From contig NW_012236497.1 in NCBI RefSeq assembly GCF_000787575.1, positions 159,232 through 223,231 of the forward strand: a DNA stretch of 64,000 nt. Reading direction: 5' to 3'. The notes under the pieces are model-generated. The model was given only the letters and a program-made list of their open reading frames with translations, ran no database searches and was not told the DNA's origin. This DNA comes from Acytostelium subglobosum LB1. Its lineage: Eukaryota > Evosea > Eumycetozoa > Acytosteliales > Acytosteliaceae. Positions 1 through 64,000 of this stretch are shown piece after piece; within the stretch, counting starts at the first letter, position 1, and each line of letters opens with the position of its first letter. Position numbers and translations under genes: made by a program.

Positions 1-3000
1 TGGCCAGTGCGTATGTGATGACCAGACCGGCTGTGCCGGGCTGGATGTGGCCGGAAATGCTGGCAAGCACGGCGTACAGCACAGTGGATGTGACAATGCA
101 GGCGCCCAAGAACTCGAGACGCAGCGCAAGCCATCTGTTGGCACTAATGTTGATGTAGTAGCACTTCTGGTTGTTGTCCAGCAGACTCTCATTCTCGCGA
201 ACAAACTTGGATGTCTCCTGGAAGGCACGGATCGTGGTGACGCCCGCCAGCGTCTCACTGAAGTGTGCGTAGATGGGCGAACGCGAGATGGACTCGAGAC
301 GCGTGAGCTCTCGTGAGCTGTTGAGGTAGTAGCGCTGGATAAAGTAGAACAGTGCGGCGATGGGCACCATGGCCAAGATGACGAATGGCGACACAATGCC
401 AATGACAATGATCGAGCCAAACACCTGGCAGAACGTGTTGAGGAACATGCCCATGGTACGCGAGATCGACTCGTCGATGGTGAGCTGGTCCTTGGAGAAA
501 CGGTTCAGGATACGGCCAATGGGTGTCGTGTCAAAGAAGGACATGGGCGAGCGAATGACCGACTTGAACATGGTCTCGTGGAACATCTTGGAACCCTTGA
601 TCGACGAGTAGACCATGCCGAATGTTCGGAACAGTGTGGCGACGACTGATGACATTGAGAAGGCAATGTAGACGAGCAGATACTTCTTCGCGTCGTTTGT
701 GGCCGAGTCGGACCATTGGGACAGCACGACGTTGGCCAGAATGCTCAGCACCTGTGTACCCACGTATGTGAGGAAGATGGCTATGCACAGCAAGTATCCA
801 ATGGCGCGGAAGTATGAGAAGTATACCTTCATCGACACCTTTCCTTCGTTTCTGGTCTCGGTGGTGATCAGCTTGTCTTGGGCAGGCTTGCCCTGTGTGT
901 CGGCCTCCTTGGCGCCACCGGCAGTAGAGCCGCCAGAGGAAGAGGCGCCGCCAGCAGAGGCAGAGGCACCCTTTGTGGACGATCGCAGACCAGTGCCAGA
1001 CTTTCTGAGTGGCTTCATTGAGATCTCGCCTGGGGACAGCTGGGACGCTGACTTCTTGAGCGAGACTGGTGAGGCGATCAGTCTCACGCGATCGTTGTCA
1101 TCGACGGGCGAGCTTGATGAACCCTCGTCCTCCATCAGTCCAACCTCCTCCAAGTCCTCGGGCTGGTCGACAATGACTGCAGAGTTGGATGTGTGATGTG
1201 TTGGCAGCTCCATGCTCTGGTCCTGCTCCTCCTCCTCCTCGAGCTCCTCCAACTCCTCCTCAATATCCTCTCCTTCTTCATCGACAGTCTTGGTCTTCTC
1301 TTGATACTTCATCAATGATGCGAATGGACCATCGTTGGCCATCAGGAACTCATAAGAGCCTTCCTCAGCAATACGTCCATCCTTCATCATGATGACTCTG
1401 TCGACGAATGGTAGGAAGTGCATGCCGTGTGTGACCAAAATCCTTGTCTTGCCCTCAAGCAATCCATCCTTGGCAATAACATTGGTGAAGATTGACTTGC
1501 CAACGTGTGCGTCCACAGCACTCAGTGGATCATCAAACAAGTAGATGTCAGCATCGTTGTAGACAGCTCTTGCAATGCTAACCTGTTGGATTAGAAGGTA
1601 GGATGAGTTAGTGACTGGATGAATGGGTCATGTTCATCAACTATAACATACTCTTTGCTTTTGGCCTCCTGAAAGGTTGATACCCTTCTCACCAATCTCG
1701 GTGGCATCACCTCCGGGTAGGATCTTGATGTCGGGGATGAGGTTGCAGGCGTCGATGATTCGGTTGTATCTTTGTTCGTCGAATTGTGATGTGAAGATGA
1801 TGTTGTTCTTGAGTGTGGCATTCTGGATCCATGCCTGTTGAGCAACCAGGGCAACCGATCCCTTGACGGCAACGCTGCCGACCGGGTTGTCGAGGTCACC
1901 GACGAGTGAGTTGATCAAACTGGACTTGCCGCTGCCGACTTGTCCGACAATGGCAACGACTTCTCCCTTCTTGACAGAGAAGTTGATGTTCTTGAGGGTC
2001 TCTCTGCCGGGCTCCCACTCGAGTGTAGCATTGTCCACCTTGATAACGGTGTTGGGCTCGCTAATCTCGCGCTTGACTACGTCTGGGTTGAGATCCTTCT
2101 TGAGGAGGAAGCGCTGAAGACGGCCAACACTGACGTTGGCTTCAATGATGCTGCTGACCACCATTGGCAACATGTTGATGGGGAATTGCATCACGTTAAA
2201 CAGTGAGAGTGCGGGGAAAGCGATGGCTGCGGTGAGCTTGCCACCGAGTGCGATGAACACGCCAAACGAGGTGACCGACACAAAGATTGGACTCATCGAC
2301 CAGAGCATCTGGCCCACGCCCTGAATGATCTTGATGATGGTCATGACGCCGAGCTCGCGGTCACGAACGTCCTTGACGTGGTCCATGAACGACTGCTCCC
2401 AGGAGTAGAGCTTGATCACCTTGATTCCGTTGAGCACCTCATTCACAGCCTTGATTCTCTGATCCTTGAGCTTCATTGCGGTGCCCATTCTCTTCTTGGC
2501 AAGGTTGGACACGTACAGGTTGATGGGAATGACTACCAACATGATGCCAAAGCCGGCAAAGATGGCCACGCCAATCTGGAAGTAGAGCAGTGTCATGGCA
2601 ACGACCAACTGAGCGATGGCCGACCAGATCATGTGGAGGTAAGGACACAGGTCCATGAACTTTTGTGCGTCCACAGACATCAGGTTGACGATCTCACCAA
2701 TGGAGGTGCCCTCGCGCAGAGATGTCCTCAGGGCCTTCTTGTAGACGGCAGTGACGACGGCCGAGCGGAGCCACATGCCAACACGGAAACAGCGGTGGAA
2801 GTACTGGTGCAATGTGAGCGACTGGATGACGGGTGCCAAAAAGTAGAACAGGACAAAGAGCAGGCCATCGTAGGTGTCGCGCTGCTTTGAGTCGGTCTTG
2901 ATAAAGGTCAGCACGCCCTTGAGCAGCAATGGGCCGACAAAGATCAGCGCATCCTGCACGACCTTGAAGAAGGCGGCCATGTAGAAGTGTGGACCAAATG

Positions 3001-3900
3001 ACTTGGAGAGTGCGCGCACCAACGAGGGCTTGGGCTGCGTCAGCTGGTACTCCCAGGCGGCCTCGAACTTCTCCGAGAGGTTGCGAGCCCAGTCCATCTC
3101 GGACAGGTTGGGCACGTCCTTCATGTCGAGTGGGTCCTTGTAGCCGGCCTTGAGCACGGGGTTGATCCACCAGAAAGTTATCCTGGAGAAGAGGTTGGCC
3201 CTTGCCTCGCCAGTGATCGGGTTGAGTCGCGAGTAAGTAAAGTCGCTGTCAAAGAACAGCACACCAGTGATCGACAGAATCAAGATCAACAAGTATCCTC
3301 CCAAAAATGAGAAGTACTCTGCCCATCCAACAATCCTATCGGTTTCCTGTTTGAGTCGCGGCGAGCAATGTTAGTATGATTGAGTTGATTGATCGAATGA
3401 ACGATTGAGTGACTTACTTTGAAGATACCCAATGTTAGTGATCTCATCTTGATGGTCGCGACGATGAAGGCCAAGACCCAGAAGAATCGGACCTTCCAGG
3501 AGCGGGATACACCCTTCTTGAGCTCAAGGAAGACGATGTAGAGGGCGAATGCCCATTGGAGGAAGGTGATGATGGTGTAGACCCAGATGAAGGGTGCACG
3601 AATGATTCCAATCTCGACGAATAAGAACAGTAGCTTCCAGCCACACAGCAGTATGGACACGATGACCTCTAGCTGCAAAGTCCTCTTCCAAGTCTTGAAT
3701 TGGTCACGCATCTGCGCGAACGTCTGGATATCTGCACGAAGCGCCAGCTTCCAACATTGAATGGCGCCAAACACTGCAATGAATGCCGCTGGCAGCAACA
3801 TAATGACTGTATCCTCGAAGCATGTGTTAAAGTCTCCACCATGCCAAACTCCCCATCCCTCCTGTCCACAGAAGGGGTTACTCTTTGGGAGATTACTCAT
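1..3900 (-). CDS. ABC transporter, subfamily C (MRP type), 3' end cut by window edge
   Basis: Exons 3900..3419 region (exon 1 ends at 3418), 3346..1652 and 1582..1 (continues off the window). Introns have GTAAGT/GTATGT donors and CAG acceptors, and frame is kept. Exon 1 encodes a short N-terminal block of hydrophobic helices. Exon 2 carries TMD1 and nucleotide-binding domain 1: Walker A GQVGSGKSS, then the signature LSGGQKQR at the splice junction. Exon 3 carries Walker B (YLFDDPLSAVD), a long acidic/Ser-rich linker and the start of TMD2. NBD2 lies outside the window. Order and motifs are those of full-length ABCC exporters, which move organic anions, conjugates or drugs across plasma or vacuolar membranes; the substrate cannot be read from sequence. 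No frame break seen. An AT-rich TATA-like stretch lies just upstream (about 3938-3960). Confidence 0.93.
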
Positions 3901-4924
3901 TTCTTATTTCTTTGATTGATGATTGATTGTTTTCTTTTTATAATATATATATATATATAAATGTTATATATGTATGTGAATGTATATGTTTGATTGATTG
4001 ATTACTCAGTCGTATTGAGTAAGTTGAATGCAAGAGTTGAGTTGAATGAATGATATGAATGAATGAATATCTCTTTGACACTTTGTACAATCCTTACAAA
4101 GGATAGACCAGTAGTTATAGAGATAATATAGATATAGATAATAAGTATATGTTGTGTGTGGATACACAAGTGTAAATGGTGAAGTGGGTGTTGCGAAGGA
4201 TGTATTTATGTGGATGGACTCGTCAGGTGTCTTCGGTCCTGCAAATCTGAAGGGTTGGTTTGTTTGTTTGAGTGTTGAGTTGAGGTGACAAAAACCCGCG
4301 AGACGTTCGAACCAAAAAGGGTGTGTTCCTTCCCTCGAGTGTGGAATGGGTCGTAGAAGCAATCGGGTTTATGTGTTTGAGTATAGGTTGTGGGGGGTTA
4401 CAATTATTTGTTATTTCTAGATATAAATATGATTATATATATCTTTTGTTAACAAATAATAAGATATTTGGAAATTTGATAATGTCTGTCTGATGTTGTT
4501 TGATCAGAATATACCACTGCGTTGTTATAATTAAACTATTGACAACAACAATGATTTCCAATAAATAGAAAAGTCGGGTCCAACACTGTTCACACCACTT
4601 TCATGCTCATTCGATCGAACACCCCACAACGATTCAGATGGAACTGTGTTCCATTTGACCGTGCTCGAAGTTGACGATGGAATCAAATCAGTCAGGTGTA
4701 TGAGACATCCATGTCTCAGAGTTAACAACAAAGATGATTGTCATTGGTATTAGATTAGTCAACTGTCTATTATGTACTCGTTGTAGTAATATGTTTGTTG
4801 CGAATGAAACAAGAAGAAGCACATGAGGAACGCGCTTCACGCAAGATGACACTTCGAACTCAAAGTCAGAAGTAGATATCCAACATGTATCGATCAATCA
4901 ATCATTCGTATTTGACATATTCAT
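3901..4924. other. Intergenic spacer, no gene recognised
   Basis: AT-rich spacer between the ABC transporter start and the xylulokinase 3' end. It holds a (TA)n stretch near 3940-3960 that probably belongs to the ABCC promoter, and several GATT/GAAT tetranucleotide runs. Antisense-looking open frames at 4006-4362 and 4531-4897 have no recognisable protein character. No tRNA or other RNA gene seen. Confidence 0.6.
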
Positions 4925-6528
4925 TCATTTGATTGATTGATTGAGTGATGATAATGGTAGAAGGATGTTGTATAGTTGATCAAAGTGCTTCTGAAGATGA
5001 AGATATTGTTGATGGAGTTGTGGGTCGGGTATGTGTCGTTGGATAAGATTGAGTGAGGTTGTGGGCGGTATGACTTGGTCAAGTGACTTAGTAGGATTCA
5101 TTGCTACATGTGCTAGACGCGCAGCTCCCAGCGCAGGCCCAACATCACCACCCTCATAGTACTCTAACGTCTGACCAGTTACATTGGCCAACATCTGGCG
5201 CCACATGGCACTGCGTGCCCCGCCACCAATGAGCGCTATCGACTCGGGCTTGGATGTACAGCTCGCGTGGAGGGTGTCAATGCCGCGAGCAAAGGCGAAT
5301 GCAACACCCTCGAGGACAGCTCGTGCAATGTCCACACGCTTATGCTCGTTTGTTAGACCGATCAATGAACCGTAGTTGTGTCGACTGTCACCTGCTTTGC
5401 GCTCACCGCTTAGGAATGGCAGGAACCAGACAGGTGTAGAAGCGCGAGTGCCCGACTCCACCTCGGCCAGCAATGACTCGACACTTGTGGCGCCAGTCAG
5501 CTGCGCCACCCAGTCCAGACACTCGGCCGCGCTGAGCATGACAAACATCTGATGCCACATGTGTGGCAGGCAGTGGCAGTACATGATGATCTCGTTGGCC
5601 ACATGATCTGGTTTGACCGACTTGTCCACGACAAAGTACACGCCAGACGTGCCCAGTGATAGCATTGCTTGTCCAGGCTTGTATATGCCCAGACCTATTG
5701 CGCCGGCGGCATTGTCGCCTGCTCCAGCCACGACTGGGACACCACCTGACAACATATTCCAATCATTTGCGACCGACTCCAACACCATTCCACTTGTCTC
5801 ATTGCCTTCCAACAGCTTGGGCATGTGACTCCTATTCAACTTGCATGCAGCCAGCATCACATCGCTCCAATCCCTCTTGGATACATCTAACATGTTTGAT
5901 TGATTGATTGATTGATTGAGTGAGTGAGTGAGTGAGTGATTGATTGAGACGCGAGACATGTATCATATTTACCGAGGAATGATGTACCGGATGCATCGGA
6001 CATGTCAGTGGCAAAGACTCCGGTGATCTTCCAGCGAAGATAGTCCTTGGGCAAGAGGACTCTGTGGATGCGTTTGAAAGTGTCGGGCTCATGCTTCTCA
6101 ATCCATTTGATCTTGGGTGCTTGGAATCCAGGCATCAGTTGATTAGATGTGATCTGTCCAGTTTGAGGACATTCACTCTCCAACTCTACACATTCCTGTT
6201 GGCTTCTTCCATCATTCCATAGTATAGCCGGCCTCAGCACATTGTTGTTCTCATCCAACAGTACAGCACCATGCATCTGACCTGTTAGACCAATTGCCTT
6301 TATATGTTTCATTGTCTCCAATCCTTGTCCACTAATGGATATTATTGCTTTGATTGCATTGTTGGTGGCGGTCCACCATTGTTCAGGTTGTTGTTCCGAC
6401 CACATTGGTTGAGTGCGTGGCAGCATCTCCAACACTTCACTATGTTGAATCCTAACATTTCCATCTTCATCAATGATTACAACCTTTACTGATGAAGTTC
6501 CCAAGTCTATGCCCATATACAAGTCCAT
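4925..6528 (-). CDS. xylB: Xylulokinase (FGGY family, bacterial XylB type)
   Basis: Two exons, 6528..5973 and 5886..4925, joined across an 86-nt intron (GTAAAT donor, TTAG acceptor). The splice recreates the XylB motif SDASGTSFLDVSKRDWSD, which strongly supports the junction. The N-terminus MDLYMGIDLGTSSVK is the FGGY ATP-binding phosphate-1 motif. TGQMHGAVLLD and AILWNDGRS are substrate-lobe motifs, and ALIGGGARSAMWRQMLAN is the C-lobe adenosine motif. The product phosphorylates D-xylulose to xylulose-5-phosphate, feeding the pentose phosphate pathway; cytosolic. It looks closer to bacterial XylB than to the animal enzyme. The last residues read into a TTGA repeat, so the exact C-terminus is less certain. 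The intron is filled with TCAA/TCAC repeats. Confidence 0.93.
5887..5972 (-). repeat. Tetranucleotide (TCAA/TCAC)n repeat filling the xylulokinase intron
   Basis: Between donor and acceptor the sense strand is almost entirely TCAA and TCAC tetranucleotides (about 5897-5946). It is the clearest example of the repeat type found in nearly every intron of the window. Confidence 0.85.
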
Positions 6529-6925
6529 CCTTATTATATTATCTCTCTTTCTATCTCTCTCTCTTTGGATTCAAAAGTGAAGCGAAGTCAATCAATTAAT
6601 GAATGACGAGAGGGCAAGGGTTGATTTGACTTGGTTGATTTTTTGAAGATGATATTGAAGTTGCGTGGAGCGAGGTGAAGTTGTTTCAATCTCGACTTGT
6701 GTCAGTGACATACATACATTCATAACATACTTATACATAATCAATTGATTACAATCAGATCAGATCAGATATATATATCTCATTCAATCAATCAATCAGT
6801 TGATCAATCACTCAAACACATATGATATTAGTTTGAATCAAATAGCGAGATAGAGAGAGATCATTGACTCGTCGCGAGACTCCTGGTTTAAACCAAAGGA
6901 ATCAAGCAAGCAAGCAATCCAGATA
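6529..6925. promoter_or_regulatory. Divergent intergenic region between xylulokinase and SZT2
   Basis: About 400 bp separate two genes transcribed in opposite directions, so both promoters must lie here. The sequence is AT-rich with CTCT runs and TATATATATCT near 6768-6780. No specific factor site can be named. Confidence 0.5.
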
Positions 6926-9900
6926 ATGAATCAACAACAACAAATACAACAACAACAGCAGCAGCAGCAACAACAACAACAGAGGATGATGACTTCATCA
7001 CCTCCGCCACACCTGTCACTCAATCAGTCTGAGTTGAGATATGCAGACAACCTCTTGTTGTTTGTCAAAGACTATACATTCTATAAATCAGATCGTGCTT
7101 TATGGTACTTCAAACACTTACTATCACTCAGTCAACAGATCAGGGTAAGCTGACAATTGATGGCGTTGTTACTCAATCAATCATTCGATCACTCACTCAC
7201 ATTCATTCAATCAAACATAGCTACCAGACAGAGATGAACCGATATTGATCATGTACATCGCATTGGATAATGGAGATATTGTGGACCTGGCGAGGAGGTA
7301 CCAGGGCATCGTGGGAAATGCATTGGATGCAGATGAACCAGAAGGATTCTTTGTTGAAAGGATTGATGATAATGAAGCAGATGCATCAGACTCTGATAAT
7401 GACGACAATTACGATGATGATGATGATGATGACGACGACAGACAAGAACAAGATCAACAACAAAACAAGACAATAGTTATTCAACGAACGGACCCTTTGC
7501 CATTAGTGGCCATGACACCAAAGACTCAGATATCGGTCATTGCATCAAGTTACAAGTTTGTGTTCTATCTCGACATGTCTCCATCGATGGCATCAGTCGA
7601 TCCCATCACAGGCACCGTCCTGATCGACAGCCTGTTCACAACATTACAGTCGCTTCTCATGTCGATCGCACTGCCGATGGAGACCAACACGCTGGAGTTC
7701 CAGCCCAGTATACATGTCACGGTGATCGTGCAGGGCATTGGTCACTGCTTCAAGGTTCTGGTGCAGGGTGCCGTCGTCACCAAATACAACATATTCCACC
7801 TACTCGATGACCTGCGCGACCAGCTTGCCGAATACGAAAGCGAAGTGGCGCAAGAGTACATCGACGCTTCGTCCAGCGAGGGCGCTGCATCATCCACGCC
7901 CTCATCCAACATCGACCTCACCACAATCTTTAATCACTGCATGCTCGCACTCTCAGTGCTGCCAACTGTAGCCTGTCCAGTCATCACAGGTAAGTACTGG
8001 AATCATTCCAATCACTCAAGCATGAATGATCACTCACCCTCCCGTCCTCATCTCCAATTAGTCATCACGGACGCAGTAACATCAATATCTGATCAGGAAC
8101 TAAAGGGCATTGATGGACCAGTGACATTGTTCAATCGCAGCGACATTATAGTCAACTTTGTACAGGTGGGCAGCGGAGTCTACTCACACTCTGACTTTGG
8201 ATACACACCCGATACCGACCTGTTGCGATTCATTACGACTAGCACTGGCGGATCATTCTTTGATCAACAGTCTCTGCCCAGCTTCACCGACAGCCTCGTG
8301 CAAAAGCTCGAGGTGCTGGGCAAGCGCTGTCCCAAGACCGGCCTTCAGGCCGTGTCTGACAGCGGGTTGCTCTCACAGACAGAGGTCGAGCGATTGGCCG
8401 AAGTGCAGCATGCATACTTTGTTCGCGAGTTCTCTCCAAACAAGGCGCACCAACTGTTCAAGTCGACGTCGAGCAGCAATGCCCTAGCGCAACAGGGTGG
8501 CAACCAGCGCACATCATATTTCTATCGCGTGGACAGACAGAAGCAGACGCTCTCGCAGCAGTTTGGTTCGTTACTGCCCGCGTTCAACTACTATCCATCA
8601 AAGTCGACGTCCACAGAGAACACAACCATCCCCGTCGAGACATACACCAACGACATGTCGATTGTGCACACGCTGATGGCTGTCGACTACTCGTTCCCAT
8701 GGGTGGGCGCCCCTCCCCAGGTGCCCCTGTTCAAAGCCAACGCCAAGGAGTACACAATCGAGGTCGACATACTCAAACTGGTGGACCTGCGTATCCGTGA
8801 GGGATTCACGATCAAACTAGTCTCATTCAAGAAGCCCGACGCTGAGCTTGGCGTGAGCATGCTCTTCCAATGGTTGCCCAACATCAAGCTCGAATATAGG
8901 ATCAAGTTCTTGATGGAGAAGACTATAGGCAGCGCGAGGGATGATCCCGCCCAACATACATCATCGTCATCGTCCTCAGCCGCGGCTACATCAACAACAG
9001 GCGCAGGTTCACTGGAGAAGAAACTCAATGTGAAGGTATCCATTGACATCATGGCGTATTACGATTTTTTGAAAGAGTATACTGGCGCTGGCAACTCGTC
9101 AAAGCGCACACAGGGTCTGCCCTCAGTCAGCAAGTTGCAGGCATTCCTGAACAACATCAGCGAGAAGGATCGACTTCTCTCCATGCTCTTCCAGCAGTGC
9201 CAGCCATCAACACTGCCCATGCCCACATACAATCCGATCCAGGCACTCAACACACAAGCCTCGTCATTCCTCAAGATGCTCAGCTCACTGGGCAACTATC
9301 AGTCATGGGAGAAGTGGCTCAGGCCCGAGTCATTCAACGTGGTGCTGGCGCCCAACATTGTAATGATGAAGACGATGCCCGCGTCTGCGGCGCCCATGTC
9401 CTATGTCATCCGTTACGACTCGTCGCGCAACACATTCCTCGGCCATTGCTCCAAGTGGGCCAATCACACGTACAACCTCAACACGCATCTGTTTGTCCGC
9501 TTCCTGACGCCAACCTCAGCGCCATCATTCGTCTCGCCACCCATGCAGCCACTGCTGCCGGACAATCCCAACCTGTTCCATCACTTCCCATCGACATCAT
9601 TCGTGTTGCTGCGCTTCCAATGGGAGATGGCCGGCTTTGCCAACGTCACCATGCTCTTCTTCTCAACCAGTGAGGCCGTTCGCGAACAGACGGTCTCGCA
9701 GCTTAAGCGCGACCTCTCACATATCAAGCAGTCACTCTCATCGTTCAATGACGAGGACGACGAGGACATGGACTTGGACGACGAGTTGATCAAGAATAGT
9801 CCAGCGACTGGCACAAGCGTTGGCGACAGAGAGATCCCGCCCAACAAGATTGTGCGGCCAGTACAACCCCTCAAACGCGACCTCAAGCGGATATTGGTCA

Positions 9901-12900
9901 AGTACGATTTTGAACAGATTCCCTTGCCAAACGTGTCGCCCTCCGTCTCGCCCACACCACCATTCATCTCGCCACAACGATCAAACAACGCGCCACTTCA
10001 ATCTTCCACAACACCATCATCCCAGAACAATCAGAGTCGATACAGCATCCCATCGATAAGTGGTGCGATCGGCCAACAACAGCCCACCTCACAATTGGAG
10101 GGCCGGTCTCCGCCAACCACATCGCGTTTCACCAGCTCAGGTACATCAGGCAATTCCTCTGGTGGCGCACCAACCGCCAGCGCGACATCCTCCCGCTCAT
10201 TCCACATGTTTACACAGACACCATGTCTGGCAACGCCTGAGCTTAAGAGCTACATGCGCAGTCATCGATGGGTCTACGACCTGGGCGACAACAAGACCAG
10301 CGAGTTGGTGATGGGACACATCTTCCAGGAGCGTCTATGCGAGGGCTTCACCTTGCTCAACCTGTCCACCTTCCTATTCTTCAAGGAGGTGCCACTCAAA
10401 TGCGAAAGACGTGGCGGTGGCGTTCAGATGACCACGCTCCAGTACCTTATCTACCTGCGACAACCCAGCTGTCTGGTGGTCGAGTTCTGGATGGAGCCCC
10501 AGCAGGGCTATTTATTGTCAACAGATGGCAACAAGTCGGCATGCGAGCAAGAGGTATTCACGCTGATGAAGAAGTGGTTCAGCGAGTCGGATGGCCACAT
10601 CATACATGCGATCACCACTTTCAACGACCTGCTGCTGATCTCCCTGTCGTCCGACCCCATGGCAGAGTTGCAAGAGATACTCTATCAAGAGAGTCAGACT
10701 GTGTTGCCATTCCGTGACGGCGCGCAATTGCCACTGTATAAGGTGCCTGCTGCCAAGCCCATTTTCTGTTTGGACTCGCTCACATCATTCTCCACGGTCA
10801 CACAGAAGTTGTTCCCAATAATCAACATACCAGCCAACATCACAGCCGAGCAATCCAAGCTGGTCATCAAGTCAAACGCCAAACTCTACGGACTGTTGGG
10901 CGAGATTGTCAAGGCACTCAATGCATTCGAGTTGCCCTCGGGTCTGTTCTCCAAGAGTGAGAGGTTCAAGAAGTAAGTCGCCATTATCTATTCATTCATT
11001 CATTCATTCATTCAATCATACTAACATGCATGCACATTCATCTTGTTTAGCGGACGATGCTTTATCAAAGCCACAAATAACTCAGACTTCTTATTCACAT
11101 TCCTTCATCCATTGAACCTGGACAAGATTGGTCAAAGCGAAGAAGGACGATCAATCTGCATCTCATTCTATGAACACTCAATCAAAGGATTCATTGACGT
11201 CACTCACTCATCGTAAGTATCGCACAGTAATCCAGACAATTCTATCACTCACTCACTCAATCAATCAATGGATCAATCAAATATATTTAGTGAGACGATG
11301 GAATACCTCTCGAGCATATTCAATGTCCAACCTCAGGAACTCACTCCGACCAAGTCGAATGCTGATCAGAATCAGAATCACAATCACATGAGTGTCCTTC
11401 AGCAGTCGTATTGTAAAAAGAAGAGTCTCTACCATGAGAGCATCCATCATACTACACCACAACATCATGCCACCCGCCAATACATTCGAACGATTAAGAA
11501 CGGATTCGAACGGGCGATACTCAAGGTTATGTTTACCAACCTGCGCGACCAAATACCCCTGGTCCCGAGCGACCTGATGGACGCCATCACAGTCTGTAAA
11601 GAATACTATGTAGATGTAAGTGTCGACCCATCAAATGCCAGTGTGTAGCATGCCACTAACTCATTCATTCATTCGATTCCAAACAGATTGATATTAGCCA
11701 ATTGATCAAGATACTCCAAAAGTCCAACAGAGATATCAACACATACCTGACGAATGAGTTTGCTGAACAGGTGATGGAGAATCACTTTGAGCGAGTGGAG
11801 GGCTCGGACTACTACTTCCACAAGAAGTCCATGCCACTGAGCGACGCTGCCTTTGACATGCCAGACGGCCCAGACACAGTGGCCGACGAATCAGACGTCT
11901 ATAACGGCTACGAAGATGACATGCTCGATCACGACGACGATGACGAAGGCATTAACAATGATGAGGAGGACGACGATGACGAGGAGGCCGACGACAATGA
12001 TGACACGGCCAGTGTGGACGACGAGGATGTCTACAACATCTCGTCGCGCAACGATGATGGTGATCGCCGTGGCCGACACGGCGAATCGTCCAAGGGCAAG
12101 AAGTCCAAGACCATGCCCAGTGGCGCATCACACGTTGGCGAGAGCGCACTTGAGAAGAAGTTGGACCAGATACTTGGCGAGATGCACACCGACTTGGACA
12201 AGCGATCGACACAGTTCGAGCTGTACCCATTCCCCCTGTTTGTGCGAATGGAGGTAGTGATGTTGCACAACAACAGCAACTACCAGTCGCCAATGATCGA
12301 TGGCGAAGACCCTTATACATCAGCTGCCGCAGCCATCACCTTGAATGAGTTGAACACCTATCAGTATCGATTCTCCATTGGACATCAGCATCAGCAGGTT
12401 CAGCACGTGGACGACGATGACACAGCCAACAACAAGGAGTGTCCATCACTGAGTGAGTTGCAACCATCGCGCTCATTGCTCCGTCTCAAGTGCATAACAC
12501 TGCCCGCGAGCCAGTCATCTCGCACCAGCACAATCCACGTGCAACACTATCACAACAAGGGCGGCAAGAAGAACGCGACCACCTTTGATAGCCAGCCCAT
12601 TGGCTTCAGCAACAGTCTGCCAAAGAGTCTGTCGACGATCATGAAGGAGCACAGGCGCCAAGTTATCTCGGTCGTGTCGTCCGAGATCCTCTCGTGTCTA
12701 CGCTCAATCCGCCCGGTCAACAAGCCCGTGCTTGACCTCGTCCTGTACCACATGCAGCGACTGACATATCATCGCTCCAAACTGCACCATCTGCACAACT
12801 ACAATGTGCACATTCACTTTGTGGCCGACACCAAAGAGGGCGCGGCACAGTTCCTCAAGCAGCTCGAGTACCATTGTGGCGCGGACATGAAGCTGAATCG

Positions 12901-15900
12901 CTTTGCCGACGTGCTGCACTATGTTGAGCCGGCAATGGATGGCGAGCAGACGTGGTTCTGCTCACACAAGGACTTGGTCGAGATCTTTGCCAACTCACCT
13001 TTGCCTCCACTGCCGCCCTCGCCACCACCCCTGCCGCCTCCACCTGCCACCGCCAGCGGATCAAACGCGTCCAGTCTTCACAATAGCTCAAACACATTCA
13101 TGGACTACGACTTTGTCAACGTTTCCATCCCATACTGGTTGGTCTTTACTTACAACACCCACAAGAACATGCTAAAAGTAATGTTCTACTCAGAGACTGT
13201 GTCGCCCGATAAGGTGTTGCCAGCAGCATTCGTGGCGCCGACAACAAAGACAACATTGATTGGCGAGAGTGGTGGCGCGATCAAGCCTCGACCAGGCCAA
13301 CAGCAACAGCATCAACAAACGATGACTAACTCAATCGAATTGGAATCATCGTTGGACTCGCGACTCGTTGAGAGCAAGTACCAATGCTATCACATGCACG
13401 ACCTGGGCACGACCAAGGAGCGAGTCAAGAACATGCTCGGACACATTGTGCGACGTGTCAATCAAATGGTGTTGCTCAATCAGTTGGATGAGTTCCGCGC
13501 ATGTAGTCCACTGTTGCTGGTCCCAGAGAATGCATCATCGTCCACCTCGCCACCTGGCTCGGTCGTCTCGTTCGTCAAGCAAAGCCAACAAACGGCGGCA
13601 ACATCATCGCCCTCGTCTCACTTTGACGACGCACATATGGCCAAGTCATCGTCCAAGCATCCAAAGAAGCGAGGACATGCCAACGGAGAGTTTGCTTGCC
13701 CTCTCGTCTACAGCATGTGCCTGACGCTCAATGAGCGTCTGTCGCCCTCGGTCGCCATTCGTGGACTGATCAGCACGACGCTACACCCATTCTCCATCAC
13801 CAATCGCAAGAAGATGTTTGTGTATCGTGAGCGGGGCGGCAACGTCTTCTACATGAAGCTCTCGGAGCCACAATCAGTGCTGTCCGAGTCGCCCCTCACC
13901 TCGCCATCGCCCACGCCCCTCCAGTCGCCGCGACACTCGCCCCCACCCTCGCCCTCGACCAGCCCACCCAAGGATTCATTCATGAATCGCCCTTCTTCAG
14001 GCTCATTCAATCCAACCAACCCGCTCACTTCACAACAGCAGCAGTCTCAGCCTCAACAGAACTGTTTGTTGCTCGAGGTGTTTGGTATCGACCCACCTGG
14101 CCCCGAGATCACGATACAGCTGCACCAGCTACTCGAGTCCAAGTTGTCCAACTTGACGCTCAACTACTTCTCCAGTCTCATCATGCGTAACCCCTTGCTC
14201 AAGCTGACACAGCACGATGTGGACTTTATCAAGCCGCCCACGGCACTGCCCACCATTGTCCACTTCAAGATCCCCGACACTGTCCACGACGCGCATCTCT
14301 TCCTCCAGTTCATGAAACAGAACTTCTTGCAGTTCCTCACGCTCATGTACCTCACGCAGGGTGGCGGCAGTGGTCCACTCACTGGCTCACAGATGGTGCC
14401 CTCCAAGGACAATGCCTCGTCAATGTCGGCTTCAACATCAATGTTGCCCTCCAAGGACGACCGTGACATGCTCCCTGCAGACGCGCACATTGTTCGAGAG
14501 TACACATCGTTGGCCAGCACCATGGAGATACCCCACCCTCAATCTCAAGCTGCCACGTCACAGCCAGCCACCGTCACCACGCCCAACATCAATGGCGTGC
14601 CTGCTGCACAGACGTCCAACAAGTATGAGGTCAAGCCATCAGAGTACACATTCATATACAACTACATTGCATCGACCAACTCCCAGTCGGCACTGTCATC
14701 GATTGGACAGGGTATTGCCACAATCATTGTGAGCAGCGTGGATGTCAGCACAGGTGCCGCGCACGTGACACTCCCGTTGTCACCTTATCACTCCCACCAC
14801 ATGGACAAGAACAAGCATCACGTGGACGACATCATCAACTCGTTGCTCAAGGGTGTGGACAACTTGGGCGATACACTACCCATTACCTCAGTTCCCACTG
14901 CTGTGGTCGAAGGCGGCGGTGCGGATGACACCAAGGACTGGGACAACATCATCCAACTCAAGATATGGACACGTGGATCAATCAACAATGTACTTTTGAT
15001 TGAGAAGCTACAGCAATCAATCAATCAGACATTGTGCGAGTATCTGTTGGAGACTGTGCTGCCCAACATCCCCGTCACGTCGGATAACATCAAGAACGAC
15101 TATCTGGTGCATGCCGAGCGCGTGATGACCAAGGGCAAGAGCATACTCACGCCCAGCATCAGCGAGATCAAGTTGCCTGGATTCAACCTGCCCACATGGG
15201 CCACCTTTGACTTTGTCCAAGATGTTCGTGAACTGGTGGCCGACGTCAATCCCAAGCTCAACCCCTCGATGTGGTACCAAGAGTCTGCATCGGCAAAGCT
15301 TGTTCGTGTCACGCCACGCGTAAGCAACAAGTCGTCGACTGGCATGCATGGCCCTGGTATTACTGACTCCTCAGATCGCACGCTTGGCAACTCGTCAGAG
15401 CAGCGCCAACACACGTGCGACGATGTCAAGATCAATCTGTTGAACAAGAGCACGTATCAGATCGTCATCATTGGTGGCAAGACTGTTGACGAACCTATCA
15501 CTGCCTCTGGCGACGCATTGATGGAGCCCACTACAGCCACGCCCATCAACGTGGGCAACACAGAGGACCTGCTGTTCTATCTGCCCATCAAGGATGCTCA
15601 GTTGACACATGGTATCGCGAGACAGTCAATCATGATCGTCAACATCACGTCGGCACACTTTAGCATCATGAGCTACAATTGGAGCCAGAACAAGTTGGAG
15701 CATTTACAGACTGGACTCAACAGGATACAGACATGGCGCACACTACGTCGACATCTGCTCAATCAAGTGTTGCATCAGAAGATGGGTCTATTCAATCATG
15801 TACCCCAAGTGCCCATCAATCCGACCGTCACATCATTCTTCACGGACAAGCCACAACAACAGTTTGCAGCCAACTATGTACGATTCACCTATGACAATGT

Positions 15901-18406
15901 TGACGCGTTCATCAATCATCCATCGGTGCCCAAGAAGTCTGGTGGAGCACTGCTTACCATCCGTTCGGCTGAGGAGCTCTCAGGTCGTCTAGGCACAAAC
16001 GCCACACAAGTGCAACAAACATCGCGACTAACCAAGCAAAAGTCAATGTCTGGTAACATCACACCAGCGCCATCCCAGCCCCAGCAACCGGGTCAGACAA
16101 CCCAGCTACAGACACCAACGTCATCTCAGACACCCCAACAGTCTGCCCAACAGGCACAACAGCAGCAACAACAGGCCAAGAAGAAGGTGTCTGTTATCCC
16201 CGAGTTTGAATGGATGCTTCGCGATCATTATCCCACAAAGAGTACGATCAATAAGTCTACGCTGCCACACCTGACCGACCCGATTCAGTTGCATGGTGGA
16301 CAGATCAAGGCGATGGCGCAGCAAGTTGAACGCACACTCGAGGCCAAATCAATGATCACACGTGCCTACTCCTACTTCCTCGACGCGGACAAGACGCCCT
16401 CGCAACAAAACCTTGAGACCATCATCAAGATGTCGCGTCTCGTTCACTTCCGTTGCGTGCCATTCCTCTATGATGACTACCTGGACAAGGACTCATACCA
16501 TCACATCTCCAACAGGAACAACAACAACAACAATGGACAGTTGACAACCAACTCCCATACTCACACGCACTTGATCTCACCATCGGTTGTGGGTATTGTG
16601 ATGGCGCCACTGCGAGGCACACTCAATGCCGTGCCATACCTGAGCTTTGGCGAGCAGTCATTGCAAGGCAGCGGAAACTGGCGTCGTCGCGTCATGGAGT
16701 TCTTCCTGTTTGAGTACATCCACTACATGGAGAAGGCATTGCAATCTGCCAAGATCATCATCATCAACAATGTGGCGGTCGTGGACAGCGCGCAACAGCA
16801 GGCTTCTACTGTGCCCTCACTCAAGATGTCAGCCAGCACACCTCTATTGGACCTCACTCAATCAAGCAGCAGCAACAACAACAATATGCAGGCGATGGCC
16901 AAATCAATGATCGCCTACTTGCAAAAGACGTTCAAGGGTGGATCATTGCTGATCAAGATTGGATTCCGCGACCTGAGCGTGACGTGCGAGTTGTTCGCGC
17001 TTCTTCAGCCAACAACCGCGACATTGGACAGCAACACATCATCACCGCTGCAGAACATCATCAGCAGGAACCAGTCGACATTCTTTGCCGAGGAGTATGG
17101 CCGCTTCACGCACCAACTGCACCTCAACTCCTTCGTCTACGACTTCCACATCCGCCAGCTGTACGACTTTTTGAACAACAACAACACGTACTACGTTCCG
17201 CCCTCCACGGCGCCCGGCTCACCCGCCAAGTCTCCCACCAAGCCCGCCGCCGTGCCCCCCTCCAAGTACTTTATCGAGATGATGCAGTCACTGTCGCGAT
17301 ACTATCCCAAGCCGCCCGCGCATGCCTTTGGCTACCTGTACGAGTCGATGCTGACGGTCAACTCACCCATCCCACCCATCCAACTGTTTGAGTACCTGTG
17401 CAAGAACGCCAAGCAGTACTCTGTTTCCAATCTGGACGAAAAGCATGTGTCGCCCGCGCTCTACTTCTCCATTCCCGACCAGCAGGCTTCGGCCCCTGAC
17501 CAGAAGGTCTCCTTCAACTGGGACGTCGTCATATTCTGTGTGAACGAGAAGGACGAGGATGAGGAGCTGGCCACATCACCACCCACCACTGCCACCCTCA
17601 TCATTGAGTCAAAGTACCAACTCAAGCTCCAATACATCATCATCAAGACGGCCAACAGCACAACATTCCCGCGACTCGATCAGCCTGGCCAGCAATCAAT
17701 GACCCAGCACCAGACCCTCCCCCTCCTGCGATCGTCCACCACCAACACTCAATCGATGCACTCGTCACTTGATGGCCATGACCCGGCGCAGCAACAACAA
17801 CTCACGACCTCTCTCAATCCCAACACGGTCGATCACAACGAGCGCAATCTCCGCTCGATGCAGCTGTACGAGGAGATTATCAAGTCCAAGCTCAGCAAGA
17901 TAACGATCGCCACGAGCGTGGACTTCCAGCGCGATCGTCTGTGGTCCAAGATCCTACGCGGCAACCCTTACGAGCCAGCGCTCACCATCGCCGAGTTCAA
18001 CCAGTTCACCAGCCTGATCAAACGGCGCTCGATCAAGACGATGGACATGTCGCTGACGACGCCCATCAACCTGTTCCAGTACATGGGCAGCGTGTGGATT
18101 GGCCTGTGCAACAGCCTGGTCAAGACGTGTGGCGACCGCATCCGCCAGCTGCACAACGATCATGTCAAGCATCTGTTCATTCTCAATCCAACGCTCGATT
18201 GTCTGTTGTTGGAACTGGTGTACGACGAGCAGACCAAGGAGTCGGACGCATTCATCTGTCGCAAGGAAGGTGGCAACCTGCACACCAACAGCTCATCACT
18301 CAACGAAGAGGAGATCGATGGAATGGAGCTGTTACACGCCAGTCAACTTGTCACAACACTATGTCACTACCTTTGGAAACAGATGATGTTGAGTAGTGGA
18401 AACTAA
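6926..18406 (+). CDS. szt2: SZT2 homologue (KICSTOR scaffold; TORC1 nutrient signalling)
   Basis: Six exons: 6926..7144, 7221..7989, 8062..10972, 11051..11212, 11291..11615, 11687..18406. All introns are 71-78 nt with GTAAG donors and AG acceptors; coding length 11,106 nt gives 3,701 residues. Human SZT2 is of similar size. After a poly-Gln start, the N-terminal third follows SZT2 closely: a VWA-like strand with FYLDMSPSM (DxSxS near residue 191), EFQPSIHVTV, then VITDAVTSISD and VNFVQVGSGVYSHSDFGY. Removing intron 7990..8061 is needed for the VITD match, although it is in frame and stop-free. Acidic stretches (7395-7440, 11925-12010) and Pro/Ser/Gln-rich linkers interrupt conserved blocks; the C-terminal half is less conserved. 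In animals SZT2 holds KICSTOR and GATOR1 on lysosomes to restrain mTORC1; that role here is inferred. Confidence 0.9.
6932..6985 (+). repeat. CAA/CAG trinucleotide repeat (poly-Gln) at the SZT2 N-terminus
   Basis: Run of CAA and CAG codons encoding almost pure glutamine within the first 20 residues. Coding homopolymers of this sort are common in dictyostelids. Confidence 0.9.
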
Positions 18407-18482
18407 ACTTATAAACAGTATATATATAAATATTATATCACAGGAGCAAGAGATTGGTTGACTTGGCATGTGGACCAGATGC

Positions 18483-19120
18483 TCAGAGTAATGTGCATGT
18501 TTTCTTATTGCGGCGAATTCTCACTTGACGGACAGCCTCTTCAAGGACGGCCTCGATCGCCTTGCTCGAGAGGTTGGCTGCTTGGAGGTACTTGATGGCT
18601 TTGATCTTCAGTGATTCTTTGTTGATGTAGTCCTCAGTTTCCTGATCGATTGGACGCCTGTCAACATAAAAGGGATGAAAATTTACAATCTCCTTGTATT
18701 GTCGCTCGTCATCAGTCAATCCAACCATCAATCGTGGTGTCGACTTGGATCCTCCATATTTACATAAATGGTAGAAATCCTATTGATGGCGTGAAGTGGA
18801 AGTGAGTCTGTCTGGTCAATATGAGGTTGTCTAGGCTAGGCATTCACGGGCGGGATACTCACCAACCATATTCTTGAAAAAGTATGTAGGTAGAGTGGAC
18901 GTCAACAGAGCAAGTAGATGTCTGTTCCTGGGTAGATGACATCCTTCCATTGCTTGTAGTCGTAATCATCGATGACAGTGGCGTCAACAAAGGTGATTGT
19001 GCATGGGATGTTGTCCACTGTCATCTGGATCTTGCACTCCTCTGCCTTCTCCTGCTTCTTCAAAGGACCGACCAGCCACCCTACGGCTACACACTTTATT
19101 GAGTCAGAAGTGATCTCCAT
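18483..19120 (-). pseudogene. Degenerate Rho/Rac-like GTPase, copy A (in-frame TGA)
   Basis: Two exons, 19120..18863 and 18779..18483, split by an 83-nt intron (GTGAGT/ATAG) at the same place as in copy B. The layout follows Rac: IKCVAVG (beta 1), TVDNIPCTITFVDAT (beta 2-3), YPGTDIYLLC (Rac YPQTDVFLIC), RLMVGLTDDE (Rac IILVGTKLD), AIKYLQAANLS and IEAVLEEAVRQV, then a basic tail ending in CTLL, a CaaX-type box. The catalytic core is gone: the P-loop reads GWLVGPLK with no GK[ST], switch I is largely deleted, DTAGQ reads DATVID, and TKxD reads LTDD. A TGA at 18904..18902 interrupts exon 1 where copy B has TGC (Cys). The frame is otherwise open across both exons. Best read as a broken copy of a nucleotide-blind pseudo-GTPase; UGA readthrough is possible but unproven. 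Confidence 0.72.
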
Positions 19121-19123
19121 CAT

Positions 19124-20192
19124 TGTATTTGTAGATAGCGTTGAGGAGTTTATGAAGTTAGATCAATGTCCAACATTTTGATTGGGATGGATCACTTCAA
19201 ATCAAACTGCGGATTTCTAACTTGGAGCGATCATTGTCAGATTGGTTCTCCAACAAGAGTTGTTTTCTTTTTTCTACACTTCCCAAGTCCGACTCCTCAG
19301 TGTGATCAATATTTGTGTGTCTCTCAGTACAGATAAAGATATGTTTTTGGTATCCCCCATTAACAATTGGGCAACCGATGGCCCATCAGGTTGGGGGATT
19401 GGACCAAAGAACCCTTCATCGGTGTCAAAAAACAATCAAAATCAATCAAAATAATCAAAAACACCCAATGGACAGACACCAAAAAAAAGCATAGACACCT
19501 AGTTTATTGATTCATTCAATACCAACATCAAACATATCATTAACAATAACAACATTGTACTAATACATATACATACATTCATACATATACTCTACCTGTA
19601 CTATATTTAATCTAGATCACGACGGGACCACCCGATCAACCATCCACACACACACACACACAATCAATCAAACAACCACTCACTCAATCACACACACATA
19701 CGCATCCGATCACCACTAAACAGAACAGACATCTTAAGGATCAATCATAAACAGTAGCAACAACCACATCCATAGCCATCAATCAATCATTCTATCAATC
19801 AATTAATCAAACACGTACATTCCAACCTTTAAAGTGATACACATAATCCATCCATCCATCCATAGTTGTTTAAAGGTGGGTAACATATTTGGAAAGCGCA
19901 ACAACGATGTTGGCTGACCATCCAACCATTCATCCAACCATCCACCATCAATCACCATCAATCCAGATGATGAATGGCTATTTCTGATCACTCTACGTAT
20001 CATCTGACTAACATTCATTCATTCAATCATTCATTTATTCAATTAGTTCAATCATACATAATTTCCAATTTTGTTGGAATCAATCAATCAATCAATCATT
20101 TGTACATAGACCTACTTATTATTATTATTATTATTATTTATAAATTGTAACATACTCGCTCAATCACTCTCCAAAGAGATATTTAAAAGAAA
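19124..20192. other. Intergenic spacer with simple repeats
   Basis: About 1.07 kb without a convincing gene. It contains CA runs (about 19645-19660), long TCAA/CCAT tetranucleotide tracts, and an (ATT)n run at about 20117-20139 shortly before the ankyrin-TBC start. The promoter of that gene presumably lies in the last few hundred bases. A 70-codon open frame at 19242-19454 has no recognisable features. Confidence 0.55.
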
Positions 20193-22667
20193 ATGGAACC
20201 TGGTCTAGGAGCTGATGTGGCCCAAGGAGGAGGTAGTGGAATCAATGATCATGTTGATACCACCACAGTAGCAATCACAAACCAACATCAGCACCAACCA
20301 GCATTAGTGATGTTGGATCATACAACAGATGTCAGCAGTACAAGCACTGGAATCACAAATATTGATGTGGCCGGTGATCAATTGATCGAGACACAGCATG
20401 ATGATGAACCTAGACGCCCACTGGAGGCATTTCCCCACAAATCCGGCCTGTTCCCAATCCACGAGGCAGTGTACCACAACGACATGGCAACACTGATCGA
20501 GCACTTTGGCGAGCCAGACCTGCAGCTGCAACAACTGCAACTACAACAGACGCTGCAGTCGCCCGACGACAGCTTCAACAAGGAGGAGGACGACGATGAC
20601 GACGACGACGAACCCCACGACTCGGGCAATATCAACATCAACGACCGCGACACGCTTGGACGCACACCCCTGATGTACTCCAACCAGGTCATCACGGTCA
20701 GGTACCTACTGTCCAACGGCGCCCGCGTCAATCTGCGCGACCAGGAGCGCCAGACCTCGATGCATCGCGCGGCCATGTCCGGCCTGCACGACGTCCTCTC
20801 AGTCATGCTCGACTCGGGCGCACATATAAAGCGCGACAGCAATGGATGCACGCCACTACATCTGTGCGCCACGAGTGGCAGTGTTCGATGCGCCACCGCC
20901 ATGATGGAGCGCGGACCACGTCGCGTCAAGGCCGAAGCACGTGACAAGAAGGGCAAGACAGCGCTACACTACGCGGCCGAGTCTCCATCGCCCGACGACA
21001 CAGCACTTTTGATTATCCGAGCGTTGGTCAATGGTGGCTCGATATTGGACTCAAAGGACAGGGAGAAGAAGACACCTCTACACCTGGCGTCGATCATGGG
21101 CAAGATCAAGTGCATCACATTCTTGCTGGAGAAGGGTGCCAATGCAGATGCCGCCGACTACTTTGGTGCGCTTGCTCTCCACTACGCTGTCACCAATCAG
21201 AACTGCCACAAGGCGGTCAAGTTGATGGTAGCGCGCGGCGCCAAAGTCAACACGGCCGACAACACTGGCCAGACACCAATTTTCTACGCGGCCAAGTCTG
21301 GACATCCGAAGAATGTCAAGGCACTGCTTCGCGCTGGCTCGACGGCCAACGTAAAGGACTACCAGAACAAGACACCGTTGCACTTCTCGCTGGACATTGC
21401 CAACCCGACCATATCGAGTATGTTGGTTTCGGCTGGCGCCGACGTCACGCTGAGGTACAAGTACGGACTGAAGGGCGAGCACGCGAGGGTCTCCAAGGTG
21501 GACCCATCATCATCCTCATCGGACGGCAGTGGCGACAAGTCGGATGATGCCTCACAGGCACTGCATGCAGACATGTTTGGCTTCCTCCCCGACTCGTCGC
21601 TGACGGCTGCGCAGGTCAAGAAGTGGATGGACACAAAGGAGTACTATAACACGCTGCACAGACACAAGTCGAGCTTCGAGAAGCAGTGCGAGAAGAAGTG
21701 GGTCAAGATCATTGAGGGCTGGGCCAAGTACTCGGCCGCCAAGAGACAGACCAAGATTGGACGTCTAGCGTGGAAGAGTGTGCCAGACTCTGTGCGTGGT
21801 CAACTCTGGAAGTTGATCCTTACGCCCGAGACCTTCCAGGCCAAGTCCAAAGTGACCTACGAGCAACTACTCAACAACAACTCTGACTTTGTCAAGCAGA
21901 TCGATCTGGACATTGACAGGACCTATCGCAACCATCTATTCTTTAGAGAAAGGTTCAACCAAGGGTATGTGTGTGTGGCATCAAGACATGTCTGCGAGAC
22001 CAACTAACTCATACATCCATCAATCAATCATAGACAACAATCATTATTTAATGTATTAAAGGCTTATAGTTTATATGATCAAGAGGTTGGATACTGTCAA
22101 GGAATGAGTGGAATAGCATCGATACTGCTGATGTACATGGAGGAGGAGCAGGCATTCTGGGCACTGGTGGCACTAATGGAGTCGGACAAATATCAACTGC
22201 GTGGACTGTTCCTGCCGTCATTCCCCATGCTCTATCGCCACTACGCCATCCACGAAACACTCATACAGAAGGAGCTGCCCAAGCTTCAGACGCACTTTGG
22301 ATTCGAGGGCATCTCCACCTCGATGTACGCCACCAAATGGTTCCTGACGGTGTTTAGCGGCAACCTGCCGTTCGCCCTGCTCATCCGCTTCTGGGACCTG
22401 GTGCTGACCAATGGCTACTTTGTCATCCACACGCTGGTCATCCACATTCTGCGCCAGAACCAGGAGACGCTGTGCAAGGACGGCTTTGAGAAGATCTTGC
22501 ACTTCTTCTCATGTCTCGAATCCAACAGCATCGACATCTTCTCCTTCTGCAAGGCGGCCAAGAAGCATCGTATCTCAGAGAAGACCATTGGAAAGTTGCT
22601 CAAGAAACATGATGCCCTACAGGCACAGCTCAACCTTCAGCCACAAGTCGTGCTGCCGACCAATTAA
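20193..22667 (+). CDS. Ankyrin-repeat/TBC-domain protein, likely Rab GTPase-activating protein
   Basis: Exons 20193..21964 and 22034..22667 with a 69-nt intron (GTATGT/ATAG); 801 residues. An acidic, Gln-rich N-terminus is followed by about nine ankyrin repeats (roughly residues 85-425; for example TPLHLCATSGSVRCATAMM and KTPLHLASIMGKIKCITFLL). The TBC domain fills the C-terminal third: VPDSVRGQLWKLIL, the arginine-finger motif IDLDIDRTYRN, and after the splice the glutamine-finger motif VGYCQGMSGI. Both catalytic fingers (Arg of IxxDxxR, Gln of YxQ) are present, so it should be an active RabGAP. The partner Rab cannot be told. The ankyrin repeats probably provide targeting. Confidence 0.9.
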
Positions 22668-22867
22668 TTAATCGAGAGACTGGTCCATGAATTAGCCGAC
22701 TCCTTCCTCCAATCCATTGTAATAATAATACCTTTCTCCTCCATTCAGGACAAAAAACAGAATTTTATTTATCTCTATTACCGTACTTCTCTTTGCAAGC
22801 ATCATTGATAATCCTGTGGAACATGTCGACAAAACAGTGTGAGGGATATTTGATCAATCAAATAAGA

Positions 22868-23622
22868 ATGTCAGATACTAACAGTGACCATTTAGACATT
22901 TTTTCACTTCCTGAGATTGTTTTGTTTTGGATAGTATCACTGTCATAAAGGTCAGCCTAAAGTCGACAGAAACTAAATGGAGGAAGTGGGCACGATCGAT
23001 TGGTTTGGTCACATGGCGACTACATCATTTGTTAAAGTCAATCAACACAAGACTTAGAGTCAGGACCTTTGATGAACTCCAGTCACATGTTGATCATATC
23101 ATTGACAATCGATACACGACATATTCAGAGCGAATCACTCATCTCTCAGTCAATTGGTTCAATCAACTCCACATGGAAGTAACGAAAGCGATGCGGTCTT
23201 GTCTATCTGAACTCCTCTCTTTCACGTGGCTACTTGATCATGCAGTGAACTTGCTCTCAGTCGAAGCACCAAAGTGTCTGCGGTCAGCATCACTAGTGAT
23301 AAACAACGTGCTCTATGACAACCAGGAAATGGAAGATATTGAGACATCCATTGTCACCTTGGCATCGCTCATCTCACTCAAGAGCGTCTCATTCAGTATA
23401 TTCTGGACATCTGATGAAGGGTTGCCCTATGGGGAATGCTATGACAATGCCTTTATAATCCTTCCCATCGTAACAGCATTGACCCGTCCAAGTTGTGCGT
23501 CATGGCTTCAATCCCTTCAGTCACTCTCTTTGCAATACTTGGCGCCCTCGGATATGTTCCAGAACTCACAACAGTTGTTTGGATGTCTCCCAAGTCTCTG
23601 TCCCCATCCACAACGAAATTGA
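22868..23622 (+). pseudogene. F-box-like dictyostelid family protein, 5' frameshifted and 3' truncated copy
   Basis: ATG at 22868 opens an F-box-like start (FSLPEIVLFWIVS) that hits TAA at 22946. The homologous remainder continues in another frame from about 22950 (SLKSTETKWRKWARSIGL) to a stop at 23620-23622. Base-by-base comparison with the tandem copy shows one nucleotide missing here between GATAGT and CTAAA. Similarity to the neighbour ends abruptly after the AGTCTCTGT near 23600, removing the C-terminal ~220 residues. F-box proteins recruit substrates to SCF ubiquitin ligases, but no substrate domain is recognisable. Either a pseudogene or a sequencing indel; the truncation favours a pseudogene. 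Confidence 0.55.
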
Positions 23623-23691
23623 TCACATGATCAAACATTGCTATTGACCTCCTCCAACCAAAGCCTCGGCTATATATAAATAGTCACGTCA

Positions 23692-25142
23692 ATGATGTTG
23701 CCACAGATAGTTTGGTTTAGGATAGTGTCCGTAGCTCTGATGTCCTGTCTAAGATCAACAGATTCTAAATGGAGAAAGTGGCAAGATCTATTTGTTTAGT
23801 CTCATGGCAACTACATCATTTGTTAAAGTCAATCAACACAAGACTTAGAATCAGCTCGATCAATGATCTTGAGTCACATGTTGATCACATCGTCGACAAT
23901 CGATTCACAATACATCCAGAACGAATCACTCATCTCTCTGTCCAATCGTTGGAAGATCGATTCAATATCTCAATGTCCCAGACAATCCGGTCTTTCCTCT
24001 CTGAACTATGCTCGTTCAAGTCGACACTTGTTAACGCTGAGCATATTCTATTGGAGAGTACTGGTACAGATACACCCAAGAGTCTTCGATCAGTGACATT
24101 GGTGATAAACAACGAGCTCTATGAAGGCGAGAGAATGAATGAAATAGCGTTGAACATTGTCAACTTGGCGTCGCATTTTACACTCCAGAGTCTCTCGTTC
24201 CGTATTCACTGGACTATTGAAGGTATGCCCTATGAATGTCCGGACAATACCTACTTCATTCTTCCTATTATAACAGCATTGAACAATCCCATCTGTGCAA
24301 CATGGCTACAATCCCTGCAGTCACTCTCATTGAAATTCTTGGCTCCATCTGATATATTCCAGAACAAAGAGCAATTGTTTAGTTTCCTCTTAAGTCTCTG
24401 TAACCTAAGAAGTCTTGCAATCGTAGTCTGTCAGGATACAGACCTGGACCAAACACAGGTGGAGCAGGTGAACGATCATCTGCTCACCTATCTCCGACAT
24501 GCACCCAGTGGTGGACGACTTTACAAACTTGACTACCGGCTGATGATGTGCGAGGGTACGGGTCACCAACTCTTGACCTTCCTCCTCTGTGATCAAACAT
24601 GTACCATACAAGACTTGACAATCATGACACTGTTTGCCAACCTACCATATCCAATTGGTCGACGACTCCATCGACTTGGGATCACTCATTCTCCGCAGAG
24701 TGATCACGACACCATGATTGAAGACATAGATTACTTTCCTGTATTTAGATATACCATTCGTTCAGAGAGTCAACATAGTTTTACTCGATTGAGTCAGTCA
24801 CTATCACATGTTGACCATGTCGACCTTGGATATGTCAACGAATCTCAGTGGTATGTTTTGGACTCTATTGCCAGAGCAAACTCATACCCATCATCCATCT
24901 CACTCCGAGTACATTATGGCGGTGAACACATGCTCAATGACATTGTCAGACTATTCAACAAACCAATATGTCTCTATATCCAGCTGACTATAGTAAGGCT
25001 AGAAGATGACCCAGAAGTAACCCGAGATGTTACCAGGGTGCGTCAAGTTCTCCAAACAGCCATCGACCAAAACCCTAACATTCTAAACAAAGACTCATGT
25101 CTACATTCAGAACGTCTCATTGAGCATGGCTGGGTAATATAA
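23692..25142 (+). pseudogene. F-box-like dictyostelid family protein, second tandem copy, probable 5' frameshift
   Basis: The main frame is open from 23769 (MEKVARSICLV) to TAA at 25142, 457 residues. It shares about half its residues with the upstream copy over 230 residues and contains leucine-rich strand-like segments (LQSLQSLSLKFLAP, LRSLAIVV). An ATG at 23692 or 23695 gives the F-box-like start (MLPQIVWFRIVSV...TDSKWRKW), which leaves frame right after KWRKW because one G is missing relative to the first copy. The protein may therefore start at 23769 without the F-box part, be a pseudogene, or reflect one missed base. TATATATAAATAG at 23670-23682 sits where a core promoter would be. Confidence 0.55.
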
Positions 25143-25441
25143 TAAAATAGGACAGCAGCTGCATCGTTGGAAATGATTGATTGATAACCGAGACTAAAGA
25201 GGTATCGGGGGATTCATTTATTACAGCAAGTGAGTAGTAGCGATTGAGATATGTGTTATGTACTTGCGCAGTAGTAACATTAAGGAACATGAGTATGTTC
25301 GCTTGCTTGGAGTCTGTTGCCACCTATTTGCTCACTCGCTAGCTCGATCACTCGATCACTCGATCCCTCGCTCACCTGACTCATTCATTCGATCGATTAT
25401 TGATATGTATATGTCCAAACTTAATGGACACCTGTGCTTGC

Positions 25442-26112
25442 TTAGGATTGGATGTTGTTTGGTTGCATTCCGTGATGATGTGGAGGAGGCATTCCATGCT
25501 GAGGCGGCATTCCATGCTGAGGAGGCATGCCATGATGAGGTGGAGGCATACCATGCTGGGGTGGCATACCATGATGGGACATGCCATGAGGAGGGCCTCC
25601 TTCCCAATGAGGTGGTGGGCCATTTGGTGGCATCTGCTGATGATGATGTTGTTGGTGCTGTTGATGTTGTTGATGTTGTTGTGAATGCATTGGAGGTGAT
25701 CCATTTGGTGGCATGTTATGATATGGGAACGGTCCACCCTGTTGATGATGCATACCAGGATGATCAAACTGACCTGGTGGAGGCATCATATTAGGTGGTG
25801 GCATGAGTCCAGGGTGCATACCTAATTGGTTGATTGATTGATTGAGTATTAGTGATCATTCATTCAATCAATCATGTGATCGTCAATCAAGTACTTACCG
25901 AATTGTGGAGGCATGAACTGAGGCATTCCTCCCCTAGCCTGCATGTCTCTCATCTTTTGTTCACTCATTGCTCTAAGATAGTCAGGTTCAAACTGTTTAT
26001 AATATAATGATACAGCCTGTTGATGTACCTTTCCTATATTATGTGACTTTCTAACTGATGGTGAGTCATGAGTAAGGTACTTATCGCAGTACTCGCAGTA
26101 ATACTTTGGCAT
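25442..26112 (-). CDS. snrpc: U1 small nuclear ribonucleoprotein C (U1-C)
   Basis: Exons 26112..25899 and 25821..25442, 77-nt intron (GTAAGT/TTAG); 197 residues. The first 30 residues are the U1-C zinc finger: Cys6, Cys9, His24 and His30 in [19 protein letters not shown]...[11 protein letters not shown], nearly identical to human. U1-C stabilises the U1 snRNA:5' splice site duplex, fitting a genome with many GTAAGT introns. The C-terminal exon is Pro/Met/His/Gln-rich, and its end is built from tandem GMPPQH / GMPPPHHG repeats. The Pro/Met-rich tail is a family trait; the His density is unusual. It shares a ~210-bp divergent promoter with AK6. Confidence 0.97.
25480..25604 (-). repeat. Tandem [14 protein letters not shown]-encoding repeats in the U1-C tail
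   Basis: Tandem 18-24 nt units on the minus strand encode six to seven copies of a Gly-Met-Pro-Pro-(Gln/Pro)-His motif. A CAA/CAT-rich (Gln/His) tract follows near 25640-25685. Confidence 0.8.
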
Positions 26113-26323
26113 CTTCTATGTATATATGTATATGTATAAGTATGTATAACTGTACAAGTCAATGATTGATTGGATGAATGATGATGAAGAATGAGATGAG
26201 TTCACAAAAGAGACCTTTTGATAATTTTTCGAAAGTTGAAGGTTGTCGACAACGAAAGAATGAGTTAGATTGACGACTCGTCTTAAACTTATCTACAAAT
26301 ACATAACATAAATATAGCATACA
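26113..26323. promoter_or_regulatory. Bidirectional promoter between U1-C and AK6
   Basis: 211 bp separate the start codons of two divergently transcribed housekeeping genes. The interval is AT-rich with TATATATG/TATATGTATAAG on the U1-C side and ATAACATAAATATAG on the AK6 side. It must contain both start regions. Confidence 0.6.
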
Positions 26324-26996
26324 ATGTCAAAGAGAACTAGACCCAACATATTGGTATGAATAATTTATCAAATCAATCAAATAATCAATCAAATAATCAA
26401 ACTTACTCATTTAATGAATGAATGGACCGACAGATCACAGGAACACCAGGCACGGGCAAGACAAGTCTTTCAGCAGAGTTGTCATCGACTCATGGAATGA
26501 AACATGTGGATATATCGGCATTGGTAAAGGAGAAGGATTTACATGATGGTTGGGACGAAGAGTTCCAATGTTACATCCTGGACGAGGATAAAGTATGCGA
26601 TGAACTCGAAGATGTTATGGCACCAGGTGGTGTAATTGTCGATCATCACGGTTGTGAATGGTTCCCAGAGCGTTGGTTCGATCTTGTAATAGTACTACGT
26701 ACAGATACTCAATCATTATATGAACGTCTAGTCAAGAGGTATGTTTGATTCATGGAGGTGATTGAATGAGTGGACTGGAATGGAATGGACTGACTTTGGA
26801 GCAATCATACCAATGTAGGAACTATAATGATAAGAAGATAGAGAATAATATAGATTGTGAGATTATGCAGATGATATTGGAGGAGGCAATGTCATCGTAC
26901 AAGCCAGAGATTGTAATGGAGATGCAGTCCAACTCAATCGAGGACAATGAGAATAATCAAAAAGTCATTGGCGAGTGGATACAAGCTTGGAAATAA
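26324..26996 (+). CDS. ak6: Adenylate kinase isoenzyme 6 / Fap7 (ribosome biogenesis ATPase)
   Basis: Three exons, 26324..26353, 26434..26738 and 26819..26996; 170 residues, matching the ~172 of the family. The first exon is only 30 nt (MSKRTRPNIL) and is needed to complete the N-terminal strand before ITGTPGTGKTS, the P-loop. LDEDKVCDELE, GGVIVDHHGCEWFPERWFDLVIVLRTD and YNDKKIENNIDCEI are AK6 hallmarks. The enzyme has adenylate kinase/ATPase activity and acts with uS11 in late 18S rRNA maturation in nucleus and cytoplasm. The stop codon overlaps an AATAAA that could be the polyadenylation signal. Confidence 0.96.
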
Positions 26997-27049
26997 AGAT
27001 ATTGATTGATTGAATGAATTGATTGACGTTGATTGGATTGGATTGGAGA

Positions 27050-28666
27050 TTATGATGGAGGGAATGGTGGAATTATTCCTGGATTGAAGTTTGCTAGAGA
27101 GGCTGTCACCTCGTCCATGTCTAGTTCCAGCACATCTTGGATATAGTGCGCTATTTCAATGTTATCAATGTTGGCATGTAGTTTGGACTCTATTGATTCT
27201 TTGATATCTTGATTATCGCCAGAGTAGTATGTGTACAAGTTGACATCGACTCCTGTATGTCCACTGGTTGTGAAGCCGACCAGAGCACGCTCCCCAATGA
27301 ACCGGCCGAGGAAGCTTGCGAACGATCCATTGTTGTTGGCACTCCAGAAAGACTGCAATAGCTCCAGCTCCGATGTTGTGAAGTTGAAGGGAGACTGATC
27401 CCAATTGCCTGGCTTGTAATATTTGTTGACGACAGAGTTGATCACAGAGTTGTTTGTGGCGACACTAGCATCAGTGACGTTGACTCTAGTGGCAAAGATC
27501 TCCTTCTCCATCGTGGCTGCTGACGCGGTAAAGTTGAGAAGTACATCCGGGAGCCACTTGTACGTGGGGTAGACGTGTGCGTCGGGCTGGAAGCCCAAGG
27601 TGATACCGCCTGTCTCATGGTCGGCAGTTGCCAGCACTAACGTGTTCCTGTCATTGGCGGCAAAGTCCAGGACTGCGTTGAACGCATCGTCAAAGTTGAG
27701 TGTCTCATATATCTGTGCGGCGGCGTCGTTGCTGTGTCCGGCCAGGTCGATCTTGGCGCCCTCCACCATTATGATGAAGCCATGCTGATTATCCTGCGCC
27801 AGTAACTCCAATGCCTTAACTGTCATCTCTTTCAGCGTGGGGATATCTGTCATCTTCTGATTGATCCTGTCAATGTCGTAGGGTATGTCATGTGGCGTGA
27901 ACAGTCCTATCATCTTGCCCTTGTTGACTTGAAGCATGCTCGTTCGATTGTACACCATTGAGTATTGATTCACTTGCTGAGCCTTGTCCAACATTGTTTG
28001 ATTGAAGAACTGTGATCCACCGCCCAAGGCCACGGTCATGTCCATGTCCATCATCTGTGTGGCAATAAAGTCCTCTGTCTTGCGGGTCGTTGAATGAGCG
28101 TAGAAACAGGCAGGTGTGGCGTCGGTGACGCGTGTGGTCGTGACGACACCCGTCTTCATGCCCTTGAGGCGGGCGGCCTCAAACAGCGTGCCAACAGGTT
28201 TGTAGTTGTGATCGACACTCACGGCATCATTGTTGGCGTGGACGCCAGTGGCGTAGGCTGTGGCGCCGGCGGCCGAGTCGGTGACATCGCTGCTGTATGA
28301 AGCGGTGCGCACTGTGCCAACGAGATGGGAGTCCAGTTTGAGGGGCATGTACTCGACGCCATTCATGTGAGCCTGGGCCAGACGAGCCATTGTAGCGGCG
28401 GCCGGTCCGAATCCATCGCCAATCATAATGATCACATTGAGTGGGCTGCGCGACCTATGTCTGGGTACGAGCAATCCAACCAACAGACTAATAGTCAACA
28501 ACACAAGTATACATCCACCAATTACCAATATCCATTTGATCAATCTCTTCCTCTTCTCCTGTTTTCTCTTTGGATCTTCTTCTGATTGAGGTATTACATT
28601 ATTATTATCATTGTTGTTATTGTCAGTGTTTAGTTTATCTAGTTCATAAGGTATGGATGATGACAT
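27050..28666 (-). CDS. Alkaline phosphatase, type II membrane-anchored
   Basis: Single exon, 538 residues. A ~42-residue cytosolic head with an Asn-rich run and a basic KRKQEKRKRLIK stretch precedes one transmembrane helix (about residues 44-67), as in yeast vacuolar Pho8. The lumenal domain has IMIGDGFGP (Asp metal ligand), VTDSAAGATAYATG (nucleophile Ser), EGAKIDLAGHSND and ATADHETGG (metal-binding His), so all catalytic blocks are present. Several NxS/T sites are visible. It hydrolyses phosphomonoesters in a lysosomal/contractile-vacuole lumen or at the cell surface; location is inferred from topology. No intron, unlike most neighbours. Confidence 0.95.
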   Translation of the reverse strand: MSSSIPYELDKLNTDNNNNDNNNVIPQSEEDPKRKQEKRKRLIKWILVIGGCILVLLTISLLVGLLVPRHRSRSPLNVIIMIGDGFGPAAATMARLAQAHMNGVEYMPLKLDSHLVGTVRTASYSSDVTDSAAGATAYATGVHANNDAVSVDHNYKPVGTLFEAARLKGMKTGVVTTTRVTDATPACFYAHSTTRKTEDFIATQMMDMDMTVALGGGSQFFNQTMLDKAQQVNQYSMVYNRTSMLQVNKGKMIGLFTPHDIPYDIDRINQKMTDIPTLKEMTVKALELLAQDNQHGFIIMVEGAKIDLAGHSNDAAAQIYETLNFDDAFNAVLDFAANDRNTLVLATADHETGGITLGFQPDAHVYPTYKWLPDVLLNFTASAATMEKEIFATRVNVTDASVATNNSVINSVVNKYYKPGNWDQSPFNFTTSELELLQSFWSANNNGSFASFLGRFIGERALVGFTTSGHTGVDVNLYTYYSGDNQDIKESIESKLHANIDNIEIAHYIQDVLELDMDEVTASLANFNPGIIPPFPPS

Positions 28667-29367
28667 GTTATATCTCTTTTATCTATATCTCTATAACATT
28701 CAATCAATCAATCTATCAATCATACATACTACATCAAGTGTGATTGGTATGGTATACACCTGCAATCAATCATCAAAGAGTTAGTACTTAGAGTGGTTGG
28801 TGGTGTTTAATCTATTGACTATGATGTGTTTGTGTGTGTTGCGCTACAAAGGATACAACTATCCAATAACACAACTACATCAACAGTGGAGAGGGATTGT
28901 CAAATGAACCACCATCGAGGGTATTCATTCAGACCCTCACTACCCACCCATTTGGTTAACAGCTAAACAAATAATATCTATCTGTATCTCTCTATAACAT
29001 TGAATCAATCAATCATAATTAAATTATTTGTTTGTTGTCAATTACTTGAGTGATGAACCTTTGACCTCCCTTAAGTCCCCCTAGATGCTTATCCGAATAC
29101 CCTGGAATCGATCTATCTCATGTGCTCTGATGTTGGGCAAGTCAATCAAAACAGAATCTAGACATTGTTCCGACTTGTGAAACGTCATTACAACCAAGTA
29201 GTGAATATCCCTGAAGGATTATGAAGATATCTGCGCAATGCGGAGGTCCTTGAATGAACTGCCTCACTTGGTTCAAAGTCATTTGAAGTTTGGTATCCAG
29301 ACCATGATAAGACTTAGGCTTCACAAAAACAAATTCAAATACAAATATATATACTAATACAAATACA
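28667..29367. other. Intergenic spacer, no gene seen
   Basis: About 700 bp between the alkaline phosphatase start and Rho-like copy B. It contains the alkaline phosphatase promoter (TATCTCTATAACATTCAATC near 28685) and AT-rich sequence with ATACAAATAC repeats just before copy B. The minus-strand open frame at 29142-29702 is antisense to copy B and is not a gene. Confidence 0.55.
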
Positions 29368-30009
29368 ATGGTGATCCCAGCTGACTCGATCAAGTGCGTC
29401 GCCGTGGGGTGTATGCTGGCCCTGAGAAGAAGAAGGAGAATGCAGACGAGTGCAAGATCCAGATGACAGTGGACAACATTCCATGCACAATCACTTTTGT
29501 TGATGCCACTGTAATTGACGAATACAACTACAAGCTTTGGGATGAGGTCATCTACCCAGGAACAGATATCCACTTGGTCTGTTGCAAACCAAACTACCTC
29601 CATACCATACCACGAATGTGGATGGTGAGTATCCCTTGATTGCCTATAGTTGAGAAGGATGTACATAATCATCATATTGACCCCAGACTCACCAAACTCC
29701 ACATCAAAGGATGTCCACCATATCTGTTATCACGGAGGATCCAAGTGGACACCACGATTGATGGTTGGATTGACTGATGACGACCGAGACTATAAGGAGA
29801 TTGCCAAGTTTCTTCGTCCCCATTTAGTCATCAGTCGCCCAATCGATAAGGAAACTGAGGACCTCCTAAACAAGGAATTTCTAAAGATTAAAGCCATAAA
29901 GTACTTCCAAGCAGCCAACCTTTCGAGCAAGGCGATCGAGGCCGTCCTTGAAGAGGCAGTCCGTCAAGTGAGAATTCGCCGCAATAAGATAACATGCACA
30001 TTACTCTGA
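29368..30009 (+). pseudogene. Degenerate Rho/Rac-like GTPase, copy B (1-nt frameshift)
   Basis: Exons 29368..29624 and 29710..30009 with an 85-nt intron (GTGAGT/AAAG). After the splice it reads as a Rho fold: YPGTDIHLVC, then MWMDVHHICYHGG (Rac KWYPEVRHHC), RLMVGLTDDD, AIKYFQAANLS, IEAVLEEAVRQV and terminal CTLL. Next to copy A it lacks one nucleotide between GTGGGGTG and GGCCCTGAG (about 29409-29420), so the frame starting MVIPADSIKCVAVG does not connect to the rest; a second frame opens at about 29394. P-loop lysine/threonine, the switch I threonine, the DTAGQ glutamine and the TKxD box are all absent, as in copy A. Pseudogene, or one missed base in an expressed pseudo-GTPase. It lies directly upstream of copy C in the same orientation. 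Confidence 0.7.
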
Positions 30010-30092
30010 AGATCTGGTCCAACTCAATAAGATAGTTTGGACGTTATTAATTTTGGCTAACAACTTATACAAATACAAATATAATTACAAAT

Positions 30093-30276
30093 ATGGAGAT
30101 CACTTCTGACTCTATCAAGTGTGTAGCCGTCGGGTGGTTGGTTGGCCCTGAGAGAAGGCAGAGGAGTGCAAGATCCAAATGACAGTGGACAACATCCCAT
30201 GTACAATCACATTAGTTGACGCCACTGTCATTGACCTATACAATTACAAGTACTGGGAGGAGGTCATCTACCCATG
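30093..30276 (+). pseudogene. Degenerate Rho/Rac-like GTPase, copy C (5' fragment, 10-nt deletion)
   Basis: Starts MEITSDSIKCVAVGWLVGP, nearly identical to copy A, then loses about 10 nt relative to copy A (around 30151-30158), shifting frame. Homology resumes as CKIQ, MTVDNIPCTITLVDATVID, then ...EEVIYP, and stops dead at about 30276, before the C-terminal half. No second exon follows. A tandem, truncated and frameshifted remnant, 84 bp after copy B. Confidence 0.75.
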
Positions 30277-30449
30277 CAACAGTCACCGACTAATCTCGAA
30301 CCCAACAATACCATCACCATTACAAGATTGTTCTAAGCCATCATTGGTGTCCAACACAAGTTGTGTCTTTCTGATTTTTTTAAAGTCGGTCACGACTTGT
30401 CGTTACTCCATTGTCAACAAGGTGCATACAGATACACAAACAAACAAAC

Positions 30450-30838
30450 ATGACTAGAGGAAAGCAAAAGGTTGGTGATAGAGAGTAGTGAGAGAGAAGA
30501 GAGAGAGAGAGATTTGATGTTATCTCATTCATGTAAGACACTTACACCTCCACTTCACTCAACTCTATTCAAAAGATTGACGCTCAGAAGAGAAACCAGG
30601 AGAAGCAACAGGATCAGAAGGGAAGCCAGATCGAGCACAGAGCTGCTGCATTTAAGCTTCAATGTAATGTCTGCATGGTAGGTCATTGTTGTCGTAGGAG
30701 TTCATTGACTCGCGAGTTCTGTTGTTGACACTTCAATCATTCAAACACAAACAGGCCAACATTACACATGAGAATCAAGTTGCGCAACATTATGAATCTA
30801 AGCATCCTGGGAGACCAGTCACGCCCATTCGAAAGTAA
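30450..30838 (+). CDS. ZNF706/4F5-like small zinc-finger protein
   Basis: Three short exons, 30450..30470, 30576..30677 and 30755..30838; 68 residues, frame kept at both joins (donors GTTGGT and GTAGGT, the first atypical). MTRGKQKIDAQKRNQEKQQ is the 4F5/SERF-type basic head (human ZNF706 begins MARGQQKIQSQQKN). The rest has a C2H2 finger with CNVC and later QHYESKHPGRP, matching ZNF706 HFESKHPKTP. Function in the family is poorly defined, with reported effects on protein aggregation and on translation or pluripotency in animals. It sits in a tight gap between Rho-like remnants and ATE1, and is easily missed because each exon is tiny. Confidence 0.85.
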
Positions 30839-31141
30839 TAGAGACGCAGTAGTTTAGTAGTAGTATTATAGAGACCCACAGAGCAACTGCGCAGCTCGCA
30901 GCATGGCATGACGTCGTTGGTTGGTCGAGTCCAATGCTCGCCAGCCATCCATCGATGGCCATCCCTCAATTGTAAATAAAGCTCGCGCGATGCGACCCAA
31001 TCTTTGTAACTTGGATAACAACAACAACCAACCCCAGGACCACTCTCGACCCAACAACACCTTCAAATTGAGGGATGTTCATTTCACTCCATTCATTCAT
31101 TCGTTCAATCAATCAATCAAGCAATAGTATCTGTACAACAC
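30839..31141. promoter_or_regulatory. Intergenic region upstream of ATE1
   Basis: About 300 bp: 3' flank of the ZNF706-like gene, a GC-richer stretch (30880-30990), then TTCAATCAATCAATCAA just before the ATE1 start. No gene or RNA recognised. Confidence 0.45.
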
Positions 31142-32852
31142 ATGGATCCCAACAAGTCATATGTATATCCATATGGATACAATGAGTCTGAGTGTCACTA
31201 TTGCTACAAGTCAACAGAAGGCAGAAGATCATATGGTAGGTACACAGTTGACTGTTTGACTGAATGACGGGATTGATTGACTAACTTGAGTGTGATACCT
31301 AGGTATGAGTGCAAAGCAACTCACTGTTGATGACTATCAGAGTCTATGTGATACGGGATGGCGTAGGTCAGGCACATACCTCTATCGACCTGATAACTCT
31401 AATGACTCAACATGTTGTCCTCAGTACACTATCAGGCTGGACGTATGCCGATTCAAACCAGCAAAGGATCAGAAACAAACCTCAAAGCGACTCAACAACT
31501 ACCTTGTACATGATAACATACATGGAGACACGAGCAAGCAGCAGCAAAAGCAACATGTGGCACCTCCACCATCATCAACTGAGCAGTCAATGAATGATGA
31601 TGAAGCAATGTTGAAGAGACTGGCCATCGATGACATGTTTACAAGGTGCTTGACGGCATTGTCAAACAATACATTACAACAGGAGGAGATTGGAGAGATT
31701 GTAAAGTGTCTGCCGCCAGTCAGAGAGAATGCACATAGGCTCCAGAAGGACAGAGGCACATACTCTTGCAGTATGAGTCCACTTAACAAACATAAGAAGA
31801 TGTTACAAAACCGCTGCAACATCACTGTTCAACAACTGATCGATGCAGTCATCAATGAGATCAACAATGACATCAACAAGTTGTTGCCAGAGAGCACTCA
31901 CCTCTCACATGTACATTACAAAGACAATCATATCAACTTCATCCCTGTTGAAGACTCGGTCAATCATAATAATCCTCAAACAAGGCCAGTCGCACCAAGC
32001 AGTGAACCAAGACACAAGAAACTGGATGTACCAGCGATGCCATTGCCAGTGTCGCCCAAGCATAAGCTAGAGACAACATTGCGACGAGCAGAGTATAGTG
32101 AGGAGGTGTTCCAGCTGTACTGCAGGTACCAGACAGAGGTGCATCATGAGACCGAGGCAAAGAAGCCAGAGGGATTCAAAAGATTCTTGGTCGACACGCC
32201 ATTGATCTACGTGCCCTACTCAGAGAAGGGCTACTACAGCCCCGCGCTAAACAAGGTCGTGCAAATACCCGAGACGGGCTTTGGCTCATTCCACCAACTA
32301 TATCGACTGGATGGCAAGCTGATAGCGGTGGGCATCGTGGACATTCTCCCATCGTGCGTGTCCAGCGTCTACTTCCTCTACGACCCCGACTACCTATTCC
32401 TCTCGATTGGCAAGTACTCTGCACTGGCAGAGATTGAGTGGACCAAGCAATTGGCATTGCAAGCGCCTCAACTACATTATTACTACATGGGATTCTTCAT
32501 TCGCGATTGCCAAAAGATGAAGTACAAAGCAATGTTCCGGCCATCAGAGTTGCTGTGTCACGAGACCCAGCAATGGGTCGACCTGGATGTTGCCCTGGCC
32601 AAGATTGACAGTAGCGCCAACAAGAGATATTCACCATTTGTTGTTGAAGCTGGCAGCGGCGAGTATGTTGTACCATCAAAGAGATATCCAAACGTGATCA
32701 ATCAAATCAAGATGATGCAGAGTGGTCGTCCATTCACCTTGTTGGACATCCAACCAAAGTTCCGAGAGGAGATCAAAAGTATCCTTGTAGACTACATGGA
32801 CAACGTTGGCGAACGTCTTGCCAAGATCATCCAAGTGACCTTCAGTAGATGA
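31142..32852 (+). CDS. ate1: Arginyl-tRNA--protein transferase (ATE1)
   Basis: Exons 31142..31235 and 31303..32852 (67-nt intron, GTAGGT/CTAG); 547 residues. N-terminal Cys18-x2-Cys21 (ECHYC) and Cys69-Cys70 (STCCPQYTIR) are the conserved cysteines of ATE1 enzymes, reported in the family to bind an Fe-S cluster or regulate activity. TGWRRSGTYLYRP is the typical N-domain motif. The C-terminal half has the acyl-transferase fold (GSFHQLYRLDGKLIAVGIVD, SVYFLYDPDYLFLSIGKYSA, YYMGFFIRDCQKMKYKA). The enzyme adds Arg to N-terminal Asp/Glu for N-degron turnover. A low-complexity, Ser/Gln-rich insertion separates the two domains (about residues 90-240). The short first exon carries the CxxC pair. Confidence 0.95.
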
Positions 32853-33952
32853 AGTGGTCAATCCATTTATGATCAATCGATTAATTAATAGATTGATTGA
32901 TTTGATTTGATTGATTGGTTGATTGGTGAGTGAGTTGACCCGTCCAAGATCCAAGTATCATCAACCAATCCAATCAATTAACTCTCCATCCAATATTTAT
33001 AAATCGATCAAATGAATGATCTGAATTAAACCAAATTTGGAATTATTAATAACCGTTACTTTACTTGAACATAACATTGATGTTAGTTATAACATCGTTG
33101 TTATTTATGTTTGTAGTTATTATTGATTACAACGACCACCATCAATATTTGTGTGCCCTTCTGAATGAGGACGATAAAGTGAGGGGGGGTTGGATAATTA
33201 TTTATTGAAAAGAAGATCAAGTGAAGGGGCATGCATGGCGCCCTTTCTTGATCAACAATCAAGACCCCCCATCTAAAAAAAGATAAACTTCTTGACACAT
33301 CACCTCTTGGTCGTTGTTCCATTTTTATAATAAACTGTTTTTGTTTGATGCCAAATTCTGTTAAAATTCCATCAGGTGGATGGATGAGGTGCACGAATGA
33401 AAAAGGTGAAGCCTCATCCAACACACACACATTTTCAACGAATTTGATGATCAAACAACACAACACACACACAAACATCGTTAGATATTTATAAACTTAA
33501 CGTCCCAATCCTCACACATAATAACAGGCAGTATCAGAAACAAAGACGAGCTTGTGAAAATGATCATTCAGCTGATCTGTCATCGTGCCTCTGCGTGTGA
33601 ATTGCTCACACGCAACACCTCATCATTCACACCTGAATGAAGCGTTTGGACGCCAAATTTATTTTAATTTAATTAACAAGAAATATCACTTATTGATGAG
33701 GTGAGTAAGGTCACCTAACACACATCAGTTGAGGGTTGCACCGCTTGGAACAGGCAGCGCCTGATGTTAACCTCCTCCTCAGCGAGTGAGTGAGTGAGAG
33801 ACAGACAGACCATCACCAAACTGGTGTGAATGAAACAAAGAAAGAAAGAGTCATATCGGCCTCAATCACAATTCATTCATTTTGTAATCATTCCAAAGTT
33901 ATAAATACTACAAATAATATTATAATATAATTATATATAATTAAACATCAAA
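32853..33952. other. Intergenic spacer of 1.1 kb, no gene recognised
   Basis: AT-rich with TGATTGAT repeats just after ATE1, a run of TTATAAT elements near 33900-33945 that likely forms the promoter of the next gene, and one perfect hairpin (33592-33614). Open frames here (for example 33101-33478, minus) have no protein-like character. Confidence 0.5.
33592..33614. repeat. Perfect 9-bp inverted repeat (hairpin)
   Basis: TGCGTGTGA, five-base spacer ATTGC, then TCACACGCA: a perfect 9-bp stem in an otherwise gene-free spacer. It may be an operator-like site, part of an unrecognised RNA, or chance. Confidence 0.6.
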
Positions 33953-34698
33953 ATGTTGATCAAGACTGTTTTGCTGGCCGTCATCTTGTTGGTCGCTGTC
34001 GCCACCGCCAACAAGAACATCTGTACTTTCCAATACGAGTGTGGTGCTAACTCCTATTGCCACGGTGGATACTGTGTTGACTGTATCTCCAATAACGACT
34101 GTGGTCTCAACCAGTTCTGCAACCTCGTGAACACCATCGATCTTGTAAGTCTCTAATTGAATGATTGAATGGTTAATAGATTGATCAATCACAAACGAAA
34201 ACAAAACTTGATCACTAACACACGCTCACACACAATCACAAATCAATCAAACGACTTCATCACATTTTCTATCTCACTCAATAATAATAATAGAACAAGT
34301 ATGGTTCATGTCAGGACTTCCCATACGACAACGCCAAGTGCATTGTTCTAGGCACCACTGACCTTGCTGATGAGCGTGTTGACAACTCCACCAAGTGTGC
34401 TGTCCAGTACTACGATTCCAACCTTGCCGTCGGTAGCCGCATGGTCACCGAGTTCCAAGGAACCTGCACCAACGGCCGTTGCCGTCAATGCCTGTACAAC
34501 AACGACGGTAGCTCCCAGCAAGGCAAGGGCTCCCAGAGAACCTGTGTCTTCCCAGGCAAGTACGCCACCATCCACTCTGCCGAGTGGGCCCCAGGCAGAT
34601 ACTACGAGAGCCCAATCCACGTCTGGTTGGCCATCCTTTTCTGTTTGACCGCCATCATCACCATCTTCCACTTCCTCGGTTTCCTCTTCCACAAATAG
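33953..34698 (+). CDS. Cysteine-rich secretory-pathway membrane protein, unknown function
   Basis: Exons 33953..34144 and 34294..34698 (149-nt intron, GTAAGT/ATAG); 198 residues. An N-terminal signal peptide (MLIKTVLLAVILLVAVATA) is followed by a Cys-dense extracellular part with a small knottin-like block (CTFQYECGANSYCHGGYCVDC, read in two pieces) and CNLV...CQDF, CIVL, CAVQ, CTNGRCRQCLY. A single transmembrane helix close to the C-terminus (WLAILFCLTAIITIFHFLGF) leaves only a few cytosolic residues. Type I membrane protein, probably disulphide-rich and surface-exposed or endolysosomal. Codon use is strongly C-ending (AAC, AAG, TTC), suggesting high expression. I do not recognise a named family. 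Confidence 0.85.
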
Positions 34699-34765
34699 AC
34701 GGCGTGATCCGACGTGAGAGCGAGTTGTCCGTCTCCATTCATTCGCTCTAGGCCCCTCCATAAGA

Positions 34766-34771
34766 AATAAA
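34766..34771 (+). terminator. AATAAA polyadenylation signal
   Basis: Canonical AATAAA about 70 bp after the stop codon of the Cys-rich membrane protein gene, before the convergent gene whose stop lies at 34877. Confidence 0.6.
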
Positions 34772-34876
34772 GTTAAACAAAGCATCGTAACACCGGTCAC
34801 TTGTTGCCCGTATCTTAGTCAATGGCTTCGTCTTCATTCATTCTTTCGTTCACCTCATCCAACAACAACGTTGAGC

Positions 34877-35917
34877 TCAACCCTTGTAAGCAAAGGCTGA
34901 CACACCACGGATACCACGTGATTGAAGGGAGATGCGATAGAGTCCGCCACTGCCTGGTGCGCTGTCTCGTGCAGTGGTGATGTAGAGCATGGACAGGTCG
35001 CTGTCTCCAAATGCACATGAAGTCACTTTGTTGACTGGCAACATTATGACCATGAGTAACTTGCCAGTGTTTGGGTCCCATCTTGTCACACGACCTCCGT
35101 CGTAGTGAGCAACCCAAAGCATACCTTGGTTGTCAATGGTCATTCCATCAGGTGATCCATACTCAATGTTGATGATCTTTTTGCGATTGGTCACGGCACC
35201 AGTTTCAACATTGTAGTCGAATGAGTCTACACCCTGTGTTGGCGTATCGATGTAGTACATCTTGGTGGCATCGGCCGACCACACGATGCCATTGCTTATC
35301 CTGACATTGGAGAGCACAGTGGAGAATTGATGATTGATACCAACACAGTACAAGGCGGCTTCAGCTGGGAATCCATTCTTGAGGGACATTGAACCAACCC
35401 AGAATCTTCCCCTTGGGTCAACCTTGCCATCGTTGTATCTATTCGTAGAGGATGTCTCTGGATTGGCCAACACTGTCTGTTCACCAGTCAAGTAGTTGAA
35501 GCTAACAACGCCCAGTCCTTGAATGGCTATCACCACCTCTCCATCCTTGGCATTGGCTCTGGGTACAACAGTACCAGGTCTATTTGGAAGATTGAATGAA
35601 TGCTGGATCATTCGACTTGGGTCGAAGCTGTATTTATAGCAAACATTGATATGTTGTTAGTCCTTTGATTGATTGATTCAGGATGATCTTTAGTTAACTT
35701 ACACATATAGCTTCTTCCCTTCAATGTCAAGATAATAGAGCAACTGTTTGTTACAATCCCATATTGAACCTTCACCAAGTTCAGCGTTGTTATTAAAGAA
35801 TAACTTTGCAGTTAGTATCTCAACATCTTCAACATTAGCATTGATACCAATACAACAGATTCCGATTACAATAAACAATGATATCAATATTACTCTACTA
35901 CTACTATTGTCATACAT
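34877..35917 (-). CDS. SMP-30/gluconolactonase family protein, secreted or ER-targeted
   Basis: Exons 35917..35703 and 35627..34877 (75-nt intron, GTAAGT/ACAG); 321 residues. A hydrophobic segment at residues 9-28 is a signal peptide or anchor, unlike cytosolic animal regucalcin. The beta-propeller has the SMP-30 metal/substrate motifs: ELGEGSIWD (Glu ligand), NRYNDGKVDPRGRFWVGSM, VRISNGIVWS (Asn ligand), GSPDGMTIDNQGMLWVA (Asp ligand) and VTSCAFG. The family hydrolyses lactones (gluconolactone) in a divalent-metal-dependent manner; substrate here unknown. Convergent with the Cys-rich protein gene. Confidence 0.92.
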
Positions 35918-36482
35918 AATTAATTAATTGGTTAGTTTAGATTAGTTTAGTTTAAGTATGCAAAGTTAAGTTACTGTCACAATGGATGTGTTACAATCAG
36001 CACCCTGCCCTTTGAACCCTAGTTGTAACATGTACTTATAATATATTTAAACAGTAGCAGTAATACTACAACAATCATACACTACATATTGGTTCAATCA
36101 TCACTAATACAAAGTGAAAGTATCCATGTTGGTTGTATAATTGATTCCATTTGGAGGGTGGTGTGTTGAGGGTGTAAGGTGATTGTTAGTTGATGTCTTT
36201 GGCAATATAGACTGGACTCAAAGTTGTTGGGTTTCTAATTCAATACATTTGTATATCATATCAGCTTGATATTAATAAATATTTCCGTCGGTAAAATTTA
36301 ATTTCATCCTTCCGCTCTTTAAATATATAGATCAATAAACCGTCAATCTTTCTGGTTATGATTAAATTTATATCATGATTTAAAAAAATAAATAAATAAG
36401 ATCACGAGAAGTAATTATTAACATAACACCATACATAAAGATACATAGAGATAGATACATATATATATATATATATGATATA
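35918..36482. promoter_or_regulatory. Divergent AT-rich intergenic region
   Basis: About 565 bp between divergent start codons. Very AT-rich, with a (TA)n run at about 36459-36475 immediately before the RCC1-BTB start and AATTAATTAATTGG next to the SMP-30 start. Both promoters must be here. Confidence 0.5.
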
Positions 36483-38799
36483 ATGTCAGAGTCGGAAAAT
36501 AGTATACATAGACATCTGTTTGAACATCCACCTTCAGATCAACATGTTGCTTGGGGTTGGAACAAGGAGGGACAGTTGGGCACAAGCATTCATTCGAGAC
36601 AGGAGGCAGAGACATCGCCACAGACCATATCAAAGGTATTCTTTACAAGAGACTTGTCAGTTGGTCTATCACATACATTGTTCATCTCGAGGAATGGTGA
36701 GGTGTACGCCACAGGCAAGGGCAGATACGGACGTCTAGGTCTCTCAGACGAGCGCACTCAGACTGTACCCGTACGACTCAGCTTCAGCAAGCGTGTCCTA
36801 CGAGTGTCGGCTGGCTCATTCCACAGCGCCTTTGTCACTGAACGTCTTGAGCTCTACACATTTGGTCGTGGAGAGAGTGGTCAACTTGGACATGGCGAGC
36901 TTGTCGACGTACTCACGCCTCGTCTTGTCGAAGGTCTGACGGACCCTGTCGATCTTGTCTCATGTGGCGCAGATCACACAATACTAACAACGCGTAAGTC
37001 ATCATCATCATCATCACACTTGACGACACTCACTCATCTCTTGCTGACTGATCGCGACGTGTAGTGAAGGGATGCGTCTATGGAATGGGCGCGAACAAAC
37101 ATCATCAGGTCAATGAGATGGACGTGGCGATACTACCGACACCAGTGTTTGTTGACTTGAATCCATTGGTTGACTCACTGACTGCTCGAGCGTCTGATAT
37201 CACTGGTCTGTCAGCGGGAACAGGCTTCAATGTTGCAATCAAGAAGGGAGTGCTCTATGCATGGGGATTGAACGCGGCTGGTCAGTGTGGAGCATCATCA
37301 AAGGACGAGACAATCGCTCGTCCACACAAGATCAAAGTGCCCTCGGCCAAGGGCAACACCAAGCGCATCTTCACTCAGGTCGCCACTGGCATGTCACACG
37401 CCGTTGCCGTCACTGAGGAGGGCGAGGTGTTTGGCTGGGGATCATCTCAGCATGGCCAACTCGGTCTTGGTATGATGACCGATGTGGTCACAGTCGACAC
37501 ATCAAAGCCAGTGCGCATTGGAGAGTCACTACTCGCAGAGTACGTGATCAAGGTTGCATGTGGCGCCTTCCACACCCTGGTGCTCACATCAACAGGTTAT
37601 CTGTACAGTTGGGGACTCAATGACTATGGTCAAACCGGTCCAGAAGGAGTTGGCGGCATCACAAGTGTACCTCATCGAATGCGTATACCTCAGCGTGGAA
37701 AGGATGGTTCAACAATCATGAGCATTGCAGCTGGAGGCAGGTCATCAATGGCCACAAGATGTATGTTTGATAGATCAATCAATCAATCAATCGTTGATAC
37801 TGATGCTCACTCATCTCATTGTAGACTATCCAACATTGGTCAAGGTTAGAGAGTCAACCTATGACAAGGACATTCATTCAATATACCTCAACAACCAACA
37901 TACTGATTGCAAGGTGGTCTTGCGAGCGAAGGAAGGAGGTGATGAGGACAAGCATGTCAACGCACACAAGATCATCATGGCAAGACATTCACAATTCGTC
38001 GAGCAGTTGGCAGGTGACACAATCGATGCAACCGAATCATTCACCAGTATACCAGACCTCAGTAGCTTCCTCGGACGACTATATTCAAACAATGTTGCAT
38101 ACTCATTGGCCAAGTATGTGTTGCATCGGGACCATACCATATCTCATCAATCACTAATACAACAACAACACCTTTGGACACGCCTACAGTCATCTATTCC
38201 TTTATGTAAACAATCCATTATACTCTGATATTACTATTAGAGTACAGGACCAAGCAATCCATGCTCACAAGTGTATACTTGTGAGTAGGTCCAACAAACT
38301 CAAGGTGGAGCTAGAGTCCCAATTCCAAGAGGCACTGAACAAGACCCTGTATATAGACAACGTTGATCCAAGTGTATATCTCACCTTCCTCCACTATCTC
38401 TATACTGACAAGGTATGCATTCATTCAATCAACCGCCATGATCACTTACCTAACCCCGCCCCGCCCGCCAAGCTACACATTGATCAAGAGAATGCGATGA
38501 ACTTGTTGGAGCTGGCTCATGAACAGGATATGGAGAGGATGTTGGAATTGGTACAAGAGTATATTATTAATGTTGTGGACGAGGATTCGGTATCATTCAT
38601 CTATGAGACATCGATGAGATTGGGTTTGGAAACACTCAGCGATTACTCAGAGTATTATATCTCCAAGAATATGGATGCAGTGGCACAGACTGACACATTC
38701 AATGCGTTGCCCGACGACCTAAAGAAGAAGCTATCACTTCACCTTGTCCAAGAGGGCAAGAAGGCCAAGGGCAAGCAACAGAACTGTATAATCAACTAA
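36483..38799 (+). CDS. RCC1-repeat and BTB-domain protein
   Basis: Five exons: 36483..36993, 37065..37760, 37825..38113, 38190..38412, 38473..38799; 681 residues. RCC1-type blades fill the first ~420 residues (VAWGWNKEGQLGTS, LYTFGRGESGQLGHG, VLYAWGLNAAGQCGA, VFGWGSSQHGQLGLG, LYSWGLNDYGQTGP). BTB segments follow: HTDCKVVLRAKEG...VNAHKIIMARHS and, after exon 4 is joined, NNPLYSDITIRVQDQAIHAHKCILVSRS. The exon 3-4 join (38113/38190) is required because the direct reading ends in a stop; it yields the BTB motif intact. Likely a Cul3 adaptor or chromatin/GTPase regulator. It ends in CIIN, a possible but non-optimal CaaX box. Confidence 0.88.
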
Positions 38800-38877
38800 G
38801 AAAGAACAAATAACATTACATTAATCGTTGTTTATGATCATGGTCATGTTCATGAGAGGGTGGAGGGGAGGGAGGGT

Positions 38878-39834
38878 TTAGAGCTGAGCGGCACCAGAGG
38901 ACGAGCCAGAGGAGGATGTGCCGGAGGAGCCAGACGATGAACCAGAGGATCCACCAGACGACGAGCCGCCAGAGGACGACGAGCCAGAGGATGAGCTACC
39001 AGAGGTTCCACTGCTGCCGGATGACGAGCCACCAGAGGTGGATGATGGGTTGTTACCTGGGTACCAGTCAAAGTCGACGCTGACGCCACACTCGTTGCCA
39101 TTGCCATTGTACTGCTTCATGGCGGGGCTGTTCCAGCCTCCGTACTGGTAGTAGCTGGTGTCGGAGAATGATGGGTTGTTGTCGTAGTGAGCGTACCATT
39201 GGGGGTAGCTCGAGAGACCAGAGTAGTCACCGACANNNNNNNNNNNNNNNNNNNNNNNNNNNNNNNNNNNNNNNNNNNNNNNNNNNNNNNNNNNNNNNNN
39301 NNNNNNNNNNNNNNNNNNNNNNNNNNNNNNNNNNNAGTCTGAACGGCATCGGCAACAAAATCGGCATTGTCGCTATTGTCAGACCAGCAGCCACTGCACT
39401 GCTCAACGTCCATCCACAAAGTGCCGAAAGTCACACCATTCTGTTGCAAGTAGCTAACAATCTGTTGAATAGCACTTGAGGCAGGGTTGTTACCAGAGCA
39501 CTCTGGGCAAAGGAAGACGTACTATTTTTGGTGGGGGAGGTGGGGTCAGACTGGGATCATTCCGGAATGTGATCAATCAATCACAACTACTTACAATATC
39601 AACGATTGAGAAACCAGCAGCTTGGGCACCTTGGATGGCACCGACGATACCAGAGTTCAAACCGTAACCTCCTTGCCAGGCTTGGATGATTGCACGCTGG
39701 TTCTTACCTGCGAGACATGACCATTGTGAAGAGGTGATACCTTGTGATGTTGGAGAGTCCACATCGATACCATAGTCAGCGTTGACAATCGCCAACACTG
39801 ATGCCAACAGGCAGAGTGCAACCAAGAATCTCAT
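38878..39834 (-). CDS. Glycoside hydrolase family 25 (N,O-diacetylmuramidase-like) lysozyme, secreted
   Basis: Exon 1 39834..39595, exon 2 39521..38878, the latter interrupted by a 100-N gap. Signal peptide MRFLVALCLLASVLAIVNA, then YGIDVDSPTSQGI, the GH25 opening with catalytic Asp. Exon 2 continues VFLCPECSGN and FGTLWMDVEQC, which supplies the D-x-E catalytic pair, then after the gap YPQWYAHYDNNP and MKQYNGNGNECGVSVDFDW. The C-terminus is a ~60-residue Gly/Ser linker (GSSSG repeats). Such enzymes cut peptidoglycan of bacterial prey in phagosomes. Frame across the gap is consistent with one gene, but residues under the Ns are unknown. Confidence 0.88.
38885..39045 (-). repeat. Gly/Ser-encoding low-complexity repeat in the lysozyme tail
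   Basis: Irregular repeats of GGC/TCC-type codons giving Ser-Ser-Gly and Gly-Ser-Ser-Ser motifs; the reverse frame is Pro/Glu/Asp-rich and spurious. Confidence 0.8.
39236..39335. other. Assembly gap (100 N)
   Basis: Exactly 100 unknown bases inside exon 2 of the lysozyme gene; the round number suggests a gap of unspecified true length. Confidence 0.99.
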
Positions 39835-40375
39835 TCTTTATGTGTAAAAGTATACAAAGAGTAATAAATAGATATATAAGTATGTTATAAGATTGATTGA
39901 TTGATAGATAGGAATGAGGGAAGAATTCAGTCATTGCCTGTCGACTATCTTTGCCTCAAAGCCTCAATCCTAAGATGGATATTGTGTTGGGAATCCCATC
40001 AAAAAAAAATCAAAAATGTGTCGGATCAGGCTTTTTCGAAAATATCTTAATCAGAATAGGGGATTCGTGGATACTTTCATCAAGATGGAATGGTCTTGCC
40101 CATCCAATTGGGGGTCATCTTGGTCCTCTATCCTTCAAGTTAGAATAGTTGATTGAACATTCATTATTGTGTACATTGGTGTAAGGTGTGTTACTACCCA
40201 TCATTCGGAGGACGAGTGGGCGACATAATTCGAATGGTCATGAACTTGATCTTTGACTGACCAGGTAAAATGGGGAGTTTCAGCCATCCTGGGATGAGAT
40301 GGATAGATATTAACTAACTGACTAGTGTGTTTATATTGGAAGTATGTTGAACTAAACAGACATTGTTGAATGATC
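39835..40375. other. Intergenic spacer, no gene seen
   Basis: Lies between the lysozyme start and the Vti1 stop, both on the minus strand. The lysozyme promoter (TATATAAG near 39873) is here. A 65-codon open frame at 39951-40148 (plus) has no start context or recognisable domain. Confidence 0.5.
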
Positions 40376-41301
40376 CTATCGTAGCCACTTTAGACAAACA
40401 ATCAAAATGATTATACCAAGTAGCAACAAGATGATGAATGTTAAGATGACCTTATTGGTCACTACTCTACGAGCCATACTGCTAATAACCTTCCTAGCAG
40501 TCTTAATATTATCATCAGTCTCTTCCAGCTAAAGTATTATAATAGTTATAGTTAATGGATGTTTCAATATTCGTATGACTGAAGTATATCATACCTTTCC
40601 CTTCATGCCCCTTAGTTGTTGACCTTGACGACTCATGTCCATCAATATACTCTCACCAATTATTTCATTCTCTGCCGATACCTGATGTGCCCTCATCAAC
40701 CTGTCACCACTCTGATTGACAGTCTCGTAACCTCCTAACAGATGTTGTCTCTGGTTCTCATATTGTGACTAAACTGATTATTAGTTATCTCCCTTTGTTT
40801 GACCCGTTTTTGTTGATAAATAACATACTTGATAATCCTCTGGAGCATTTGAGAAACCATTGATTATACCATTATTGTTGTAGTTATCATTTGTTGATGT
40901 AGTTGATGCTTGTTGTACCTCTCTTTTGAATCTCTGTACATCAGTTTGGTACTGTTTAATCTTTTGTTGAACCTTTACACGTTGTGGATGAGTTTGGGAA
41001 TTCCTTTCCATGTCATTTATCTAAATAATAATAATAATATTCATTATTAGCATTTACTCAACGGATTCGTTCATTCAAATTGGAACATACATATTGTATT
41101 GCTTCATTTATATCTTGTTCTGCTTCCCTTATTGCAACCTTCTTCCTCTCTAATAACAATGCTTGTTAATATATTGATCAATAGATATTATCCATATTGT
41201 TTAAACTTACCTCCTGTGAAATTGGGAAGTTGTTTAATCCTTCGGTTTATTGTACTGCATACATGATTATAGTTCTGTTCAATCCTGTCAAACTCGTCCA
41301 T
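40376..41301 (-). CDS. vti1: Vti1-type Qb-SNARE
   Basis: Five small exons: 41301..41211, 41149..41091, 41020..40829, 40768..40595, 40528..40376; 222 residues, the usual Vti1 length. The N-terminal half is a helical Habc-type domain (DEFDRIEQNYNHVCSTINRR; ERKKVAIREAEQDINEAIQY). The SNARE motif spans exons 4-5 with the zero-layer Gln in LMDMSRQGQQL, followed by TARKVISSMARRVVTNKVIL and a C-terminal transmembrane helix ending KWLR. Human VTI1B has the comparable SRKILRSMSRRVTTNK. It functions in Golgi-endosome-lysosome fusion. An Asn-rich linker (NDNYNNNGIING) is typical of dictyostelids. Confidence 0.93.
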
Positions 41302-41627
41302 TTCTTTCTTTTCTACTTCTTATATTTATATACAAATAATAATGAACAAACTAGAGATAATATGTGTAAGTGATAATGATAATGATAGTGATAATGATAA
41401 TGATAATGAAGCGAATAGAGGTCTGAGTTGTGTTTGTGTTTGTGTTGAAGTGTTGAAGTGTTGGTGGGGGTTAGAGAAGAATGATAGAGTGTTTGTGGAC
41501 GTGTTCACTTTCTTTGTTTACAAGGAGGTGTAGTTCATTCTCTCAATCATACATTCATTCATTCATAGCTCAATCACACAAATAATGATAAGTAATAAGT
41601 AATAGTAACTTTATTGTATGTGATAGA
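41302..41627. other. Short intergenic spacer
   Basis: About 325 bp between the Vti1 start and the ATPase stop (same strand). It contains a GATAAT/GATAATGATAAT hexamer run at 41370-41408 and GTGTTTGT repeats; no gene seen. Confidence 0.5.
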
Positions 41628-44600
41628 CTACCAAGCAATCCATGCAACTGGTCCATGTGGAAATAGTCGAACAAACAGTTTACGAATGTCATCCATGAGT
41701 AGGATGCCAAGTGCAAAGGGTAGTGGTAGCAGCCAGTACTTGATGGGCACGTCACGCGTCTGGAAGATGTCTTGGAATGGCTTGGCCTTGGTAACAATCA
41801 GTGCGATAACCAATGAGCATACCCAACTGAGGAATAGCCAGTAGTTGCGACGTTTGGGTCGGATGGGATCATCGGTGAACATTGACATGCGACGATTGCG
41901 CACCGACAATATGTTGCCCCACTGCACCATCACCAGCGCTATGAATGTGACACACGTACCAGTTGGCACGTAGATGTTGTTGAAGTCGTCTGCAGACACT
42001 TTGGCCCGAGAGAAATCGATGTTGCCGTAGGTGAAGGCCAGGTCATACCAAGAGAGGCCGGTGTACTCCTCGATGTACATGAAGAACAGGAACATGGACA
42101 CGATTGCCATCATCGTGCCCATGAACAGGTAGGATTGGACGTAGATCCTGCCGGTGATCAGATGCTCCTTCTTAGTGTTCCTGGGCTTGAGTGAGAGCAN
42201 GGTCAAACTCGGGCGTCTCCATGATCAGTGACAGGCATGGGAACACGTCGGTGAAGCAACAGATGATTAGCATCAGGAAGTTGGACAGTGGACATGGCAC
42301 GCCAAAGAAGGAGTTGACGATCACTGGCATGATCTCGGACCATGAGCCCGCAGGCAAGAGGAATGAGATGACCTTTTGGAGGTTCTGGAAGACTAGGCGG
42401 CCGAGAAGGATGGCCTCGGTGATCTTATCAAAGCTACCCAAGAGTACGAGGTCGGCCGCTTCAATGGCCACATCAGTGCCCGACACTACGGCCACACCTA
42501 CATCTGCTGCTTTCAAGGCTGGAGCATCATTCACACCATCACCAGTCACAGCCACGACAGCGCCACGCTTCTGGAGTTCAGTAACAATTCGTAACTTCTG
42601 TTCCGGTGATGTGCGGGCGAATACGATCTCTTCGTACTTGCATGCTGTGTCCCATCCGCGCTCGTCCAACTTGCTCAGATCATGACCAGTCAGCAACAAA
42701 GCCGTTTTCTTGCCAGATGTGAAGTGGGCCTCGGACGGCTCAAGCAAAAGGTCCTCATAGGTCTCTGGCTCACAATCAGTCTGTGTGAAGATACCAATCT
42801 GGCGAGCGATGGCTGCGGCCGTGAGGCTGTAGTCTCCAGTGACCATGAAAAAGCGTGCGCCAGCACGACGGCAAGTGGCGACGGTCTCCTCGATCTCGGG
42901 GAAGGGCTGATCCATCAAGCCCAACAGGCCAATCACAGTTAGGTCGCGAACACAAAAGTCCTCCATCTCTTTCTGGAATACAGCACAACCGATCGCCGAC
43001 ACAGGAGTGTAGAAGCGGCGACAGACCAGTAAAACACGCTGGCCAGCACGTGACCACTTTTGTTGGATGGCTTCAATCTTCTCCATGGCATCAGCATTGA
43101 ATGGCTGCAGGGTGTTGGTCGCAGGATTGACAATGTCCACGCAGCGATGGAGCAACACATCAGGGGCACCCTTGACAAACACCAGATGCTCTTTAGCCGG
43201 CGCTCCAACTGGACGACCAAAGATGTTGATCGATGGGTCGTACTGCGGGACATCACCCTCAACTCGATGCATGGTCAGCATGAACTTGTTCCTCGAGTTG
43301 AATGGCATCTCGTACACTCGGGGGAATGAGGTACGTGTGTTGGTACGCACAGCAGATGCCACCTCCTCGCCAAATCGAAAGATGGCAGCATCGGTCGCGT
43401 CACCATTGATCTTGCGCTCAGACATGTCCAGCTCCATGGTCGAGGCGTCCCAGGTCGAGTTGTTGCACAGGAGTGCAGCCAGTTGCATCTGTTGGTATGC
43501 ACGCGATGTTGGCGAGTGGTTGTTGTTGGAGATGATATCGTGGACACTCTCTGGCTCGGTCTGATGGTTGATGAAGCCGACCGAGGTAACAAACATCTTG
43601 TTCTGTGTGAGAGTGCCAGTCTTGTCCGAGCAGATCACATTGACGCAGCCGAGGGTCTCCACTGTGGTCAAGGCCTTGGGCAAGATGTTGCTGCTCTTCA
43701 TTCTCTTGGCAATCACGAGGAGTGTGAGGGCCACGCATATAGGCATGCCCTCAGGTATGAAGGCCACAACACAGGACATGATGTTCATTAGCATGCCAAC
43801 GGTGGTCATGAACTCTGGATGCTTGGGACGCAGGAAGCCAACCCATTCGATGGCGAGGATGGACACGAGGATGACGGTTAGGATCAAGATGATGCGAACG
43901 AATCGATTAATCTCACGCTGGATCAGTGTGACCTTCTCCTTTCGACTGATTGTCAACTTGTTGATGTGGCCCATTACCGATGAGTTACCAGTAAGCACGA
44001 CAACTCCGATGCCCGAACCATTGACCACGTACGATCCCATGAATGCAACGTTCTTAGACTCGAGGAAGCTGACATTGGTTGGGACGGTCTGAATATGTAC
44101 TGGTTTGTTCTCGCCTGTGAGCACAGAGTTGTCCACCTTGAGGTCACCCGAAGTCTGGATGACGATCATGTCCGCAGGCACTTTACTACCCATCTTCATA
44201 TGGACAATATCACCAACCACGACATCACTAGTCTGGCCATCACGCATCACCAAACATTCAGTTGGCAACAGATCCAAGATATACCTCATCACTCTCTTTG
44301 TAGACCAGTCTTGGAAGGCAGCGAACGATGCTTGGAGGAAGATGACGAACAACTATTTGGAAGAAATGGAAGAAGAAGATGAATAAAGGGTAAGTATATT
44401 TGAATTGATCAATGTCCATGTGAGTGGGACTGGAATAGTTCCAATCCACTCCATAACAATCAAATGATACAAGTCAACTCAATCATGGTAGACCTAAGGA
44501 AGGTCCAAGAAGGCTTGAGGAATAAGACGACATACGATTAGGATGGCCAAGGCCAGGTTGGTGGTGTTGGGTGGGTCACTCAATGGTTGCCAACATAGGA

Positions 44601-45057
44601 GGAAGACAAGTGCACCAACCCAAAGGATACTACAAAAGCCACCAAATACATAACGAAGCATTATCTTCATATAGTTGGGACGGACATGATCAAACAAATT
44701 GGGACCATTGGTCTTTAGACGGTGGACACACTCTGGGGTGTCCAGACCAATCATTGAATTCGTATTCAATCTACGGCACAACTCGTCCTCATCCAACAAG
44801 TGATAGATAAGGCTGGCAAAGAATGTCGAGTCACTATTGGAGTCGCGAGTGGTAGTGCTAGGACGAGTGGGCATGGGGATGGTGGTGGGATTGGAAAGGA
44901 CAGGGGACAAATTGGTGTTGGCAAGACTCTTGGAGAGGGAGCCTTGACTAATGGATTGGAACTCAGCGCGGAAGCTGTGGTCAATGGCAGGCACAACAAC
45001 CGAATGGTCATTCGTTTTAATCTCTAAATCGATATCAGTATCAGACGGGTCATCCAT
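41628..45057 (-). CDS. P-type cation ATPase, P2C (Na+/K+- or H+/K+-ATPase-like) alpha subunit
   Basis: Exons 45057..44536 and 44352..41628 (183-nt intron, GTATGT/ATAG); about 1,081 residues once the stray N at 42200 is ignored. With the N counted, the frame breaks between PEFD and LSLKPRN, a join typical of this class, so the N is almost certainly a spurious base. The cation-ATPase N-domain (HLLDEDELCRRLNTN) lies after a Ser/Thr-rich head of ~85 residues. Motifs: VDNSVLTGENKPV (A domain TGE), FIPEGMP (M4), ICSDKTGTLTQNKM (phosphorylated Asp), FVKGAPDVLL, MVTGDYSLTAAAIA and VTGDGVNDAPALKAAD. The C-terminal helices with LFMGTMMAIVS and LSWYDL are P2C-like. Ion specificity is not decidable; M4 IPEGMP differs from animal VPEGLL. 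Confidence 0.9.
42200..42200. other. Single ambiguous base, probable insertion artefact
   Basis: N in the middle of the ATPase exon. Dropping it restores one open frame and a conserved junction; keeping it shifts frame. Confidence 0.85.
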
Positions 45058-45462
45058 GATCGTGGTCTGAGTAGTATTTTAGATACACGGTTAGAGGTGT
45101 GTCAAAGAAGAAAAGAAAGAGAGAGAACGAGAGAGTATGTGTAGAGGTAGAACTAGATGTAGAATAGAATGTTCAACTTTTACCCTCAGTATCGCATCTG
45201 ATTGTTTGTCGGTCTGGCTCATCACCAAGGCCGACGAGTCGGTAACATGAAGTCGGGCCTTTATTTCCCCAAAACTACACTTTGTATTTGTGATTGTGGT
45301 GGGACCAGGGGAGTCGTTCCTCGTTGTTTTTATCTTGATGGACCTGGTGATGGTGATTGATCACACCCCGACTTTTAGACCAAATAATATTAATTTTATA
45401 TTAATAGTTTATTATTAATCGATAGATTTATTCTTATTCGAGGTGAAGTTCATCATCAATCA
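45058..45462. other. Intergenic spacer upstream of the P-type ATPase
   Basis: About 400 bp containing an AGAGAGAA-rich stretch (45105-45130) and an AT-rich block near 45375-45430. It presumably holds the ATPase promoter; no gene seen. Confidence 0.45.
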
Positions 45463-45722
45463 TTAATGTTTTATTGAACTGTTACAGTTGTTTAGGTATC
45501 TTAACTTTAATGATTGTCAAGTAGTAGCGTTAGAAATAAGTTTGATTATTGGTTGATTGATTGATAGTCAATACTTACATTCTTCTTATTTAAATATTGA
45601 TTATATCTTCTATTTGGGAATATATGTGTTGCGATATTATTTAACCTTGATTCATTCGATTGGAATGTTATTTGAATTTGATTTGATAGGTCATCTCTGA
45701 CTTTGGATGGTATAACTCCCAT
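45463..45722 (-). CDS. Possible two-exon micro-gene, 61-residue unknown protein
   Basis: ATG at 45722..45720 opens 48 codons (MGVIPSKVRDDLSNQIQITF, then a stretch with IFPNRRYNQYLNKKN) ending at a perfect GTAAGT donor (45578). A matching acceptor (ATTAAAG, 45505) gives a 74-nt intron full of TCAATCAA, just like neighbouring introns, and a short second exon (45504..45463) ending TAA. The size, charge and termini recall small mitochondrial or ribosome-associated proteins, but I do not recognise it. The exon is AT-rich compared with most genes here. Could be a chance open frame. Confidence 0.4.
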
Positions 45723-46795
45723 TCTTTAAAATTGATTTATAAGTTTTAATAAATAAATAATAAAATTAATAATAATTAATAAATTAAATACTAAACTATT
45801 CCTAGATTATAAGTTTGTATTTATGTGAAAGAGAGAGTAGTGAGTGAAGTGATTATTTGTTCAAATGACAACTTACAACCAACTACTCAATCAATCTTTG
45901 ATTGGATGGTTTGGTTGGCCCCAACAAACAATCACGAAGCCTCTATATGATGTTGATGACATTAGTGAGGTTGAATCAATAGGTGATTGATTGATTGATT
46001 GATGGTGGGGTGCGACCCATGCATCTCCTACACATCCTCCTCTTTCCACCTCATGTCAATGGCTATTAGGCCAAAGCCTAGCCTATATTTGTACATAACA
46101 ATAATACACACATATTTATCTTAACACCCATCCATCATTTATAATACATATAATAACTTGTGATGTATAAAAGTTAACAAACAATCACGTGTGTAAGTGT
46201 GTGTGTGATCAATTTGATTGATTGAATCAATCAATCAAACATAAACACACTCACTCAAGACGTTGCCTCAGTGCCCTTACTCGCGAGACCCACCTAACCT
46301 ACGTGTGGTAACTCAATTGAGTGATGGTATGGATGGAGCCTGTATTTCACCTAATTAGGACCCGTATTACTTAAATGTGTGTGTGTATGTGTGAGTGATC
46401 ATGTGATGTGATGTGATGAGAATGAACATCACATAGATGAAAGGTGGTGTTGGTTGCTTGCATCACTTGAGGAGGCGCCTTACCATCTGGTCTGGCCCAG
46501 ATGTATTGTGAGTGTTTATGGAAATTGGCTGCCTTGTAATTGCCAATAACGACGATATATCATTCATTCTCTCTCCAGTTCCATACTTGAAATTGATTGA
46601 TTGATAGACTGATTAATTGTTGGGTTCATCTTAGGGTTGGGTAGTGTTGGTCGGTTGGGTAGAAGAGGGGACGAGTTGGTGAACTTGGAGTTCGACAACT
46701 CCAAAGAGCCAACCAGTGCATTGCCAGGCCAAGCCAGGCCATACCAGACCAGTAACGTGTTGATGTACAATGTCGCATCATGATTTTCAGCACTA
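45723..46795. other. Intergenic spacer of ~1.1 kb, no gene seen
   Basis: AT-rich start (45723-45830, AATAATTAATAAAT runs), TGATTGAT repeats (45985-46000), GTGTGTGT runs at about 46195-46206 and 46377-46388, and a GC-richer patch near 46440-46560. No coding potential or tRNA recognised. Confidence 0.5.
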
Positions 46796-49456
46796 CTATA
46801 GAGTCCTCTTTTGTTGTTGCTTGCTCTGTTGCTGAGGAATTATTATATCATCGCTATCATCATCAATCCTTCCTTTGTAGTTGAGTAGATTGTTGATGTA
46901 GAGTATCGACTTTTCAGAGAGTGGAGTTTTGTCACATTCGCCAGGCTGATCACGTTTGATCAATTTGCTCATGTCAACCTCTTTGCTCTCCTTGATCAAT
47001 GAAAACGCATTGGTCGTGAGCATTTTTGGCGAGCCCAACAAGTGATACGTATCCAACATCTTCTGGCGTGTGTCGGCATTGCATTGAATGAGCAGTGATT
47101 GATGTTGCATGTCGAGCTGCTGATCGATGGGCAAATGATGTTGAAGTCGCAGACTTATGTGTTTGTTGAAGGGGCGACCTCCTTTGAAGCTCACCATGAA
47201 CTGTTCCATAAATGGCTGCAGGCAATCAATGCTACGCAGCGCCAGGAAGATGTCGTAGTAGACGAACCTAAAGTCTTTGGTGTTGACCAGCCATGGGATG
47301 TGCTTGATAAGGTAGGCTTCGAGCTGCTCGAAAGAGACCGAAGAGTCGCCCTGCAGGACCTTGTTACCATAGATCATAGTGCCAACCGACACAAACTGTC
47401 GGCTTATGAACTTGTCTTCATTCTCCTCAAAGATGCGTGTAGCCAGTTCGATATTGTTGCGGTTGTAGGCACAGAATGCGCGAACTGCCACACCGATTCT
47501 CTCGCCATACAACTCAACGCCTTCAATCATCAGGTTGGAGATGCTCTTGTGGTTGTGTCCCTCATTGGGCACGGACATCATGTAGGTGAACAGGCGGTCG
47601 TAGCAGAAGGTCAGCTGGCGGCCGGAGGATGCCGCCCACAGGTTGGTGAGGTGACGGAATACCTTCTCGGCCAGGTCGTTGCGGCCCAGGTTGTACAGGC
47701 CAATGGTCAATTGGAACATGATCGAGTGGGACTCTGGATAGTAGTAGGTGACGTCAGAGTGGCGCTGTATCTTTTTGATAGCACGCTCGGGCGTCCTAGC
47801 CAGGGGCGCCAAGAAGAATCCTGGATTGGCTGCCAACAAACGGATATACTGTGGCGCTGAGTCGTCGCCCAGTATCTTTTGGTTGAAGTGCATTATGTAG
47901 TACATCATTGGGGTGTCCTGTGACAAGGACTCTGGCGTCGGATACAGCTTGTAGAGTGAGCGCTTGCCTTTCACTAATGGTGCTCGCAAGTCTATTGGAT
48001 CGGTGAGGGCAAACGGCTTGGCGCCTACGCTGCTGTCTGGTCCCACCACCTCGTCATCGCCCTCCTCGTCGTCACCCTCCTCACCATCCGCCAGGCCATC
48101 ATTGTCCTCAGCGTCGGCTGCAGCTGTGGCCGCGGCGGCGGCAGAAGGGTCGATCTGCTTCATCATTGTGCGCTGTCGTTCGATGCTCTCCTCGTTGGCC
48201 AACTTGATCATTGGACAGATGGTGAGATCGGGCAGTTCCTTGGCCGGGGATGCCATGATTCCATGGAGGAAGGCCCTCCAGTAGTGCGATGTCAGGAACT
48301 CTGTGGCGATATTGCCAATGGCGCCAGTTGAATGTATCTCGCCAAAGACCCGCAGACGCTTGGTGCAGTACAGCTCAAACAGACGGATGATGCGATGGTG
48401 CCTCACGATCGACTTGTGTTCGAGCATCAGTCGGATGAACCATCGCAGCGCCAGGTCTTGGCGGTTGATCTCCATGCAGATGGTGACGGTCGTGCTGAGC
48501 AGGCCGTGGTGCGGCGACGCCACGACCGCCGCCAGCGCCGACTCAAACAGCTCGCGGTGCATGGGCGTGTCCTTGAGCTGGTTGTAGACGAGCACCTGGG
48601 GCATCAGGTAGTAGGGGTACTCGGCCTCGCTCATGAAGCGCTGGATGAACTGCTCGTGCGTGTGGTTCTGGTGGGCCTGCTCGAACGCGTACTGCAGCAC
48701 GTCGAGCTCCATCGTTTCGCTCATCTTGTTGATCGACTTGAAGCTTTGCATGGCTTGATAGGCGATGTTGAGCGTGACGGTGTCGGGCGTCAGCTTGATG
48801 CGGCGGAACGCGTTGAAGGTCTTGACAAAGTATAGTTCGTGGCCAATGTTCACGTAGTACTGCAAGAAGATGTTGGCAGTCTTTATATTGACCTTTGACG
48901 ATGTATTATATAACAAGTGTTGCATTGTCGTGTACGTTGGATATATCTCACTCCTCCTCGCATCATACTCTTCATAACTCTCTACACCACCTATCGTTCT
49001 TGTTGACATTGACTGAAGTAGTGTCTCAAGTCTAGACTCGCGAGTAACATGTATTGTTAGTCATCGGTACTCATTCATTCATTCAATCGATTGATCAATG
49101 ATTCAAACATACTTTCGATTGGCTTCATCGATTGACATCTTGTTGTTGTCGAGTGCAGTTGTGATTGATTCGAATGTATCTTTGGGAGAGATGATGTTTG
49201 AGAGGAAGCTGAACACTGAGTAGTGTCTGAGTTGAGTGGCAGCGTCACAGTTGGTTCCATTGATTCCACTATTCATACTCATCAACAATATAGTTGTTGA
49301 TGATGTTGTTCTCGATGATGTGTTTGATTTGAGTCCATGTCTATGTCTAGTAGTCAATGGTAGTAGGGAGGACTTCAATATACATTGTGTTGTTGCTGTT
49401 GTTGATGATGATGTTACATGTCGTTGTTTGACAACCAACGATGATAACCTATTCAT
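46796..49456 (-). CDS. Large helical-repeat (PPR-like) protein, probably mitochondrial
   Basis: Exons 49456..49113 and 49031..46796 (81-nt intron, GTATGT/CTAG); 859 residues. The N-terminus is Ser/Thr/Arg/Leu-rich with few acids in the first ~60 residues (MNRLSSLVVKQRHVTSSSTT), resembling a mitochondrial presequence. The body is almost all helix with PPR-like units such as LTPDTVTLNIAYQAMQSFKS and TVTICMEINRQDLALRWFIR. An Ala-rich then acidic insertion (about 48020-48150) sits mid-protein. PPR proteins bind organellar RNA for processing or translation; that role is an inference from weak repeat character. No enzyme motif seen. Confidence 0.65.
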
Positions 49457-50096
49457 TATGTTTGATTGATTGAATTATACATATAACATGATAAATTCGT
49501 GTCAAATTAATGATTGATTGACTCGGTCGTCATTCGTGTCAAGGGTCCACCATCAATCATGATTAAGTTTACAAACATCCAATCAATCATCTCACTCACT
49601 CATTCATTTATTCATTGATTAAGATACAATGGCGATCAATCAACTGATTGATCAATGATGGTAAGTACCTAACGCAGCAGTAACTTCAAGGGGTATATCA
49701 CAAAGAGATATTATCACTCAGTTGTTATTGGATGAATTGTTGAAGTGCAGTCACTGAGAGTTAATAATGCACACAACACTTGTTCATTGCAATGACAATG
49801 AACCCCTTAGAATGAAAGAAAGGACAAGCTTATGTGTGTGTGTGTGTGTGTGTGTGTGTAAAGGTCTGTATCTTTGTTAACACCTCACAAGCGATTACAT
49901 GATCCAACTTGTCGTGAGTTCGCGACCATTCAAATAATTTTCATTATGACAACCACTTAGTTGTGTGTGTTTGTCCCAGGTAGATTGATTGATTGAATGA
50001 ATGAACAGTGTGTTGGCATGATAGATAGTTTAGTTGTAGTTTTATTTATTGTAGTTATAATTATATCTTTTAAGTTATATATATATATATTTAAGA
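49457..50096. other. Divergent intergenic region
   Basis: About 640 bp between divergent start codons. It contains a (TG)n microsatellite, TGATTGAT repeats next to both genes, and TTATATATATATATATTTAAG immediately before the downstream start. Both promoters should lie here. Confidence 0.5.
49833..49859. repeat. (TG)n dinucleotide microsatellite
   Basis: About 13 uninterrupted TG units. Confidence 0.95.
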
Positions 50097-53000
50097 ATGA
50101 GTTTTCTAAAGTCTAAAGTCAAGGATGGAGTTTCAAAGATAAAGAGTGGCGCTACAAGTGTTGCCAGTGCAGGTAGTGGTGGCAGTGGAGGTAGTAAAGA
50201 GCAATCAAAGTTCCAATTCGATATAAAGATTGGTTCAATTGATAATCTACCAATAAACTCTGGTACCGTATCAGTACATTGGAAGCGTGGATCAAAGTCA
50301 TCAAACAATGGCAAGACGAGACCTGAGCCTGTAGAGGATAAGAGTGCAACATTCGATCACAATATACAGATGATCACTACATTGCTCAAGACTCCAAAGA
50401 AGACCTACGAGTCAAAGAATGTCAGCATATCAATCAAGGAGGAGAAGGGCAAGAAGGCATCAACACTGGGCAAGCACATCATCGACTTGGCCGACTTCAC
50501 CAGCTTGAAGGATGAGCAGCGCAAGACACTCTCAATCAAGCCAAAGAAGGGCAAGAGTACATTCACTCTTCATGTAGGTATCACTTCTTGCCAACTCTCA
50601 TTCAATCACTAATTCCTCTACCCTTTGCATGTCATAGATGAGCGTCAAGTGCACAGAACTACAGATTGGCGAGAATGATGAGCCAGCAACAGAGACGGAC
50701 TTGAACTCTAATGATGGTTCTGATGATGTATGTGTTGAAAGTTGATGTTGCACTCCAATCAATCAACTAATCAATCAAACGATCAATCAATCTTTAGGAA
50801 GAGGATGTTGAGGAGTTCACAAATGATGAGGTGCCAAGCGAGGCCTCCTCTGTGTCATCACATAATCATCATACAACATCATCAACTCCACCAAGTACCA
50901 TCACCAAGTCAGCTTCATCCTCATCACTATCAAGCTCAACATCATCCAATGCTTCCTCACCAATGCCCAACAAGGACAAAGAGAAGGAGAAGGAGTTGGA
51001 GAAAGAGAAGGAGAAAGAGAAGGAGAAGGAACGTGAGCGTGAGAAGGAGAGAGAGAGGAAAGAGAAGGAGCGTGAGAAGGAGAAAGAGAAGGAGCGTGAA
51101 CGTGAACGTGAGCGCGAGAAGGAGAAGGAGAAGGAACGTGAACGTGAGCGTGAACGTGAGAAAGAAAAGGAGAAGGAGAAGGAGAAGGATAAGGACACAG
51201 AGAAGAGAAGGTTTAGCTTGTTGGGTGGAGGTGGATCATCATCAGCTGACAAGAAGAAGTTGGAGGAGTTGGAGAAGCAGGTACAGGAGCTGAACAAAGA
51301 GTTGGACACAAAGAAGAAGAGGATCAAAGAGTTGTCCGCGGAGAATGTCGAGTTTGAGGACAGAGTCAAGGAGTTGGAGGATCAGGTCAAGTCAAGTTCA
51401 TCGACAACCACCACGACCACGACATCATCGTCGAATGACGCCGAGACAAATGAGCGTCTTCAGGAGAAGGACGATGAGATTGAGTCATTGAAGAAGGAGG
51501 TGCATCAGTTGAAGTTGGATGTGTCGCTGGCCGCCACGGGTGGCGCGATGGTCGGTGGTGGCACGCTGGAACTGAAGCGAAAGATCCAAGAGTTGAACAG
51601 AGAGGTCAAGGACAAGGACGAGATGATCAGCAAGCTCAAGAATGGTGGATCCGCGTCGTCAGGCTCGTCCTCACCGCCAGTCGCCAACGACAAGGTCAGC
51701 GCCTCACTCGAGAAACAGATCACCGAACAGAACAAGACCATCGCCAGCCAGAAGCAAGAGATTGAGCGATTGACTGCATCGGCCTCGGCCGCCGTGCTGG
51801 CCTCCAAGAAGCCGGCTGCAGTTGCCGCGACAGGCGACACCCCGGAGGTGGCCCAACTCAAGAGAGAGATTGTCGAGCTCAAGGACAAGGTGTCGAGCAC
51901 CAGCAACGAACTGAAGAAGGTGCAAGAGCAACGTGACCGCACTGATCGCGACTTGGACGAGGCGAGGGAGAACCTCAATGAGGCCAGGGAGCGCGAGGAG
52001 GAGCTGCGCAGGAAGATGAGCGACATGGACGACGAGATCGAGATGCTCCAGAACAGGATGAACAGTCAGTCTGTGAGCGCTGCCAGTCTCAGCATGGGTG
52101 GCGGCGGAAAGTCCACCGACAAGAACAAGGCCGACAAGCAGCTCAAGGAGGGTCTGGAGAAGCAGTTGAACGAGCTCAAGAGCGACCTCAACAAAGAGAG
52201 AGAGCGCGTCAAGAAGTACGAGAAGGAGATCAAGGATCTCAAGGACAGGATCAGGTATCTCGAGCAGCAGCAACACTCCTCCTCCACCTCTTCCTCGCCA
52301 CCCACCAGCGGCAATGGACAATACCAAGGTACAGTTGCCAAGTCCGAGGTGCAAGACCGCGAGGAGAACAAGATCGTCGATCAATTTATCCTAAGCCAAT
52401 CACAAACATTCAAGGATGGGTAAGTCTCGCTCGCTCACTCAATCAATCAAACACATCTGGAACCATCCCGCTCACTCACTCAATCAATCAATCATACAGT
52501 ATTGGTACATGTGCACAATCATTGTACAAACACTTGTTGGATCAGCATGCGTTTAGCAATCAGAACTCAAGACTGTTCAATAAGATTATCAACTCGCTCA
52601 ACCAGTCGATCGAAGGATCAATTGGAAACATTAAGGATCTTTGTTATTGGATTTCAAACACATCGTCATTGATCCATCTGATAATGGACGGTCCAAACAA
52701 CATTGACAGTGAGAGCGATCCACTTATCGACGGAATCATCATCGAGGAGCAAGATCCATCACACAAGACACCATCGACCAACTTTGTCTCGCAGTTGAAC
52801 GAGCAATGCAAGCTTGCCTACTCAATCCTCTTGAACGACCTATTCAACAAGATCAAGCCACTTCTCCGAACAGTGCTGAGCCAGGCCAGCTCACTCGACC
52901 GAAGATCGTAAGTCATTCATTCATTCAAAGGGGGATCGTCCACTATCATGGTCTAACCATCCCACTCAATCAATCAATCTAGGCAACCTCATGCTGGACA

Positions 53001-53538
53001 TGAGCTGGCAGAGCTGTGCAAGAAGCTGGAACAACACATGTCGTACTTGAAGGAGAACTTTGTGTTTGACTCGATTGTACAGCAGTTCTTTGCTCAGACA
53101 TTCCACTTTATCTCTTACAGTCTACTATGTCAGATCCTGGACGAGACCACACCAAACACCTGCACGCCAAGTGCCGGCTTCAACATCAAGTTGAGCATCT
53201 CCAAGATTGAGGACTGGGTGTCCACGAACGATGAGCGTGACTTGCTCAGCTACAGCCGAGAGTACTTGGGCGCCATATCTGACGCCGCCAATCTAATGGT
53301 GATTGACAAGTCCATCTTCACTGACACTGAGTCCATCCAGTCGGCCTTCACCACGCTGAACGTGCGCCAGATTCGCAAGCTGTTGGAGATCTGGAAGCCC
53401 GACCAGCTGTCGCCAGAGCCCATACCAGCACATGTAATATCAATGTCCAAGACTAATTGGAATCAACCGGTTGCCAACCTACCACTCACAGTGGATCCAG
53501 CTACACTCATTGCCATCATACCAAACCTTGATGTCTAA
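50097..53538 (+). CDS. NT-C2, coiled-coil and DIL (dilute) domain protein
   Basis: Five exons: 50097..50573, 50638..50727, 50798..52419, 52500..52907, 52983..53538; 1,050 residues. Residues ~35-160 form an NT-type C2 domain (FQFDIKIGSIDNLPINSGTV; VSISIKEEKGKKASTLGKHI). A Ser-rich stretch and a pure Lys/Glu/Arg helix (50990-51200) lead into a long heptad coiled coil (51250-52290). The C-terminal ~340 residues match the DIL cargo-binding domain of class V myosins (LYKHLLDQHAFSNQNSRLFN; IKDLCYWISNTSSLIHLI; LNVRQIRKLLEIWKPDQLSP). No motor domain. It likely links membranes (C2) to cargo or Rabs through DIL, acting as a dimeric adaptor; function is inferred from architecture. Confidence 0.88.
50985..51205 (+). 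repeat. Lys-Glu-Arg coding repeat (GAGAAG/GAACGT)
   Basis: Purine-only AAGGAG/CGTGAG units encode a ~70-residue run of K, E and R, probably a single charged alpha helix. The antisense frame is Ser/Phe/Arg and spurious. Confidence 0.9.
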
Positions 53539-53772
53539 GTCAAGTCGTATCCACATCACACATCAATCAATTCTGTCCCATAAACACACACGACCATTGA
53601 CATCAAAAGTCATCCTTGCAAGCTGTCCCTCTTTTGCTTTGACTTTTGATTTTTTTTAATTATTTGATGTTGAATGAACTTGAGGGTTCATGATGATCTC
53701 AAATGGACCCTTTCATTTGAGTTGAACAACACAGATTACTTAACTTCATAAATATATATATATCATTATACA

Positions 53773-54189
53773 ATGACATCATCTACAATTGGATTCGGAG
53801 GCATTGTTAGCAGCTTCTTTGAGAACTACAAGGCAGCTACACCAAAGAGACTCAAGATTATCGATCTCTTCTTGGTATACAACTTCCTGACAGGTGTCTT
53901 TGTCTTTGCCTACTGCTGTCTGGTTGGAACATTCCCGTTCAACTCCTTCCTCGCTGGTTTCATCTCTTGTGTTGGAACATTCATTCTTACAAGTATGTCG
54001 AACGAAAATACATTGAATGATTGATTGAGCGTGACTAACTTTGACTTTGAACCAAACAATATAGCATGTCTTAGAATCCAGGTTAACCCAGTCAATCACT
54101 TTAAGAACATCTCTGTCGAGCGATCATTTGCGGACTACCTCCTTTGTAACCTTATCCTCCATTTGGTTGTCTTCAACTTCCTTGGATAA
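53773..54189 (+). CDS. dad1: DAD1 / Ost2 subunit of oligosaccharyltransferase
   Basis: Exons 53773..53992 and 54065..54189 (72-nt intron, GTATGT/ATAG); 114 residues, the normal family size. Three hydrophobic helices with [40 protein letters not shown], and after the splice [10 protein letters not shown]...[26 protein letters not shown], which follow DAD1 throughout. It stabilises the ER membrane complex that N-glycosylates nascent proteins. Short AT-rich upstream region with a (TA)n TATA-like element at 53751-53764. Convergent with the XDH gene. Confidence 0.97.
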
Positions 54190-54327
54190 ACTACTTAATC
54201 AAAGCAGCAACAGCAACAGCAACAAAAATGCGAAGCAGCAGATAAAGTAAATGTCAATATAGTAACGTGATCATAGATAAATATTATTGGATTAGTTTAT
54301 TTAGTTTAGTAATGTATATATTTATAG

Positions 54328-57300
54328 TTAATTGGCATTGGATATATTCTTGTTCAATGGATTGAATTGCTCGGTGAATCGGTCGACACAACCATTCCTT
54401 ATCCTCTCACAGGTGGCAGGTGATGATAGGTCGAACCACGTGTTGCCATCAGTACCCTCACGATCCTTTCTAGCACTGGCAATAGCCTCACGAATGGCAA
54501 AGTATACGGAACTGCCAAGGAATAATGGTGGCTCGCCAACACCCTTGGACGAATGGATAGCCTTTGGATTGGGTGCATTGCTCAACAGTGACACGTTGAA
54601 TACAAGTGGCACATCGTTGAAGCCTGGAATCTTGTAGGTGGATGGTCCTCTTGTGAACAGGTATCCGGTGGGGAAGGTCACCAACTCCTCGATCGTGCAC
54701 CATCCCACTCCCTGGGTGAAGGCTCCCTCCACCTGGCCAATGTCGATCGTAGGGTTTATGCTGTCTCCAACATCCATCACAATGTCAGATCTCAAGATCG
54801 TATGATCTCCAGTGAGTGTGTCCACCTCGACCTCCGAGCATGCACATCCATAGCTATAGTCAGGGGAAATAGTTAGTCTTCACATTCGTTTGGTAAACTT
54901 TGCTCAATGTCGTATACTTACTTGTAATAGTTGAATGGTACACCGTCTCCAACTCCATTGTCTTTGAATGTGTAGCCAACGTTTGGTGTGGCGTAGAATC
55001 CGTTGGCACTCAGGTTGACACGGTCGAGGTATGCAATCCTTACCAATTGCTCAAAGGACATTGTTGGATTCTTCTCACGGAATGGTGCCAACCTCTTGTT
55101 GATCTGTTGGCATGCATCCAGCACAGCCATTCCATTCATATCGGATGAGACTGAGGCAGCTGTTGGTGAAGTGTTGGCAACCTTGTCGGTGGAGGTCTCT
55201 GAGATGTATATCTTGTCAACTGGCACACCTAGTTCTCTGGCTGCGATCTGGATGATCTTGATGTGCAGTCCCTGACCCATTTCAGTGCCTCCGTGGGTGA
55301 CCAGCACTGAGCCATCAGTGTACACATGCACCAATGCACCGGCCTGGTTCAGCACCTTGATGGTGAAGGACATTCCAAACTTTGTTGGTATAATGGCAAT
55401 GCCTCTCTTCTTCCACTTGTTCTCCTGGTTGAACTTCTGGACTTGTTCCAATCTCTTATAATATTCACTCTGCTTAAGTGTCTCGTCCCATATCCTTTGC
55501 AACTGACAGTTGGTAATCTGTTGATGGTAGTGAGTAATGTCGTTGTCTTTGTAGAAGTTCAGTTGCTAAGTATGATTGATTGATTGGTTAGTACCTGTAA
55601 CACAATGATCATGGTCATTGGATAATGTTACCCTTATCTCGCTTGATGGTCTCTTAAGGTAGTGAGCAATCTTCTCTATCCAAGTCTCACAGACGAGCAT
55701 TCCTTGTGGTCCACCAAAACCTCGGAAAGCAGTGTTGGAAGGGAGGTTGGTCTTGCACAGCTTGCCAACCACTCTGAGGTTGGGTACCTTGTAGGCATTC
55801 TCAGAGTGGAACATAGCACGCTCCAGCACACCACTGCTGAGATCGAACGAGTATCCTGCATCGGCAAACAATTGGACATCGGCAGCAGTGATCTTGCCAT
55901 CCTTGCCAAAGCCCAAGCGGTAACGGCCAATGAATGGATGTCTGAAGCCTGTGATCACCATGTCAGTGTCACGATCAAGCATGATTCGGCATGGCTTCCT
56001 TAGTTTTTGGGCGGCCAACGCACAGATGCAGGTGCTGAATATGTTCCTGGTCTCCTTGCCACCAAAGCCTCCACCTAGACGCTTGACCTTGACCACCACT
56101 TGGTTGGCGGGGACGCCTAGCACTGAGGAGAGGATGACCTGCGTCTTGGTTGGGTTCTGAGTCGAGGTGTGCACCATGAACTCCAGGCCCTCACCTGGAA
56201 CGACGAGGGAGGCATTGGTCTCAAGGTAGAAGTGCTCCTGTCCACCGATCTTTAGCTCGCCCTCAATAACATGGTCAGCCTCGGACAATGCTTTGTCAAC
56301 ATCTCCATCGTTGATCATGCGCACCATGTTGAGGTAGGAGTTCTTGGCGATGGCATCTTCAATGGAGGTGATTGCGGGAAGGTCCTCGTACTCGACCACA
56401 ACAGCCTTGGACGCTTCCAAAGCTTGCTGATGAGTCTCTGCGGCAATCACACCAATTGGATAGCCCATGCACAGCACCTCCTTTGAGGCCAACAATTCTT
56501 CATCATGGAAGATTGGGCCACAGTCATTCTCGCCAGCAATATCCTTGGCCGTGAAGAATCCCTTGACTCCTGGCATTGCCAATGCTTTAGTAGCATCAAT
56601 GTTCCTAGAATGGGTTAGGTGATGGATGTTAGGTTTGATCACTCTTCCGTAGTTCGTGATCTATCAAACATACTTGATATATGCATGCGCCTTTGTTGAG
56701 AGTACCATGGCACATGAGTAGGCCATTGATTGGATATCATCGGTATAGATGGCCTCGCCAGTTACCTGCTTGTCAGCAGAGTTGTGCTTGATTGGCATTG
56801 TGACAGGCTTCATGTTTCTGTTATGAAGATGTTAGTCTTGAGTGATCGTTTGATTGAATGATTGAGTTGACAAACATACGGTTGGTATTGGTAGTTTTGC
56901 TCACCGCTTGACATCTCCCTCGAGTACTTCTTGATGGCTGATTGCTCATTCTCTCCAACCATGTACCTTGGATCGTTGGACACGGAGTAGAGCTGATTTG
57001 ACACGGTCAGGAAGTACTTGAAGAAGAAACTAGTGGTCAAAGATCGTCTGTACTCAATCATACCACCGGGTGCACCCTGCGCCAAGGGCAAGTCCTTCTC
57101 CAACGTCTCCCACACCTTGTCAAGGATATCTCGGCTCCAAACTGTATCCTGAAGTAGTGCCTGTGTCGAGGGTGCTGTGACGGCCTTGATGTTCATGCCT
57201 CCATAGGCCAATGTAGAGTCCTTGATTGTGAACTGATTGTTATCGCCACGCTCCAATCTAACTCTGAAGCAACAGCTCACAATGGCAATGTCGTCATCCC

Positions 57301-58817
57301 TTCTCCTGGACTGTTTGTAGGCTTCAACGTATTCATACTCGGATGTGAATGGGACAAATATCGATGTGAGTATCTCCTCTGGCTCAATGTCCACAATTCT
57401 ATACGCCTTGAAGAATGATCCAATATTGACCTTCCTCTCTACCTGGTTGTCCTTGGCATCCCTTGATACTAATGTCAGGACTGCACCCTGTATTGGAGAA
57501 CATGTTAGTGTGATTGATTGATTGAATGGATGAGTGGAGGACTTACAGCAGCGAGAAGTACTGGGTTGATATCAGAGATTGGACTGGCTGTTACGAGGTT
57601 ACCACCTAGACATGCAGCATTCCTAATTTGGTTGCCAGCGAACCATCTTAGTTGAGAGAGGATCGCTCTGAATGTACGAGTCTTATGCTCATCTACTCTC
57701 TTGCACAGATCATTCAAGTAGTATTTTATCTCTGTCAATGTAATGGCTGATCCAATCTCTATTCCATTCTCTGTTTGAGTGATCTAATGATTGAGTGTGT
57801 TAGTGCATGACATAGTGATTGATCTGATGGCTGACTGGTTGACTTACATTATGCAACTCACTGATCTTTGTTGGACTGATGATCACTGGATAGACTACAT
57901 TCCTAAACTTGGTCTCAATACCAATCTCTGTGTTTCCAACAACAATCTTGGCCTTGGGGAACTGTCGCTTCAGCTCGAGCAGGTGTGGGAGGGTGGTTGG
58001 AGTGTACCAGGTGACACGTTCACCTCGGAACTGCAGAGGACCCTGCTCATAGGTCTGAAGGAATGGTGGGAAGATGGGCTCAGACTTGAGGTCCAAGGGC
58101 TCGGATGGAATGTGCGAGGATTTCTTCTTGCAGTCACATGGTTTGCCAGTGCTTGGACAGATGCCCTGCTCTGATGCCTCGGCATCCTTCAACTCTATCT
58201 GTGCAATCTCTGGTAGTTTGGTCTCACCATCAATGCCAAATGAACGGGCTGCATCCAGGATTGGTCGGTAGCCTGTACATCTGCAGAGGTTACCGTCGAA
58301 GCTCTCTTCAATGTCGTGCTGAGTGGCTTGGGGATGCGAGCGCAGGTAGGAGTACAGTGCCATGACGATGCCAGGCGTGCAAAAGCCACATTGTGAGCCA
58401 TGTTGATCAGACATACGCTGTTGCACCGGGTGCATACCGTCCTTTACATTGCCCAGTCCTTCAATAGTTGTCACTGCACATCCAGCCGTAGCACAAAGTG
58501 GAAACAAACAAGCATTGACCGATCTATGATGTATCTTGCCATCAGCAAAGTGTGACAACATAACAGTGCATGCTCCACAGCCACCCTCACCACATCCAAG
58601 TTTAGTACCAGTGAGGCCTTTTAAAGTATAAGTCGCGAGGTAAGTGATTCATTCAATCATTGATTGATTGATTCATTCATTCAATTGACTTTCATGACAT
58701 ACCTGCAGTTGATCTCAAATAGTGCAACAGAGTATATTCTGGATTTGGGTCTACAATTGATACCTTGTTTCCATTTAGATAGAATACAAGTGTATTATCA
58801 TACTTTGGTGCATCCAT
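54328..58817 (-). CDS. xdh: Xanthine dehydrogenase
   Basis: Eight exons: 58817..58703, 58617..57848, 57783..57547, 57487..56880, 56817..56674, 56604..55632, 55565..54922, 54853..54328; 1,338 residues, the usual length. All introns are 59-85 nt with GTAAG/GTATG donors (the sixth GTAACA) and AG acceptors. N-terminal 2Fe-2S domains: [18 protein letters not shown] and CRCTGYR. FAD domain: [13 protein letters not shown]. Molybdopterin domain: [30 protein letters not shown] (substrate Arg) and [10 protein letters not shown] (catalytic Glu). Glu in [10 protein letters not shown] and Arg in AFRGFGG favour xanthine dehydrogenase over aldehyde oxidase. It oxidises hypoxanthine and xanthine to urate in purine catabolism, cytosolic or peroxisomal. 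Catalytic residues all look intact. Confidence 0.97.
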
Positions 58818-59167
58818 CACTTTATATATTTCTTGTTGATGTTGATGATGTTGTTGTAGTATGTCTATGTATATGTAAATATGTATATGTATAAATATGT
58901 TTAACTTAAGATGATAATGATGTATACATTGAATGAGCCTCAAGGTTGACGGTTGGCTTTGTGCCCAACAAACATTGCAGCTCACTCACACACTTTCATA
59001 TGGAGGATATTTATGGTAATAATTAATTTCAATTTAAAATTACAATTGATGAAGGGGTGTGGTTACAGACATCACCAATCTTATCTTGAACCTTTAGTTA
59101 TGCCCACTCCAAGTCCAAAACTTATAAATATAACTTCAAATAGATAATAATAATTATTAATATTTAA
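58818..59167. other. Intergenic spacer upstream of XDH
   Basis: About 350 bp with TATATGTATATGTATAAATATG near 58880-58900 (XDH promoter side) and AT-rich 3' flank of the HTH gene. No gene seen. Confidence 0.5.
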
Positions 59168-59911
59168 TTACTTCCTTTGTTTCCTTTTTCCAATGTTTTC
59201 ATTATTTTTGGCCAGCTCTCTCTTTAGTTCTTCAATCTCATCGGTCAATGACTTGATTTCCTCGTCCTTCTTGGTTCTGATCTCCTCTGTTTGATTAATT
59301 GATAAGAATTGGATCGAAGGCACTTCACTTTCTTTTAAATTTACAATCACTGCAAGACAATGCCATTCGTTAATTGATCTGATCCTAGCCTCCATTCCTC
59401 TATTACAAACAATAAGTGTTTTCAATCGAGGCATGCACTCAAAGATGTTCTTGGAGTAGCCAAGAGTTCTCTCTCTAAACTTGACAGCATTTAGATGGTA
59501 ATTGTCAAGATTGATATCAATTGTTTTCAAATGTTTGGCTATTGTTGAACCTTTTATCTTTTCAATAGTGACACTGGGCTTAATTGATGTGGACCCGTTT
59601 GATACTTTAACTAGTTCAACTCGACAATTGAATAGTCCTATTTGTTTGAAAGTACCAACAGACAACTCCTTCAGCTTTCCACTAAACTTGACATTGTTCT
59701 TGATATTCTTACTGATTGTTAAATTACGAGAAAACTTTGAAGGGCGTCCCGATTTGACGCGGTCCTTGAAGTCTCCTCGCTCTCCGTGTCGCTGAATAGT
59801 CCTGCTCACTGTTGATCGGGAAACATCAAACATCTTTGATATTAAATTCTTTGAATATCCTCTCGTCTTGGCTGCAACTATTCTTGCTCTCTCTGCTTCT
59901 GTTAATGACAT
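59168..59911 (-). CDS. Tc1/paired-type helix-turn-helix protein without transposase domain
   Basis: Single exon, 247 residues. The first ~60 residues form a paired/Tc1-transposase-type HTH (LTEAERARIVAAKTRGYSKN...ISKMFDVSRSTVSRTIQRHG) ending in the GRPSK motif that follows these domains in Tc1/mariner transposases. The expected DDE/D catalytic domain is absent. Instead there is a ~130-residue region of unknown fold and a C-terminal Lys/Glu coiled coil (DEEIKSLTDEIEELKREL). Either a domesticated transposase DNA-binding domain or an element-borne regulator. It stands next to the rearranged polymerase element. AT-rich codon use contrasts with XDH. Confidence 0.75.
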   Translation of the reverse strand: MSLTEAERARIVAAKTRGYSKNLISKMFDVSRSTVSRTIQRHGERGDFKDRVKSGRPSKFSRNLTISKNIKNNVKFSGKLKELSVGTFKQIGLFNCRVELVKVSNGSTSIKPSVTIEKIKGSTIAKHLKTIDINLDNYHLNAVKFRERTLGYSKNIFECMPRLKTLIVCNRGMEARIRSINEWHCLAVIVNLKESEVPSIQFLSINQTEEIRTKKDEEIKSLTDEIEELKRELAKNNENIGKRKQRK

Positions 59912-60187
59912 GATTGATAGTTATCTACATAAATAATATTATATCTCTTCCAACTTAATGTTTGATGTTTGAACACATTCATTCATTTCCATTGCATAAA
60001 TAATGGACATGTTCATTACTTCAACTAAAAAACTTTTTGTTTGATTGGGATAAATTAAATCCTTTTTTGGAAAGATACTTATAAATGGAAATGTAGAAAT
60101 AAAAGGTTACTACTATATTTGGAAGTGAACCAGAACATAGTCCCAAATTGGTATGAGATAACACAATAGTACCTGTTCGAGGAGGGG

Positions 60188-60775
60188 GTGTCCATATTTA
60201 TAACTATGGCTGACAACGTTGTATTTCCAACTGCCCAAGAACTCGCTGACAACTATGAGGTGATTCTAGATTGGGTCCCTGACCGTGCTAGAGGGCCCAA
60301 CCCAGTCAGGCCAACATGGATCGTTGACACAAGAAACGGTTCTGTGATTCGTTATCGTTCTCTCAATGGCGGATCAGGCAACCAATTCAATGGCACACGC
60401 CAACCAGGAGCGCAAGGAACCAACTCACCGACCTACAATCCGACGTACTTCAGAGCCTACTCCAATGCGCAACACCAACACCAGAATCACAACTTGCTCG
60501 CAAACTTGGTCAATGCACAGGCAGTTGTCCTCCCACCACCCCAGGCAGTCCCTGTCCCAGTCCAAGGTCAAGAACTCGCTCTTGCCGAGGCTCCCGTAGC
60601 CCAAGGTCAAGAACTCGCTCTTGACAATGACGTCGACGTTCTTGGTGCAATGCTAGAGAGGTTCTTGGTTCTGAAGCCGACCACTGTTCTGGATGCCAAG
60701 ATCATTGTGGCCACCGAGAAGCTCAGATCTTTGATGGTTGAGAGACTCAACATCGATGGAGCAAACATGCACTAG
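60188..60775 (+). CDS. Orphan protein with a duplicated Gln-Gly-Gln-Glu-Leu-Ala-Leu motif
   Basis: Single exon, 195 residues (an internal ATG gives MADNVVFPTAQELADNYEV and may be the true start). No known domain recognised. Visible traits: an aromatic, basic N-terminal third (WVPDRARGPNPVRPTW), a Gln/His/Asn-rich middle (NAQHQHQNHN), a near-perfect repeat QGQELAL separated by 10 residues, and a C-terminal amphipathic segment (LGAMLERFLVLKP; ATEKLRSLMVERLN). It lies at the left edge of the polymerase element and may be its cargo or a structural/nucleoprotein-like product; that is conjecture. Confidence 0.6.
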   Translation: MSIFITMADNVVFPTAQELADNYEVILDWVPDRARGPNPVRPTWIVDTRNGSVIRYRSLNGGSGNQFNGTRQPGAQGTNSPTYNPTYFRAYSNAQHQHQNHNLLANLVNAQAVVLPPPQAVPVPVQGQELALAEAPVAQGQELALDNDVDVLGAMLERFLVLKPTTVLDAKIIVATEKLRSLMVERLNIDGANMH

Positions 60776-60936
60776 TTCTGCGTCGCCATCTCTTGTGCCG
60801 TCCCAAGACCTCAACCTTGCCAAGTCCATCCACCACAGGTCCCCATTACCCAGTGCTCAGCCCCTCGTGCTCCAGCAGCCTCTTTTCCTGATCCACAGAC
60901 ATTGCCATTAAACATCATTCTTTGTCTCTCCAATGA

Positions 60937-61209
60937 TCAATGCATCCTCCTCTCTTGCTTCCTCATCAAGTGTCGCGAGATCAACTTGCCGCAGACAGCG
61001 CACGGTATCCTCTCTGTGTTGTAGGCCTTGATCTCCTCTTTGTACTCCTCGTAGTAGCGCTGCATGTACGACTTGTTGATGTTGCTGCCGCTCCTGTCGA
61101 TGGTAGTAGCTGCCGATGAAGGCGTCTTCATTTCTGCGTCCATAATGATGGAAGTAGAGATTATATTAACAGCCTTCTGTTTGCCATATTCCAATGGCGA
61201 ACGATCCAA
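60937..61209 (-). CDS. Small C2H2-like zinc-finger protein of the polymerase element
   Basis: Open frame of 90 codons; the likelier start is the internal ATG at about 61143 (MDAEMKTPSSAATT). C-terminal motif RIPCAVCGKLISRHLMRKQE...H has the CxxC and His spacing of a single zinc finger, preceded by a YMQRYYEEYKEEIKAYN helix. It follows the polymerase C-terminal fragment on the same strand. The role (DNA binding for element replication?) is inferred only from motif and position. Confidence 0.55.
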   Translation of the reverse strand: MDRSPLEYGKQKAVNIISTSIIMDAEMKTPSSAATTIDRSGSNINKSYMQRYYEEYKEEIKAYNTERIPCAVCGKLISRHLMRKQERRMH

Positions 61210-61483
61210 CTGGCTTGGTCATGTTCTTGACGATTGCGTCGGGACAGTAGCCCTCGTATCGCAGGTCGCCACACTCGGTGCCCAACTTGGGGTAGTCGAG
61301 CGATTTCTTGCCAGTCTTGACTGTCCATGGTTTGGTCGAGACGAATCCATCAGTGTGAACGCGCTTGATGCAGTCAATGTCGTCCTTTATTATCGTTCCA
61401 ATCATCTTGCGACCACGAGAGATGATGAATGGCATGATCCGAGCGAATGGCGTATCGAACATGTCGGCGGTGATCAACGTCAA
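61166..61483 (-). pseudogene. Type-B DNA polymerase (organellar/viral type), C-terminal fragment
   Basis: 105 codons in frame on the minus strand with ADMFDTPFARIMPFIISRGR (thumb-side helix typical after the palm), VHTDGFVSTK (motif C position) and a LGDLRYEG-like ECGDLRYEG. It reads as the C-terminal end of a family-B, protein-primed-type DNA polymerase (Pfam DNA_pol_B_2 style). It is directly adjacent, back to back, to the central part of the same polymerase on the opposite strand, so the gene is broken. No intact polymerase can be read. Confidence 0.65.
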
Positions 61484-62500
61484 AGGTGATCACTGCTATG
61501 CATCCACCTCGAGGGCAACCAGAGAGGTCAACCTAATACTAACAAATGGACACTACAAACTAGACAAGGAAGGTACCTATGCAGGCAAGGGCATCAGATA
61601 CACTCGACACAACGAGAGGGACGTCTACATCAAGCCAATCGTTTTCAAGTACCTCAAGGGCGAACAGGTCCAGCTCTATGATGACGGCGAGTACATGACC
61701 ATCAGCCTGGAACATTTTATCAACAAGAAGAGACGCAAGTACCAAGACAAGTGCGAGTACATCCGCATCCTCTCAGGAATGACCCTGGAGGAGACATTGG
61801 ACTCGTTCAAGGCCGACGCCGACGCGCTCAAGGAAGGTACTAACGGTATCATCGACATGTACACAACAGGACAGAACATCAACAAGGCAGCGATCAAACT
61901 GTTTATATCATACAACAAGACAGTCAAGCCAGAGCCAATCGATCAGAAGGAGGGCGAGTGGATATCCAAGTCAACCTTTGGCGCATTGATGTTTTCCATC
62001 CAGCATACAGGAGGTCTCTACATGTATGACGTCTGCAAGATGTATGGTGCGATCATGAAGAGCGGCGGCTTCATGATCCCAATCAAGTGTGGCGAGTTCC
62101 AACAACTGACCGACGAAGAGCTGAGCGCAATGAAATCAATACCATTCGGTATCTATCGCGCAACGATCAACGGCAAGCATGGAGCATTCAAGATTAACAA
62201 GAAGGATTACTACACTCACTACGACCTAATCTTTGCTAAGGAGCTAGGACTGACATTCAACTTGAAGACCGGCAACAAGGCCAATGCATTGTTATACGAT
62301 AGCACATGCAGGATCAATGGCTCCATTCTTTTTGGCAAGTACATGGATCAGGTGCTCGCCTGGATCAAGGCAGGAGTCCCACGATCAAAGGAACTCTATC
62401 AACGACTCTGGGGCGCTCTTTGGCAAGCCATCCCGCCTCAAGTTCTTCCTCGAACTCAATGTCGATCAGAAGGTCTCGATCAAGCGGATCCCATAACTCG
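61467..62500 (+). pseudogene. Type-B DNA polymerase, inverted central fragment (exonuclease/palm)
   Basis: Plus-strand frame from about 61467 to 62410, continuing in a shifted frame to about 62494. It contains TSRATREVNLILTNGHYKL, ISKSTFGALMFSIQ and the motif A region GGLYMYDVCKMYGAIM, then KELYQRLWGAL near the motif B position. The frame changes at about 62410, marking a 1- or 2-nt indel. The flanking N- and C-terminal pieces of the same polymerase are on the minus strand, so this ~1-kb segment is inverted relative to them. Inactive as it stands. Identification rests on motif order; the exact subfamily is uncertain. Confidence 0.65.
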
Positions 62501-62515
62501 AGGAGAGACTCAACA

Positions 62516-62920
62516 TCAAAAGTGCTCTGTCACCTGCTCTGGGTATGCGTCGTGGAGGCAGTAGTAGAGGCAGTGATTCCATTTGCCGTCGCAGCCGCCT
62601 GCCTTGCCCTTTGCTTGATGTACGTAGATGTAGAACGATTTGAATGTGTCGGGCTCTGGGATTGGAGCGCCATCATACTCATGAGGATCAAACATGATCA
62701 TCGGCTCGCCTACCTTGGTGAATGTGCCTGATCGATATTGATGGTTGCCGTAGTCGAGCACGACCTCTATTCTTGCGTTGGCGCCGTAGCGTTGGAGCGT
62801 GTTGCTGTCTCGCTGAGCGATTCGTTCGATGTCTGCTCTGGTGTAGTTGCCTGTGAGCTTGATCTCGGTCACACCCGTCTTCTTCAGTCTGCCGCCAATG
62901 TCTCTTGTTGATCTACTCAT
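62516..62920 (-). pseudogene. Type-B DNA polymerase element, N-terminal fragment
   Basis: Minus-strand frame of ~135 codons from ATG at 62920 (MSRSTRDIGGRLKKTGVTEI) to a stop right at the inversion boundary. It has GEPMIMFDPHEYDGAPIPEP and a GGCDGKWNHCLYYCLHDAY segment, the type of N-terminal block seen upstream of the exonuclease domain in polymerases of linear plasmids and viruses. It ends abruptly where the plus-strand central fragment ends, as expected for one breakpoint. A pseudogene piece, though it could still make a short peptide. Confidence 0.6.
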
Positions 62921-62963
62921 TCTATATATTAACACTGAGATGTTAATTTATATCACTTTGAAC

Positions 62964-63134
62964 CTATTTGTTGGCAATCAACTGTTTGTGGATGTAGCCT
63001 TGCTTGTGTCGATTGAGATTGGTACGACCTACCTCGAAGCCGCATTCACATCGTACCTTTTGCTTGATGTATGCTTTGTGACGCTCTCTGAACTCCGAGT
63101 TCTCGTCCCAATAGTACTCTTTGAATAATGACAT
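62964..63134 (-). CDS. Small C2H2-like zinc-finger protein (56 residues)
   Basis: ATG at 63134..63132 to TAG at 62964. MSLFKEYYWDENSEFRERHK forms a charged helix, then VRCECGFEVGRTNLNRHKQG ending YIHKQ gives a C-x-C...H...H finger resembling small zinc-finger ORFs of mobile elements. It overlaps no other gene, lies just before the polymerase N-terminal fragment on the same strand, and has an AT-rich upstream region shared with the divergent SAM-domain gene. Confidence 0.6.
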   Translation of the reverse strand: MSLFKEYYWDENSEFRERHKAYIKQKVRCECGFEVGRTNLNRHKQGYIHKQLIANK

Positions 63135-63335
63135 GTTATATCTGTTAGAGATAAATTGTTTAATTTAATTTATTTGTTTGTGAGTTTCCTAAATGGGCGA
63201 ACAGATCACCCTTCACCTCAAGGCACAACTTTGATTCTCACTTCTTTCATTATTCACACAACATCAACAAATACAACAACAATTACAACAATCCACTGGC
63301 CCATAGTTATCATCCATCATTGACAACTCTACATC
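63135..63335. promoter_or_regulatory. Divergent spacer between zinc-finger ORF and SAM gene
   Basis: About 200 bp with TTTAATTTAATTTATTTG near 63157-63175 and CAACAACAAATACAACAACAA before the SAM gene start; both start regions should be here. Confidence 0.45.
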
Positions 63336-64000
63336 ATGAATATCAACGATTACAAGAACTGGTCCAAAGATGAACTTCTCCAATGGTTCACTGAGCAAAC
63401 CAAAGAGGACGTGAAGGTTCAAGCGAAGATACTCCACCAGCAAGACATCAAAGGAGCTGATCTTCCTCTCACCAGCGCCAACTTGAAGGAAGTTGGCTGT
63501 ACTCTTGGCCAGGCCAATGCTGTACTCCGAGTTCTTGAGCAACTCCCCCTTGTCCCAGCTGGTATGTACAAACAACATCGGCGCAATGTCTTCATTCAAT
63601 ACTAACATACACACTCAAGCCCCTGCTGCCCCTATAGGATCACAAGGAGGCCAAGCTCGTAAGTACAAATGAGAGTGAGTGATGTGTTTGCTTACTATGC
63701 TAACTTGTCACTTTTATATTAGACATACCATTCGCCCGACAACTCAAACCGAGTGTCCTATCAGAGCAGTCCGATGAAGGCATCACTATTGGATCACGCA
63801 ATACACTCCCGAGACATAACACAGTGAAGAAGCTGTACGATTATGTTTCGAAACATCACTTGGTCCTCCTACGTGCCCCACCTTTCTCTGGAAAGACATC
63901 AATCACTCAGTTGCTGGAGCAGTTCATCATTGACAATCATGGCGATACATATGTCCGCAGATATTCATTTGTTTGGAGTCAGAAATCAAATGAGGATTAA
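63336..64000 (+). CDS. SAM-domain protein with P-loop motif
   Basis: Exons 63336..63561, 63620..63658 and 63723..64000; 180 residues with a TAA that coincides with the last base of the window, so a further downstream structure cannot be excluded. Residues ~1-72 are a sterile alpha motif-like domain (MNINDYKNWSKDELLQWFTE; ADLPLTSANLKEVGCTLGQA). After a Pro/Gly linker comes a short basic region, then LVLLRAPPFSGKTSITQLLE, a clean P-loop (GKTS), and FIIDNH. The pattern recalls NTPase modules of repeat-rich host/mobile families (Crinkler-like) but that is a weak resemblance. It stands beside the polymerase element and may be part of an expanded accessory family. Confidence 0.65.

What the first reader, a model, noticed from the sequence alone, without database searches (positions are those of the whole stretch)
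60937..62935. DNA polymerase gene broken by an internal inversion
The N-terminal (62920..62516) and C-terminal (61483..61166) parts of a type-B polymerase are on the minus strand, while the central ~1-kb part lies between them on the plus strand in the opposite orientation. Breakpoints fall near 61485 and 62510. TGATCA occurs on both sides of the left junction. A simple inversion explains the order. It could be a fossil of a virus-like or linear-plasmid-like element in an amoeba genome, or an assembly mis-join.
Basis: partly seen in the sequence, partly recalled or inferred. Interest (0 to 1): 0.75.

Follow-up and report, generated by a model that had tools for sequence, protein, structure and literature searches.

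The report
Scrambled dead Polinton polymerase gene
Near the end of one assembled piece of a social-amoeba genome lies a dead copy of a virus-like element (a Polinton) whose DNA-polymerase gene was cut into pieces and rejoined with two neighbouring pieces flipped; this is a mostly ordinary relic, although smaller flips turn up in a few other copies too.

Summary
Window 60937-63190 is a decayed copy of a repeated family-B polymerase gene in which the middle lies on the strand opposite both ends. It is not a simple inversion. Colinear copies read A-x-B-C-D. In the window, B (61473-62419) and C (62418-62521) are each flipped in place with their order kept, and a 179-bp block x is missing. The breakpoints are 61467/61473, 62418-62419 and 62519-62521. 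The parent element is best read as a Polinton: a sister copy on the same contig carries polymerase, Ulp1-type protease and an rve-like integrase (just under its cut-off). Polintons have been reported in Acytostelium subglobosum, the probable host. The copy is a mosaic: A and B are 99.6-99.7% like the C53 copy, C and D only 89-92%. The junctions show 2-3 bp of shared sequence and one 5-nt insert, as end joining of broken DNA would leave. Three other copies carry a flipped piece of 59-247 bp, two of them far from contig ends, which argues against a pure contig-end artefact. That cannot be excluded, because the junctions lie 1.5-2.5 kb from the contig end in repeat sequence. The gene is dead: its catalytic motifs are split between strands.

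The parts
60206..60936 (+). Segment with a 201-aa ORF (ATG at 60206, stop ends at 60775); with A and B it forms the tract nearly identical to the C53 copy (from 60209 on). Outside the canonical element homology
   Evidence: among the matches listed only C53 (besides the window itself) covers this segment
60937..61467 (-). Block A: end of the polymerase gene (FDTPFARIM, motif-C-like VHTDGF at 61343-61363) and a small zinc-finger-like ORF downstream
   Evidence: 99.6% to C53 with gaps not counted (98.3% counted), 89-92% to the seven other copies of the matrix that hold it, down to 76% in divergent copies
61468..61472 (.). 5-nt insert CGGTG at the A/B junction, in place of 179 bp (block x) present in C53; GGTGATCA starts at 61469 and again at 61485
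61473..62419 (+). Block B flipped in place: centre of the polymerase gene, motif-A-like LYMYDVCKMY (62016-62045) and motif-B-like LYQRLWGAL (62394-62420, at the junction)
   Evidence: 3 differences in 947 bp from C53, opposite orientation to A and D
62418..62521 (+). Block C flipped in place: 104 bp that lie between D and B in colinear copies; overlaps B by 2 bp and D by 3 bp
   Evidence: 11 differences in 104 bp from C53
62519..62947 (-). Block D: start of the polymerase gene (MSRSTRDIGG at 62891-62920); the frame runs into a stop at the C/D junction
   Evidence: 91.8-93.9% to the nine copies of the matrix (less in divergent copies)
62964..63164 (-). Small zinc-finger-like ORF beside the polymerase start, shared by the element copies
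   Evidence: block D2: 92-97% in closer copies, 66-78% in four divergent ones
63165..64000 (+). Start of a divergently read gene with introns that neighbours the polymerase in 21 of 32 stretches; conserved intron block 63554-63688; runs off the contig end

Best explanation
This is a dead, truncated Polinton copy. First, homologous exchange between Polinton copies made a mosaic gene, with D and most of C from one lineage and B and A from the C53 lineage. Then the DNA broke at about four points within about 1.2 kb (D/C, C/B, B/x, x/A) and was rejoined by end joining. Fragments C and B were each ligated back in their old places but turned round, and the 179-bp fragment x was lost. Shown: the block order, orientation, loss, mosaic identities and junction letters in this assembly. 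Inferred: that this is the true chromosome, that the breaks belong to one event, and that end joining sealed them. The result encodes no polymerase, because the motif-A/B region and the motif-C region lie on opposite strands.
For: Colinear order of A, x, B, C, D in the copies that hold these blocks, apart from the flips named in the report. Of the 136 matches listed (40 of 68 candidates scored), none but the window itself crosses any of the three junctions by more than about 7 bp. Neighbouring blocks abut at D/C and C/B, so they come from one contiguous gene. Junctions carry 3-bp and 2-bp overlaps and a 5-nt insert with a nearby GGTGATCA; joins this short are not what overlap-based assembly usually makes (general knowledge). 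Mosaic: window versus C53 is A 99.6, B 99.7, C 89.1, D 91.8%, while C53 versus C33 is B 98.8, C 100, D 99.5%. Three other stretches hold a flipped piece of 59 bp or more at 92-93% identity; two of these (C53:195030-195276, C51:128483-128541) lie more than 120 kb from their contig ends. Polinton parentage.
Against: The junctions lie 1.5-2.5 kb from the end of contig C21, in a stretch made of repeats, in an assembly that used about 3-kb plasmid clones, Illumina extension and manual walking (if the host is A. subglobosum). One of the three other flips (C45, 130 bp) is about 3.9 kb from its contig end. No reads were available. Two retained pieces put back in order and both turned is one of eight possible outcomes, so nothing marks it as favoured. 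The lineage switch lies within about 27 bp of the C/B break, a coincidence under two separate events.
Confidence: 0.57

Rival explanations
1. Assembly or cloning artefact: reads or clone fragments of several Polinton copies were joined wrongly at the end of contig C21; the real locus is colinear or ends before 61467.
For: The locus lies near the contig end in repeat sequence. A (with the 201-aa segment) and B are 98.7% and 99.7% like one copy, C53; 63165-63690 is 96% like C28, and 63554-63998 is 98% like C46 and 97% like C16, as a chimera would be. Assembly method.
Against: Joins with 0-3 bp overlap and no run of N at the junctions. The blocks abut at shared break points rather than random ones. 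The window keeps letters that C53 lacks (the 201-aa ORF's start, 3 bases at 61348) and lacks 4 that C53 has (at 61121), so it is not a plain re-use of C53 reads. Comparable flips exist in mid-contig copies.
Confidence: 0.28
2. Replication error: while a Polinton copied itself, or a broken fork was repaired, the polymerase jumped between strands and between two copies, writing B and C backwards.
For: Mosaic of two lineages together with strand switching and short shared sequence at the jumps; other copies also have flipped pieces.
Against: Exact re-use of the D/C and C/B points on both sides is expected for cut fragments but is a coincidence for jumps. No listed match shares these junctions, so nothing shows that the product was ever replicated.
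Confidence: 0.12
3. A single simple inversion of the middle of the gene.
For: The middle does lie on the other strand.
Against: Block order is A-B-C-D, where one inversion gives A-C-B-D; 179 bp are missing.
Confidence: 0.02
4. A programmed invertible switch (site-specific recombination) in the element.
For: Flips occur in several copies.
Against: The flips have different ends in different copies; bases are lost beside the flip in the window and in C45; I saw no inverted repeat in the junction letters printed, without a dedicated search.
Confidence: 0.01

Closest known systems
Polintons (Mavericks) of Acytostelium subglobosum (PMC7805220, one passage seen; 'Acysu' in the polymerase tree legend of PMC4642659, one passage and section 7)
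   Same: Integrated element with family-B polymerase, Ulp1-type protease and rve-like integrase in the C21:77-91 kb sister copy and its family; likely the same host
   Different: The window copy holds only the polymerase region, scrambled; I could not compare sequences with those papers' elements
Local shattering and rejoining of DNA by end joining (chromoanagenesis-like micro-rearrangements; recalled, no call)
   Same: Adjacent fragments turned and one lost, short shared sequence at joins
   Different: About 1.2 kb only; seen in one assembly, mechanism inferred

Membership tests
Polinton/Maverick | Protein-primed type family-B DNA polymerase (PF03175) | tested here: met
   Met for the family: 4 of 11 members match PF03175 at E 0.01 or better, best 8.7e-8; five places in the genome, three of them marked over the cut-off, 0 of 14 control genomes. 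Against: the window's own pieces and the full-length C21 and C53 copies give no match; the window belongs by homology. A profile found no polymerase among PDB sequences
Polinton/Maverick | Retroviral-type (rve) integrase in the element | tested here: inconclusive
   Sister copy on C21 (about 90.1-90.8 kb): PF00665 E 1.8e-7, 31.8 bits, just under the cut-off 32.6. Not searched for beside the window copy
Polinton/Maverick | Ulp1/adenovirus-type cysteine protease | tested here: met
   Sister copy on C21: PF02902 41.6 bits against cut-off 20.7; not part of the window copy
Polinton/Maverick | Packaging ATPase and capsid proteins | tested here: inconclusive
   Sister copy has a P-loop ORF (by eye) with only weak AAA/HerA-like matches (E 0.033 and 0.036) and a 465-aa ORF of capsid size with no Pfam match
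Polinton/Maverick | Long terminal inverted repeats | tested here: inconclusive
   None found in C21:73000-94000; what looks by eye like retroelement sequence lies beyond the integrase ORF and an N run begins at 93886
Simple inversion | Inverted segment with reversed block order and two breakpoints | tested here: not met
   Three junctions, order kept, 179 bp lost

The most novel reading that the evidence does not exclude
Polinton copies in this genome acquire in-place flips repeatedly through strand and template switching during their own protein-primed replication, so the window records a replication by-product of an element that was active and co-replicating with another copy.
Probability: 0.1. 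Interest if true: 0.5.

Novelty: new member of a known kind. Interest (0 to 1): 0.22.

Why it matters
It corrects a 'simple inversion' to a multi-break local scramble of a mosaic Polinton copy. It also shows that flipped pieces occur in several Polinton copies of this genome, so assemblies and gene models in these regions need care. Polintons were already reported for this host, if the host is A. subglobosum.

Tried and rejected
Rejected: single inversion (wrong block order); programmed switch (different ends in different copies); plain re-use of C53 reads (the window differs by insertions and deletions and holds sequence that C53 lacks); direct repeat of C behind B (no convincing similarity between x and C). 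Led nowhere: relatives in phage records (none at E 1); IMG/VR (14 stretches matched a pattern, none confirmed); PHROGs (only weak matches, E 0.054 or worse); solved structures by single sequence and by profile (only weak non-polymerase matches); terminal inverted repeats; literature on rearranged Polintons (10 of 45 papers listed, titles and starts of abstracts only, no paper) and on Crinkler-type genes in Polintons or dictyostelids (listings only). Left out of the flip count: C48:503811-504048 (fits the neighbouring copy on that contig) and C53:1438402-1438430 (29 bp, another gene's intron block). The C47:443805-443847 piece (43 bp, 79%) and the C51:1178059-1178120 pieces (38 and 27 bp) I call only possible flips.

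Full report
What was checked. The window is C21:159232-223231 of a 30.73-Mb genome in 56 contigs, so the finding sits at the very end of contig C21 (223,231 bp). Genome size and base composition (window G+C 0.37-0.55 in 2-kb steps) fit the published A. subglobosum genome (30.9 Mbp, 55.0% A+T; passages of PMC4334915).

The observation. Searching window 60100-63200 in its own genome gave 136 matches, with 40 of 68 candidates scored: this is a repeat family. In the best-matching copy, C53:1430347-1433592, the gene is colinear on one strand with a 641-aa open frame; in the copy at C21:79502-81457 the frame is 651 aa. I name the blocks along the contig A, x, B, C, D, where D is the gene's start and A its end. 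The window has A (60937-61467), a 5-nt insert, B (61473-62419), C (62418-62521) and D (62519-). A and D keep their orientation, while B and C are each turned round in place. The 179 bp of x are missing.

Junction letters. A/B: 61467|CGGTG|61473. B/C: 2 bp shared (62418-62419). C/D: 3 bp shared (62519-62521). GGTGATCA starts at 61469 and at 61485; the first copy straddles the junction, so the insert may be templated by the second. With only four inserted bases matching, this is suggestive at most. D and C abut, and C and B abut, with no more than about 3 bp unaccounted for, so they come from one contiguous gene rather than from unrelated fragments.

Mosaic. Against C53 the window is 99.6% (A, gaps not counted), 99.7% (B), 89.1% (C) and 91.8% (D). 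C53 and C33 are 98.8, 100 and 99.5% alike in B, C and D (matrix of the window and nine copies). So the window joins A and B of the C53 lineage to C and D of another. In A, however, C33 is only 91.1% like C53, so the lineages are mosaics themselves. The last C53 difference in C is at 62494. In the seven copies printed, the base at 62505 agrees with L027 (C53) and L028 (C45) but not with the other five. This hints, on one base, that the exchange lies inside C and not at the break. Beyond D, 63165-63690 is 96% like C28, and 63554-63998 is 98% like C46 and 97% like C16.

Is it a polymerase, and what element? The window pieces alone match no polymerase family in Pfam, nor do the full-length C21 and C53 copies. 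Of 11 relatives, 4 match DNA_pol_B_2 (best E 8.7e-8), and five genome places match it, three marked over the cut-off, with 0 of 14 control genomes. Motif-A-like, motif-B-like and motif-C-like stretches (names recalled) lie at 62016-62045 (+), 62394-62420 (+) and 61343-61363 (-). The sister copy on C21 at about 77-91 kb also has an Ulp1 protease (41.6 bits), a P-loop ORF, a 465-aa ORF of capsid size and an rve-like integrase (31.8 bits, just below the cut-off of 32.6). I file the family as a Polinton on polymerase plus protease plus near-threshold integrase. Capsid, ATPase and terminal repeats are inconclusive. Polintons of A. subglobosum are in print (PMC7805220, one passage; PMC4642659, one passage and section 7).

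Are flips found elsewhere? I compared 37 stretches (window included) with the colinear C21 copy. Pieces of 25 bp or more in the minority orientation occurred in 8 of 37. I dropped two as belonging to a neighbouring copy or another gene. Of the remaining 6, four have a piece of at least 59 bp: the window; C45:885218-885342 (130 bp, 92%, with 66 reference bases missing beside it); C53:195030-195276 (247 bp, 93%); and C51:128483-128541 (59 bp, 93%). The last two lie more than 120 kb from a contig end; C45 (about 3.9 kb) and the window lie near one. Two (C47, C51:1178059-1178120) are only possible flips. The stretches were chosen because they match the window, differ in length and do not cover every copy, so this is not a rate for the genome.

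Mechanism. The best-supported reading is breakage of a mosaic copy at about four nearby points, with rejoining by end joining, two fragments turned and one lost. Strand-switching replication is a weaker alternative. A clone or assembly chimera remains possible, because no reads could be examined and the assembly used small-insert clones and contig extension. The copy is dead: D's frame stops at the C/D junction, B runs out of the gene's frame into C (translations compared by eye), and the motifs lie on opposite strands.

Value. A relic of a known kind of element in a host where such elements were already reported. The multi-break structure and recurrent flips are of modest interest. The neighbouring gene with variable exons around a conserved intron (see noticed items) looks more interesting than the inversion.

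Noticed in passing
window 63165-64000; C21:77600-79096; C53:1433527-1435600 and other copies: In 21 of 32 Polinton stretches a gene read away from the polymerase has its conserved intron block 229-488 bp from the matched zinc-finger/polymerase-start block (most of the other 11 were held for 1.1 kb or less on that side; C45 has the block but a flipped zinc-finger piece). The first exon, read as the longest open frame, differs strongly between copies (SAM-like, ubiquitin-like by eye, others), while the next intron is nearly identical (core 30 or more of 35 letters in 20 of 21 sequences read). Downstream, only 9 of 210 pairs of these sequences share a DNA match over 80 bp. It looks like a cargo gene whose modules are exchanged at a conserved intron, resembling the modular plan of Crinkler-type genes (recalled, not tested).
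   Followed up: partly
C21:77640-78821 and C39:645407-646588: The cargo gene's downstream exon region is 99.7-100% identical between two Polinton copies whose polymerase genes are about 89% alike, as if the exon had been swapped recently.
   Followed up: partly
window 59727-60196, ORF 59171-59920 (-): About 470 bp, 99% identical to C10 and two places on C52 and 83-84% to ten more, with a 38-bp inverted match at C52:502919-502956; probably the end of a DNA transposon whose helix-turn-helix ORF starts inside it.
   Followed up: no
C53:1430346/1430347: In the C53 copy the protease side of the Polinton is fused to the 201-aa ORF segment without its start codon, while the window keeps the start: another truncation junction.
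   Followed up: no
block A in L043 (C55), C47:501674-501926, C53:195030-195276: In these divergent copies the gene's C-terminal block stays 90-93% alike while the centre is about 69-72% alike, as if the end of the gene were homogenised between subfamilies; two others show it less (A 83% and 76%, B 68%).
   Followed up: no
window 18471-19133 and 29358-30282: Inverted repeat pair of about 0.7 kb at 81-83% identity with a nested direct repeat.
   Followed up: no
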